The translations under genes and the position numbers were made by a program. DNA of 64,000 nucleotides from Bolinopsis microptera (Eukaryota > Ctenophora > Tentaculata > Lobata > Bolinopsidae): positions 4,071,096-4,135,095 of the forward strand of contig NC_087080.1 in the NCBI RefSeq assembly GCF_026151205.1, given 5' to 3'. A model generated the notes under the pieces. The model was not told the DNA's origin. It worked only from the letters and a program-made list of their open reading frames with translations, and searched no databases. Numbering within the stretch: the first letter of the stretch is position 1; every line of letters begins with the position of its first letter. This document shows positions 1 through 64,000 of this stretch, one piece after another.

Positions 1-996
1 CTGTTTTTTTGTTATAAATTTATTCGAATCATAGTACACTTAATGAGTGATGGTTTTTCAAATGTTTTTTATCTGATGATGTGATAAACTTGTTTATGAG
101 AAAGAAATGTTACATAAATGCTAACCAGTTTTGAGTCGTACAAATAAGGAGGACTTAAAGACTGTACATTTTTTACCGTTGAATAAATGCTTAAATCTAT
201 GGAATGATTTTAAAAGCAGCCGCAACCTTGCTATTCAGCAAGTCTTGTTGTATGAAACAAATATTATATTGACTGCTAGTAAAATAGACATTATAAATTT
301 TAAATTTTAAACTGTATAAGGATCTCTCGATTCGATTTAGAGCTGATTTTTTAGCTTGACTAAATGACTGTTAATCTATATTTTAATTGAAATAAATTTC
401 GATCAAATGCTCCGTTTATTTTTGTTTTGAAAGCACAAAAATAACAGAGAAATGCCCTCTTCCATTAGACATGTAACTTAACCTTCAGTTTGACATCTGT
501 ACTGCTGTTACTCCTACAGCTGATGCTAGGGAGGCGCTTATTACACTGACTACCGTGCGAACATGTGCGTTGCTGGGTAAATCTGATATTGTAACGCGCG
601 AATTAATAATTTGTAGACAAACTAGCGCGCCGGGAACCATGCGGAATACAGATTGTCTCTTTACGTAATTCAAACTCTGATGACAAAATAAATTGATTGT
701 GACTGTAATAATGGATTAAAAATTACGGCATACAGCAAATCTTGTGTAAAAAAATGTGATTAACAATATTATGTTAAAAAAATTCGTCAAAAAGTTTAAG
801 AACACGATGTCCCGCCCAATTTTCTGAAGTGACAATTTTGGGACTTTGACGGGCTATAACTTTCGCTAGAAGCAGCCATTTCCCCAAAATTTGGTACCAT
901 ATGACTCTACTCAATGAGACCTTTCCAATAGTGTATAATAAGTTGGGTTTTGAGACATAAAATCTCACCCACAAGTTGGCGCTCTTAGTACATACA
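1..996. other. Non-coding stretch, no gene seen
   Basis: AT-rich sequence with only short open frames on the minus strand (about 60 codons). None has a recognisable domain or a supported splice structure. I see nothing I can annotate here. Confidence 0.5.
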
Positions 997-1219
997 CTAG
1001 TAAGGGTTTCTGGGTCTTGTTCCTTGGCCTATTTTTTATTTTTTCATGCTGATTTGAAGGCTATTAGTATTAAAGCATTTGACCCAGTCAAAAAAGTTTC
1101 AACTTTAACTCGGAAAGTTGAGTTAAAGTTGATGCCGTGATGTCAGTAAAATGGCACGGATCCATCCATATATAATATATATACATATTATATATCGTCT
1201 CGCTTTATATATAGTAAGA
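997..1219 (-). mobile_element. Helitron-like element with a different 3' end
   Basis: On the minus strand this element starts with TCTTACTATATATAAAGC, preceded by A, and ends in CTAG followed by T. These are the termini and the A|T context expected of a canonical non-autonomous Helitron. Its first about 170 bases match the elements at 2040-2345, 3812-4120 and elsewhere. The 3' part differs from the others and lacks the usual GGGTTCCTGCTAG end. It may be a variant that acquired a new 3' terminus. No coding capacity. Confidence 0.6.
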
Positions 1220-2039
1220 TAATGGACGATAGTTTAGTCAAACTAAACTGGTTATCTGAGACATAATAATTTCGCAATGAAAGCTCCGATTATAAGATTA
1301 CAAGAATGCCTCTGTAGTTAACTCGCCAGTCCAAACGCTCCTATTCTGGACTAAAAATGTTTTTCATGAGAGCTAAATACCTCCTCTACTGCAGACTAAA
1401 CAGCTCTATTCAAAAAGTATCACCCCTCCAGATGAATAGTCCTCAATGCCAGCTCGTTGCTTTTAGCCATTATAAGGCTTAGCAGATCAACACAGGTTAT
1501 TACCTCCTCAGACCTTAACAAGCTTGGATGATAATTTAGTGAAACTCAACTGATGATCTTAAACATCATTCTTTCTCAATGATTATTAATATTCGTTCAT
1601 ATAAGCTGACATTGAGGACTATTCATCTGGAGGAATGACACGATTTGAAGAGAGCTATTTAGTCTGCAGTAGATTGAGTATATCTCCTGTTAAATACTGT
1701 TCACGACGCCTAAACACTATTGTTTTGATACTTATATGTATATCGTCTCAATTTATACTATATATATAGTAAGAATAAGATGGTTTACGGTATTTTTGTA
1801 TTTCTCTCAATCACTTTCGATAAGACACAATGGAAATTCTTACTTCCATAAGATTCGGAATTTGTTTTAACGCTGAAGAATATTGGAATTTTATAAAATC
1901 TAACAGTTTTTACAAAAAAACAACGAATCGTATCAAAGTCCATCAGCAGTTTGTTCCAGAGTAGGGATCAGAGCAAAACGAAGGAACATAATTTCTTGCG
2001 GGAATCATTCCTGAAATATTGTCGACAAGTTAAAATCTA
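1220..2039. repeat. Foldback and duplicated segment between two Helitrons
   Basis: Two arms, about 1386-1449 and 1611-1672, are inverted copies of each other; both contain the core CTCCAGATGAATAGTCCTCA or its complement. A second pair, from about 1222 and 1527, is a diverged direct repeat of some 45 bases. Near 1740-1780 there is another Helitron-like 5' end on the minus strand (GAGACGATATA preceded by a variant TCTTATTCTTACTATA). Its 3' end was not located. No gene is visible. Confidence 0.55.
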
Positions 2040-2345
2040 CTAGCAGGAACCCGTCTAACCCTTGAGTGGTGTCAAGACTCAAGAGACTAAATAAATGATT
2101 ACCTATTTAATTCGCGTTTTTGACACCACTTGGGGGTCCAAATTTTGGGCACTAAAATTTTTATTTCTTGGCCAATTTTTTATTTTTTTCATGCTGATTT
2201 GAATGCCATTAAGACATAAGACCCAGTCAAAAAAGTTTCAGTTTTATATCTTTTACGGTTTTTGCGGAAAATCGTGTTAAATTTGATACCGTGGTGTCAG
2301 TAAAATGGTACGGATATATATCGTCTTGCTTTATATATAGTAAGA
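2040..2345 (-). mobile_element. Non-autonomous Helitron-like element
   Basis: A 306-bp element on the minus strand runs from TC (2345) to CTAG (2040). The flanking bases are A before TC and T after CTAG. It shows the family consensus throughout: TCTTACTATATATAAAGC at the 5' end and GGGTTCCTGCTAG at the 3' end. No target-site duplication is present, as expected for Helitrons. I could not find the short hairpin usually seen just before CTRR. A 9-bp inverted pair (TGGTGTCAA / TTGACACCA) lies near the 3' end instead. Confidence 0.75.
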
Positions 2346-2439
2346 TTGCACTTCCGTCACTTGGGTGTGGGATATAAAGCATATGGTTGTTAAAGGCCTA
2401 AATAATACTATATTCACTTATATGGCTAATGTTTAGTCA

Positions 2440-3203
2440 TCTTACTATTTATAAAGCGAGACGATATATATATACATACAGGGTTGCCCATAAGTGACTA
2501 CCCACACGCAACCTCTTAATAACTCACGTAATTCGTCTCCAAATTGCACCAAAATTTCAGAGATTATAGATATGGGTCAAACTTAGATTTCCTGAAAGTT
2601 TCGTAAGCCACGCCCAATTACAGTGGGCGTGGCGTGACACTCCCTCTTTTTCACTATTGTCTTCATAAAATGAGAACGCTTTAAGCTAAGAACTCAAAAT
2701 TTTTTGCACACATTTGGCTTGATAATTGAAAACCTTTCCCAAAGTTTCAAGTTCATTGGTTAAAATATGGCTAAGTTATGACCATTTCAAAACTCATCAG
2801 ATACGTGATCCGAGCACTCAGTCAGTGATCTCGTCACTTGGTTAATGGCCTGTTTGGCTCACATGCACCGCTTGATTGGTTGCAGCCTGCTTTTCCTGAA
2901 AAGGTCACGATCTGGTGTGTATATATTTATCCGTGCCATTTTACTGACACCACGGCATCAACTTTAACGCGAATTTCTGCAAAAACCGTCAAAGATATAC
3001 AACTGAAACTTTTTTGACTGGGTCAAATGCTTTAATGGCCTCCAAATCAGCATGAAAAAATAAAAAATTGGCCAAGAAATAGGAGTTTTAGAGCCCAAAA
3101 TTTGGTACCACAAGTGGTGTCAAAAACGCGAATTAAATAGGTAATAATTGTTTTAGTCTCTTGAGTCTTGACACCATTTTAGGGTTAGACGGGTTCCTGC
3201 TAG
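2440..3203 (+). mobile_element. Helitron-like element carrying a nested repeat
   Basis: A 764-bp member of the same family, TCTTACTATTTATAAAGC at the 5' end and CTAG at 3200-3203. Its excess length over the usual about 309 bp comes from an internal segment (about 2479-2930) that includes a dispersed repeat also seen at 17337. The target shows as GTTTAGTCA before the element and TATTTAT after it. The next 28 bases contain an uninterrupted copy of the same junction (GTTTAGTCATATTTA near 3224-3238). That supports insertion between A and T without target duplication. Confidence 0.8.
2479..2795 (+). repeat. Dispersed repeat nested in Helitron, mariner-like start
   Basis: It begins CAGGGTTGCCCATAAG directly after a TA dinucleotide and is about 320 bases long. 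A diverged copy lies at 17337-17650, beginning CAGGGTGGCCCAGAAG. The CAGGGTGNCC start after TA resembles termini of Tc1/mariner-like elements. No matching inverted end was found at the other side, so the class is uncertain. It has no open reading frame of note. Confidence 0.6.
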
Positions 3204-3352
3204 TATTTATAATATGGCTAATGTTTAGTCATATTTAATATGTGATCTGAAATTAAATTAAGCTACAGACGTTTTTGTAACGTAACAAGAAATTATGGTT
3301 GAGCTAACACAAATTGTGTTAGGAAATACAGTATATCTGATCTATTGTACCT

Positions 3353-3514
3353 TTACTTCTTCTGCTTTTTCTTTTGCTGTCTGTGCTCTGCGACAGCAAT
3401 TTGTTGCCCAGACTTCCTATCCTCCCCTACCACCTTCTTACCACAGGTTGACATGAGAGCCACTTGCCTCTCAACGGCTTGGTTGTTGTTAAAAAATGTC
3501 GTTTTGAGAGGCAT
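3353..3514 (-). other. 53-codon lysine-rich ORF repeated in each array unit
   Basis: Each 918-bp unit carries, on the minus strand, an ATG-to-TAA frame of 53 codons (copies at 3353-3514, 4270-4431, 5188-5349, 6106-6267). It ends in a basic tail, HRQQKKKQKK, preceded by GEDRKSGQQIAVAE. The composition looks more like the end of a real coding exon than random AT-rich sequence. I do not recognise the protein. It could be a host exon fragment swept into the repeat, or chance. There is no evidence of expression. Confidence 0.3.
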
Positions 3515-3811
3515 TCTTATATACCTTACTCGGGAATATTATAGCGGGTTAATTTATGAATGGGAAAATTAATGACCGGGAAAAATATGGCGGACTTTCC
3601 CAAAACCCGCCAAATTATCCCGGTCATGTATTTACCGGTGGCCGACCTTTCAAGTTTTTTTTCAGAGGTCAACAAATTTTCAACCGAAATTTCTGTTTTT
3701 GTTACTTGTTAAAGAAGTTATTTCAATTTACAGTTATTGATATTACTCAGAAATAGAAAAAAAAGACACGTCTATTTAAAGGAAAATAAATCTAAGCAAT
3801 AATAAGTCAAA

Positions 3812-4120
3812 TCTTACTATATATAAAGCGAGACGATATATATGGTTCCGTGCCATTTTACTGACACCATGGCATCAACTTTAACGCGACTTTCCGCAAA
3901 AACCGTCAAAGATATACAACTGAAACTTTTTTGACTGGGTCAAATGCTTTAATGGCCTCCAAATCAGCATGAAAAAATAAAAAATTGGCCAAGAAATAGG
4001 AGTTTTAGAGCCCAAAATTTGGTACCACAAGTGGTGTCAAAAACGCGAATTAAATAGGTAATAATTGTTTTAGTCTCTTGAGTCTTGACACCATTTTAGG
4101 GTTAGACGGGTTCCTGCTAG
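3812..4120 (+). mobile_element. Helitron-like element, array copy 1
   Basis: A 309-bp element between A (3811) and T (4121), starting TCTTACTATATATAAAGC and ending GGGTTCCTGCTAG. Its 5' portion, through TTTCC at 3891-3895, matches the right-boundary element (6566). From CAAAG at 3907 onward it matches the left-boundary element (2440). It therefore looks like a recombinant of the two. Confidence 0.8.
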
Positions 4121-4729
4121 TATTTATAATATGGCTAATGTTTAGTCATATTTAATATGTGATCTGAAATTAAATTAAGCTACAGACGTTTTTGTAACGT
4201 AACAAGAAATTATGGTTGAGCTAACACAAATTGTGTTAGGAAATACAGTATATCTGATCTATTGTACCTTTACTTCTTCTGCTTTTTCTTTTGCTGTCTG
4301 TGCTCTGCGACAGCAATTTGTTGCCCAGACTTCCTATCCTCCCCTACCACCTTCTTACCACAGGTTGACATGAGAGCCACTTGCCTCTCAACGGCTTGGT
4401 TGTTGTTAAAAAATGTCGTTTTGAGAGGCATTCTTATATACCTTACTCGGGAATATTATAGCGGGTTAATTTATGAATGGGAAAATTAATGACCGGGAAA
4501 AATATGGCGGACTTTCCCAAAACCCGCCAAATTATCCCGGTCATGTATTTACCGGTGGCCGACCTTTCAAGTTTTTTTTTCAGAGGTCAACAAATTTTCA
4601 ACCGAAATTTCTGTTTTTGTTACTTGTTAAAGAAGTTATTTCAATTTACAGTTATTGATATTACTCAGAAATAGAAAAAAAAGACACGTCTATTTAAAGG
4701 AAAATAAATCTAAGCAATAATAAGTCAAA

Positions 4730-5038
4730 TCTTACTATATATAAAGCGAGACGATATATATGGTTCCGTGCCATTTTACTGACACCATGGCATCAACTTT
4801 AACGCGACTTTCCGCAAAAACCGTCAAAGATATACAACTGAAACTTTTTTGACTGGGTCAAATGCTTTAATGGCCTCCAAATCAGCATGAAAAAATAAAA
4901 AATTGGCCAAGAAATAGGAGTTTTAGAGCCCAAAATTTGGTACCACAAGTGGTGTCAAAAACGCGAATTAAATAGGTAATAATTGTTTTAGTCTCTTGAG
5001 TCTTGACACCATTTTAGGGTTAGACGGGTTCCTGCTAG
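4730..5038 (+). mobile_element. Helitron-like element, array copy 2
   Basis: This copy is 309 bp and indistinguishable by eye from the element at 3812-4120, one 918-bp period downstream, with the same A|TC...CTAG|T borders and the same chimeric structure. Confidence 0.8.
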
Positions 5039-5647
5039 TATTTATAATATGGCTAATGTTTAGTCATATTTAATATGTGATCTGAAATTAAATTAAGCTA
5101 CAGACGTTTTTGTAACGTAACAAGAAATTATGGTTGAGCTAACACAAATTGTGTTAGGAAATACAGTATATCTGATCTATTGTACCTTTACTTCTTCTGC
5201 TTTTTCTTTTGCTGTCTGTGCTCTGCGACAGCAATTTGTTGCCCAGACTTCCTATCCTCCCCTACCACCTTCTTACCACAGGTTGACATGAGAGCCACTT
5301 GCCTCTCAACGGCTTGGTTGTTGTTAAAAAATGTCGTTTTGAGAGGCATTCTTATATACCTTACTCGGGAATATTATAGCGGGTTAATTTATGAATGGGA
5401 AAATTAATGACCGGGAAAAATATGGCGGACTTTCCCAAAACCCGCCAAATTATCCCGGTCATGTATTTACCGGTGGCCGACCTTTCAAGTTTTTTTTTCA
5501 GAGGTCAACAAATTTTCAACCGAAATTTCTGTTTTTGTTACTTGTTAAAGAAGTTATTTCAATTTACAGTTATTGATATTACTCAGAAATAGAAAAAAAA
5601 GACACGTCTATTTAAAGGAAAATAAATCTAAGCAATAATAAGTCAAA

Positions 5648-5956
5648 TCTTACTATATATAAAGCGAGACGATATATATGGTTCCGTGCCATTTTACTGA
5701 CACCATGGCATCAACTTTAACGCGACTTTCCGCAAAAACCGTCAAAGATATACAACTGAAACTTTTTTGACTGGGTCAAATGCTTTAATGGCCTCCAAAT
5801 CAGCATGAAAAAATAAAAAATTGGCCAAGAAATAGGAGTTTTAGAGCCCAAAATTTGGTACCACAAGTGGTGTCAAAAACGCGAATTAAATAGGTAATAA
5901 TTGTTTTAGTCTCTTGAGTCTTGACACCATTTTAGGGTTAGACGGGTTCCTGCTAG
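5648..5956 (+). mobile_element. Helitron-like element, array copy 3
   Basis: This copy is 309 bp and again indistinguishable by eye from the two preceding copies, with the same termini and flanking A and T. Confidence 0.8.
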
Positions 5957-6565
5957 TATTTATAATATGGCTAATGTTTAGTCATATTTAATATGTGATC
6001 TGAAATTAAATTAAGCTACAGACGTTTTTGTAACGTAACAAGAAATTATGGTTGAGCTAACACAAATTGTGTTAGGAAATACAGTATATCTGATCTATTG
6101 TACCTTTACTTCTTCTGCTTTTTCTTTTGCTGTCTGTGCTCTGCGACAGCAATTTGTTGCCCAGACTTCCTATCCTCCCCTACCACCTTCTTACCACAGG
6201 TTGACATGAGAGCCACTTGCCTCTCAACGGCTTGGTTGTTGTTAAAAAATGTCGTTTTGAGAGGCATTCTTATATACCTTACTCGGGAATATTATAGCGG
6301 GTTAATTTATGAATGGGAAAATTAATGACCGGGAAAAATATGGCGGACTTTCCCAAAACCCGCCAAATTATCCCGGTCATGTATTTACCGGTGGCCGACC
6401 TTTCAAGTTTTTTTTTCAGAGGTCAACAAATTTTCAACCGAAATTTCTGTTTTTGTTACTTGTTAAAGAAGTTATTTCAATTTACAGTTATTGATATTAC
6501 TCAGAAATAGAAAAAAAAGACACGTCTATTTAAAGGAAAATAAATCTAAGCAATAATAAGTCAAA

Positions 6566-6876
6566 TCTTACTATATATAAAGCGAGACGATATATATGGT
6601 TCCGTGCCATTTTACTGACACCATGGCATCAACTTTAACGCGACTTTCCGCAAAAACCGTAAAAGATATACAACTGAAACTTTTTTGACTGGGTCAAATG
6701 CTTTAATGGCCTTCAAATCAGCATGAAAAAGTAAAAAATTGGCCAAGGAATAAGAATTTTAGTGCCCAAAATTTGGACTCCCAAGTGGTGCCAAAAACGC
6801 AAATTAAATAGGTAATAATTATTTTAGTCTCTGATCGAGTCTTGACACCACTTTAGGGTAGACGGGTTCCTGCTAG
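6566..6876 (+). mobile_element. Helitron-like element, right boundary of array
   Basis: A 311-bp element between A and T. Its first about 95 bases are identical to the array copies. From AAAAG at 6661 the sequence diverges by many substitutions (for example GGACTCCCAAGTGGTGCC instead of GGTACCACAAGTGGTGTC). It is followed by unique sequence, so it is the original right-hand element rather than another array unit. Confidence 0.8.
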
Positions 6877-6882
6877 TCTTCA

Positions 6883-7194
6883 TTAAAGCGTATTCTCATT
6901 CTCATTATCGCTAATGTCCCCTCCATTATCATTATTGATATCCTCCTGCTGCTGACCGTCAAATTCGAAGTTGTATTGTTGTCTTAACAAGACTTTCATT
7001 TTTTCCGCTAATGGGGCTACTGCTCTGAAGGTCAGCCGGAGCTTAATTTCCTGCCCACCGCTTGGTATTGGGGAACGTCTTAGCTTTGCATCTTCAACTG
7101 CTCCAGTAATTAATCCACCGTGGACCATGAAATAGTGGCACAGTTTACTCACTTCTAGCGGGATGTGGCCACAAGTTGGCCTGAAATCTGATTT
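6883..7194 (-). pseudogene. HIRAN-like domain fragment with acidic tail
   Basis: This is a minus-strand open frame of 103 codons that opens directly after a possible splice acceptor (TTATAG) and has no obvious upstream exon. The N-terminal part reads CGHIPLEVSKLCHYFMVHGG, followed by RRSPIPSGGQEIKLRLTF. I recall this GH(I/V)P...GG...RSP...GG.EI.C pattern from HIRAN-like domains that are abundant in cnidarian and sponge gene predictions; that match is from memory. The tail (EDINNDNGGDISDNENENTL) is acidic. It lies immediately beyond the Helitron array. It is likely the last exon of a broken or partial gene. If real, the function is unknown. Confidence 0.4.
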
Positions 7195-9577
7195 CTATAA
7201 CCAAATCTATAACCAAATTTCTATAACCAAATTGTGATTTTTATACCGAAATTATGGTAGCAACCGCCAATAAAGTTACAGCCCTCCATCCACTGCTTCA
7301 AAAGTCTTCTCTAGCACATATGAGACTTCAGGTAAAATATGATGATCACCACCCCCTTGAAACCCCATAATCTGAGTCGGCGGGTTTTTTTTATGACTGG
7401 TAAAATTTTTGACCGGGAAAAATATGGCGGAATCTTCCAAAACCCACCACTTTATCCCGGTTATAATATTCCCGAGTAAGGTATGAGATAATAGCGGCTC
7501 TCGTCAGACCATGTAGCAAGGGGGGTAGGGTTACCAAAGCATACTCCTTCTTTGCTGAGGATAATTGTGTTATTTTGTATTTACATCATGTACTGAGAGT
7601 CGAGACTGAAGCAACTATAACTTAACTCGAACACATTAGTCCTAGTTTAATATGTTCAATAAATGATTGATTAAGCTTGGTAACATTTGACATAAATTAT
7701 GGTATCTTTGATAATAATTATTATTAATATTACCAACTCCCGTCTTGTACCACCATCCACAAGAATCCTCCTTGTAGATGGGGAGCTCGGTGAACTTCCT
7801 TGTGGTCATGTTCTAGTCTGGCTTGTAAAAAACCCTCATACGTCGGGAGGGTGGCACCTTCTCCTCCCAGTCAAGGATTTTCAGGCAATCGGCCACATCC
7901 TCCCTCCGCACATCTTGTTCATCATCGGCTGAAATTCATCATCCAATCAAATTTAAAAGATTTCGTAGAAATGAATAATATGCTTATTGTTCTAAATTTC
8001 ATAGCTGCACGATTCCCAAATACATAAACTAATAAAGTGCGTAGGACACAATGACAAAATGAAAATCTGATGGTTATAATTATACAATATTATATATGTT
8101 TTTGTATATAATATATAAGTTTCATGAATATTTTAAAGAATACCGGTGTTATAATTAACTGACAATATGATTATAGAGATTTACATTGTGAATTTCACAA
8201 AGAATAGAGTCCGATTTTATGCTTTTAGTTTTATGTTATTGGTGGGATACATTATGAAACTTTTATGAAACATCATTTAAAGGCTGTGCTATGGTGTTAA
8301 ATAAATACCTAGTTTAGCCAGAATGACAGATTCAGGGTGCCCGAAATAGCTGTTATGACATACACTACTTCACGCTCCTTCCGGGTCAGTTGTATCTCAG
8401 TGGCAATTGCAGGTGTTTGAACAGGTGCACAGCACCATGCTCCTAACCAGGCTGTAACTTCACATCCGCATGAACCTGATATCATAATCATCAATGCATC
8501 TTTAACCATAATGATATTGATAACCAGAAGTAAAGAAAAACAAAGCATTTTTAGGGGGGGGGGGGGGGGCCAATGGATATTTTTTTGTGAAACTTGATTT
8601 CGAGATAGCAGTTGACCAACAAACTAGGACCAGTGACCGAACTTTTGAGGGGTTCCCGGACCCAGGGGCCAGGGGTGTAGGAAGAGGGGGGGGGGGGGCA
8701 GGGGGGTGACCGCCCCCCCCCCCCATAAAATCTGGAAAAGGGGCCAACTTTTGGCTCATTTGGCCTATCCTGTCTAACTGCAGTCTAACTGCACGATAGT
8801 TGCCGATTTATAAAATTCAGAAAACATTGCTAGTTACTCTTCTGTACCGTGTTCAGTATCTTCAAGTAAATTAGCAGGATACAATCCAGCTGTGAGGGAT
8901 GATGATTAATCACTCTATACTCGACTGTCACGTGACTTTTTAAACATGTTCTGATGGTGGCCCTGAATGACTATTCGAAATCATAGCCCTCTAATCTGAT
9001 CCCAACCCTAACCCTAACCCAAGATAACATTACTGATTATTCTTTTTTGCCGTTGGAGTAAATTAGGAGGACACAGTTTGCCCTTGGCCTTGTAGTCCAA
9101 ATTTACATTACCTCATTGCTAGAATGCATTCCTTAAAACAAATTTTCCAAGAATTCTTCCAATTTCTCCCTCCTTGCATGTTGTACCCTTTTTGAGAGTA
9201 AGACCTATTCTCTCTCTCTCTCTCTGTTCTGGTCAACGGTTTCTGGCCTCTTACGTTAAGATGGAGGCCTTCTCACCGTGCCCACAGAATGCAACTCCTG
9301 CTAGCTGCACGCCAGGACTCCCAAAGTATATACGAAATCATAAAATAATAAATATCAATGCAACAGACCCCTGGAGTCTTGAAGCTGTCACTACCTGTCT
9401 CAGAGCAAACCCACTTCCGTTGTAGTACTTCTGCGGGCAGACAAGGGACTTCCGAGCAAGGTCAAAGCCTGGGAGATATGTCTCTATGCAGAGATGGGCC
9501 TAGGTTGCGTTCCTAGTATGGGATTTAGCGAAAGTTCCTGGCGAAGAATCCTAGGAGGTTACCCAAAAGGGTTTTCC
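7195..9577. other. Gene-poor repeats and low-complexity sequence
   Basis: At 7195-7232 the unit ATAACCAAAT is repeated. 7390-7485 shares GACCGGGAAAAATATGGCGG with the array spacers and ends in ATATTCCCGAGTAAGGTAT, the reverse complement of a spacer segment. On the minus strand, 7816-7930 reads DVADCLKILDWEEKVPPS before a stop, a possible exon scrap. Long G tracts lie near 8553 and 8688. 8897-9025 is a dispersed repeat ending in telomere-like CCCTAACCCTAACCC; its partner is at 45229. A CT microsatellite lies near 9211. No gene is supported. Confidence 0.5.
8897..9025 (+). repeat. Dispersed repeat with telomere-like end, copy 1
   Basis: It begins GGATGATGATTAATCACTCT and runs through a CGACTGTCACGTGACTTTTT segment to CCCAACCCTAACCCTAACCC. 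The second copy at 45229-45350 is co-linear, with scattered differences. Short remnants of the telomere motif terminate both. Confidence 0.7.
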
Positions 9578-10425
9578 CTATCCAGTCTTGTCGACTGTTC
9601 CACAAATTTGAAGATATGATTGTAGTTTACTGTTTTTAAGGTAGAGTTTACCAATTATCCTCATTCTGAACGTCATGATCTGGATGCACTTGCAGAGGAG
9701 GTGCTGGGATGTTTCTGCTTCTCCTGAAAAGTGTTCACAATCTTGCGTCTCGAAGTTGACGTTGTTTGCCACGTTCTGAAAATAAACTAGTGGGCTGTGA
9801 CCTATCCTGAAAGCGACCATGTAAGCCATCTGATGTGAGTTCCAGAAAAATTAAAGTTCCTGTATTTATATTTGTGGAGGAACATCTCAAGTGGAATGTT
9901 CCTTTGTCACTGAGTGTGGCCTAATTGGGAGGAAGGGTTTTGGTCCTATGGGGATGTTGTTGGATTGATCGTCCCTTGCGAATTCGTCCGCTAGTTCTTT
10001 ACTGTATACTCCTTCATGTCCTGGAGTTCTACTCGATGAGAATACCTAGTGAGTTGAGTTGGTCTGAGATGTTCAGAACAAACCTGGAGTTAAAACTGGT
10101 GCTGTTAAGCGCTTTAAATGCAGCCTGGGAATCTGAGATCCTAAGTTATCATTAGTCCAGATACTTGCCATGTATAACGCAAATAGCGGGTACAATTTCC
10201 TCGATGAACCTGAAGATGGAATATCTGTCCTGAAATGATACCATGTATCGTCGAGCTAAAAAATGAATCAAAAGTTCGAGTAAATCGTTAAACGTTGTAT
10301 GTCCTATTTGCATCCCCTAAGCATTGCAATGATGTTTATTCCTGGTCCGGTTAGCTTTGCGTCACAGAACTAAAGAAGTCCACTATGCTTTAGTGAGCTA
10401 TGCTGTCCACCAGGGTACTGTAGAT
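9578..10425 (-). pseudogene. Decayed RNase H-bearing non-LTR retrotransposon
   Basis: Minus-strand remnants in shifting frames include RSTVPWWTA then LTKA (about 10425-10370), typical of the linker between endonuclease and RT in Jockey/I-type elements. Next come LRISDSQAAFKALNSTSF (about 10142-10090) and PGHEGVYSKELADEFARD (about 10022-9969), the DSQAA and GHEG..ELAD motifs of an RNase HI domain. SNNIPIGPKPFLPIRP follows. The last segment, to 9578, carries a C..H-type finger, ETSQHLLCKC. Only about 230 bases separate the linker and RNase H motifs, so the RT domain is deleted. Stops and frameshifts make it non-functional. Confidence 0.75.
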
Positions 10426-10638
10426 CTAAGGGTTCCCCGTGTAATGGGGCAGGCTGTGAAAAAGCATCTCTGCAGGATGTCCGAGATGAACTGTTTTCGA
10501 CTGTTGAGAACTTCCGCTGTAGAACTGAATAGAACCAGTTGCAGTAGGGGTGTCAGTCAAACACTGCTGGCTACTAGATGATTGTAGAGCGTTCAGTCAC
10601 ACTTCAATAAAGAGTGTGGCAAAGCTAACCCGGTCCCC

Positions 10639-10880
10639 TGAAAAGTGGTTACTGGAGGAAGAAGTGCCAGGAATTCTCGCTATCAGTGTGTCCCCGTAGT
10701 CAGAGTTGACATCCCTAACACTGTCTTATCACGAGCCTGTGTCTAGCGTGTGTCAGCCCTAACGCATTAGCTGTCTTAACTGAAAAGACCTGAAAAGTGG
10801 TTACTGGAGGGAGAAGTGCCAAGACTACTCATTATCAGTGTGTCCTTGTAGTCAGGATGAGCGAATTGGGATCCCTAGCT
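10639..10880 (+). repeat. Imperfect tandem duplication
   Basis: Two copies, from about 10639 and 10790, both carry CTGAAAAGTGGTTACTGGAG, AGAAGTGCCA and ATCAGTGTGTCC in the same order. A further short repeat (GAAAGAGAAATTTCCTGGTG) occurs near 10917 and 11012. No function assigned. Confidence 0.6.
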
Positions 10881-11927
10881 CTGTGGTGGGTGACTTCGAT
10901 GGGACCTGAAAGCTGAAAGAGAATTTCCTGGTGATTTAATAGCTCTTAGAGCTATGTATCTGTGTCTAACGTATCGTCGTTTGTGTGTGTACTATCTTGT
11001 AACCTGATATCTGAAAGAGAAATTTCCTGGTGCTTGGTAGCGGTTAGTGTTGACTTCCTGGTTCCTATGGGAACTTTGAGTTGGCAAGTCCCAACCTTTG
11101 TACTCAACAAGAGAGCATACCACCCGTTAGTGCCAACCAGGCCACACCACGTGGAGGTTCGGAGAGGATTTCGTGACCCAATTTTTCGTAAGACCTATTA
11201 CTGTAAGCATATTTTTCAAAATTTGCAGGACTTTTACTTTGACCCTTAATTAAATTGGCACAACAAAATCTTTCTGAATTTATCATTTCACATTGCTAGA
11301 TTTCAATTCTGGAAGCAAATTTCCTGTAATTTGTTTCGAGAGAATGCAAAATGCACCCCTTTTTCGAACTACACTTATTTCGCAGGAGCTGCTTGCAGGC
11401 CCTAATATGCATTTAAGATCGTGTTATTTTAATCGTTCTTGAAACTGTGTTTGAAAATGATCTCTATTGCCAAATTGTTCAGCTAGGCCTTTTACACGTT
11501 TTGCTGTTTTTTAATTCAGGCTGTGGCCAAAGCGTGTGCTAAATTTGAAAAACTCTAAGATTTTGGCCCCCTCATGAAGAAAATAATTCCTACACCCCTG
11601 CGGCCGGACCCCAACCGCCAAACGGTTATTGCACCTTGCATACACCCCGACACCTTGCATACACCCCGATCACACACTTCAAATTCACATCATTATTCCT
11701 ATTTACCGCTGCATACCATGTATTTTATGTTCATTTCATGTATTCGTGACATTATCATGAATGTTGACATGAATATAATATTGTAATTACATTGAACAGT
11801 TATCTTTGCCTGAAAAAGAGCAGTTCCCCGTCCTTTTTACAGACTCATCATAACAATATTACGACGCATAAATAAATTTAGTGTCCGGAAATTACTTTAA
11901 TATAGAATGGGAGTGAGTATTACAAAC
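10881..11927. other. Unannotated intergenic sequence
   Basis: It contains short duplicated motifs (see the neighbouring repeat) and a repeated CACCTTGCATACACCCCGA near 11632-11668. I find no coding region. Downstream exons of the minus-strand gene at 12600 could lie here, but I could not identify them. Confidence 0.4.
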
Positions 11928-12600
11928 CTCGGGTTAGGTAACGAGTCAGAAAACTTTCCAAGGACCGTGAATCTTTTGTCTAATTCAGCCTGGAAGTTGG
12001 CGTACGGTGTGTTCAGTATTGTCGCGACTTTACAATCGTGGACCTTCCTCATGGTCGCGTGAAGCTTCTTCAGTTTTCTAAAGGTAAAAGATAAATGAAT
12101 AAAATCTGCCGAAATAATTATAGTTAGAGGATCAGCTGACAAATTTAAATGTTACATAGGAAAAATGTTACAGCACAAACAAACAAAGTCCGTAATTCGC
12201 TGATACGTGCTCTATGTTCAAACTCGCTCCCTTCTTAAACTTCTGACTTAGTCTACGGATATTGAACGAATTGTAACAAAAAGAATCAAAAATTCACGTG
12301 TAAAGTTACAAGTAATAATATATCTAATAGCTGGATAATATATTCAGCGACAATATTTATAAGGGAAACTGAAACTACATACTTGAATATGTTAGCTTTG
12401 CTGTTCAAAGATATCAAAAAGTCTGATTCGGCATAGACGGTAACGAGCTCCTCAGCTACTAGAGTCAGTACCCTGTTAATAGGCAGCCTGGGGTGTTGGT
12501 CACTTCTAAGCAGTAGCAACTGCAACACTCTCCTACTCCTAGTAGAAAGACTCGTCTGAGGTAACTCTAGTGGCTCTCCGACTAAGGACGAAAACTTCAT
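11928..12600 (-). CDS. Unrecognised gene, first two exons
   Basis: Exon 1 is 12600-12383 and begins at ATG (MKFSSLVGEPLELPQTSLST). It ends at a GTATGT donor. Exon 2 is 12077-11928, after a TTACCTTTAG acceptor. The junction restores a frame reading NIFKKLKKLHATMRKVHDCK. Exon 2 ends at an AG|GTTTGT donor, so the gene continues to lower coordinates, but no further exon could be found. The peptide is helical-looking, with a basic patch at the junction and no signal peptide or membrane segment. I recognise no family. The compatible splice phases and protein-like composition support a real gene. Confidence 0.5.
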
Positions 12601-13209
12601 TTTTGATTGAAATGTGACTAGCTAACTGTTATAATGAATTGAAAATGTAACGATTAAAATAACGCTTCCATTTCTTGCGTATTTTAGCAGCCTTTTTTAG
12701 CGTAATCTTAATTAAAACTGCTGCCATTGGTCGATTTCTTCTATCAATAGAATAAGCTGTTGCAATTGGACACAAATTGCTAACTAATGCACCCGACTAA
12801 CGCGTGTCTTACTCCGCAAAACCATCCAAAATCTATACAATAATCCTACCTAATCTTACACTCAGCTCTTATGGCTATTCTACACTCAGACTAGAACATT
12901 CTAAAAGATCGATTATTACGCTAAAACCCTGCTGTAAACAGCTTACCAGATTACACTAATATCATGTTTAAACTATCAAATGTACCTACTAGCTATGATG
13001 TTTTATCAGTTCTCATGAGCTTGGCAACAGTGTATGACTATGTGCACGTAGTCATATATGTGTGAAAAGATGCCGATAATACTTCCAGATTATTTCTCGA
13101 ATAAATTCATAAGTAACCTTATAAAATAAATCATTTCTATAATTACTCACGTTCAAGTTGCATGACCACTGACTAAAAATGTTCAATTAACTCCGATATT
13201 AGATTAACA

Positions 13210-13336
13210 TTATCTTTTACTTGAACAGTGACAAATTTTAATTTAATTTAAATTTATCACAGATCATAGTAACAGACTGAAGTGTAGCAAGTGTAAATCG
13301 AATTAAAATTTGTCACTGTTCAAGTAAAAGATAATG
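13210..13336. mobile_element. Small foldback element (MITE-like)
   Basis: Inverted arms of about 35 bp (CATTATCTTTTACTTGAACA and its complement, continuing to AATTTTAATT) flank about 55 bases of unrelated sequence. No clear target duplication was seen. Non-coding. Confidence 0.65.
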
Positions 13337-13446
13337 AGAACCAACCGTTGACCGTGCTTTGGATGACATGTGAACACTGAACCCTGCTTGATTCAGTGTC
13401 AAGGGCCGGTTCACATCATCGCAAGCAAATCTGTGTACTGTTATTA

Positions 13447-13668
13447 GGCAAGTTTCCATAAACGATATTTTATTATCGGCGCCAATAATCGCTTATTGGG
13501 CGCTTTCTCGGCGCTTTTTTTTTTAAAACCGTTTACAATCGATTTTTTTACGATTATAAACGGTTCAAAAAAAAATCGCTTGTAAACGGTTAAAAAAAAA
13601 GCGCCGAGAAAGCGCCCAATAAGCGATTATTGGCACCGATAATAAAATATCGTTTATGGAAACTTGCC
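13447..13668. mobile_element. Long palindromic MITE with 8-bp target duplication
   Basis: A 222-bp, nearly perfect palindrome. The left end reads GGCAAGTTTCCATAAACGAT and the right end is its complement. The arms continue through GCGCCAATAATCGCTTATTG and GCGCTTTCTCGGCGC to a short centre. TGTTATTA flanks both sides (13439-13446 and 13669-13676). An 8-bp duplication fits hAT or P superfamily mobilisation. The arms differ at only a few positions, so the insertion is young or the foldback is maintained. It lies about 150 bases upstream of the MFS gene start. Confidence 0.85.
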
Positions 13669-13710
13669 TGTTATTATGCAGTCATATGATCTGGTAACCA
13701 TCATAATTTT

Positions 13711-13778
13711 TTCACGAACACCTGTTCGCGAACAATTGTTCACGAATAACTGTTCACGAACAACTGTGCGCGAACAGG
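13711..13778 (+). promoter_or_regulatory. Five 14-bp palindromic repeats upstream of MFS gene
   Basis: Consecutive units TTCACGAACACCTG, TTCGCGAACAATTG, TTCACGAATAACTG, TTCACGAACAACTG and TGCGCGAACAGGAG repeat every 14 bases. Each has a near-palindromic core TTCRCGAA. They sit 40-107 bases before the ATG at 13818. Their position and dyad symmetry suggest binding sites for a dimeric factor, but a simple tandem repeat is also possible. Confidence 0.45.
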
Positions 13779-13817
13779 AGTCGGTCTATCTGGATACTGC
13801 CCTTCATAGTTCATAAG

Positions 13818-15243
13818 ATGGCGGACTCTGAAGATCTAACAATACAATCGGGAGATATATCGAGCAAAGAGGAGACACCTCTGATCGAACAACAGCAGTC
13901 TTGGACAAGAATGGACAAGCTCCTGTTGGTATTTTCCATAGTTATGAATCTGGGAGATGGTGTGGAAATTTATTTACCTGGTAAGTAAAATGCGTCATTT
14001 TATTTCAAATGTAATTTTGACGAACCTAACTTCAGTACTCACGAAAACTAATTTGTGGGCACCAAACAAGCTTGCGGGGTTGGTGAAATTGAACGTTTCG
14101 CCATTTATGGAGGCCGATTTCCGTGATTTTTGAATCCTCTTGTACGCAGCAACAAATATAATATATTACCTCATTATTATCATATTAGGATAATTCAGAG
14201 TTCCATTTTATTTCAGGTTTGGAACGCGAAAGTTAACCCTGTTCTCTCTTTATCTGAGTGTTATCAGTACAGTGGTCTGCGCTGTAGTGGCTGATTATGC
14301 AACACTCCTCCTTTCTAGAGCCCTCATTGGGTTTTGTGTTGGGCTCAACTTATGGATTCACAATGTTATAGTCACTGAGTTGGCCTCAAGTAAGGAGGTT
14401 CTGAGTAATATATCGTTGATAGGGAACACCATGTACACATTTGGGGGAGTCTGGGTACCAGTATTGGGATCCATACTGTTAGATGTGGTAGAATGGAGGG
14501 TGTTCATACTTCTCACATCATTACCTTTCTTCCTGCCACCAATTTTCATGCTTCATTTCTGTCTTGCAGATACAGTAGGTTCACAAATGCAAGAAAAACA
14601 GAATGAAGTACCGAAAGTTGAAACAGTGGCCGTGCCAAACCTTGTTGTCAGACTCACTAAACTTGGTTTGTATCGTGCAGTGCTCATGTTTCAAGGCTGG
14701 CTCACCATTCTCCTTGTCCCAGCCATGATTCAGCTGATCAATATAAGAAAAGCGGGACTGAAAAGTGACTGCCATGAGACTGCAACTCAGGGTATAAAAC
14801 TTCTGATACTGGCTCTTGTCACATTTGCAGCTATACCTGGAAAATTGTTCGGAGGTTTCCTCCATAAAAGAGTGTCTTTTCGCAAATCGCAGGTGGCAGT
14901 TGGGATCCTCAATGTGGGCATTTTTGCAGGGATGCTTATATTACAGGAAAACTTAGTGGTAGTTACTGTGACCAACTTCGTCGTCAAGTTCTAGTATGGC
15001 GTCAGCGGCATGGCTACCTATTACATTCTCATCGATAAAGAGTTCTTCGGAGAGTCCAAATATGCATCGGCCTCCGGTGTTGCGTATGGTATGGGCCTGG
15101 CGGGAGGAGTAGTTGGGACGGCCACAGTCGCTTTTGCACCGACATTACATGTTACAATCACTGCATTAGTCCTTAGTGCACTACAGATTCTGTTAGCGAT
15201 TTCCATGACAGAGGTTGGAAAAAGCGGTACGTCAGAAAGTTAG
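13818..15243 (+). pseudogene. SV2/SVOP-like MFS transporter, probably broken
   Basis: Exon 1 (13818-13980) starts MADSEDLTIQSGDISS and holds TM1 (DKLLLVFSIVMNLGDGVEIY), ending at a GTAAGT donor. A second exon opens at 14217 after TTTCAG with FGTRKLTLFS, matching the G.(D/R)RFGRRK loop that follows TM2. It continues through LLLSRALIGFCVGLNLW (TM4 motif) and further membrane segments. The exon phases do not join, and no exon carrying TM2 is visible. An in-frame TAG at 14992-14994 interrupts the frame, which then continues as YGVSGMATYYILIDKEFFGE to a stop at 15243. Known SVOP-type proteins are 12-TM vesicular or plasma-membrane transporters. Substrate unknown. It is a pseudogene unless the TAG is an error and the missing exon lies in a gap. 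Confidence 0.7.
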
Positions 15244-17336
15244 TCGATCTCCCGGGATGAAATTGAAACATACGAAGGATATGGTAAAATCATGAGACTC
15301 AATAACACTACACGAATCCACCAGAATTACGAAGGATATGGTACGAAATTCTGGAATTCTATATTGCTAATCGGCGAGGAAACTTTCTGGAAATATGCGA
15401 GTTGGTGGACTTATTACTACTCAAATGATAGTTTTTGTGAAAATTGGTTAATTAATTAATTTATTTTTGATTTTGAACAAGCATGACCGATCAAGAGTTG
15501 TCTAATTTGTTTGTAACGGTCGGGCGGGGACAGGGAGATATCTCCACATCATCAATTTAGGCAATGATAGTAGAAAAAGGTTAACTTTAGTAAAAGTCTC
15601 AAGTGTCCACTACTCTTGGTTTAGTGGAGGTACCACGTGATGCCCATATAGGGTTTAGGCGCATCGGATCTCACACCTCCGCTGGAAGATTTGCTACGCC
15701 AGAACTAAAGCTCGTAGAGACATGAGACCTCAACAAAATTTACTTTTTCCTACCATATACATTAGAGTAGCATAGTTTCAGAGCTGGGACAGTTCTAAAT
15801 TTATGAAAAACCGCCTACCTTTTTTTGATCTCCGTGATGTCCGAAGGCCGAAGCCTTAGTATTTGATTTGAACAGTCATTTTTCATTAATCTGTCCCAAA
15901 GTGTGATGAAATGAAGCCTCAGCACTTCGAAAGCCGTACAATGACAAGTTTTCCGGGTTAGCTTGATATGAAGCATTACTGCTCAAGTAGTATATCGTGA
16001 AGTAGCCCTTGTTCAGTGGTTGTATGTTGCTATTTTAGTAAATTTGGTTCACATTACATGATCTTGTGACTGTGTTGTTGTCCATATCAGAAACACGTCT
16101 TCTCAGTTCTCCAACACTATTAATTGTAAACAGCAGTGTTGGGATATGAAATTAATTCCATTGGTATTTTGAAGAGCTCATCGTCCTGCAGCCTCTATAT
16201 ATCGTCATTTTACTCGACTCTTTAAAATGGCGAGGTGCATAGCAGGTAAATAGGTCCAACCTCACCGCATCAGCTAGTGCATGGGGTTGACCTTGAGAAA
16301 AAACAGAATAATAGAGCTCAACTGATTGTTTCATTTCCATCTTCTGAATTGATTAAGCTATTCTGATTTCTAATTGACTATCAATTAACTCATTTGTCGA
16401 GCCTCTAAGCTGTCTTACAGCACTATAAATACATATGATTATATTTATATCACCATTCTTTAAGACTCTATATGTATGCAGATGCTTAGCCTAATAATAT
16501 TAAGACGCAATGAACCTACCGGACCACAATGTATGGGGACTTGCCACCCCTGGCAACATTAAAGTATATCGACTCTGTTACATCGTTTCCTCAAATTATT
16601 TGTTATAATTATATAGTAGTGTTGAAAGTATTAAAATATAATGGTTACGTTGTTGGTTACATCATATCTGAGGCACGATTTATCTAGTATAGTTGAGCAA
16701 TGCTAATCAAAATCGTATCACTATGCACGCTACTTCACCGAAAGTTATTACAGATTTCAGGCGACACTAACTGAAGTTCTCTAACATTTGGCTTCCGTCC
16801 AACTTCCACAAAACATCATTGCATGTCGTCCATTGTTAATGGACTGACATCCGTGAACTTTGCATGCAATACAGACAGTGACATTAATCAGTCCCCTTGT
16901 GGCTTGTGCTACTAGACGTGGTCTAGTGCCACGCGTGAGTATTTTGGATATGATACCCTTCTTTACTCTTTAGTTTATATTGCTAACCTATACGCCATAT
17001 TACGGTTAGAAACGCTAAACGGCCATAAGTTTTGGCCTTTACTTCTTCTGCAACTGATCAGAAATGTTGGGTCAAAGAAATAATGATATGAAAGTAGTCA
17101 TTTTGGAGAAAGTCGAACACTTTATCATTGGTAAAAGTTTGAAAGTTCTTTATATAATAACAATAATTAAATTTAGAAACATTGTGGACGTAAAGGCAAA
17201 TTGTGTTTGCATTTTGTGCTTGTAGGTTTACAACCTACCGACCCGGCGCAGTTGTGCTTGCAGTTGATCGGTAAGCTGCGTGCGATATTTTACGCCCACT
17301 GAGATATAATATGCGTTACTAAACATATTACATATG
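15244..17336. other. Non-coding stretch, no gene seen
   Basis: AT-rich, with only short chance frames. ACGAAGGATATGGTA occurs twice just after the MFS stop (15274 and 15329). Nothing else is supportable. Confidence 0.5.
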
Positions 17337-17650
17337 CAGGGTGGCCCAGAAGTAACTACCCACACGCAACCCTTTAATAACTCACGTAATTCGTATCAGA
17401 ATTGCTCACAAATTTCAAAAAATATAGATATGGGTCAAACTAAGATTTTCTAAAAATTTCGTAAAATTTCATCGATTACAGAGGGTGTGGCACGCCACTC
17501 CCTCTTTTTCACTATCATCACCATAACTTGAGGACACTTTGAGCTAAAAACTCCAAAGTTTCTAGACACATTTGGTTTGATAATTGAAGTGCTTTCCCGA
17601 GATTTCAAGTTGGTTGTTTACAACTAAGCCGAGTTATGACCATTTTAAGA
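17337..17650 (+). repeat. Second copy of CAGGGTGGCC repeat
   Basis: This is a diverged homologue of 2479-2795. It starts CAGGGTGGCCCAGAAG, continues with CTACCCACACGCAACCC and TAATAACTCACGTAATTCGT, and ends near GAGTTATGACCATTTTAAG. Unlike the first copy it is not flanked by Helitron sequence. Confidence 0.65.
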
Positions 17651-20600
17651 TCTGTATGATATCATTTTACTTTTAAAATAAACTTTGGATTTTGGGGATA
17701 CTATTTTTTACTGAAATTTAAGTACCGTGCAGTGCCAAGTTTTGAAAATTTATCTACAGTGAGCTTCTTCTCCTAGGGCGGGTTCGCCGGAAAACACTAA
17801 GAATCTGCAGTGCCGTTGAATTGTCACCAATGTTATAGTCACACTTTACACTTTGAAGAAGAAATGTCGGGACGCAAAAGTGGCACGAGTATCGGATGAA
17901 GTGTTAGACAGTGTTAGAAGTATGTTATTTTTAGAGATTTTTCTGGTGGGTTTTTTTCCAGAACAGATTGCCGACTATTTCAAAGCAAAATAGCTTTATT
18001 ATTTGTATGACGACGAAGGGAGAGGCCGCAGGAATGGAGCGTCAAGCGAAAACGTTTCATTAGTGCCGACTGCCGAACATTTTTGTTTGAAGGACGTATG
18101 TTTGAGAATACTCATCGGATTTGCTGTTTATATATTGCTCCTGGTTGTTGATAAATATTTGAAGCCAAGTTTATCGGATTAAAGTCCTTACTATTTTTGG
18201 CATTAATTTGCAACTATCGGTCTGTGTTTTGGTAATAGTATCTTGTGTTTTGGGAATATCACCCTACGACAAATAGAAATGAACTGATCGAATAAGCTCC
18301 ATTCACCAATGATCTGATTAAGCTCACATCCTGTTCCCAATAAACCTGGCTCTCTGCCATGTCCCTGGTTCCCATCTTTTACCGGACTACATTTTTCTCA
18401 TGTTCATTAAGTCATTATCATGATCCCCGCGATGTTAATATACCCGTCTCGATGACATTTCACCGCTGTTCTCCAATCTCCGCATTTCTTGTTCCTATAT
18501 CTCCGTATACTTGGCTCAATTAGTTTGTATTTGTATACTTGTACAATGTATGCTTGTACATTGTATAGGTACGTTTTATTGTGCACACTTTGAATCGTAC
18601 CTTGTTCTTTAGAAAGTACAACAAAAAGTGAGCTGTCCTCCGTACTTTAGTGCATTTTATAACTAAAACGAGTGGTTGCCACCGCACTCTCCTTACAGCA
18701 GCTGGGACTTGATCCTAGAAGAGGGCCCGGTGCAGGGAGGGGCTGGGGGGGGGGGGGCTTAGAGCTGGGCAGGGAAGGAGGTAAGAGGGGCTGAGAGGGG
18801 TAGAACTGGGAAGTGGCAGGTGGTGACAGACTATAATATGCCGCACCAATAAACAACACCACGTATTGAGTATTCTAAACCGTGTAGGTATATTTCTGAA
18901 GAATGAAAATTGCCCTCCAACTCATGTCTTCATGTAATTTACTATACTGGTGGTACTGGTACCTACTAATACCGACAGTATTCTAATATTCTAATACCCT
19001 AATAGCTCCACCGTATGTGGGTAGTACCTAATAACTCTACCGCTCTGTGACAGTGTTACCGTCTGGAGAGGAGGGACACTTTATTTAGGGGAGTCATAAA
19101 TTAAGCTCTCTTTAGTCTGTGCATGTTTTTGTGACGTCACTTTGGAGCAAATGGCGACAAATCCCCGTTCGATCAGTTTCGAAGTTTCTTGAGTCTCACT
19201 GATATTTCGTATCATTCAAAAGGTGTTTAGGTGCAATGTGCTTAGTAAAGATGTAACTTTCGGCACTTTATATTTCCTTGAGGATACATATTTCATTACA
19301 GTGTCGCAATGCTGGATGATGTAAGGTAATATTTATATCTCGATCCTTTAATGCCTCTTAGATTTTTAATGATGATGCCTGTGATAAGTTTGTGCTTACT
19401 TGCCCATCAAATTTAATTCTTCCTATTATCAGTCATCAGGTGGACCAACTTTCTATCTGCACAGTATTTTACTTTGTAACGTTTTTCCAATTCCCCTTTA
19501 AAGCTTATATTATGTATTATAGTTAATCGATAGCCGGGATATCAAAATATATGACAATTCAGACAAGTCCAATACTTCATGATTAAAGTGATGGAATACC
19601 GGCTATTTGCACAAGTCCGAAATAAGTTATCTTGTCCGGTTCATTTTTAGTTATAAGTGTGCCATGAGTGTTGTTGCTCAGATTCTTCAAACTATCTTCG
19701 GCATATGAGAAATTATCCTGAATTTAAAATAACTAATTAACTATCTCAGCTGCATTTCGCGCCATTTTTCATTCCCTGGTACTGAACATATGATATGAAG
19801 AATATTGATATATTATCTGGCCAAGGTCCTACACTGCAGTAGGGGTCTCATAACAAGTTTACCTAACTACCAATTACTGCTCCACTTTTACAGCACGTGC
19901 AATAAATCTGGTCCAATAGTTAGCTGCCGGCAATATCACGTGGTAGGTAGTTGTCTGTACTTCAAGATTTAATAAGTACTGTGGGGGTGGTGGGGGACCA
20001 GTTCACCGGTACTTTCACCTCGTACCATTGTTTTTGTCGTTTATCTGGACCGTATAATGGTATCTGTAGCCTCTGTAGTATATAGTGCACTGTCTCGGTT
20101 ATTATACTCCGCCTAATGGAACTCACTAAATGTCACTACTTAGATAATAGTAATGACTATTATTAAAACATTGGGCTTCATTATCATGGTGAGTATTGAT
20201 AAGCTTTCTCCATATGAATATACTTATCTTTTATTTTCCTCAATATCTCCAGTGTCCTTCCAATCAGCCTCGTGCCAGGCGGCTCAGCTCGAAGATTAAA
20301 TACGTCTTCCTTCACCCCTCACCCCGTAAACAAACTCCCAAAAATAAGGTGATTTGGTAAAACTTCTGCAGCTGATCAGCATGTAAACTGGTCGTGGCTA
20401 TCTAGCTGTACTCTCAATTTCAGAATATTCTGAAGTTCAAAGAACTTCTACTATAAGCCCGTTGACCGTGGTAGTTACCGTTTTCGGTATAATTGTACTC
20501 CCTTGTTGGGGACGAACTAATTCTGACTAAAGTTAGTGTCCATGTTTCAGAGCCACGTATGTATAGCATGATATGGACCGAAATAAACTCCACCATTAGT

Positions 20601-23600
20601 CGGCGGTAGCAACAAAGGAAATTACTCATCTTATTGGCACCCCTCCCTAGGTTATACTTCCGGGTCTTTATCTTTAGTGTCAGTAGCTTCTATTATTCCT
20701 TATCTTCTTGAGATCTAGATTAACCATCCTGAACTAAAACAACGGTAGTTATATCGAATTGTGATCTTGATTTATAAAGATTAAAGTGTGGCTAATGTTT
20801 TATAGACATCAACAGTTTAAACTTCAAAGAGTAATAACAACATGCGCTGTCAAAGCCCAAAATAATGGTTAATAATTTCCAAATCCTATTTAAAGATCAA
20901 CGAATTAAGCTTTTCTCACCTTCTCCAGTAACGTTAAATTACAGAGCGCAAAATCAATAATGTTCAGTAGATCTCTATGCTCTAATTTTGACCCATATAC
21001 TTTATGAACCGGACAGAATTAATTCGATCGTTTTAATTTCGACAACTTTCATCTGACAAAATATTTCATCGTCCGAGACTTCGTTGCATTGAGCAAAAAT
21101 AGTTTAGTACAGACCATTGAGTTTATCTTGCTGGTGAAGGTTCACTGGTAAATATTTACTGGTAACGGTTCACTGAAAATTTTCCCCCGTTCGAGACTCC
21201 CATAATATGATAAATAAATGTCAAATTGTTTATAATCGAGTTTAACGTTGCAACCATCTTAATTCCGCTTAACCAATTAGCACTGCTCCAAGTTTCTCCA
21301 AGTAAAAGCATTGTTGATAATAAACACCTCAACTTATTGTGAATTATTGAGTTAACTTCTATGGGAATATCCTGTAAGGGGAGTAGCTTTGTGTCTTTTC
21401 CAATTTATTGGCACCGACCTTCAAAGTGCTTTATCGACAGGTTTGCTGATTTTTTTCTGCCATTGCTAACTGCTAAGAGTAAGTAATTAGCATTCGACAT
21501 AATGCATCGCTATTTGCAGTACGTGGACCAGACACTCCCAACCTTCATAATTCAAATTACATATAATAGAGTTCCGTTTCCTTCAGAATAGTAATACGTT
21601 TGAGGAATACGTTAAACTTTTTGAATCTTGATAGCGGTAATCCAAATTTGGGCTATAAAATTAAACATCCGATGCGTTTTCTAACTTCTAAGTACCTGTA
21701 ATTTGAACTGGATTTGATCGTGCGACACATATATTACTATTTATAATTGAGGTTCATTTAGTTCCATCTCGTAAAGGTTCCATGACTAGTTCCCCTAACC
21801 TTGTGACTGTGACCACAAATACCAGGCCACTAATCCTAACAATGACCCTCACTATCAGTGACTGTCTATCACTATCGTACTCATGATACCCAGGTCCCAG
21901 GGGCCAGGACATCAAATGATGCAATCTCTATATTGATAACTTATAACTACCCGGAGGTCGTTCTGTACAACGATCTGGCATCGCTACAGAGCTTGGGTAC
22001 CACGATTTGGGTTGTTCCCTGCAAGTGCGGATTTATGATACCAAGTACTGAATTGTTCCTATTCTTCATTGTATGGGGAGTTGACCGTAGACCTAGATTA
22101 TCACGAACTGGGACCTCCTGGAACCCCCTAGTCCCATCAAGTGCCGGGGTAACAGTAAGTTGGACAGGAGATGGGCAGAGACCGCACAACTGTGTAAACT
22201 GTTTTAAGGATTGGGTATGTGACATGCACTAAATGAAGAGTTTATGTAGCAACTGGCAGTCCTTTGAACGCGTAAAACATGATCGGATTCAGGATTAAAA
22301 CCTACAGGCTACGACAGACATCTTTTCACTCGTTAATCGATTACGTTACGTGATCACCACTCAGCTACTGTCACGTGGTTGCGCGCGCGTTATACTTGCA
22401 CGTCTTAAATACTTTAATAAGATCGATGTCAAGATACGCTTCACACTTTTCCCGCCGCATCGTTTTTAGTTTAGTCTCACGTCCCTCCTCCCGACCTACC
22501 ATCTCTGTTCTCATACCTCATCGACTCACGACTGTTTATTAAACTATATCTTATGATTTCATGGCAGGAAATTTCACGATTTCGGCATATCGGTATATGT
22601 GCTCAGCGCCAGGAATAATAACGATATAATATAGATTGTTTCCTTTCTGAGTAATTATAGTAAATTGGCTTAGCTACTAAGTTTTCTTAAGTCGTCAAAT
22701 GTTTAAGGCCTAACTAGCAGTTTGACAGTTTGGCTAATTAAGAGATATGGCTGTTGCTAAATCTGCACCATTGTTCTCTTATTGTTTCCTGCTTTTTTCG
22801 GCGCTTCTATTATAGTAGATATTGTCATAATTTCGTAGTATGTAGTAATGCTTTGGTGAAAGTCTTATCCAAATTATTGTATGGACCACTCTGTTCAAAC
22901 CAGCGTTATTTTTATAATCTTGGTGTTACTGCTACTAGTAGGTTATTAGTAAATGTTGACAGCTGTTGAAAGTAATATCGAATTTTATTATGTTTCACTT
23001 TATACTCGTCCGAACTTCTCAGAGGGCACTTAATACTGTAACAACCTTTTTTCACGTGCCCGGGACACATCTGTTAAACTTGAATTAGCTTTACGGGGTT
23101 TAAGAAGTATTACTATTAGTAGCTTAGCGATTGGTCAACTCAGTAGTCAGTACTCGCTATGCAAGTACCCTATAAATTGATAATTATAAGTTAAAGTTAT
23201 TGCATTATATAGTCAGTCATACCTGGTCCAGCTCAGTTAAGTATATATTTACACTTCGCTGACCTGGTTTCTCAGAACCCCAATTAACTGCAGCTGGACA
23301 TGCTGATTTGCCCTGATGGTCCAATGCCCTTGCCTTTTAAATATCACTTTTCGCCATTCACTTTTTATGCTTCACCTAATTCAGATAATTGTCCGCCCGC
23401 GCTGAAAAATATTTTGCTGACACGGTGTTTTATTTTCCCGTTTAAGTGGACCACTGCACAGTGTTTGTTGCTGCCGACTCAGCACCTCAGGCAGCAATTC
23501 ATCTTGCTCTCTCCCGTGTGGTTAGATCAAACTGTAACATTGTAAAAGCTACGCTTCTGGCAGCGTTCCAGTAAATTCTTTAAAATAAAACTGGACTACT

Positions 23601-24507
23601 GTTTTATGACGCCTACATTCCACAAGCTCGTTAACTTCGGTTAAATTCAATAAGATGCTTACAAATCGCACTGCCTACTCTCAAATTTAGTGGTAAATTC
23701 TATAATGATTACACTCTACTATAGCCTCCATAATTTCCATTTCGCCGCAGTAACTGTGACTTACAGCGCATGATCTGGAGGGACAGCGGAGTTGTAAGCT
23801 GATATGCATTGTTATTTAATATTAGCACCTGCTGCATTTCACGACTACTGCTGGTCGTATCCTTCGGAGAGACGATCACCACATGCTTCCATGTTATTTT
23901 AGTGAAATAGATCTTTGCGTAAATTATAGAGGCTTTTGTACGAACTTCCGGGCCTTATGAAGCCATTATTCTGTCAAAATACCGAATTATTTAAAGTTTA
24001 CTCGTATCGCTTAAACATAAGGCCTGATATCATTATCACGATGCAACGTGCCAACCCCCGACCGGTTGGCAATGATAACCGTCAAATAACGTCGTTGTTA
24101 CAGAAATATGGCTGCGCTAATGCCGACTGTCAGTCAATTTATGGTAAATTAAGTCTGGTTAGATATCCCATTACCAACATTTTATTATTAGTAATAGTAA
24201 TAATATAGTGGGTGACAGACACGGGTCAGCACTGCTGACGAATGACCCATAAAGTAAAACTGAGGAGGATTTATCGTGACAGTCGTGGACTCACACACGT
24301 GTCATGCCGGTCGTTTTAATGCCGTCAAATTGGAAACTTTGTTGCTTCTTTATTATTAGTGCTGGGAGTGTTTCTATTGGAAGTTTTGAGAATTCTTCAT
24401 GCAGTACTCAGTCATATTTCTAGTTGTATGCTTCGTTGTTAGTGGAGTTGACCCTAGAAGTTGCAGCACTGCATGTCTAATGTTTTTTAAAAGTCTCTTT
24501 TGAGTCA
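17651..24507. other. Long intergenic region without supportable genes
   Basis: Open frames are short and none resembles a known family. The longest (21858-22232, plus) uses non-ATG starts or overlaps an opposite frame of similar length. A G13 tract near 18745 lies within a G-rich stretch whose complement encodes only a low-complexity proline run. I see no repeat family here that recurs elsewhere in the window. Confidence 0.5.
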
Positions 24508-24564
24508 ATAATCGTATCGAAAGTATGGGTCAAAAGTTTTGACCCATACTTTCGATACGATTAT
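24508..24564. repeat. Perfect 28-bp inverted repeat (hairpin)
   Basis: Arms ATAATCGTATCGAAAGTATG..GGTCAAAA and their exact complement are separated by one base. The right arm is also the start of a direct repeat with 24856-24966. Confidence 0.85.
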
Positions 24565-24966
24565 CGCTAATCCTAGTTTAATAATATTTTCCGATACATT
24601 TCCACTTGTGACATAGACTAGACAACAATCATTGTTGTTAATTTAACTGATTTGATATTAGTTATTATAGTCCTCAGCCAGATTAATATGACTGGAAATA
24701 GGGAAAATTAACTAGTTTCTTATTCAACCAAAATATAAGCTTTACAGTTTACTTACTATATGTAAGTCATTTATTTTAGGAAAACGAACACTTTGGTTTA
24801 TGATTAGATTCAGTTGAAGCAGACGAATTTTAAATATTGCGAATTTTAACAGAGTCATACTTTTGATACAATTATCATTAATCCTAGTTTATAAATAATT
24901 TCTAATTTTCCGTTACATTTCCACTAGTGACATAGACTAGACAACAATTATTGTTGTCAATTAATT
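24541..24966 (+). repeat. Direct repeat pair, about 110 bp
   Basis: 24545-24655 and 24856-24966 share CATACTTTCGATACGATTAT (diverged in copy 2), CTAATCCTAGTTTA and GTGACATAGACTAGACAACA in the same order. The 200 bases between them are unrelated. This may be an LTR-less or solo duplicated element of unknown class. Confidence 0.7.
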
Positions 24967-25111
24967 TGACGTTTGTTATTAAACGACACTCGGTTGCATT
25001 TAAACAAAAATGTATCTAAAATCAATTTTCAAAATCATCAATTTTTACTGAGAGAATTCATAATGATAATTACTTAAAAGTAGCTGTTCACTCCGCAAGC
25101 TATACAAAATA

Positions 25112-25264
25112 CAGGATGGTCCTGAATTTGCTGCACGTGATTAGTACCAAGGTACTCGGGAACAGTATCTCTAAAAATCTTGTCAATATCAAGAAAAAAG
25201 TCGGCTATCTTTGAACTGTATCCAACGTCTTTTCACGTGGAGTGTATAAATGTGGTCCACCCTG
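25112..25264. mobile_element. Mariner-like MITE with TA flanks
   Basis: A 153-bp element begins CAGGATGGTCCTGAATTTGC and ends GTGGTCCACCCTG, with TA on both sides. The ends are imperfect inverted repeats (CAGGRTGGWCC, with CACGTGA further in). The TA flank and CAGGRTGG terminus fit the Tc1/mariner superfamily. No coding capacity. Confidence 0.7.
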
Positions 25265-25848
25265 TATGTCATCTATTACATTAATTAAATTAATAATTAA
25301 ATACCAATATGGCGAATCATTCACTCCACAGTTGCAGAACAATAATCAACTTTAATAAGATGAGTGGTTAAACCTATTTTAAGTCCTGATTACACTATTT
25401 GTCAGCATGAATTCTATTAGGCCCGGCTGCACCAAAGCATGATATTTTCCGTTTTAATAATAATCTTCCTGCATTGCATATACCTAGACTAAAAAGAACA
25501 GATTTTCTCTCTTCAGTCTATCCGTGTCATAGATTCTGAACATTTCATAGTGCTGAATTCAATTTCAATATCTGAAGAGATGATTAAACAATGTTTCTTC
25601 GGTCCATAAGATGCAGAATATCAGAGACGCTGCATGTCACATCAACAAACTGGATAATAAAACATTTTCCAATTCCACAAAATATACATCCCTCTTACAA
25701 GAATGATCAAGTTCAAATCGCTGGTTTTTCTGATACTATATCGTTCGTAACGTGAGCTTCCCCCTGGGTTGAAATAGCACTTCACCCTATAATTAGAACA
25801 AGAACAGCAAATGATTATCACATCGCACACTGTCCTAATCATTTGTTC
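25265..25848. other. Downstream flank of orphan gene
   Basis: AT-rich non-coding sequence. It may include the 3' untranslated region of the minus-strand gene that ends at 25849. No specific signal is asserted. Confidence 0.4.
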
Positions 25849-26475
25849 TTACGTCAAATCCATTTCCATAAAAGACTCCATGAGCATAATCCTCAGGCGC
25901 TCAAAATGTCTACTTAAACACTGAACGATCTCCTCTCCAACCGACTCATCCTCTGCCAGTAGCTGCATGTTAGGACTGCCCTGTGCTTCCCGCGTCTCTC
26001 TGTCACAATAAAGCGGGTTGTTTTCATCTAAATCGGCCTCTGTTAATTTCCGGGTCGTTACCGTGACCCTTCGACACACCTCCTTCTGGTCCACGTACGC
26101 ACCAAGTCTGGCGTACCCGGGTTGGTCCTCCTCGTACGACGGAAGATCCTCCTCTACAGAGTCCTCGTGCGGGAGAGTGACCTGTTTTTTTACTCTGCGG
26201 GCTGGCTCCGGACGGTTGTTCTGCTCTAGCTTATTTTGTTCCAACAAATTAACGAGACTTCCATTACGTCTCTGATCTATTGAGTCTGATTCTTCTTCTT
26301 CAGGGTTAAACATTCGGCTGACCTTTTCATTTGTCTCCATAAACAAATCACGGACCGAGTCAGAATCAAGGCCGTTCAGAGACGACTTTACTGATTCAGT
26401 CATCTCGTTTGCCTTGCTGTTAATCGTCTCAAAGAGGCTCAACATATCCGTTTCGAGACTATCTAGAAATGACAT
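25849..26475 (-). CDS. Intronless orphan gene, acidic 208-residue protein
   Basis: An uninterrupted frame from ATG at 26475 (context ACCATGT) to TAA gives 208 residues starting MSFLDSLETDMLSLFETINS. The open frame extends nine codons upstream but without an ATG. Residues 1-60 look helical and amphipathic (KANEMTESVKSSLNGLDSDS). Residues 60-130 are charged and probably disordered, with acidic EEEESDS and a basic PARRVKKQ segment. There is a YEEDQPGY stretch near 115. A second likely helix lies at the C-terminus (VQCLSRHFERLRIMLMESF). No signal peptide or membrane span. I recognise no family. The length and protein-like codon use argue for a real gene, possibly lineage-restricted. Confidence 0.6.
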   Translation of the reverse strand: MSFLDSLETDMLSLFETINSKANEMTESVKSSLNGLDSDSVRDLFMETNEKVSRMFNPEEEESDSIDQRRNGSLVNLLEQNKLEQNNRPEPARRVKKQVTLPHEDSVEEDLPSYEEDQPGYARLGAYVDQKEVCRRVTVTTRKLTEADLDENNPLYCDRETREAQGSPNMQLLAEDESVGEEIVQCLSRHFERLRIMLMESFMEMDLT

Positions 26476-29400
26476 GGTTACAAAAATTACAACCGGGTAC
26501 AAGTTTCACGACTACTGTATACCAAACTTCCGATGTGAAGAGCTGGCCGACCTCTATATGCAGTTCTAGCTGGAGATGAGTCTGTAACCGCGCCGATTAG
26601 AGGGGGTGGTTAACCACACTACCTTGTATAATGCTAACACTGCACAATATAAACTGCTTAGTCCACGTACTGAAATCTCCTTACAGGGAGCTTTGTGTAT
26701 TTCTCTTCATTTCATGACGACACGTGGAGCTTATGATACTAAGTACAAAGGAGTATACAATTTGTACACAAATTATGTATACACAATCTTCACAACGAAG
26801 CGCCAAGCGGACGTTTATTATATCAAAGAAGGCGAAATGTGCTGCCCGGAACTGTAAACATATACCGGAACTGTAAAGATATACTCTAGTGCATTACACG
26901 AGATTACAACTCACTTACCGCTTTTCTAATCTACAAGCTGCTGTGAGGCTTGACGTAATGAGCTAATTAACTACTTAAATCTTTGCTGGAAAATCTCAGA
27001 GAAATAAACGTACGTTACTCCGTAGGTATAGAGGAAACGTGTACGTAACTCCGTAGGTCTAGAGGAAACGCGAGATGATCTGTGATTCTACAGACCGCAA
27101 ACAGGACAGTTCATATAATATGATCATTAGAAGCTTGGTATACAGTGAATATCGGTTATCATAATTATCCATGAGTATAATAAAGGATAGATCAGTTACT
27201 ATTAAGTACAAGCAAAACGTCGACCACACTCACTCTGACACTAGGCTGATAACTCCTCCGCAATCAATCGTGCTTGATCCGAATGGTGTGCAGTAAAACT
27301 AAATTATAAACTGCGATGCAAATGTTGGGTGTTTTGTGCAAGGCGGGAAGCTGCGTAATGTCTAACTCTCTTCAGCCATCGAGTAATTTATGCCAAGATG
27401 ATTAAGCTAATCACGTGTTAACTCGACCTAGACAATAATCATTGACGGAATGTGTGACTGGTTTTGAGTCTTGTTCCCACCTCAAGGTAATTAATGAGCG
27501 GACAACATATGAGCATACATATGTAAACTATTCAAATCGTCTGGCAGTTCAGTGTGTGATCTTGGCAGTAAATGTTTAACTTTAAGTATAAGAATCGTTC
27601 GTATTCTCTGCGATCGATCAAATGGAAGAAATGATGGCAAATTACGAGATGATCGACAGTTATATCCTCCATAATAAGAAGCAATTGTGTAATTGGAAGA
27701 AAGATTCTGTTACAGAATTGAGCCTTCTTGGCGGTTGCCATTGTATCATATTGCAAGTTTATATCTATAAGATAGCCTACTTAGCCTACTTAGCCTGATT
27801 AGAACTTGTTTTGAACCGTCCACATTGTTTACTGCATAGTGACCACTCCTTTTATATGGATAATTATAGAGACCGGAATCCTGATAAAAAAGATAATATC
27901 GTAATAACGGTCGTTTGAATATCATAAAAACCGTGATTTAAGATTTTGGAGAAATCATAAAATCGGCCGAAATGATTTGTATAATACTAGACGTGTGCCG
28001 CCAGACTGACATAAGCACTCTCCTAGATGATACCCAGATAAGGTAGTGCAGTAAGTCGATCTAAGAGTATACGATATAACTTACGATATAACTTTCGTGG
28101 AGGACACCCTGGTCAAAGGTAACACTGGTTAATAGGAAAGTTCGCAGTCACAATCCAAATTCAATGCATCTCTCAGTAGTTTTTCAATTCAACTTATGTA
28201 AGTATACTGATGAGTCTCTTTGACGAAATTTATTTTAAGAAATGGGGGAAATAATGCTGACACAATTCTGAAGTTTGCCATTTTTATAGTTGCAGACCAT
28301 TACCAAGTCTTTATCAGGCTGGCCGATTATCAATACAGGATGTCGTGCTGAGCTTCATATTTAAGGCAAAAATTAACAACAAGAACATGATAATAACATG
28401 ATAATGGCACGAATAAGAACATGATAATAACGATACTACTTAGCGTGGTCTCTCCTTCAAACTTTCAAAGTAGACATCCACGACTAATGCTGGAAAACAT
28501 TAAAATAGATCTGGCGGCAAAACCACGGTTATAAACGGGGATCCGGGATATTTTATTCGTTGTTGAAAAAAACGAGCGTGGCTGTAGATCTGAAATGAGG
28601 TTAATGACAGACTTACGCTAATCACAATTTTTAGCCCATCATTTAATCTCCCTGATTATACATAATAATTTTTCTTAACCATTTAAGTCGTTCTAAATGG
28701 ATTTACAAAAAGCTTGAAATTCTTACACGTAGCTAGTAGCTACAAAAGACGTCAGATGGACTGTAAATTAAAATTAGTAGTTTGTTAAAATTACGAATAT
28801 TCGACAAATACTTACAAGCAAATAATTAAGCCGATTTATTGAATTATGTAGGATTATAGGAATTGTTCATAGACTACCACATTGCACACTACAAGTTACA
28901 TGGTGTTGAAGCTTAAACACACGAGTTGGTTAATAGTGGAGAAAGTTTATCCATAACCAATCAGCCTCCATTTTTCAACCAAACGAATGACTAGAATTAC
29001 TGTTTTGAGTCAAAATAAAACGTAAACAAGTTTTTCAGTTACAGCTGAATCGTAATTTTTCACAGAAAAAATCATTAAGCTAAGAGAGTTAGAATTAACC
29101 CAAATATCAGGGACACGAATGACTACTCCAGGATTTAAGAAACTAAACTTTCAACACTGAAAATGTTCAGATTCTTGCCAAATATATTTCGATTGTAGTC
29201 ATCTCCAGTGACATTGAACCTAAAAAATGTTAAAAATCATTAAGCTAACATGGTCAGTAAACCTAGAACTATCCAAATTCCACAGTAAACGTGTCAAAAA
29301 GGTCACTTAAGATATTTTAACAACTCATTATTCGTCACTGCTGATCGCATTCATAATTCACATTACTTTATCGGAATCCCTTGCGACGCCAAAGTAATTT

Positions 29401-30100
29401 AAGCAGAACTCATCCCCTATTAAGTTAACTGTGTGTTCAAATATTGCGACAAATGACGTTTACAAAACATTTGGACATGGAATGTTCCCAGTAAAACTTC
29501 TGAACTGACTAGAAATCCCTCCAACTATACCGCAAACAATCGTCCTAAACGACACAATTGCTTATCTGAATTCGATTAAGCTCATAAAATGGTTCATTAA
29601 CAGTTTAACATCAACCCGTAAACCTCAGCCCGTGGACGAATTCAACTGGTTCATACAAACTGATTCTAAATCAGCTGCGAAACCCCTACCAGAACCAGTG
29701 AAATATATTGATAGGTCTCTATAATCAGTGTCGTATCGATAATGGACCACAATTACCCTGAGCGAAGACATAATTACAGAATTACAACGCTGTATTGTCA
29801 TATGATAACTGGCTGTATTATATTCCATTATATCCTTACCTAACAGCAGCCAACACTGCTCAGCTGCGATCTGGTATCACGGATAGCTTATATAATATAT
29901 ATATGTAGCTGTTATAATCTACTGAGATACGGGTACTGCTTTCTTCAGAAACGTTTATATTTGCATACGTAGACTCACGTCTTACTGTTACAAGAAAACT
30001 CTTACAGCTGCTGTCAGAGTAGAGATAATTGTACTAGTGAGACTGGGATTTAATTGCCAACTACATTGATAAGCCACTTCTTAAGGCTGCTGAAATCAGG
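26476..30100. other. Intergenic region
   Basis: No gene is supportable. A 31-bp tandem duplication lies at 27011-27072 (ACTCCGTAGGT.TAGAGGAAACG twice). A run of GAACATGATAATAAC repeats lies near 28384-28431. The rest looks like unremarkable AT-rich DNA. Confidence 0.5.
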
Positions 30101-30892
30101 CCCATCACCCACATACTAGACCCATCACCCACAAGCTATACCCATCACTCACATACTAGACCCATCACCCACATTTTAGACCCACCACTCACATGCTAGA
30201 CCCATCACCCACATGCTAGACCCATCACCCACGTTCTAGACCCATCACCCACATACTAGACTCATCACTCACATACTAGACCCATCACTCACATTCTAGA
30301 CCCATCACTCACATTCTAGACCTATCACTCACATACTAGACCCATCACTCACATACTAGACCCATCACTCACATACTAGACCCATCACTCACATACTAGA
30401 CCCATCACCCACATACTAGACCCATCACCTACATTCTAGACCCATCACCCACATTCTAGACCCATCACCCACGTTCTAGACCTATCACCCACATACTAGA
30501 CCCATCACCCACTTTCTAGACCCATCACCCACTTTCTAGACCCATCACCCACGTTCTAGACCTATCACCCACATACTAGACCCATCACCCACTTTCTAGA
30601 CCCATCACCCACTTTCTAGACCCATCACCCACATTCTAGACCCATAACCCACATACTAGACCCATCACCCACATGCTAGACCCATCACTCACATACTAGA
30701 CCCATCACTCACATACTAGACCCATCACTCACATACTAGACCCATCACTCACATTCTAGACCCATCACTCACATTCTAGACCCATCACTCACATACTAGA
30801 CCCATCACTCACATACTAGACCCATCACCCACATACTAGACCCATCACCCACATACTAGACCCATCACTCACATACTAGACCTATCACACAG
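30101..30892 (+). repeat. 20-bp minisatellite, about 40 copies
   Basis: The unit CCCATCACYCACATACTAGA repeats in register with no indels through almost the whole block. Variants fall into a few types (ACATAC, ACATTC, ACTTTC, ACGTTC, ACATGC). Blocks of variants recur as higher-order units; for example an 80-bp block starting CCTATCACCC at 30481 is repeated at 30561. No ORF function is implied. Confidence 0.95.
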
Positions 30893-31621
30893 CTAGTATC
30901 TGTAAGTGTTAGCGTGTTTATATGATTACCCTGGCAACGCAGCTTTGAGCCTTGACTACGAAGCTTACCACGACATTAGTCGCCAAACATTTTAGAGATT
31001 CGGTCTCATTTATATGAATACAACGTCACAACTTACAAGGAACTTAGCTGCTTTTTTGTGGTAACAGGCACTGCTGAGCCTTCACTTGAACGTTGGGTCG
31101 TTTACTAGGTACATTCTGAAGAATGATTTACACGGATCCGGATAAAATGCTTATCTTGAAAGAGCACAGGTTACCCCAAAGTTTGTTCCAAGTTCTAAAA
31201 ATAGCAGTGTCCAAACTTCCTGAATATTAATGACTGAAAACTGCACTCTTCAAATGGCCGGCCAACCATTTTTTTGAATACCTAGACGTTATATTTTGGT
31301 TTCAACCACCATGCAATCCCTTCGTTGCCTTCCGTGGAAAACGAAACAGGAAGTGATGAAGAGAATTCTGATTTTATGCGACTTTCATATTACTGGTGTG
31401 CCGTAAATATTCAATCCCTCGCTGAGCAACAATAACCTAACTCATGAAAGAACGCAGAAATATTTCCATGCTAATCGGAAGCTTTTGACACTTGAGCCAA
31501 AGGTGACAAGCTGCTATTACTACTATTCGATGCACTTAGCACTCGGTGCGACGGGTACCGCAGGGCGTTTAATCAAAATAGATTCGTCAACTAGATAAAT
31601 TCCGGAGGATAATTATCACAG
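30893..31621. other. Spacer between minisatellite and LINE fragment
   Basis: Unique-looking sequence with no gene or repeat that I can support. It is followed directly by the truncated LINE copy. Confidence 0.4.
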
Positions 31622-32064
31622 ATCAGCATTCTACACGATGCGCATTTCGGTATCTTGAATATCAGAGGAAGCACCTCAAGCGCATCCTACACATCTATTG
31701 GCCTAGCTCAATATCTAACAAGGCCCTCTACGCTCGTACCCAGACCAGGCCCCTTTCCGAGAGAGTGGAAAAGGCTCGGTGGACAATGCTAGGTCATGTT
31801 CTACGCAGTGACAACGACACGCCTGCCTACCAGTCTCTGATATTTGCTACACTAGGATGTCAAACACTAAAGGGACGAGTGGGTAGACACAGGACTAATT
31901 TGTATGATATTATTGTGAAAAAGGACCTATTTAAGAGACAAATTTATTTGAAAAATGAAGATGTTTTTACCAACTTAGTGAACTTAGCAAGAGATAGAGT
32001 AGGATGGAGGAGTTTATTTACTTTGAGACATATTGAACGAATGAGTCTTCGTAAGCGTAAATAG
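31622..32064 (+). pseudogene. 5'-truncated non-LTR retrotransposon, 3' end of ORF
   Basis: An open frame ends at 32064 and reads QRKHLKRILHIYWPSS, then ISNKALYART, VEKARWTMLGHVLRSDNDTP and GRVGRHRTNLYDIIVKK. It aligns residue by residue with the C-terminal region of the element at 40467-43496 (HRKHLRSLLNIYWPHGTIS, ARWKLLGHILRSADDSP, GRVGAHRKNLFKIIV). Everything upstream, including EN and RT, is missing, as is usual for abortive target-primed reverse transcription. The frame has no stops, but protein identity to the other copy is only partial, so it belongs to a related, not identical, family. Confidence 0.85.
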
Positions 32065-33506
32065 GCCAGCACTTTGCTGAGCCTCTTTAGGTGCTCTTTT
32101 GTTTATAGATGTTATTATATAGAGGGCAGAGCTCCTTCCTCAGCACAACACCCCATGACTATTGACCATATAGATAAGTTAAAGGTTTTTATGGTGTATA
32201 ACTACGAGGATTTGCTGGGTTATGAGTGTTCGACTAGGTAAACTACACACTGACAAAAGAAACACCAATCATAAACTCTACAAGCTGCGACTGGCTAAGT
32301 GAATCTATGACTAGCCATAATGCGACCTGTCATACAAAACACCAGTATTTAAAACCCCTCTTCCTTGCAACACTCATGAAGTTGGGTTAAAAATAGTCAA
32401 CAAAAATAGAAATCTCGGGAGATCCTACTAGTGTAAAATCATGAGGCTTTTACTGGATCGGGTCTAATAATAGGAGATTCTCAATCAATCATGAGTAAAA
32501 AAGAAATGAGCATTTATCCCCGCTATCTCACTTTGCAGAAGTCTTAAATTATCCCACATTGTCACAAGCCCACGACAGTGTCTCAAAACATCCCACAATT
32601 CTCCAAGATAGCTCAATTGTCGGATGTTGAAATATTTAAAGTTTTTATAAACGACGTTAGTGCCAAATAGTGCGTACGACACTTTACACGTTGAAGAGTA
32701 GTCTTGTATACACGGTATCCATTCTAAACGGCCGGTATCGGTTAATGATCAATTTATTCACAGTTTAAATGTCATAATTGAATATATGTGAGCAAAGACC
32801 TATTTTTAATAGCAGAAAATGTCTATGTTATCAAGCTCGGCCTGCCCTAAAGGCCTAAATAGTCATATGTCTGCGAGTAAGAGGACGAAAGCCTTGTCTA
32901 AATAGCTTTTTGTTTTCCATAATTCTAATGAAAAATCAATGAAAAATCCTACGGAAATGCAAATATTAAATATTAAACATACATGAATAACGTCAATAAC
33001 CAAGAAAATGCGCAGCAGTAAAATCGAATCGATGAGGATCACTGATGATCAGTCTAAAGCCAATAAATTTAACACATTCTTAAGAAACAACTTAACGAAA
33101 CGATTAGTGACCGATTACGACGGCACAAAATTTTGATGAATGAGACAACAAAACTGTAAATGTGGACAACAGTAAACACAATTAAAGCGGATGTAGAACT
33201 GCCAGCTCACTAAAATTAAACCATTAATCGTTGAATTAGGACGGTTAGCTTGAAGCGTCCGTGTCTGCAGCTTTAGTTTAATACCACAAGAGTGAGAAGT
33301 TTAAAGCGGAGCCCAGTCGAGTTCTGGTAGTAATTTTGAAGTGCGAGCTAAATTATCACTGCTAATTTAGATAAATGATGTCGAAGGTAATTTACATTGG
33401 TTAGCTCTGAAGCTTATTCAGTGCACTACGGTATATACCGTAGGGAAATGTGACGGGATTCATCTGAACTCTGCTTTTTTACCGCCAATTACAGTCGGAG
33501 ATAGTG

Positions 33507-33566
33507 AGACGTGTAATTGATCTGGTATGAGTCATACCACTACCAGACCAGATCAATTACATGTCT
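33507..33566. repeat. 20-bp inverted repeat, one mismatch
   Basis: AGACGTGTAATTGATCTGGT and ACCAGATCAATTACATGTCT pair with one mismatch around a 20-base loop. It could be a tiny foldback element. No target duplication was noted. Confidence 0.75.
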
Positions 33567-35360
33567 GGTTATTTAACACAAAGATACATTATAATGAGAC
33601 GGTTTCCAATCTATTATACGCGTCTCGTGCTGTCCAGTTAGCACCAGAAGCTAGATAAAGAATCCCGTACAGATTTACATAATCACATGCAGAATCACAT
33701 ACAGTTTAGCTAGCGTCTAATAAGAATCTGGATTCTGAAACTTTAAAGTGGAGATGTAACCGGGAATTGCAGGAAAACTCGGACACTCCCAAAGTCTATA
33801 ATGATACTCATAAACCACTAAATGTCTTACTTAGTAAATCATATGGAATTACAACTAAGTATTTTTTGTGTCACAGATCCTACTTTAATTGCCTGAGTTA
33901 GGCTGAAAATTGGAGAATTGGACATTGTCCGGACAAATTTTTGAAATACTGGATTTTTCCGGACAAATTTTCCTATCATTAAAGAAGCATTTGAGTTATC
34001 TGTACTCCATACATGATCAACATAGCTGCACGCGGAGAATTGAGAGACCAATAAATCTGTGGACACAGGCATCCCTGAACCCATAAAATGATACTCTTAA
34101 GCCGTTAAAACTTAAAAGTAGAAATAACAAACAAGGATCGCCAACTAAATAAAGTGTATAACTGTTTGTCGGTTAAAGCATATTGGCACTGATAGACTGC
34201 AGTAAACTGGTAAATGTTATCGCGGTATGTTTTACAAACTTGCCGGACCATGCTTCCTCTGCAAAGAGGAAATACAGATCCATATAGATAAACATGGGTA
34301 TATATAGATCCATCAGTACTCATGAGTGCTCCATAGTAAGTTCTGTTCGAAGACCAGACAGACTGGTCGACTAACGTGACGTAAGGAGCAAGGCAGTACA
34401 TTGTATAGCTTGTGAAGTGAGCCGGTTACCAACCACTAGTTTGGAAGAAAAAGTTCGTTTCAGTCTTTTCCTGAAACGGACGGTTGCCATCCAATTATTA
34501 ATTGTAGAGTGAGGAATCATAATACATGGTAATGGTAATTAAGACAAAAGTGTCTAGATGAAGGGCTTAGATAAGACTACAATAGGATTAAGATAAGACT
34601 AAAATATCTTATATCAGGAATTAGTGATCACGTAAACAATAGCACGACAGGTCTTTTGCAACAGGTCTTTTGCGTGAAATAGCTGGAAAATTGGCCATTG
34701 GTCGGGTTTCCAGTGTGACTCGGTGTTACTGTAAAAAAAGAGCAGATCCCTGGGATCAATAATTGCAGTTTACTGCTTATGAGTAAAAGCTTTTGCTCTC
34801 AAGCTTGTGTTTTCAAGACTATACTAGACAGTAAGGCAAGTATAATGCTTCCATTTAAAGAGTTTCAGTTAGTGAGGGTAACCTGAAATATTTAAGAATA
34901 GCTTAAAATAGCTTTAAAAATAGGTTAACATAGGTTAAAATAGGTTAAAATGATCGAGGGCATAAATACTAACAGTATGAGTAACACATCCACAATTCAC
35001 AACCTCATATTAAATAGTAAATACTGTATGTAATATATAATAAATAATATATAATATGTCATCCGCATTATAAATAGTGTGATGTTATTTAATATATTCG
35101 GCCAGTTGGTAATTTATCTAAGCACACTTGGGGCACCTTACCCTAGTAAGGTGAACTTACTAGGGTATTATCATCCATCTTATATTATTTATTATTACTT
35201 TATTGTGCGTCTCCTTGCCCAATGCCCATTGGCCTTGGTTTAAAAGTTACATCACTAGGCTACATCAGTAGGCTCTATAATAGAAGGAACTTTAGGATTT
35301 CATCCTGAACAGAGTCTAAAAAACTCGACAATGATTAATACAACAACAACAAACAACAAC

Positions 35361-35418
35361 TCAGTCGTTGCTGTAACTATCGTTAATGATAATTAACGAC
35401 AGTTACAGCAACGACTGA
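35361..35418. repeat. 27-bp inverted repeat with 4-base loop
   Basis: TCAGTCGTTGCTGTAACT at the left and AGTTACAGCAACGACTGA at the right form the outer part of a 27-bp stem with a single mismatch. It is preceded by a CAA-rich stretch. Confidence 0.85.
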
Positions 35419-36651
35419 TTTCAATTATATATAGATCAACTTATCAAATGGAAACTGTCGGATTCATAAATGATACCAATGAAGTCAATATTGCCAATTG
35501 ATGGATAAATTCAACTGGGATGGTCAACGGTGCCATTGTTCTCAGGCCATAAAGATGGTATCATCTAATGCCTACGGGGTTCATCGGATTCACTGAATGG
35601 TGCCTATGACGCTGACGAGTGTGGCACCATTGGTGCGAAACTGATATGCGGCCGAAATTTCATAATTATATGACGCATGACATTTCAATTTTAACAGAAT
35701 TAACCTGGAAATTGGTGATTGCATACAGTATATATATATTATAAACATCAAAATGTAATTTTAATTTGGCATATATTTTATCATATAGCATATGTCATAC
35801 ATATATGATATATGTATATGTTATATGTATGGAAAATGAGAATTACATATTTGTTTCAACTGAGTTAAGTGTCTTAGTTTCAACGAAGTCATGATATAAC
35901 CAAAATGAACTAAACTCTTTAGATGTGGCTACTTATTGTTGTTGTTTTGCCTCTAAGATCCTTATACTGAGCAATATATCTGTACATATTTATCGCTGCA
36001 ACCACCAAATGTCTGATGATTACGTGCCTTTAATTACTATTATGTACTTATAATTACCATTTAATGGCCAGAGGGTTGATTATAAACTTATCAAGGACAC
36101 AACAGTCTTAGCAGCCTATCTCAGCAGTATAAAATATTGAAGTTCTGGGCAAAATGGGCAGATGGTGAACATGTACAGAGGGTCTTCTTTCTTCTACCAA
36201 TTTGTTGTTCTAAATATAATATCTAGAACTAAGATGAAATTAGGGTCAGTTTCATACAATGCTAAACTTTTCAAGCTTCTTGTTAGAGTTCTTAAAGAGT
36301 GTTAAGACAAATGCAGCTGTAAGAAAAAACTCATAGAAATCGGAAAACCGCATTTATGAGCACTGAAACAATTTGTGATGAATATGATCTTACCCATAAC
36401 GCAAACGATCCTTAATCACGAACCGGAACACAATAATCGTACAAGTGACAAATAACCGACTAGTGCATTTAAATTATGTCCTTTGCTCGTTTACATTAGG
36501 TTTAACGCTTATAGAGCTGCTTTACTCTCACATGTAATGAGTCATAATTATGTGATTTATACACAATTTATAATGATCCATGATCGTGATTACTCTGGGA
36601 TTTATAGTTGTAGGGTGACGTCACTGACAATTAATCAATATAAACTGCATA

Positions 36652-36771
36652 CCTTATTGGACGTTATTTGACCGGACATTGCGCAACCAGGCTTTATTTG
36701 AACTGACATTAAAATGAACGCTAGGGCCTCCAGCGTCCAATTTATGTCCGTTCAAATAAAGTCCGGTAAGG
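36652..36771. mobile_element. Short MITE related to pogo-like element
   Basis: A 120-bp element is flanked by TA. Its ends CCTTATTGGACGTTATTTG and CAAATAAAGTCCGGTAAGG are imperfect inverted repeats. The internal GAACGCTAGGGCCTCCAGCG is shared with the right end of the 1359-bp element at 55157-56515, so this is probably a non-autonomous derivative or relative. Confidence 0.75.
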
Positions 36772-39700
36772 TATGCTTCAGAGGCAATATAGTGTGATCC
36801 CGCACACTATTTACAAAATTCGCGGCAAATTCGGAGGGAAAAACCACGATTAAGCTGAACAATTCGCCAAATTCTTAGCCTTTAGGTACTCTTAGGTTGG
36901 TTTTTTTTCAGTAGCGTAGTTTATAACTTACAAGGTTAATGTATTAGTATTACACCGAGAGACAAATCAAGATGTAAAATTCTAGGATTACCCTCATAGA
37001 TGCTCTTATAATTATATGTCATATATGTCATATATATGTAATTATATGTCATATATGTAATTATATGCCATATAATTATATATGGGTATGATGACGGTCG
37101 ACGGGATTAGTTTAGCTGGTGATGAGCATAATTGAGACAAGGTATACAATATTGTAATTTTACAACATGAGATTCCAACACTATGTGTGTATAAGCTAAA
37201 ATGCCTGCAAATTATATTATATAAACGTAACATTTAAGTGACTTAATTTCAACCGGCTAGGGATTGTGATCCAGCTTGAGGAGTTAGAATTAATTTGCCT
37301 TAAGATTCATCCTCTTTTGTTTTTTCTTTATTATCGATAGTATTATACTGGCCGTCTGATATGCTTTCTTTCCGATTTTTTGTTGTTACGTTATGAAAAA
37401 CGTTACACCATAATCATAGTTATCATGGTTATCGGCATGTCGAATGTCGATCTTTTCTCATTGTACAAGTCCACAAATCTGATAGAACACGTATCGGCCA
37501 ATGGTGCGGAAAAATGCGGTATTAGGTCAATAGTGCGATTCTGCACCAAGGACAAAAGAAAATCGCGATTATTTTGGCAAAAAATCGCGGCGCCGCGACA
37601 AGCGGTCCATTGTTCAATAACAAGCAAAACACAAATCAATAACTATAGATCCGACGACGTTTATGACAAGTATCTGACAAGTGACAATCAATAACAACAC
37701 TGATTTCACCTATTGCACGATTTCATAATCCATTGTATGTCTAGTGGTCAATTTTATGTCTATAGTGGTCAAGTTTTATAAGTTTAATGGTCAAGTTAAT
37801 GTCTAGTGGTTAATTTTATGTCTAGTGGTCAAGTTTTATATGTCTAGTGGTCAACTTTATGTCTAGTGGTCATGTCTTTGGCCAACAAGGTTACGTCAGC
37901 ACTCAGCAAGCGAGTGGGAGTGGGTTAAGAAATGCTTGTGAAAGTGGATTCCTGGAAACCAATTTTCTCCACGGTTCATACAGAAATCATGCTACCCTGA
38001 TCATTATGAGCCTAACATTTTTTGTTGGTTATCTGGTAATGTTCAGGTAGTTAATCCTGTCTAGTAGTAGTCTAGATTTTATCATGTGGGGCCTGACTGC
38101 TATGATCGCTGCCTATAAATCTGAAAAGAATGTGATACATCCTGGTTCCTTTATACATTATAGCGTTTATTATTTTATTTATTATCGCACATTGAGCTGC
38201 TGAGTGCTGTGTTAACTATTGCCGATCGGGAGAGACTCGAGGATCGAGGGACAATAGTCTTACATGTTCTGGAATTGCCGTTCACACACTACACATTCTT
38301 AAATGAAATCAAGTGTCTAAACGCACTGATCCATGCCATGTGATGGTTCATGCTACCCTGATCAATATGATCGCCTAAAATGTGGTTTTTTCGGTTTTCG
38401 GAAGCGGGATAGGAGCTGTGCCTTCAGAGTACGTATCGAGGATGACTCGGACCGAAAATTGTATAAGTCAACATTGTTTCAAAGTTTTTCTAGAAACTAC
38501 TTTTGTTCACGATTCATCTATTCATGCTACGGTACCCGTACCCTGATCAATAATAGCCGAAAATATCTCCGCGATTTGTCGCGGAGAACTTTTAAAATCG
38601 CGAATTGTCGCGAGGATCTGAGAAAATTACGATTTGTCGCGGCAAACGTGAAAAATCGCGATTTGTCGCGGAGAATGGGAAAAATTGCGATTCCGCACGT
38701 GCCGCGATTTCCTTTTGTCCTTGTTCTGCACCCACCACACTTATATGTTGCCTTTGATATGTTTCAGCTTGGTGTGTGATACTTTATTGGGGTCAAGTTG
38801 GAGTTTAAAATGGTATTTATTTTAATTAAATAAAAAATGTTTGACTCTCATTGCAAGCAACTCAATTTTCAGAGGGCATTGCTTAGAGTTAAGTTTTAAG
38901 CACTGTAAACAGTAAAAGCGGGTAAAATATCAAACTCACGGATAACTTCATATAATTATAAACATGAAAAATGTCACTGCACATGATGAATGTCGGCACA
39001 ATTATTCTCAAAAGCCAACATGAATGCCTGGTGTGAGGTGTGGCCAAGCATTTATAATTTTATTTGGAGGCAATGGTTCTTTAATGATTGTTGAATTTGA
39101 CATCTAGCGTCATCTAGCGCTATAAGATGTCGAATTTAAAATATCGGTAAAGAAGCGTCGCAATTTGTGAGATTCAAATGGAGTATACAATTACATTTTT
39201 ACAGTACTGCCATTCTAAATGAAGCCGTTCATTGTAAATTTAACATCTTTTCACTCAACCAGATGTAAGATAATTGTGAGATGTGCTGTAAGAGTCGTAG
39301 TTTGTAGAGCTGAATGTTAGATTCTCTCTGATGAGACTAGTCCGAAAGTCAGGAGTTATAGTTAGAGTTTAGTTAGATCTTAGTTAGAGTTTAGTCAGAG
39401 TTTAGTTAGAGTTTAGTTAGAGTTAGCTCATCTCTATCTCTCACGACCGGATATGTACTACTATACTGATTACTGATGTATATTGAATAACTGTCACGAT
39501 CACAGTCCCTTTATAGCTGCCCTTTATTGAACAATCGCTTAGCTTATATAGCTTATAATATAGCTTATAATATAGCTCTGTTATATAGCTCTGTATCCCA
39601 TATCAGCTGTTATACGTCGTACATTAGCATATCCAATTTGTCATATCCATTATTCATCATATACTGTCTGATATAGCCTCACCTTTGATAAAACGACGCG

Positions 39701-40466
39701 GGAGGTTTGAACAAAAACATCTGCACCTTACTAATGCTCTACCACTCTTCAAGTTTCCCACTCTCCAAGTTTCCAACCGTTTCTAATGATGGTAACTTTC
39801 GGTACGTGGGTACTGGGACCACTTTAAATGTGAAACTTCCTGTATTTCTGGCTGTGTGCCTACTGTTTGCAAGGTGTAAATGAGGGGTGAACTACCTACT
39901 GTCACGCGTCCACTAAATGATTTCCCTGTTGTTACATTTCAGACGTCATTGTAGTGAGTGCATTAGCCCATTTTGAGCACTGTGGTAGTCTGGCGGGTGT
40001 CGAGATATCATGCTGCTGTTGTTCGTTTCACTGCAGTTTTATTGATAAACAATTGGTGATTTTTTGGCGGCCGCTTGCGACACTTTCCGAAAACATCCCA
40101 TCACATTTCGTTGTAGTCATCTCCTTTGCTTTCTAATGAGAATTAGGAAGGTCAGTTTCAAATCTTTTCACTGCTTTCTCTTCTGATATTTCTTGTTATC
40201 AGGTTATACCCCACCGAGTTATTCTGTCTGGTTATACACTTGTGCTACGAAGTTTCGACCAACAATTAAATCTGGTATTCTATTTAATTTCTATGACACT
40301 TGTACAACATGATATCCACATTTCTGGTTGGCCCTCGACAATAGATTCATCATTCAGTAAATGAATTATTATTAAGAAACTGTTTACACCATTAAAATAT
40401 TCAAAACCCCTAAAAGAAATCAAGTCATCCTAAAATGGTGATCAGTACAGATCAAGACAGCTAGAG
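36772..40466. other. Repeat-rich intergenic region
   Basis: 37738-37875 is a degenerate tandem repeat of about 20 bases (TATGTCTAGTGGTCAA...). TCATGCTACCCTGATCA recurs near 37987 and 38348, with a variant near 38525. 38560-38700 is dense in CGCGATTTGTCGCGG motifs. About 37548-37580 is inverted relative to about 38705-38738 (AAGGACAAAAGRAAATCGCG), suggesting ends of a decayed TIR element. 39358-39426 repeats AGTTTAGTTAGA. A 148-codon frame at 38333 is made of these repeats and is probably not a gene. Confidence 0.5.
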
Positions 40467-43400
40467 TTAAAATTTGTTTCTCCAAGCAACTCTATCATCG
40501 GCTAATATCTTAAGCTTATTAAGATCATTCAAAGAGTTAAGTTTTAAACCTCTACGGGTCAAATCATTCACAATAATCTTGAACAAATTCTTACGATGCG
40601 CACCGACGCGCCCTTTACAGTTTGTTGTGACAGCAAACTTTAACGCTAATGCAGCGGGGGAGTCATCAGCACTACGCAAGATATGACCTAGGAGCTTCCA
40701 CCTTGCTTTAGGGACACGATCTGATAGCTTAACTGAGTTACATCTTAGGTATAAGTTTGCATTGGATATTGTTCCATGAGGCCAATAAATGTTCAGTAAT
40801 GATCTAAGGTGTTTTCTATGGCAAATGTCTAGTTTTTCTAGTGACTTTGCAGTAGGACACCAACTACTGCAATTGTACATGATGATTGATACAATTTGGG
40901 CTTCGTAAACTGCTATCTTTCTGGTAACGGAGATATTCTGCTGAGACCAGATCTTGGTGAACTTATAGAAGGCATTGTTCCCAGCAATGCATCGAGCAGC
41001 TATATCACTTTCACTACACAACAATGACCCAAGAATCTTACTCTTCCGCCAATCTTCATTTCCACGTAACATGGTATCATCACGACCAGGGATTGTTTCT
41101 CCAACAGGAGCGAGGAAAACATGGGTAAATTCTGTTTTCTCTGTGTTAATGAACAGGTTAAACTCCTTGAAGACTTCCTTAGCTATTGGTAGGATAGCTT
41201 CTAAGGATTCTTTTTCCACGTTCATGAAGTTACAATCATCTGAATACGCTGACTCCAGTGGCATACCTTCTTTTGAAATAGGGGGATTGGGTATGTGTGG
41301 GGGAGACTCTGCTAGTCGATGGCGTAGTTCTATAAGAGCTCCTGCTAGGACAAGAGTGAAAAGCTTGCCGGAGAGACTGTCACCTTGAAAGGACCCAAGA
41401 AGACTCTCGAATACAGCAGATAGTTCTCCTTCCACTCTGACCTTGAGCATGGTGTTGGTTAAGAGGAGTCTTACTAGCCTGAGGTCGTCGTCTGTGCATC
41501 CAGCTTTGACAAGAAGGTCAAGTATAGTCTGGCGTTTGATTGTGTCAAATGCTCGAGACATATCTATGCCCATCTTGTGATACTGGAAGTGTTTACGCGT
41601 GACAACCGATATCAACATCCGCTCAGCCCACACTAGATCACCACAACTTCTACCATGTTTGTACCCCGCCTGCGTGCTACCAGTGAAAGCATCAACTTTG
41701 TCTTCAATTCTCTTCAGTACAATCATGGATAATATCTTACGAGCACCATTTGATAGACATAGAGGTCGTAGACTAGTGACAGGACCAGCTGGTTTGCGAG
41801 GTTTCGGTAAGGGGGTGATGATGGCTTCACCTATAACATCAGGAAATGAATTGGTCTCCAATGCGCAATTGATGATCTCGGCATATTTTGACCAGAATTT
41901 TGTACCAGCATTTTTCAACCACTCGTTGTAGACTTTATCTGGACCAGTGGCTCTGTTGTTCTTGAGAGATTGGGCGGCTTTCTTTACTTCATCACATGTG
42001 ATGGGTATGTCTAGGCAGCGTCCATCCCCTATAAATGCTTGAAGTGGTTCATCCTCACACGTGAACTGCTTTTCGTAGTAGTCTCTGATCACTTGAGCTT
42101 TACCAGCATCTGTGGCAACAAAGTTACCTTCTTCATTGTGGACACTGATAGTAGATTTGGGCTTAGTGTCAGCTAGAGTACGCACAGCTTCAAACATCTG
42201 CCTTGTGTCATCTGTTGACATGATGGTTCGAGCGATGTCATCGGCACGTGTGTCAGCAAGGTTCTTGAGATGCTTACGGATGTCTTTCTGTAACCTGTTG
42301 ATCCTTGTACGGACTTGAGTTCTGTCAGCAACTTGGTTGTTACAGTTAAGTGCAGCTTGCAGGGTTTGTCTCTCTTTTACAAGGGCTTCAACAGTTGAGT
42401 CACTACTGAAGTTACGGTTTCTGGAGCGTGGTAGTGTCCCAATTACTTCATCAGCAGTTGTCTTAAGGACATCCATCAGGTTAGTGAGATCATCATTAGG
42501 GTTTGATGTTACCTGAGAGTTGTTGACTTTCTGTTCGACTGAAAGTTGGTATTTGACTTTGGTGGGGAGGTCAGTGGTGAGCAGGGAGTTGTTATATCTC
42601 TTAACTACTGAACTTATCTTTTTTGTAGGAAAGATTTTGTAGTAGGGGGCTAGTTTGATCTTACAAGCAACGAGTCTGTGGTCTGAGTTAGTAGCAAGAC
42701 CGCCATATGCTCTACAATCTTGGAACATGAATCTGCTGCGTGTTCTGCACAGAATATAATCTAATTGGGCAAAGACTGGACGAGTAAGTTTGCTACCTTT
42801 AGGGCGACCTTTGGCAGAAATACACATAGAGAAAGTAGTTCGATGTCTACAAGGATGATCAAAATAGGTATTGGTAGCAAACAGTTTGTTTAAGCACATG
42901 AAGTTTAATAAATGTTCACCGTTGAAATTCCTTGTACCCATTCCAAACTTGCCCATATACTCTGTTACACCATACTGATAGTCCAAAGGAGATAAGGTTC
43001 CCAACTTACTGTTGAGATCACCACAAACAAACAATTCATGAGATGCAGGAACTGAAATAGCATGGGTGAGTTCTCTGTAGAACTTTCTAAGAAGGGCAGG
43101 GTTTCCTTCTGCTTTAGGATTAGTCGGGCCATAACCGTTAACAATTCTGATATTTTTAGGATGGGATGAGAGATTAGAAGGAATGACGACATTAAGATAG
43201 GAAACCCGGTCTGAGGTATACTGATAGTCTGTGACATAAGGTAGTAATCTAGGACTTATGATGAAACCTAGTCCACCATGTCGTCCTTGATTTTGCTCCA
43301 TCATGATCAATTTGTAATTGTTTCTGAGATATCTAGTGGAATGATTTTTGACTTTTGTCTCTTGAACGCACAAGATATCAACACTATATTCAAAACAATC

Positions 43401-43496
43401 CGTTCCGAGTTCTTCCTGTTTCTCCGTCTTAGAGAGCCCTTTTGCATTCAATGATGCTAGGCTCAGTAAGGAAGTAGAAGAAAACTTTGAACTCAT
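40467..43496 (-). CDS. Intact non-LTR retrotransposon ORF: endonuclease + RT
   Basis: One uninterrupted frame of 1009 codons runs from ATG at 43496; the frame is open a further 21 codons upstream. Residues 10-275 form an AP-endonuclease-like domain with N18 (LNAKG), E46 (QETK), D160 (GDLN), D246 (QLDYIL) and a terminal SDH at 271-272. These are the catalytic positions of the exonuclease-endonuclease-phosphatase fold that nicks target DNA. Residues about 515-790 form the RT palm: IDMSRAFD (644-651), GSFQGDSLSG (701-710) and YSDD (751-754). The C-terminal 170 residues include RKHLRSLLNIYWP and ARWKLLGHILRS; no RNase H is present. No stop or frameshift interrupts it, so it may be recently active. 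No separate ORF1 was seen. The clade is not assigned. Confidence 0.93.
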   Translation of the reverse strand: MSSKFSSTSLLSLASLNAKGLSKTEKQEELGTDCFEYSVDILCVQETKVKNHSTRYLRNNYKLIMMEQNQGRHGGLGFIISPRLLPYVTDYQYTSDRVSYLNVVIPSNLSSHPKNIRIVNGYGPTNPKAEGNPALLRKFYRELTHAISVPASHELFVCGDLNSKLGTLSPLDYQYGVTEYMGKFGMGTRNFNGEHLLNFMCLNKLFATNTYFDHPCRHRTTFSMCISAKGRPKGSKLTRPVFAQLDYILCRTRSRFMFQDCRAYGGLATNSDHRLVACKIKLAPYYKIFPTKKISSVVKRYNNSLLTTDLPTKVKYQLSVEQKVNNSQVTSNPNDDLTNLMDVLKTTADEVIGTLPRSRNRNFSSDSTVEALVKERQTLQAALNCNNQVADRTQVRTRINRLQKDIRKHLKNLADTRADDIARTIMSTDDTRQMFEAVRTLADTKPKSTISVHNEEGNFVATDAGKAQVIRDYYEKQFTCEDEPLQAFIGDGRCLDIPITCDEVKKAAQSLKNNRATGPDKVYNEWLKNAGTKFWSKYAEIINCALETNSFPDVIGEAIITPLPKPRKPAGPVTSLRPLCLSNGARKILSMIVLKRIEDKVDAFTGSTQAGYKHGRSCGDLVWAERMLISVVTRKHFQYHKMGIDMSRAFDTIKRQTILDLLVKAGCTDDDLRLVRLLLTNTMLKVRVEGELSAVFESLLGSFQGDSLSGKLFTLVLAGALIELRHRLAESPPHIPNPPISKEGMPLESAYSDDCNFMNVEKESLEAILPIAKEVFKEFNLFINTEKTEFTHVFLAPVGETIPGRDDTMLRGNEDWRKSKILGSLLCSESDIAARCIAGNNAFYKFTKIWSQQNISVTRKIAVYEAQIVSIIMYNCSSWCPTAKSLEKLDICHRKHLRSLLNIYWPHGTISNANLYLRCNSVKLSDRVPKARWKLLGHILRSADDSPAALALKFAVTTNCKGRVGAHRKNLFKIIVNDLTRRGLKLNSLNDLNKLKILADDRVAWRNKF

Positions 43497-43610
43497 AACT
43501 GTCTCTTTCTGCTTTAACGTCTGCTTCGTCACACCAGTTTTCGCTGATGCTTGTGTCACGCGTCACGATGCTTGTGTCATGTGTCACGCGTCACCGTGTC
43601 ATACCAGTAA
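43497..43610 (-). other. 5' leader of the non-LTR element, short repeats
   Basis: Upstream of the ORF the sequence GATGCTTGTGTCACGCGTCA is partly duplicated (about 43552 and 43567). Tandem 5' repeats are seen in some LINE promoters, but promoter activity here is conjecture. The true 5' and 3' ends and the target duplication were not defined. Confidence 0.35.
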
Positions 43611-46600
43611 ATGAATGAAATTATAAAACTGATGTTTAAAAATAAACGCCATTATGGCCACCTGTTCTTGTGTTATATTTTACATGATAATAAATTTGTT
43701 CAAAAGTCCATGTGATTTACCTCTAGAAACGAGTATGAATAAAAATATTATTGGCTGAACTCCAATGATATCTTCCTTTGTGATTATTTTAAAGAGGGGG
43801 ACGCTTTTCACTTTTAAGAAAAGACATCAGCTAAAAAGTAACATTTTACGATTTTAAAATTTGATAAATTTCACCATGAACAGTTGCTACTTCATTTCTC
43901 AACTGAACTATCGCAGCTTCGGCTTCAATGATTATATTCTAATAATATCACTGAGTTAAACACTAAAATTAGCCGCGACTAAAAATAAAGGCCCCCCTCC
44001 ATTTATATAAATAATCTAATTACCTGCGAATGGTGGTACGGGGTGAAACCCGAGACACTTCATCCCTCTCATTCCTAGTGCATATGTTAGGAGGGTAGTA
44101 CGTGGGCCATGTACGTGTTTTTGTTGTACATGTTTTTTTTTGTACTAAAGTGCTGATCTATATGTTTTGTTAATTGTGTATTTAGTAATGTGTACCCGGT
44201 ACACTGTTATAGGTACAGACTACAGAGTAACCGTATTTTGTGGTCATCGAGGGGAGAATTCACTGCACGAAACATTGAAAGCTATAAATAAAAATGGCTA
44301 ATTATTAACATTAAAGGTCATGATCTGATGATCTCGTCAGACTTCCTGACAATGAGTACTTACTTTGGTTACTTTGGTGTCCTTCATAGAATCCTCTATC
44401 GGGTCATTAGATTTGCTGACCACCCGGACAGCGAGATCGCTGCCTTTATTCCACCCAAGTCCAGTAACGAGTTTCCATTTCGACAGCTGTATCCTGATTC
44501 CTGCCACTAGAGCAGGAGTACCTATAACCGTATATTCGGGTGACTTACAGACTCGACCCCAGTTATATCAGTGATCAGTGTTACACATAACTGCAGAACC
44601 TGCTGTGGTCGATACAATAGTGCCTTTGCCGAAAACAGGGTTTACTTTCTATGATTATGCGATTTTGCACAATAATTAGGTACTCGCAAAATATTTCGAA
44701 TGTGCAATTAATATTAATTTGAGAGCAGATCATATTGATATTGCTCCACTTGCTCAAAAATAGGTAATTAATATGGCAGATAAGGCAAATTTCAGGCCGT
44801 TACTTAATTTAAAACTAAATTTAAATAATCAAAAATATGGTTATTGCAATTTTGTAAACCAACCACCAGTACTTGCAGCTATATGGAGATTAGAGCCTAT
44901 TAAAATAAAACAAGACCTCAAGAGCTAAAAGATCCGAACACGTGACGAACCAATCAAATACCACTCAGATTGAAAAATCTAGCGTCTAAAAATAGATCAT
45001 TGTTCTGATCCCAAACACACGCGGCGAACCAATCAAAAACCACTCTAATGGAAAATTCTGACGTCTAAAAATAAATCATCATCAAAGAGGGTACATAGCA
45101 TAATTTAACATCAACCCTGCTCATATCTTGACATACTGTACCATTGAACAAGGCTTTCACTGATCGGTAAAATAAGCTTTTCGTTTTATTTTGTCGTTTG
45201 ACGTCATATCATTTCATCTGATTTTGTTGGATGATGATTAATCACTCTACACTCGACTGTCACGTGACTTTTTCAACCCGTTCTCTAGCTGGCCCTGAAC
45301 GACTGTTCGAAACCATAACCCTATAATCTTATCCTAACCCTAGCCCAATCCTTAACAAAAGCATATGCTGAAACCCTAACGAGAAATTAGACCAAATTCT
45401 TTATATGGTCATATCACGTGATCGAGACAGTTTTACCCCAATATCTTGCCAGGGGAGCATTTTAACCCTATGTCATGGAGGTGATTCGGAACCAGCGTCC
45501 GAAAATACATCGATTGACGTTGGTGTCAACTGTCGGGGGGGGGGGGGGCTTTTTTAAATTGATTTAGCACGCTCGGATTTTGTTTTACAATTTGTAACAT
45601 ATTTCAAGTGGATAAAAAGGTTTTAAACATGATTGTAAGATTTTCTGACACCGAATGTCAATGACGTTAAAGATTATTCCCAAAACTTTTAAAACTTTAT
45701 AACTTAACTTACTATAAACTTGTGGAACCGGAAAAACGTTGCACTAGTTACTACAAGAAATAAATATGCTAATATGCTAAATTTCAGAATGTTTGAACTT
45801 CAGTTCGATTTCGTTACCCCACTTTTTTGGTGTTCTTTTTTCTTTTGTTCGCTCAGGAGAGCAAGACAAGCAATTTTGCCATACAAGGTTTGAATACAAA
45901 ATGTTGAAATATAGATATTACTGTACCTTCAAAAAGATTTGCTCCAAACTCTATGATTTATATTCTAATACAACATAACAAAGACTGTGATTTTTATTGT
46001 AATACAAAATAGACAATACCGCCTCAACGGATATTTCCGTGCAGCCTTTTTGTCTTTACTTCTTTAATTTTATTAATTTATAGCGGTTTGTTATTATAAA
46101 ATATTAAACCGATCCCATACGCTTCTCTGAGATTACCTAGTACTCCCAAGTCTACAATTTGCCTTTTTTCGTATAATCGACCAATAACTCTAATGAATTC
46201 AGGAACGACCGGCCACTGTAAAAAATTATTTCGCATACAAGATAGCTTCTACAGAAACACATTTAACATGAAGTTGAAAATGTAATTCCATAATCGATTA
46301 TTATTTCATTACTCTTATCACAAAATTACTGAAATCTAATCGGTGGTGGTTTTTTTTCTCTGACTTATTGATTTTTTCTGAGAAAAATCCTTCGTCACAG
46401 CAGCAGTAACACAACAGAACTTGTTTAATTGATTGCAGTCAAATAAGCCCTATTGTTACATATTATTAAGCAACAACATTACTACACAACTTTGTCCGGT
46501 ATTGTTTGTAATTAATGTCACAAATTATCCAGCTTAGCTTTAATTGTTATTATTAGTTAGACCTAGCTTTCAGACTGACCGGCGGTTCAATTTTGCTGGA

Positions 46601-49600
46601 TTCAAAAGATTGGTAAGGATCTGCGCTAAATTGGATTAGTAGATCTGTACAATGATTGTAATAATAAGCCGCGTTGTAAACTTATTGTTGCAAGTAGTGC
46701 AGCGTTGTGCAAATATTTTCTGCTGAGTATTGCTAATGCTGAGTATTGATAATGCTGATTACATTAGTATCGGCTTGGACTTTGATTTGTTTCAGCGGGC
46801 TTGACTTCTTAGAGTGGGCTGAACGAATCGCGAGTCAACGATAAGTTTTGCTACAATTGATTAACAGTATTTATTTGAAGTTTTTCTTTTTGCAGAATGA
46901 ATTCTCAGGGGTAGCATTATTGGTTCGTTGTATGGGAATAAAAATCATCTAAATAACATACAAGTTTTACTTAATCTTGATTACTTTTATTTTATTTTCG
47001 ACTAATCGTTTAACCTAGAAGCCTTCGTCAAAGTTCCATTTGTTTGTCCCAAAAGCACCTGTTAGATATTGTATATTGGGACAAACTTAAATTACATCAT
47101 AATAGGAAATATACAAAAGGTCTCTGCTGATTTGCAAGTTAATAAGCCTTCAGAAGTTCAGACATTGGAGGTAACTCCAAATTTGAGTTGACTCTGTCCA
47201 GTCAAGAAGGAAGATTAAACCGTTTGGTTTGTTGACACTTGGTTGATTTGTGGTTCCTATCCCTCTACCTCTGTACTAAGTGTAGACCGTTGATCATCCT
47301 AGTAGATTGTGGGAGGAATCATAATCTATACTCTGTCACAAACACTAAGGGTCCATCTACCACATCACCTGGGCACTAATTTTAAGATGGTCATTGGAAG
47401 CCGGCGACTCGACTGTTACAATCACGCTAACGCATGAGACAGTAGAACTTGATAAATGACCAGCACGCTAACGAGTAACGCGTTAGTAACGCGTGGATCA
47501 TACCCTAAACGTAAAGCCATCGCAAAAATTGGCAAAAAAGCTGCAACCCGTGCAGAACAGCCAGGTTGCTACTTTTAATGGTAGTTTACCGGTATATTGG
47601 CTGGGGAAATGGTTGACTCCCTGCACTGAGACAAAGAAGGTGTGCCTCAAAGGAACCGTAATTACCAGCAAAATTTCGCAGACACGTTACAGTTTGAGTT
47701 ATAAAATCATTGAGTGGGTGGTTAGTGGTAGTGGTATAAGGTTGAACATTTAGCGGTACATGTCATAGTCTAGCTGATACTCTTGTTCGCTTCATAACTA
47801 GAAATGGTTGGAATCGAATGATGACCGCAGTCCGACAGTTTAACGGCCTAGCCATTTCGCTTGGAACAGCATTCGACCATCCATATCCATTTTTAGCGGC
47901 GGATTCTGCCCGATCAATACACATTGAAGCCATACTAAGACATCATTTGCATCACTTACTAACATAATCATATTCAGCTAAGTAAGCTATGATTTTCACC
48001 GTCAGCTCAGTTTCTGCTCATTTCCACCATGGCTATGTGAATGAAAGTATGTTTAATCAACGAAACTCCAATCCTAGCCACCCAATGACATTAACCTGTC
48101 ACCTGGCATCATCCTGAAACTCTGATTGGTAGACAAGAATTTTCAGTATATGTTCATCTGGGGCCGATATGTTTCTATATCTAGAACCAGCGTCCACCAG
48201 TGTCCAGTGCTGATTGGATTAGATTTGACAGTGCACCTAACACGGTTTAAATAAGAATATTGCTTGAAGTAAACATAGATTCGGCTGATTTAATGAATGC
48301 TATTTCTGCATTGACGCGTTGGGAGCTAGATATAAGTCAGGTACCATATATAAACTCAGGTACCATCTGAACTGATTTAGAAATTTGTAAAATCCCTACT
48401 GAAGGAGCTCATGTGTAATTTAAAAAATTAAAATTGTAAAGTCGCCATAGCCCCATTTTGTGGCTCCAACATAATAAATAAGTATAGTTAGTGTAACGCA
48501 CGTGAACGTTAGTGGCACAAAATAAGAGCAAAATGATCGTAATCTATGCCGTAGCTGTATTTTGACCAATTTTAACCTAGGTAAACTATTATTCCATGTT
48601 CATTTTACAGTCCGGAATACTAGATACTAAGATAGTTAATATAATCAGACGGAATATCTAATAATAATTCTCCCGTTTTGTAGTATCTGAACCGAGCGAG
48701 CGCGGTCGGAGAGTTATACTTAAGAGCCACATATTCCATCAATTTGTTATACTTTAAAGTCTGTTCTTGGCTCCTCAGCTATAGGGAGTGGCTGTGATGT
48801 TGTGTTGTGGTTAAACTGAAAGTTACTATGATATCTGTGCTGCCGATATAATAACAGGATGGTATCTCCGTGGATTAGTCTGTACACTATATGAATGTTT
48901 TAGTACTCGTTCTGCAATATTGTCAGTATTCCTGCTGTGTTTTGAAAATTAAACTAATGTTGCTTGCCAAACGTAAGAAATAAAAATGTTCATGTTGAAT
49001 TTGGTAGTAGTCAGTTTGTCTTTCCTTGACTCCTGTTGGAGCTTGCTTCCTTGCTTCCTTGCTTCCTTGCTTCCTTGCTTCCTTGCAGGCGCCAGTATCT
49101 GCAAACTTGTAATCGTACTCGTATAACTAGACTTCAGAATTTAAATTTGTTGAGTTCTATTGTATTTACCATGAATACTGGCTGCTTTAATTTTAATATC
49201 TTTATTAAACTCGGATCACTTTAAATTTATAGACCTATCAAGCAGCATTTCATTCGTATTTGATATCGATTATATCTATCTGGGGTATTTATCGTGCAAG
49301 TCTTTACCACTATAATTTAGTCACTAACGTAGCAAGGATCTGATCAAACAAGAATCCTAGACATTGAAGCTTTGAAGGATTGGTTTCTGGTGCGTTAGCT
49401 GTCCATTTCATGATTTGTTGAACCCACGACTGAACTGATTATCAAATTGACACTTCATATTTCATAATAATGATAGCGAATAATCTTGTTTTATAGAATC
49501 TTGACATTTAACGATTTATTTCTAATGCGGTTCATCGAAACCTTGACTGACATTATCATTAATCTGACGCGTCTGAACGCCGGGACAACTTCATAGATTG

Positions 49601-49942
49601 CGAATCTAAAGATAGAGTGCGAAACTTGTCACTTTATAAACCAGACCGTTATAAAACCGATGTCTTTATAGGCAATGCACCGGGAACGACTCTCATTGTA
49701 GAGTCTGAAGAAGTTATATCAGACGATAGATGAACTGCAAACCATCTTATCAAGATGTGAGTTTTTTTTAATCAAGTCATTAATTTTTTTTATTTTCGTT
49801 GAGAGGACATACCTCTAAAAATTTCATTTCTAAAACTTATGATTTAGATAAGATCATAGATTGAAGATCTTGTTATTCGGTATACAGACGAGCAGAGCAT
49901 GTCTCATCTTACGACAATATTAGGGCTTTGATCACTGATCAG
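43611..49942. other. Gene-poor region before the GPCR gene
   Basis: 44931-45001 and 45007-45080 are a 70-bp direct repeat containing CGAACCAATCAAA and GACGTCTAAAAATA. 45229-45350 is the second copy of the dispersed repeat at 8897. A G15-type tract lies near 45535. 49042-49085 is an 8-bp microsatellite (CTTCCTTG)n. Short frames, including 47493-47753, have no recognisable domains. The 5' exon(s) of the GPCR gene may lie in the last part. Confidence 0.5.
45229..45350 (+). repeat. Dispersed repeat with telomere-like end, copy 2
   Basis: It starts GGATGATGATTAATCACTCT, includes CGACTGTCACGTGACTTTTT, and ends in degenerate CCTAACCCTAGCCC. It is co-linear with 8897-9025. Confidence 0.7.
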
Positions 49943-50147
49943 TGATGGTCGAGTGGATTGGGGTGGTCGGTGGACTGCAAAGTATCCTGCTCAACACTGC
50001 AAGATATACACAAAACCTACTCATTTCAGGAACGAAACAGGCGAATTTTCACTCAAAGATCTTCCACATAATGTAATCTTCTTCGGTACAACTGAGGCTC
50101 CCGATCCTCGGGATCATTTCTCCAGCTTTCAGCTCATCATAATGCAG
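49943..50147 (+). CDS. Candidate N-terminal exon of the GPCR gene
   Basis: An open frame ends at a CAG|GTTTAT donor in phase 0, matching the phase-0 acceptor at 50297. The peptide would be extracellular: it carries an N-glycosylation sequon (RNETGEF) and an acidic TTEAPDPRDHF stretch, and runs into SSFQLIIMQ. No in-frame ATG is present, so a further upstream exon with the start codon is needed. The acceptor used (GATCAG at 49937-49942) is a guess. Confidence 0.4.
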
Positions 50148-50296
50148 GTTTATTATAATTTCTCTTCGATTTACTTTAAAGAACTCTCATGATCATTGAT
50201 CATTGCTTCAATTTTGAATAATGAATTCCAAATTTCAAACGCCTCTGCGACATGGTAAATAAGCCCTCTTCATCAAAGCTTTAAATAGATAATTAG

Positions 50297-53200
50297 AAAA
50301 TCTCCTTGAAGGTGATGATCTCCCTAGTGGCACTAGCAGGAGCGTTAGGAAACCTCCTGATCGCCGCTGTAGTCCTCACTTTTCGACGGTGGAGGGTCCC
50401 TACCAACATCTTCCTCTGCAATGTGGCCGTAGCTGATCTTATCATATGTCTCTGGACTCTCCCCCTAATGATTGCTAGTATTAATAAAGGATGGTAAGAA
50501 TGTGTAAACCTTTCAGTTTATTCATGTTACAAAATTTGTAAAATCTAGTTTTGCTTTAAATTTGGAAACATTATGACCATTTCTACATCACTTTTTGACA
50601 TCATGGCTCAATATTCAAACTGGTATTCTTATTGGTTATCAAAAAGTTTGGTTGCTACTACATAGTACATACTAGCATTCTAAACCTAATCTGATATTTT
50701 ACCTGTAGGTGGCCGCTGCCTATCTGGTTGTGTTCTCTGGGTGGATTTCTTGACAATGCATCCTACGTGTGTTCGGCTTGGTCTCTTGCTTTCGGTAAGT
50801 TGGTACTTAACCGTGTCGCTGACTTTGGGAAGTATGATTATGAGTTTACAATAAAACTTATAATCACACACATAAAGTTATGATATATCATTTTCCTGCC
50901 GATATCGAATGGCTTAGAATTTTGTATTAAGTTAACGTAAAACGCTCAAGTTCAAGTTTAACTTCAACACATGATAACATTTATTGTAAATGAGTTCACC
51001 GCACTGACCTTTCAACGAGTTATTACCATGTTGACACATGCTGACACGTGCAGTCGCGGTGCACGCGCGTTACTCTTGATCCTGATATCCCGTGCAGGAT
51101 CTTTGGAGAGGTTCTACCTGGTGCTATCTCGAGGAAAGAACAGAGAGACTATGAGCTATTCTGTTGCCATCCTCTTCTGTGGCAGTATCTGGATATTCAG
51201 TATTATTCTTGCGGCTCTTCCTGTGCTAGGTTGGTCAATTAACTTTTGATATGCTTCGTTAATTTCCGGTAAAAATATTGAATAATTCACTATCCTATCA
51301 ACCTGATGCAGGAAACGACCGGTTTGGTTCGGGTTTCGGCTGTTGTTGACCGACTGGGTTTGGTTCCAGTTCGGCAAACTTTTTACCGCACCTTTCTTCA
51401 ATTCCAAGGAATGAAAACTGCAGTAATATGCTATCCTGGGCTTTAAAGTCCTCTTTTCTACACTGCAGAACACATTTCTACACAATAAAAATGTGAAAGT
51501 ACCGCGTTTTAATATTACAATACGGGGAAATTTCAGTGGAATGTTCTAGAACGCTCACACGCGTGTCAATTCAGCCACATATACAAGCCTATAATAATAA
51601 GCCCTGATATAAGCCTATTAGTCTATAATCACTGGCTGCAAATATGTTCAAAAAGTACGGGTCGGGTTCGGCAAAAAATTCCTGATTTGGTCGTTTCCTA
51701 ATCTGATGATAAACAATATTTTATTATTAACCTTAGATTCATTATCCAAATTATTAATTCTTCATCTGCATGTTTTAATCTTCATCCCCTTTTAATTATT
51801 TCCGAATTCCCACGCCAGGTTGGAACAGATACGTGTACAGTCCCCTGACCTTCAGCTGTGCTATTAATGGGTTTATGAAGGGGATACACAAATATTACTT
51901 CATCACTTTTCTAATTCTTGTCCTGCCAGGTATTGTGTGGTTCATCGACAAATCCTTGTTAGCTCTGTAAAGCTTAAAATGAATTGTCTACGCTCTCTGT
52001 ATTTTTTTAAAGAATGATACCAAAAATAAGAACATCGCATTTTTTTCCTTTTCTGAAACATTGAGGTCACACTTTATTTTCAGGACCACTACTGATAATT
52101 TTATTCAACTACTCCTATGTTTTCATCTTTATAGCGTAAGTTATTTTACCATATCAATCCCAAAGTGATGCCTTTTTATCATTGCTTGATGGAGCTTCAT
52201 TTCTTTTTTCTGAACGTCAAAAAAGTACCATCATAACCACCCAACAGATAAAAAATGCTAAAAGTCTGCTTTCAGGAGACTACCAAAACGAAACGCGGTA
52301 GAACGAAACAACCATCTTAAAGTGGTTATACCACTTGTTTTAATAACTGTAAGTTAATTTCGACGAACGATGTTTCTTAAAAACTTCTGGATAGTGATTG
52401 TGATAATGATAATATAATGATAAGCGAATATATTTTTTATACAACACCGGCAAAAAGTTGAATTATTAAGATGCAACTTTTACACTCAGCCATAATCATC
52501 GAAATCATCATAACTTGGTCTTATGAACCTCATAAAAACATATCCTTGTCCCATTACGCCACTGACCAGTATTAGATTATAAACTAATATAAATATTAGT
52601 AGCGTAATAATTTTTAATCACAATAACTGGAACAATGAAAGACAAAAAGTAAAGTAAAGCTAGCACAACACATATTGATGTGGAGAGTCAGGGCACACCT
52701 TCAAAATATGTTAAATATTTAGCAGCAGACTAATCACAGATAGACTGTATTCCTTAATTAATAAAGAAAGGTTTGGTCTGGTGTTGTAATAAAGCTTACT
52801 TTTACAACTATTGTTGTCCAGGCGTGCTGCTCAACAGTCAACCCTGATTTCAGCCCATAAACTGGACAAATATCAATTTTTTGAATGAGACTAACTTAAT
52901 AATATGAAAGGTAAACAATATATTCTCTGTGATATGTAGGATAATGTTTATCGAGACGTTGAAACTACGGGTATATGCCTCACAGAATGGCTAGCCTCAC
53001 AGAATGGCCAAATTTGTAAATGTTTTTGTAACTAATTTTTTATATAAGACTGGTAGGTTTTGTGGATACCATATGAAACAAAAGTCTTCTGGCAACACTT
53101 CCTGTGGTGAAATCATTAACTAGGACCACATTTTCTGGCATAAATATGACTGTTTATGTAGAAATTTTGAGCACTGAAAATTTGTTTTCAAATTTTTGAA

Positions 53201-56200
53201 CTAAGTTTACATTTTGGTGAGAACTTCTGGCACCAGTATGACAGAAGATGTTTAAAGAATAGTATTCATCAAACAAAACGAACATTGTTCAATATAGGAA
53301 GAAAAAATGCTAAAATGGCTACACGCCTCACAAAATGGCCAAAATATGCCTCACAAAATTTGTTTTCAAATTTGTGAACTAAGTTTGCATTTTGGTGAGA
53401 ACTTCTGGCACCAGTATGACAGAAGATGTTTAAAGAGTAGTATTCATCAAACAAAACGAACATTGTTCAATATAAGAAGAAAAAAATGCTAAAATGGCTA
53501 CACGCCTCACAAAATGGCCAAAATATGCCTCACAAAATTTGTTTTCAAATTTGTGAACTAAGTTTGCATTTTGGTGAGAACTTCTGGCACCAGTATGACA
53601 GAAGATGTTTAAAGAATAGTATTCATCAAACAAAACGAACATTGTTCAATATAGGAAGAAAAAAATGCTAAAATGGCTAAACGCCTCACAAAATGGCCAA
53701 AATATGCCTCACAAAATGGCCAAAATTTAAAACTCCTTTTATTCAATGAAACAATAAGTCTAAAGTATTCACAAGCTATTTATCATACAATAACACCCCA
53801 GATGGAGTGTTTTTACAGCCGAATGAAGGTTATAAATCATGAAATCAGGGAATATGAACAACGCCACACAAAATGGCCATTTTTAGTGTAGGAAATTATG
53901 CCCTTTTTATTCAGTTCTAAGAAATTTCACCTATATGGGGGTGTTAACAAGGCATATTTATACCAGCAGCATGCCTGAAACAAGAGCCAAAGGTTTTAGA
54001 AAAATAAAATTTTCTCTTTTTCATTTTTTTTGGCCATTTTGTGAGGCATTTTTTCTTTTTTGTGAAATAATTTTTCACAGCTCAGTTTTTTCGTGAGTTT
54101 TAGGTTATTACCCCATTCCTTAATAGGTTTTCTAACAACGTGTGGTGATAGAAATTTAAAAAGTATCTCCATCAAAAAATTATAGAAATTCAGATTTGGC
54201 CATTCTGTGAGGCATGTTTTTTTGGAGGAAGATTTTCCGGCCAATTTTTCTCAAAGAAAAAATGGTTATGAGATTAAATCAACCCCCGGGAAGAAAAATA
54301 TGAGTGTCAACTTAGCTTCTTATGAGATAAAAACTGGGATAAAGTGTGTTTTGTGATTTTGAGAGAACTTCCTTTTTTTGGCCATTCTGTGAGGCATATA
54401 CCCGTAAGGCAATTAGACCACCAAAATTAACAAAATCTCGTAGGTGTCTTCACTCAAAAACCTAATTCTTCTACATTTTTCAATATTTTCCAATTATAAA
54501 ACACTAGCAGGAACCCGTCTAACCCTAAAGTGGTGTCAAGACTCAAGAGACTAAAATAATTATTACCTATTTAATTCGCGTTTTTGACACCACTTAGGGG
54601 TCCAAATTTTGGGCTCTAAAACTCCTATTTCTTGGCCAATTTTTTATTTCTTCATGCTGATTTGAAGGCCATTAAAGCATTTGACCCAGTCAAAAAAGTT
54701 TCAGTTGTATATCTTTTACGGTTTTTGCGGAAAGTCGTGTTAAAGTTGATGCCGTGGTGTCAGTAAAATGGCACAGATAAATATATATATATCGTCTCGC
54801 TTTATATATAGTAAGATGAGCATAGCTCACTTTTTGCTTACAATTTCTTGAATTACAGATAAAAATTAAGTTCTACGACAATTGAATTGAATCACAAGTG
54901 TTTCCCTATTTAAAACATAATCATAATGTTCATACTTCATATTATGAAGTGAGCTGAGTAGAGCTTGTAGAATTGTAGTGAATGGAAATCTAGCGTCCGT
55001 CACAACAAAACAACGGGCGCAATTCTTGTAAATTTCGCCCTTCAAAAAATTGGGCGGCAAAATTTCGAAATTTTCCGGACAGAATTCAGACTTTGTCCGT
55101 CAAATAGTGAACTCGTATAGTTTGCAGTTGTGGTGGTGTATGGACATGTGAACGTACCTTATCGGACCTTATTTGGACGGACATTACATGAACGGACATA
55201 ATTGTGAACGGACATTAATATGAACGCTCGAAGGCATTCAAAACCATAAAAAATCCGAATTTTTTTCAATTTTTTGACTTTTTTTAAATTTCAGCAAATG
55301 ATTTTTTAATCCATTTTTCATACAGTAAGTAAGAAAAGCAGTCATTATGATTAAGCAGTAAAAATGTTAAAATATGTGTACATGATCAGTGTCTAATATC
55401 GGGTGGGCGACAATTGACCCCCCGACAATTGACCCCCCGACAATATAATTTATTACAATTAACCCTGACCCTGACCCTGACCCTGACCCTGACCCTGACC
55501 CTGACCCTGACCCTGACCCTGACCCTGACCCTGACCCTGACCCTGACCCTGACCCTGACCCTGACCCTGACCCTGACCCTGACCCTGACCCTGACCCTGA
55601 CCCTGACCCTGACCCTGACCCTGACCCTAATCCTGACCCTAACCCTAACCCTGACCCAGGATCCTGACCAAGGACCCTGACCCTAACCCGATCGATTGAC
55701 CCCAGTTTAATTACATGGGGGGTCAATTGTCGGGGGGTCAATTGTCGTACTAAACCCTAGATTTCGCGACAATTGACCCCAGTGTAATTACAATTTACAT
55801 ATGGGTCAATTGTCGGGGGGTCAATTGTCGGGGGGTCAATTGTCGCGGTACCCTAATATCACATATCATCTTCATTAAATGGGTTTTCGTGCATGAAATA
55901 GTCCATGCTTAAACAAGCATCAGTGATTTCTAGCTTTATGGAAATCTTTTTTTATCAAACTACCCCGGTCCTGCATTTCATTGTTAACTTTTACAAGCCA
56001 TTCGGCGTGAAGTGGTTTTATCTTAGACAACTTTAGGTTAACCTTAACATCACGTAGAGCTTTCCTAGCACTGTTTCATTACCTCCCCTCAGTAATATGA
56101 ACTATAACAACGTCGGACAATGTCCTTGGCAACACGATTTACCGTAATATCTAGAGGCTGGAACAAGTTTGTCATTTTGGCGGGGACTAACTCATGAACT

Positions 56201-59200
56201 ATGTTGTTGAGTGCCATAATTTTGTTGACTTTTTCCCGCCAAGTGACCCTTGAAAACATCATATACTAGTAGAGTTTTCTGTGCCTCCGGCAGACCAAGG
56301 AGAACCTATCCGTCGTTAACTTACGGCACAATAAAGTTCTCAAAGTTGTCATATTCTGGACAAAAAGTTCGAAATGGAAAAATTTTTGAAAAAATTTCAA
56401 CGGACTTTAACTTGGACGGACATTAATTGAACGGACTTTATTTGAACGGACATTAAGATGAACGCTAGGGCCTCCAGCGTTCAAGTAATGTCCGTCCAAA
56501 TAAGGTCCGATAAGGTAACCTCCCTCACCCCAGTGTCCTCCCCAACTGTTTTAATAGCGAAGGATTCAGCGTTGTATCCAACCATGGTGACAGCGTGATT
56601 TGGCCATCCCTTGCAGGTCGTGTCCTTCACTCTAGTACTGCTTCATCTTGCTAGTCACCTCCCAGTTCTTGAGTAGTAACTTGCATTTGAGGTGGTGCTG
56701 CTCGTTCAGGGGTTAATTGTGTTCGTCGAGTAGACATTCTCAGCATGATTTGGGAAATATTAAGCTTTAAGAAGTTTCTAAAACTCTTAACTGTAATGGA
56801 ATATATGAAGAAGTTAGCCATTATGTTGAGGTACTGCACTAAAATAACTGGTCGCCACACTCCAGTGCCATGCTCTGCTCCGAGGAGACTGGTTATAAAT
56901 GCAACAATGAACGGCAGAGTGGAAAGTAGCAAGACTCCCACTGTTAGCAGCACTGTTATCACCCCCTCCCACCGTAATGTTCGTCCGTGCTGCGAGCTAG
57001 CCTTTTTGGCGACAACCAGAATAGCAATTGATGTGACCGTGATAGCTACGTAGGAGAGGAGAGTAACGACAGGTAATGTTATCAGAAGATACCATGTGTA
57101 CCATGATGGAAGATTTGGTGAGTTGAAACCATAGTTACAAACATAGTCTTCATAACTAAAGTAAACAGCATTTCTTAAATAGATTATCTTCACCGTAAGC
57201 GCTGGAGAGTAAACACCCACCGCTAGAAGCCATACTGCAGTACAGATTTTATGTCCGAACTGTGAGGACCAGATTCTGGATTTCAAGGGGTATTTCAAGA
57301 TTATCAGCTTAAGGGTTGTCAGAGTGCAAGTTTGGAACATGGTCGCCTGTGCACATATCCAGCTCATATTTTCTGAAACTTCACAAAGTAGTTCTCCTAC
57401 CACCCAGCGGTCTGTGATGAATGCCAAAGTGATTGGGAATACTTTGAAAACAGTTTGTAAAAGGTCGCAGATAGCCATGTGCTGCATCACCGCTATGATA
57501 ACCTTCTGAAGTTTGATGGCATTGTATCTTATAGTCGCTACTAGAATGATGCCGTCCCCAATTAGGGACGCCATAAGAGTAATAAAGCTCCATAAGATGA
57601 AGATACATCGCTCCCGGTCATCTGTTATTACGTAAAGTGTCTTGTTCAAGTCTGTTCGCATTTTATACGGAACTAGAATACATAACTGAAATGATTGTTG
57701 TAACAGAATTGAAGCTAGTCATAATTTGTGACAGTAAGTTTTTACAAATTCAAAAAAATGTTCGTCAGAACCGAAAATATATATTTTTTAAATCGTACTA
57801 CTAGTTTCGGAATAGCCTGTAGCGAAAAAATTAAAAAAATGAAAAGGTAATTACTGAAAACATAATTCATTAATACACGGTATTCTAAAACGAGCTAAAC
57901 ATTTCCCGGTGTTGGTACTTATCTCCTATTCAGTAATCCTAAGCCACTCTGGTCTCTGTGCCAGGGCACTTTACTAGTATACTAGCTGCAGGGGGTTAGT
58001 CCTACGAGCCAAGGAGTGTATACCACCAGCCATCCGCAGCTTGGTGTCTGCATCTGTGGTTAAAGTAATTAACGTTAACGCAATATTGCGGGGACTGGTG
58101 ACAGATAATGACGAAAGATGACAAAGCATATCCAAATTTCGGTCCACCTTCAAGAATTCTAAAATAAGCAGAAGTCAGGAAAATTTTCGTTGTTATCCAT
58201 TAATAGACGATGTTAAAGAGCGAGTCCACTTAAATGAACATTCAACTATTGGGATTGGAAAACCATTGTTTGACATGATATTCATATTGATAGAAACAAA
58301 CAAATTTTCAAATTGTACAAGCTTTGCTTTTTGACATGTACTATGTTTCAGCAAATGAAAACGAAACCATTTGATTTAACGTCAAATTTTGGACAAGTAG
58401 GTCACTACCGCTCATAAAACTTTCTCCTTCAAATAGTGAACTCGTATAGTTTGCAGTTGTGGTGATTTCGGGATATGTGAACGTAACCTCCGTCACCCAT
58501 CCTTGTGTTTAACAACTTCTCTTTCAGATTGCCTTTGTGTTGTGCTCCCTACCTACAACCGTGATTTTAGTGATATTACTGTTCACCGAGGGGCACCAAC
58601 TGTCAGCTCTGACCCCCTTCCACTACAACATAATACACTGGGTCCTGTTACTAGATTCCTGTGTCAACCCTATGATATGCGCTTTTCTCAGTAAAAAGTT
58701 CAGAGGTTTGGGTCCACTTTCTTATTTAAACGACCGCTGGTGGAGCTTTGAATTAATTTTACTTCACGTTGGAAAACACTTCAATTTAGCTTGAATGACT
58801 GCAACCTCTACTTCATCAGAACACCTCACAATCCCTCTTTTCCAGGAGCGTGTAAGCAACTGTTAGCAGCAATCAGTAAGAGCACAGCGGAGACGATAAG
58901 ACACACCTTCACTGCGGAGGGTGGTCTGGTACACAGGATCAGACACAGTGTGGCTGATTACCTGACCCGGTGTGCTCACAGCATCAGAAAGGTTAGTACC
59001 ACTAACATTTAGGAACATGTTAATTAAGGCTTATTATTAGGACCGTGAACCGACTATTTGATTGTTTTATCGCAATTTAACGAAGACATGCGGCATACCA
59101 TCAAAATGTTGGCATTTAGCATCAAATGCTTACCATCAGGTGATAGGAAAATTATAAATTCCAGGATGTGAAAGCAATGAAAAAAGCTGTGACTAGTACA

Positions 59201-60711
59201 ATGTGTCCTAAAATATTCCGATCTGAGTCGGAAAACTTCGTCATCAAAGTCACCATCAACAACAGATCAGGTGAGCTTAAAGTCTTGATAATTTATTTTT
59301 GATAGATTCTGTTGTAATGACGTCTAGCTTACGGAGTCGGCTGAAAGTTTCAATAATCGTGCGAGCGTCTCAGAAATTTACCTCTATCTACTATTTTTTC
59401 CGAATTTCAAAAATGAATATTCATGGGATTCCAATAAGATTTTTCAGGGCTGTCGATGGACCCTTTACTGTCAGCTACCCCACAAGATCGCTGTATTACT
59501 CAGCTGACTTCCATCGCTTCTAGTAAAGATACCGACTCCGTCAAACGACAGGTAAGAGGCGACCACAGGACAATCCTTTGATAAAAGTTATACCTGTAAT
59601 TTAAGAATTGTCCTATTTTAAGAAGTACTTTGTTACTTTATTACTTATCTTCTTCGCAATTGAACATGTTCTCATGTCCTAGTAATCTATCTTTATCAAG
59701 CTAGGCTGTAGAATATTTCCATCTAAAATCATATCTTGATTTTACTAGTTTTAAATCCTTGCTTCTTTCAGAGCTCCACAGACTCTAGAAGAACAAGTCT
59801 AGAAGGGTTCCAAGCTGGTGCTGCTAGTAGGAGAACAAGCGGGGACAGGAACCCTGCCGGCATTTTAAAAGATGTGAGTTGCTTTATAATACTGTATTTT
59901 TATCGGTACGACAGTACTCTGATTGTGTGTACTCATTATTGCTCATCCCTTGAAGTTTAACGCACGTCATGATATCTTAAAATTTGAAGGTAATGAATTT
60001 TGAAAGACTGAAACTTCAAAGAACAGAGTTCTTTGATGGATACATAAGAATTATGGCATAAGTGGTTTGTGATGTGTAGAGTGCTCTAACTTTGACAATC
60101 AAAGCGAGCTTTTCTGTAAAAATAGATATCAGGAGTAACGGTTGAAAGTTTCAGAATTGATGTTTATCATCGGTGCCAAGCGGCCAAGCTAAGTTTCATC
60201 AAGCTGAGCGATTCTCATGTACTTCATGATTAGTTCATATTGCACAGCTAACAGCTTAGCTTGAGACTGACACTCAACATCAAAATTGTGAAACTTTTAG
60301 GTTTCCGTAACTCCAATTTCACTTGTAGAAAACTTAGAACACACAACTTTAACCCATTGGAACTCTTAGTTTCCTTATTATTCTGAAAACTTCGGTCTTC
60401 GCGTCGATTTAAGTTTTCTCCCACCCTGAAATGTAACAAGTCTCTCTCTTGAAATATAAGTTTTCCTCGTCATACAATTCCTGCTAGGTTCACACCCCCT
60501 CCCCTCTAGGCCTGTCAATATAAAGTTAATTTTAACAGCAAACTAATTTGCAGAATCATTAGTCACCCCACCCTTTAATCGTCAATATTAGCTAAATAAC
60601 ATGCTCGTTATATTTCAGGTCATTATAGAGGAAGTGGAACCTATCTTAATCTGGTGCACGTGCGGCATGAACCGTTGTAGATGTATGGGGATACCGGCAA
60701 CTCCTGTATAG
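50297..60711 (+). CDS. Rhodopsin-family GPCR, 12 exons (5' end incomplete)
   Basis: Exons: 50297-50493, 50709-50794, 51098-51229, 51819-51929, 52084-52135, 52276-52348, 58528-58705, 58846-58991, 59165-59270, 59448-59551, 59772-59873, 60619-60711. All have AG/GT borders and compatible phases, giving 1380 bases to TAG (459 residues). TM1 has GNLLIA, TM2 NVAVADL, TM3 the conserved Cys (WLCSLGG) and ERF in place of DRY. TM4 has W (SIWIFSIILAALP). ECL2 reads GWNRYVYSPLTFSC. TM5 has P and NYSY, TM6 CSLP, and TM7 DSCVNPMIC in place of NPxxY. The lysine that binds retinal in opsins is replaced by Leu, so it is not a functional opsin despite the opsin-like GWNRYV. The long cytoplasmic tail has two SRRTS sites, possible basophilic-kinase targets, and ends in a Cys cluster (WCTCGMNRCRCMG). 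Ligand unknown. Confidence 0.92.
52968..54404. mobile_element. 1437-bp TIR DNA transposon, non-autonomous, TA flanks
   Basis: The ends CGGGTATATGCCTCACAGAA and TTCTGTGAGGCATATACCCG are inverted repeats, with TA on both sides. GCCTCACARAATGGCC motifs are scattered through the left half in direct orientation and through the right half inverted, as subterminal repeats. A 179-bp tandem repeat (about three units, 53170-53705) lies inside. Small frames within are repeat-derived. The TA duplication suggests the Tc1/mariner superfamily; no transposase is visible. Confidence 0.8.
53170..53705 (+). repeat. 179-bp tandem repeat, three units
   Basis: Units start near 53177, 53356 and 53535. Each contains AAATTTGTTTTCAAATTT, TTCTGGCACCAGTATGACAG and CAAACAAAACGAACATTGTT. 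The first unit is the most diverged at its left end. It is internal to the TIR element. Confidence 0.9.
54504..54816 (-). mobile_element. Helitron-like element in GPCR intron
   Basis: A 313-bp minus-strand member of the family found at 1-6.9 kb, with TCTTACTATATATAAAGC at the 5' end (preceded by A) and GGGTTCCTGCTAG at the 3' end (followed by T). It shows the family is dispersed and not confined to the array. Confidence 0.8.
54866..55075 (-). other. Possible coding scrap of unknown origin
   Basis: A minus-strand frame reads PPNFLKGEIYKNCARCFVVT and then DARFPFTTILQALLSSL before a stop at 54866. The composition is protein-like, but there is no ATG, no clear splice border and no family I recognise. 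Confidence 0.25.
55401..55852. mobile_element. Nested TIR element with 8-bp duplication
   Basis: 452 bp, bounded by CTAATATC on both sides (55393-55400 and 55853-55860). The inverted ends contain GCGACAATTGACCCCCCGAC in repeated form. The 8-bp duplication fits hAT or a similar superfamily. It encloses the CCCTGA array. Non-coding. Confidence 0.75.
55462..55690 (+). repeat. (CCCTGA)n hexamer array, telomere-like variant
   Basis: About 27 uninterrupted copies of CCCTGA are followed by degenerate copies including CCCTAACCCTAACCC. The unit differs by one base from the animal telomere hexamer CCCTAA. Apparent long ORFs across it are artefacts of the repeat. Confidence 0.95.
56651..57661 (-). CDS. 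Intronless rhodopsin-like GPCR nested in GPCR intron
   Basis: An uninterrupted ATG-to-stop frame of 336 residues. The N-terminus is short, with an NKT glycosylation site at residue 6. Seven hydrophobic spans follow: about 22-46 (MASLIGDGIILVA), 54-80 (AVMQHMAICDLLQTVF), 91-121, 136-158, 188-215, 233-258 and 273-296. Cysteines in LLCEVSEN (start of TM3) and EDYVCNYGF (ECL2) can form the family disulfide. Oddities: TM1 has GD instead of GN, the DRY position reads LKL, and NPxxY is NFFIY. Such deviations are common in divergent invertebrate receptors. It lies antisense within the 6.2-kb intron of the 12-exon GPCR. An intronless structure could reflect retroposition. Ligand unknown. Confidence 0.93.
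   Translation of the reverse strand: MRTDLNKTLYVITDDRERCIFILWSFITLMASLIGDGIILVATIRYNAIKLQKVIIAVMQHMAICDLLQTVFKVFPITLAFITDRWVVGELLCEVSENMSWICAQATMFQTCTLTTLKLIILKYPLKSRIWSSQFGHKICTAVWLLAVGVYSPALTVKIIYLRNAVYFSYEDYVCNYGFNSPNLPSWYTWYLLITLPVVTLLSYVAITVTSIAILVVAKKASSQHGRTLRWEGVITVLLTVGVLLLSTLPFIVAFITSLLGAEHGTGVWRPVILVQYLNIMANFFIYSITVKSFRNFLKLNISQIMLRMSTRRTQLTPERAAPPQMQVTTQELGGD
57662..58527. other. Intronic spacer with paralogous empty site
   Basis: Contains 58431-58505, a copy of the sequence flanking the pogo-like element (CAAATAGTGAACTCGTATAG, TTTGCAGTTGTGGTG, GTGAACGTAACCTCC). The rest has no supportable feature apart from the polypyrimidine tract and acceptor of the next GPCR exon. Confidence 0.6.
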
Positions 60712-62308
60712 AGTCAATAGAAGCGATTAGTGGTCTCTGATGTGGAAATAGGAGTGCAGGAAATTCTAGAATATTAAATATTTAGTCTCCTATACTTAAC
60801 GAGATGAACTCCGATATGAACGATATAATGAACAGTGAAAACTACTGCTAAGTCAGTTAGGAAAACTTATGGTTTATAACTTGAGAATGTGATTGCTTAA
60901 TGTTTATCGGATGGAAAATTATGGAACTAATAGGACGTGTTATGTATTTGTGCTGGCAGCTAATCAAAAGATGAACTGAAAAAAGAAAGAATTCTTAGAA
61001 GGAATATCCCAAGTTATACTCTAATGTAAATCTAACATGGAAAGCAGATTGGATTTAAAATTTGTATGTAAAATGTAAATGCTGTTTTGTGTTTACTTTT
61101 TGACAGGAGAATAATATTAACAATTTAAATTTCATTTTGTTGAAAATTCAGTTGAAAATCTTCCAAATTTCCTTTTTGGATTAATACTTGGTTGGTTTTC
61201 TGCCCTTTTCTGACGATTAATTATCTTAATTGTGGTAAGAAAGATATAATAGACGATTTAGTGAGGCCGATTCTCACTGGCGAATGGTCACTGTAATTGA
61301 TGCAGCATATGATTTAAGAACTTGGAAAATAGCCTTTTATCTGTTCAATCACTTAATTAGATGTTCTGATCCGGAATCTAGCTTTTTGATGATCACTAAT
61401 TATTAGTAATTGCACTAAATTAGTAATTGCACATAATAGATATTTGAAATGTAATATATACATTTTATAACGTTTAAATCTTTAAAAATCTTTATTTAAC
61501 CTCAGTTTGAAAACAAAATCTACTGATGGTTTTTTACAGGTACTTATCAAAAGTAAGTAAGAATTACCATCGTTCAAGATGGTTTTTATGTTTGTATGTT
61601 TTGTTTACATATAAAACTGGGAAAACTCTTCTCAAATTAGAAGAGACGCTTTAAAATCAAATTTTGATGATGACAATCTAACTTATTGAACTTAAAATAA
61701 GTTAAATTATTATTTGTATTAGGGTAGCTAAATGTTTTTTGTTAATATAATCGCTTGGGCTGCGATATTAGGAGTTGAATTTGCTGATTGGGCTAAATGC
61801 GTGTCCTGATTTCCGCATGGTTGATTATTTATTGCATAACTGTAATTGGAATGGTCGAATGTAATTGAAGTTGTTCAATGGGTCGACTCAATATTCAGAT
61901 GTGAGTGTATTGGTCAAGCGTTCGAATCGAACTGCTTACTAGTTGTTTTTAACTTTAAGGAAAACAATTCCTGTTGTTTTTTATTCTAATAGTAATTGTC
62001 CAGCAATAAAATCTAAAGATATTTCACATAAGTTATCTATTTAAAAAAATTCTCTATTAAAAACCATCATTCATCAGTCAGTACTATCGTTTGTTTGAAA
62101 TTAAAATAAATAATTAAATAAAAATAATTCAGAAAATATATTTAAAGATAAAAACTGTTTTTATTAACCTTTACAAAAATTTCATTCAAACTAACAAATA
62201 AAAAGAGTTCCCATACTATCACATCACACTATTAAAACGCTATATAACCCAGCACTATCCTTCACTGTCCACTGTGTCCAGTACTCTACACTTGAACACA
62301 CAAAACTT
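60712..62308. other. 3' flank of GPCR gene and LITAF-like gene
   Basis: Convergent intergenic region. 61905-62100 is a diverged copy of 63588-63800 (GCGTTCGAATCGAACTGC, TAGTTGTTTTTAACTTTAAG, GTACTATCGTTTGTTTGAAA), part of the LITAF tandem duplication. Polyadenylation signals are likely but not individually assigned. Confidence 0.55.
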
Positions 62309-63570
62309 TCAAAGTCTATTCCAAGTATGAATGTGCACGTGACAGTGTGGACACTTGTGAACCACATCCTTGCAAGAGTCAGCAAAGAAGGGTATGATAC
62401 AGCACATGAACCAGCCTCCGACCAGCAGTATAATACCCACTATCAGCCATGTGAACGTACCTGAGGGTCAGAAATAGTTCCAGATTATACTTTTCAGAAG
62501 AACAGCACAAATACCATTTACATATTGTATCAGGGTCATTCATCAGTTCGTCGACGACAATTCCGTGACTGTACTGCAAGATTACTGTGACTGTACAGCG
62601 ACTGTACTGCGACTGTACTGCGACTGTACTGCGACTGTACAGCGACTGTACTGCGACTGTACTGCGACTGTACTGCGACTGTACTGCAGCAGAATTGTAA
62701 TCATGATCACTAAGATATTCCTATTCTTAAAGCATTCATAGTAAACCTGTAATAAACTCGATCTGAGTTAGTATAGTGTTTTGGCAGGTAAGACAGAATG
62801 TATGGGTGGGATGCTTGCTCCAAACTATACTCTGTGCCGGTATTACTACAGTATTAGTAATAGTAGGGGTCTGGTGAACAACTTCAGGGTGCGGTACTCC
62901 CACCAGGGGCGTCTTTTCTTGGCTTTCATACTCTGAACAGTGTTAAAGCTTTATTATTTATGGTTTACACTAATTTCAGACTGTTCCAGTTTTAATAAAC
63001 AACCAATATAATCGGTATAATTGCATGTGAATTCGGGAGTGTTCAAGAAGTTATGGCGCGTAACAATTCTAAGCACCTGCCAGGGTAAATTCTTAACAAT
63101 TCTAGGTACCTGCCTGGGTAAATTCTTGGCAATTGTAGGTAACTACCTAGGTTTTTTGTTTGTTGTTTGTTTACTACCTGGGTTGATGGGGTACTGATTT
63201 ACAGGGTAGCCAGCTTGAGCCGGGTATGTGGCAGACTGATCAGTACCGTACCCAGTTGGCTGACTCACTTGTGGATATAACTCCTGAAGCATGCAAAGTG
63301 CGTCAGATTCAAACAGAAGTTGCAACTTTTTGTATTTGGAGAGTTAATAATCATTGATATAATCAACGATTATTAATACTGGTTGACCGTTGGCTACATC
63401 AACATGTATGTAACAGTTATCATGAACTTTAAACTAAAATATTTGCCCAGCAGTGAAGAAAATGAAAGTTGTACCTCCGAAGGTGGAGCAGCTGGAGCTG
63501 TTCCAGCCTGGTCATGGTACGGTCCCTCGTAGGGTGGTGGTGGAGTTGATCTTTGTTGCTGATCAGCCAT
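62309..63570 (-). CDS. LITAF-domain membrane protein, complete, 4 exons
   Basis: Exons 63570-63475, 63283-63178, 62932-62747 and 62460-62309 have AG/GT borders and matching phases. Together they give 540 bases, 179 residues plus stop. The N-terminal half is proline/tyrosine-rich (MADQQQRSTPPPPYEGPYHD) with a PPPY motif of the type bound by WW-domain ubiquitin ligases. The LITAF domain follows: first zinc knuckle FCLTCQNTILTQ, a hydrophobic in-plane membrane segment TWLIVGIILLVGGWFMCC, then the second knuckle HKCPHCHVHIHTWNRL at the very end. Family members are monotopic proteins of late endosomes and lysosomes, with zinc held by the two CxxC pairs. Both pairs are intact. A tandem paralogue lies immediately upstream. 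Confidence 0.95.
62585..62690 (+). repeat. 11/12-bp minisatellite in LITAF intron 3
   Basis: Units of the form GACTGTACTGC, with occasional GTACAGC variants, repeat about nine times. It lies between LITAF exons 3 and 4. Confidence 0.9.
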
Positions 63571-63961
63571 ACTTTTGTAGACTGTTAAGCGTTCAAATCG
63601 AACTGCCTACGACATACTAGTTGTTTTTAACTTTAAGGAAAACGAATCATGTTGTTTGTTATTCTAATTTTGCAACAATTAAATCTAAAGAAATCTCACA
63701 TTGATTGTTTTTGTCAAAAAACTAACATTCATCGGTTAAAAACTAGCATTTGTCAACTAAACTATCATTTGTCCATCAGTGCTATCGTTTGTTTGAAAAT
63801 CAGAACACATACAATTCAAATCAGGAAATATATTGAAAGCTATTAAATTTTTTTATTAAACTTTAAAGTTCAGTTAAATTAAGTATTAACAAAAGATGTT
63901 CCATACAATCACATCACACTATTAAAACGCTAGATCACTCAGTACAATCCACTTGTACAAA

Positions 63962-64000
63962 TCAAAGTCTGTTCCACGTGTGGATGTGCATGTGGCAATG
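63962..64000 (-). CDS. Second LITAF-like gene, 3' end only
   Basis: The last 13 codons (including stop) of a minus-strand gene enter from the right edge: HCHMHIHTWNRL then TGA, nearly identical to the C-terminus of the gene at 62309. Its downstream sequence (63588-63960) resembles the corresponding flank of the first gene. The two are head-to-tail tandem duplicates with an offset of roughly 1.65-1.68 kb. The rest is outside the window. Confidence 0.85.
   Translation of the reverse strand, partial: HCHMHIHTWNRL

Follow-up and report, generated by a model that had tools for sequence, protein, structure and literature searches.

An array of five Helitrons in Bolinopsis microptera and its probable origin by unequal exchange

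In a 64,000-nucleotide stretch of the Bolinopsis microptera genome (NCBI RefSeq assembly GCF_026151205.1, contig NC_087080.1, positions 4,071,096–4,135,095 of the forward strand; hereafter the window), five Helitrons in the same direction (L, C1, C2, C3 and R, from left to right) alternate with four spacers. How did such an array arise, and from which elements? A preliminary description of the window had proposed a single unequal exchange between the two outer Helitrons.

Layout of the array and the insertions beneath it

Each of the five elements started with TCTTAC, ended with CTAG, and was preceded by A and followed by T (Table 1); the coordinates of the preliminary description proved right. 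The three inner Helitrons were identical in sequence. The sole difference among the spacers was the length of one poly-T run (T8 in the first, T9 in the rest), which sits in a homopolymer and may be a sequencing error. No base substitution separated the units from each other, or the chimeric Helitrons from their parents, and the array is therefore young or recently homogenised. The number of units was taken from the assembly alone (one assembly).

Table 1. Features of the array and its surroundings (window coordinates; the caret marks the cut at an insertion site).
Feature	Position	Strand	Evidence
Host repeat C, recipient of U, L and B; own parts 1921–2039, 2346–2439, 3204–3523, 7482–8441	1921..8441	.	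Paralogs L017, L018
Helitron U, inverted, outside the exchange, just upstream of L	2040..2345	-	
Helitron L, left parent, with approximately 450 bp of element D inside	2440..3203	+	A^TC...CTAG^T ends; empty site in paralogs L017, L018
Element D remnant within L, one terminal repeat, limits approximate	2470..2917	+	Genome copies in inverted pairs; C12 Helitron (L084) with two inverted copies at the same place
Spacer 1, 608 bp, poly-T of 8	3204..3811	+	
Transposon B, left part, inverted ends CCTTACTCGGG, TA duplication; once per spacer in all four	3524..3811	+	
Chimeric Helitron C1, R-type 5′, L-type 3′	3812..4120	+	Diagnostic columns, ends
Switch interval GCAAAAACCGT	3896..3906 (C1), 4814–4824 (C2), 5732–5742 (C3)	+	Diagnostic columns
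Spacer 2, 609 bp, poly-T of 9	4121..4729	+	
Chimeric Helitron C2, identical to C1	4730..5038	+	Sequence comparison, ends
Spacer 3, 609 bp, identical to spacer 2	5039..5647	+	
Chimeric Helitron C3, identical to C1	5648..5956	+	Sequence comparison, ends
Spacer 4, 609 bp, identical to spacer 2	5957..6565	+	
Helitron R, right parent, within element B	6566..6876	+	Ends; B copies elsewhere uninterrupted at the R site
Transposon B, right part, single copy, right of R	6877..7481	+	

Two paralogs of repeat C (L017 and L018) continued through the interruptions of the locus, covering approximately 1921–2037, 2345–2440, 3233–3523 and 7482 onwards. The empty site of U fitted A^T, as did that of L, where the sequence had diverged somewhat and a short additional duplication lay alongside. 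Element B had inverted ends and a TA duplication at its empty site and may be a Tc1/mariner-like transposon, for which a related transposase would also be expected. Copies of B elsewhere (L052, L054, L007 and L008) ran uninterrupted across the position of R, leaving a clean empty site. Judged by these empty sites, L and R are separate insertions. Since the sites are empty in this way, L and B must have entered C separately and R must have entered B, and the stretch from L to R multiplied only later; the right part of B remained single.

By their relatives in the genome, L and R differed already before the exchange. Copies 98–99% identical to R occurred on many contigs, and L-type sequence was found at approximately 98% in one element on C8; the C12 Helitron, 97% alike, carried a pair of inverted D repeats in place of the single one of L. 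R has private changes at site 4037 and, as an inserted TGA, after 4077 (numbered as in C1); both fall in its 3′ part, and the chimeras lack them. We therefore excluded that L and R are the edge copies of an old, homogenised and later decayed array, as they match different types elsewhere and have their own empty sites. Three independent Helitron insertions into a pre-existing array of spacers were excluded by the shared insertion site and identical sequence of the inner elements.

The segment of repeat C in the spacer had 41 matches in the genome. A 921-base query covering the full unit was matched end-to-end only in this array, among the matches listed (264.65-Mb assembly, 232 contigs). The further suggestion that a satellite-like array had been seeded was not borne out: satellite DNA forms long arrays of many units or occupies many loci, and the full unit was found here as four spacers at one locus, among the matches listed. 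The spacer did not appear to hold a gene, as neither its 53-residue open reading frame nor two other frames of repeat C had a Pfam match at E 0.1, and Rfam gave no match at gathering score within the 64-kb window.

Chimeric Helitrons and the point of switching

L and R were 91.7% identical over 289 aligned bp. They differed at 33 diagnostic columns, a count in which every indel column and every one of several adjacent changed bases scores separately, so that the independent events are fewer. Of these columns, C1, C2 and C3 each had 13 of R-type followed by 20 of L-type. There was thus one switch from R to L in each of the three chimeras, as the preliminary description had it. C1 equalled R at all 95 bases that end with GCAAAAACCGT and L at all 225 bases that begin with this tract. 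The interval previously given for the switch in C1 proved exact on sequence comparison. It lies 84–94 bp inside the Helitron, is 11 bp of identical sequence, which account for 4.3% of all identical bases in the shared block, and adjoins a 51-bp identical tract.

The pattern of R followed by L was absent from 54 full-length copies elsewhere (49 distinct) among the best matches listed, which argues against a chimeric subfamily older than the array. These copies were what was left of 64 Helitron matches, all from best-40 lists, after 10 missing an end had been dropped. A 23-mer across the switch occurred four times in the 264.65-Mb assembly, three times in the array and once on C13, where it belonged to a different, short and internally deleted Helitron and not to a copy of the chimera. 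Because this C13 element has C at 3907 on an R-like background, the right limit of the switch depends on that one site; with 3907 set aside, the interval widens to 3896–3958. The base of R at 3907 was present in 17 of 17 R-type relatives compared, so the 11-bp limit is probably correct. The interval marks the switch in sequence type, and mismatch repair could have shifted it from the physical crossover. The position of the switch in the 11-bp tract beside the 51-bp tract is a mild hint of template switching or mismatch correction.

The flanks of the chimeras were exchanged together with the elements. The left insertion junction of R, from element B into the Helitron, occurred four times in the whole assembly (C1, C2, C3 and R) and not at L, and the right insertion junction of L likewise occurred four times (L, C1, C2 and C3) and not at R. 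Given this distribution, every chimera has the left neighbour of R and the right neighbour of L. Such a flank switch is expected from a misaligned exchange between L and R and not from gene conversion of the elements alone.

Origin of the array and competing explanations

We attribute the array to an out-of-register exchange between L and R, followed by growth in the number of spacers, with a probability of approximately 0.9. In this account, a copy of host repeat C received Helitron L and transposon B in separate events, and R afterwards entered B at a distance of 608–609 bp from L and with the same orientation. R would then have paired with the L of another chromatid or homolog, and non-allelic homologous recombination between them would give the order L, spacer, R/L chimera, spacer, R. 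The two identical spacers would allow further unequal exchange over long identical units, up to four spacers and three chimeras. The proposed exchange between the elements at 2440 and 6566 was borne out by the single switches, the near-identical spacers, the exchanged flanks and the separate empty sites; an array formed by unequal exchange is marked by internal copies that switch type once and are bordered on the left as the right parent is, and on the right as the left parent is. We infer a crossover as the nature of this exchange and repeated unequal exchange as the route of growth. By arithmetic, two arrays with n and m spacers can yield at most n+m−1 when they recombine, so that going from one spacer to four needs at least three exchanges in all, or else one circle- or replication-based amplification. 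A single exchange, as originally proposed, thus accounts for the seeding of the first chimera, but the rise from two spacers to four takes a further two exchanges or a different kind of amplification.

One observation speaks against a crossover between L and R, namely that classical homologous exchange would fall more often in the adjoining 51-bp tract than in the 11-bp tract. A break-induced or microhomology-mediated template switch from R to L during replication, with the spacer re-replicated and no crossover, would agree with the short tract at the switch, and the same genome has a perfect 1043-bp tandem duplication on C8 with 6-bp microhomology. The switch nevertheless took place at homologous positions within 289 bp of 91.7% identity, where homology-driven exchange needs no added assumption, and we consider template switching doubtful. 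Equally unlikely in our view is a route through a circle, although it predicts exactly the observed junctions: L and R of a single chromatid would recombine and loop out a spacer and an R/L chimera, and a concatemer copied from this circle would recombine into an intact locus of L, spacer and R. The near-perfect identity of the units fits such growth to four spacers in one step, but excision, copying and reinsertion are all required, and nothing in the sequence calls for them. The T8 run in spacer 1 alone is neutral toward this route.

Helitrons have been reported to form circles and tandem arrays in the parts of PMC5876387 and PMC12628747 consulted, and rolling-circle transposition could therefore be thought to have made the tandem copies directly. 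The repeat boundary lies 84–94 bp inside the element and not at the Helitron ends, where this process would place it, 608–609 bp of other DNA separate the copies, and both ends are kept in all five; the position of the breakpoint leaves this explanation with practically no credibility, and we excluded it. An assembly artefact, with a real locus of L, spacer and R or one holding a single chimera between two spacers, is improbable. The units are nearly perfect copies, as a misassembly would also produce, but the window contains no N, the contig measures 17.4 Mb, the three extra units cover only approximately 2.75 kb, and the junction sequences occurred on no other contig, apart from the unrelated C13 23-mer.

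Unequal exchange between L and R belongs to a kind of event that is already known, and the array is a new and unusually readable example. Reviews (PMC12628747, PMC9659126), in the portions available, describe transposon dimers as substrates of unequal exchange (McGurk and Barbash 2018), the origin of satellites in unequal crossing-over of transposons (Wong and Choo) and tandem duplications from recombination between paralogous copies; Zattera and Bruschi 2022 also belongs to this literature on tandem arrays formed by unequal exchange of adjacent transposons. As in the arrays summarised there, two direct copies served as homologous substrate, the DNA between them was multiplied and chimeras resulted. 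In those accounts, the pair mostly forms a dimer at a single site or has an LTR in common, whereas L and R are separate insertions 608–609 bp from each other and the unit consists mainly of a spacer made of two other repeats. Plant rolling-circle Helitron arrays (Xiong et al. 2016, as related in PMC12628747) also consist of tandem copies containing Helitron ends, but are described there with many 5′ ends and one 3′ end, unlike the five complete elements and internal breakpoint found here. Oyster Helitron/Helentron elements (PMC7492417, PMC12628747) likewise link Helitron-type elements with tandem repeats; in the passages seen, the satellite-like array is inside the element, whereas here the element is inside the repeat unit. 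A published Helitron pair of exactly this form was not noticed among the open-licence papers listed.

Within the same genome, the duplication at C8:14309034–14311125 was considered as a second array of like origin and rejected. It is also a recent, perfect direct duplication that includes Helitrons, but its junction is the 6-bp microhomology outside the Helitrons, in contrast to a switch at homologous positions within them. At the present locus, both parents survive beside the chimera, the founding insertions each have an empty-site paralog, and the switch could be placed to 11 bp. The array is therefore a good worked example of a transposon pair starting a tandem repeat, in which stepwise growth could be tested in the population. 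The accepted picture of the birth of tandem repeats is unchanged by it.

Ends, target and head-to-tail pairs of the Helitron family

All five array elements had the 5′ TC and 3′ CTRR ends of Helitrons and lay between A and T. Among the best matches listed, from which the 10 of 64 lacking an end had been dropped, 49 of 49 distinct copies started with TC after A, and 48 of 49 ended with CTAG before T. No target site duplication was seen: the R site was clean in the copies of B, and the sites of L and U agreed with A^T despite neighbouring differences between paralogs. By these ends and this target, the array elements are classified as non-autonomous Helitrons. A 16–20-bp hairpin near the 3′ end was not found, as the ends of R and C1 folded no better than shuffled sequences (z +0.9 to +1.2). 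In a bat Helitron, deletion of the palindrome reduced transposition without abolishing it, according to the text of PMC4778049.

Helitron proteins are encoded in the genome, with 41 matches to PF14214. One element (L087) contained a 1466-residue frame coding for Helitron_like_N and PIF1 domains; approximately 550 bp downstream of this frame, a hairpin precedes GGTACCCTGCTAG^T, which resembles the GGGTTCCTGCTAG^T of the array Helitrons. A 5′ end matching that of the array Helitrons was looked for at L087 and not found. The protein of L087 may be the one that moves the array family.

The bases after the cut followed A^TANNNNTAA in 47 insertions of the array family, which are those of the 49 distinct copies that end in CTAGT, with equal flanks merged, from the best matches listed. 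TAA occupied positions +6 to +8 in 32 of the 47; among the AT sites flanking these loci, it did so at 442 of 14340 (3.1%). A stood at +8 in 44 of 47. For this family, a target extended to A^TANNNNTAA 3′ of the cut is thus well supported. In the parts of the literature consulted, a bat Helitron favours AT sites flanked by AT-rich sequence, above all on the 3′ side (PMC4778049), and the target of a wheat Helitron family is AT (PMC13286980); the text consulted does not mention the gapped motif. Because papers, as far as these were seen, usually give Helitron targets as AT or AT-rich only, the extended target may be of wider use.

From base 7, the 5′ end of the Helitron itself (TATATATAAAG) matches the part of the motif after the cut, but C replaces A before it. 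It is conceivable, though we hold it to be rather unlikely, that Helitron 5′ ends are favoured targets and steadily supply direct pairs that unequal exchange turns into arrays. L and R are not such a self-insertion pair. The standard 5′ end TCTTACTATATATAAAG was present in 47 of 49 copies, and its A^T site does not fit the target motif. Helitrons running into the 5′ end of another were common: the junction CTAG^TATATATAAAGCGAGACG was found 13 times exactly, and 20 times with at most one mismatch, with none in the reversed control; as the A^T site of the standard 5′ end misfits the motif, these counts were rejected as proof of self-insertion, which is possible in this family. At five of the 13 exact right junctions, an exact left junction lay within 1.2 kb, the upstream element being preceded by A^TCTTACTA, as it would be after entering the downstream one. 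In these five pairs, the downstream element started 2 bp earlier than a clean insertion predicts (two bases in excess). The left pattern alone is no evidence of self-insertion, since the 17 other loci with an exact left junction ended variously: five ran into a Helitron 5′ end, five into other DNA, and seven had no element end in the stretch read. Among the five reaching a Helitron 5′ end, one (L098) was clean and four had 1–3 extra bp.

Insertion target and element D

The insertion target of the Helitron family was longer than AT, reading A|TANNNNTAA in 47 insertions with distinct flanks, which were taken from loci L006, L022-L049, L063-L082 and L085 among the matches listed. TAA was present at positions +6 to +8 in 32 of these insertions, compared with 442 of 14,340 AT sites nearby. 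The repeat element D, with inverted repeats of approximately 360 bp, was located inside a Helitron on contig C12 (L084), at the position held in Helitron L, the left parent, by a single repeat of D (window 2470-2917).

Head-to-tail pairs and doubled 5' ends

Head-to-tail Helitron pairs were observed at loci L089-L093, L094, L098, L101, L104 and L108, with the exact right-junction sequence (3' end of one Helitron to 5' end of the next) at 13 places. Their right junction was mostly TATATATAAAG, or had 1-3 additional bases, and a single pair (L098) had a clean one. The pairs may have originated via self-insertion or another route. Among the loci with an exact left junction (L094-L110), some Helitrons, e.g. 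L102, L107 and L109, contained their first 8 bases twice (TCTTACTATCTTACTA), and a second Helitron was not seen at their opposite end.

Other repeats and tandem structures

Further features of the window
Feature	Position	Strand	Remark
Partial Helitron, family of L and R (left and right array elements)	1015-1220	minus	upstream of the inverted Helitron U
Tandem array, 20-bp unit x39	30101-30888		
Tandem array, 179-bp unit x3	53177-53717		
Tandem array, 6-bp ACCCTG x38	55462-55689		

Three matches to PF14214 (Helitron_like_N) were located on the same strand of contig C11 (3834408, 3846209 and 3856595), spaced 10-12 kb apart, with identical scores and open frames of identical size (1759 aa). The trio could be a tandem array of autonomous Helitrons. 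A perfect 1043-bp tandem duplication was observed on contig C8 (14309034-14311125; L063:2035-4126). Each unit contained two Helitrons, and the duplication junction had a 6-bp microhomology, TAATCT.
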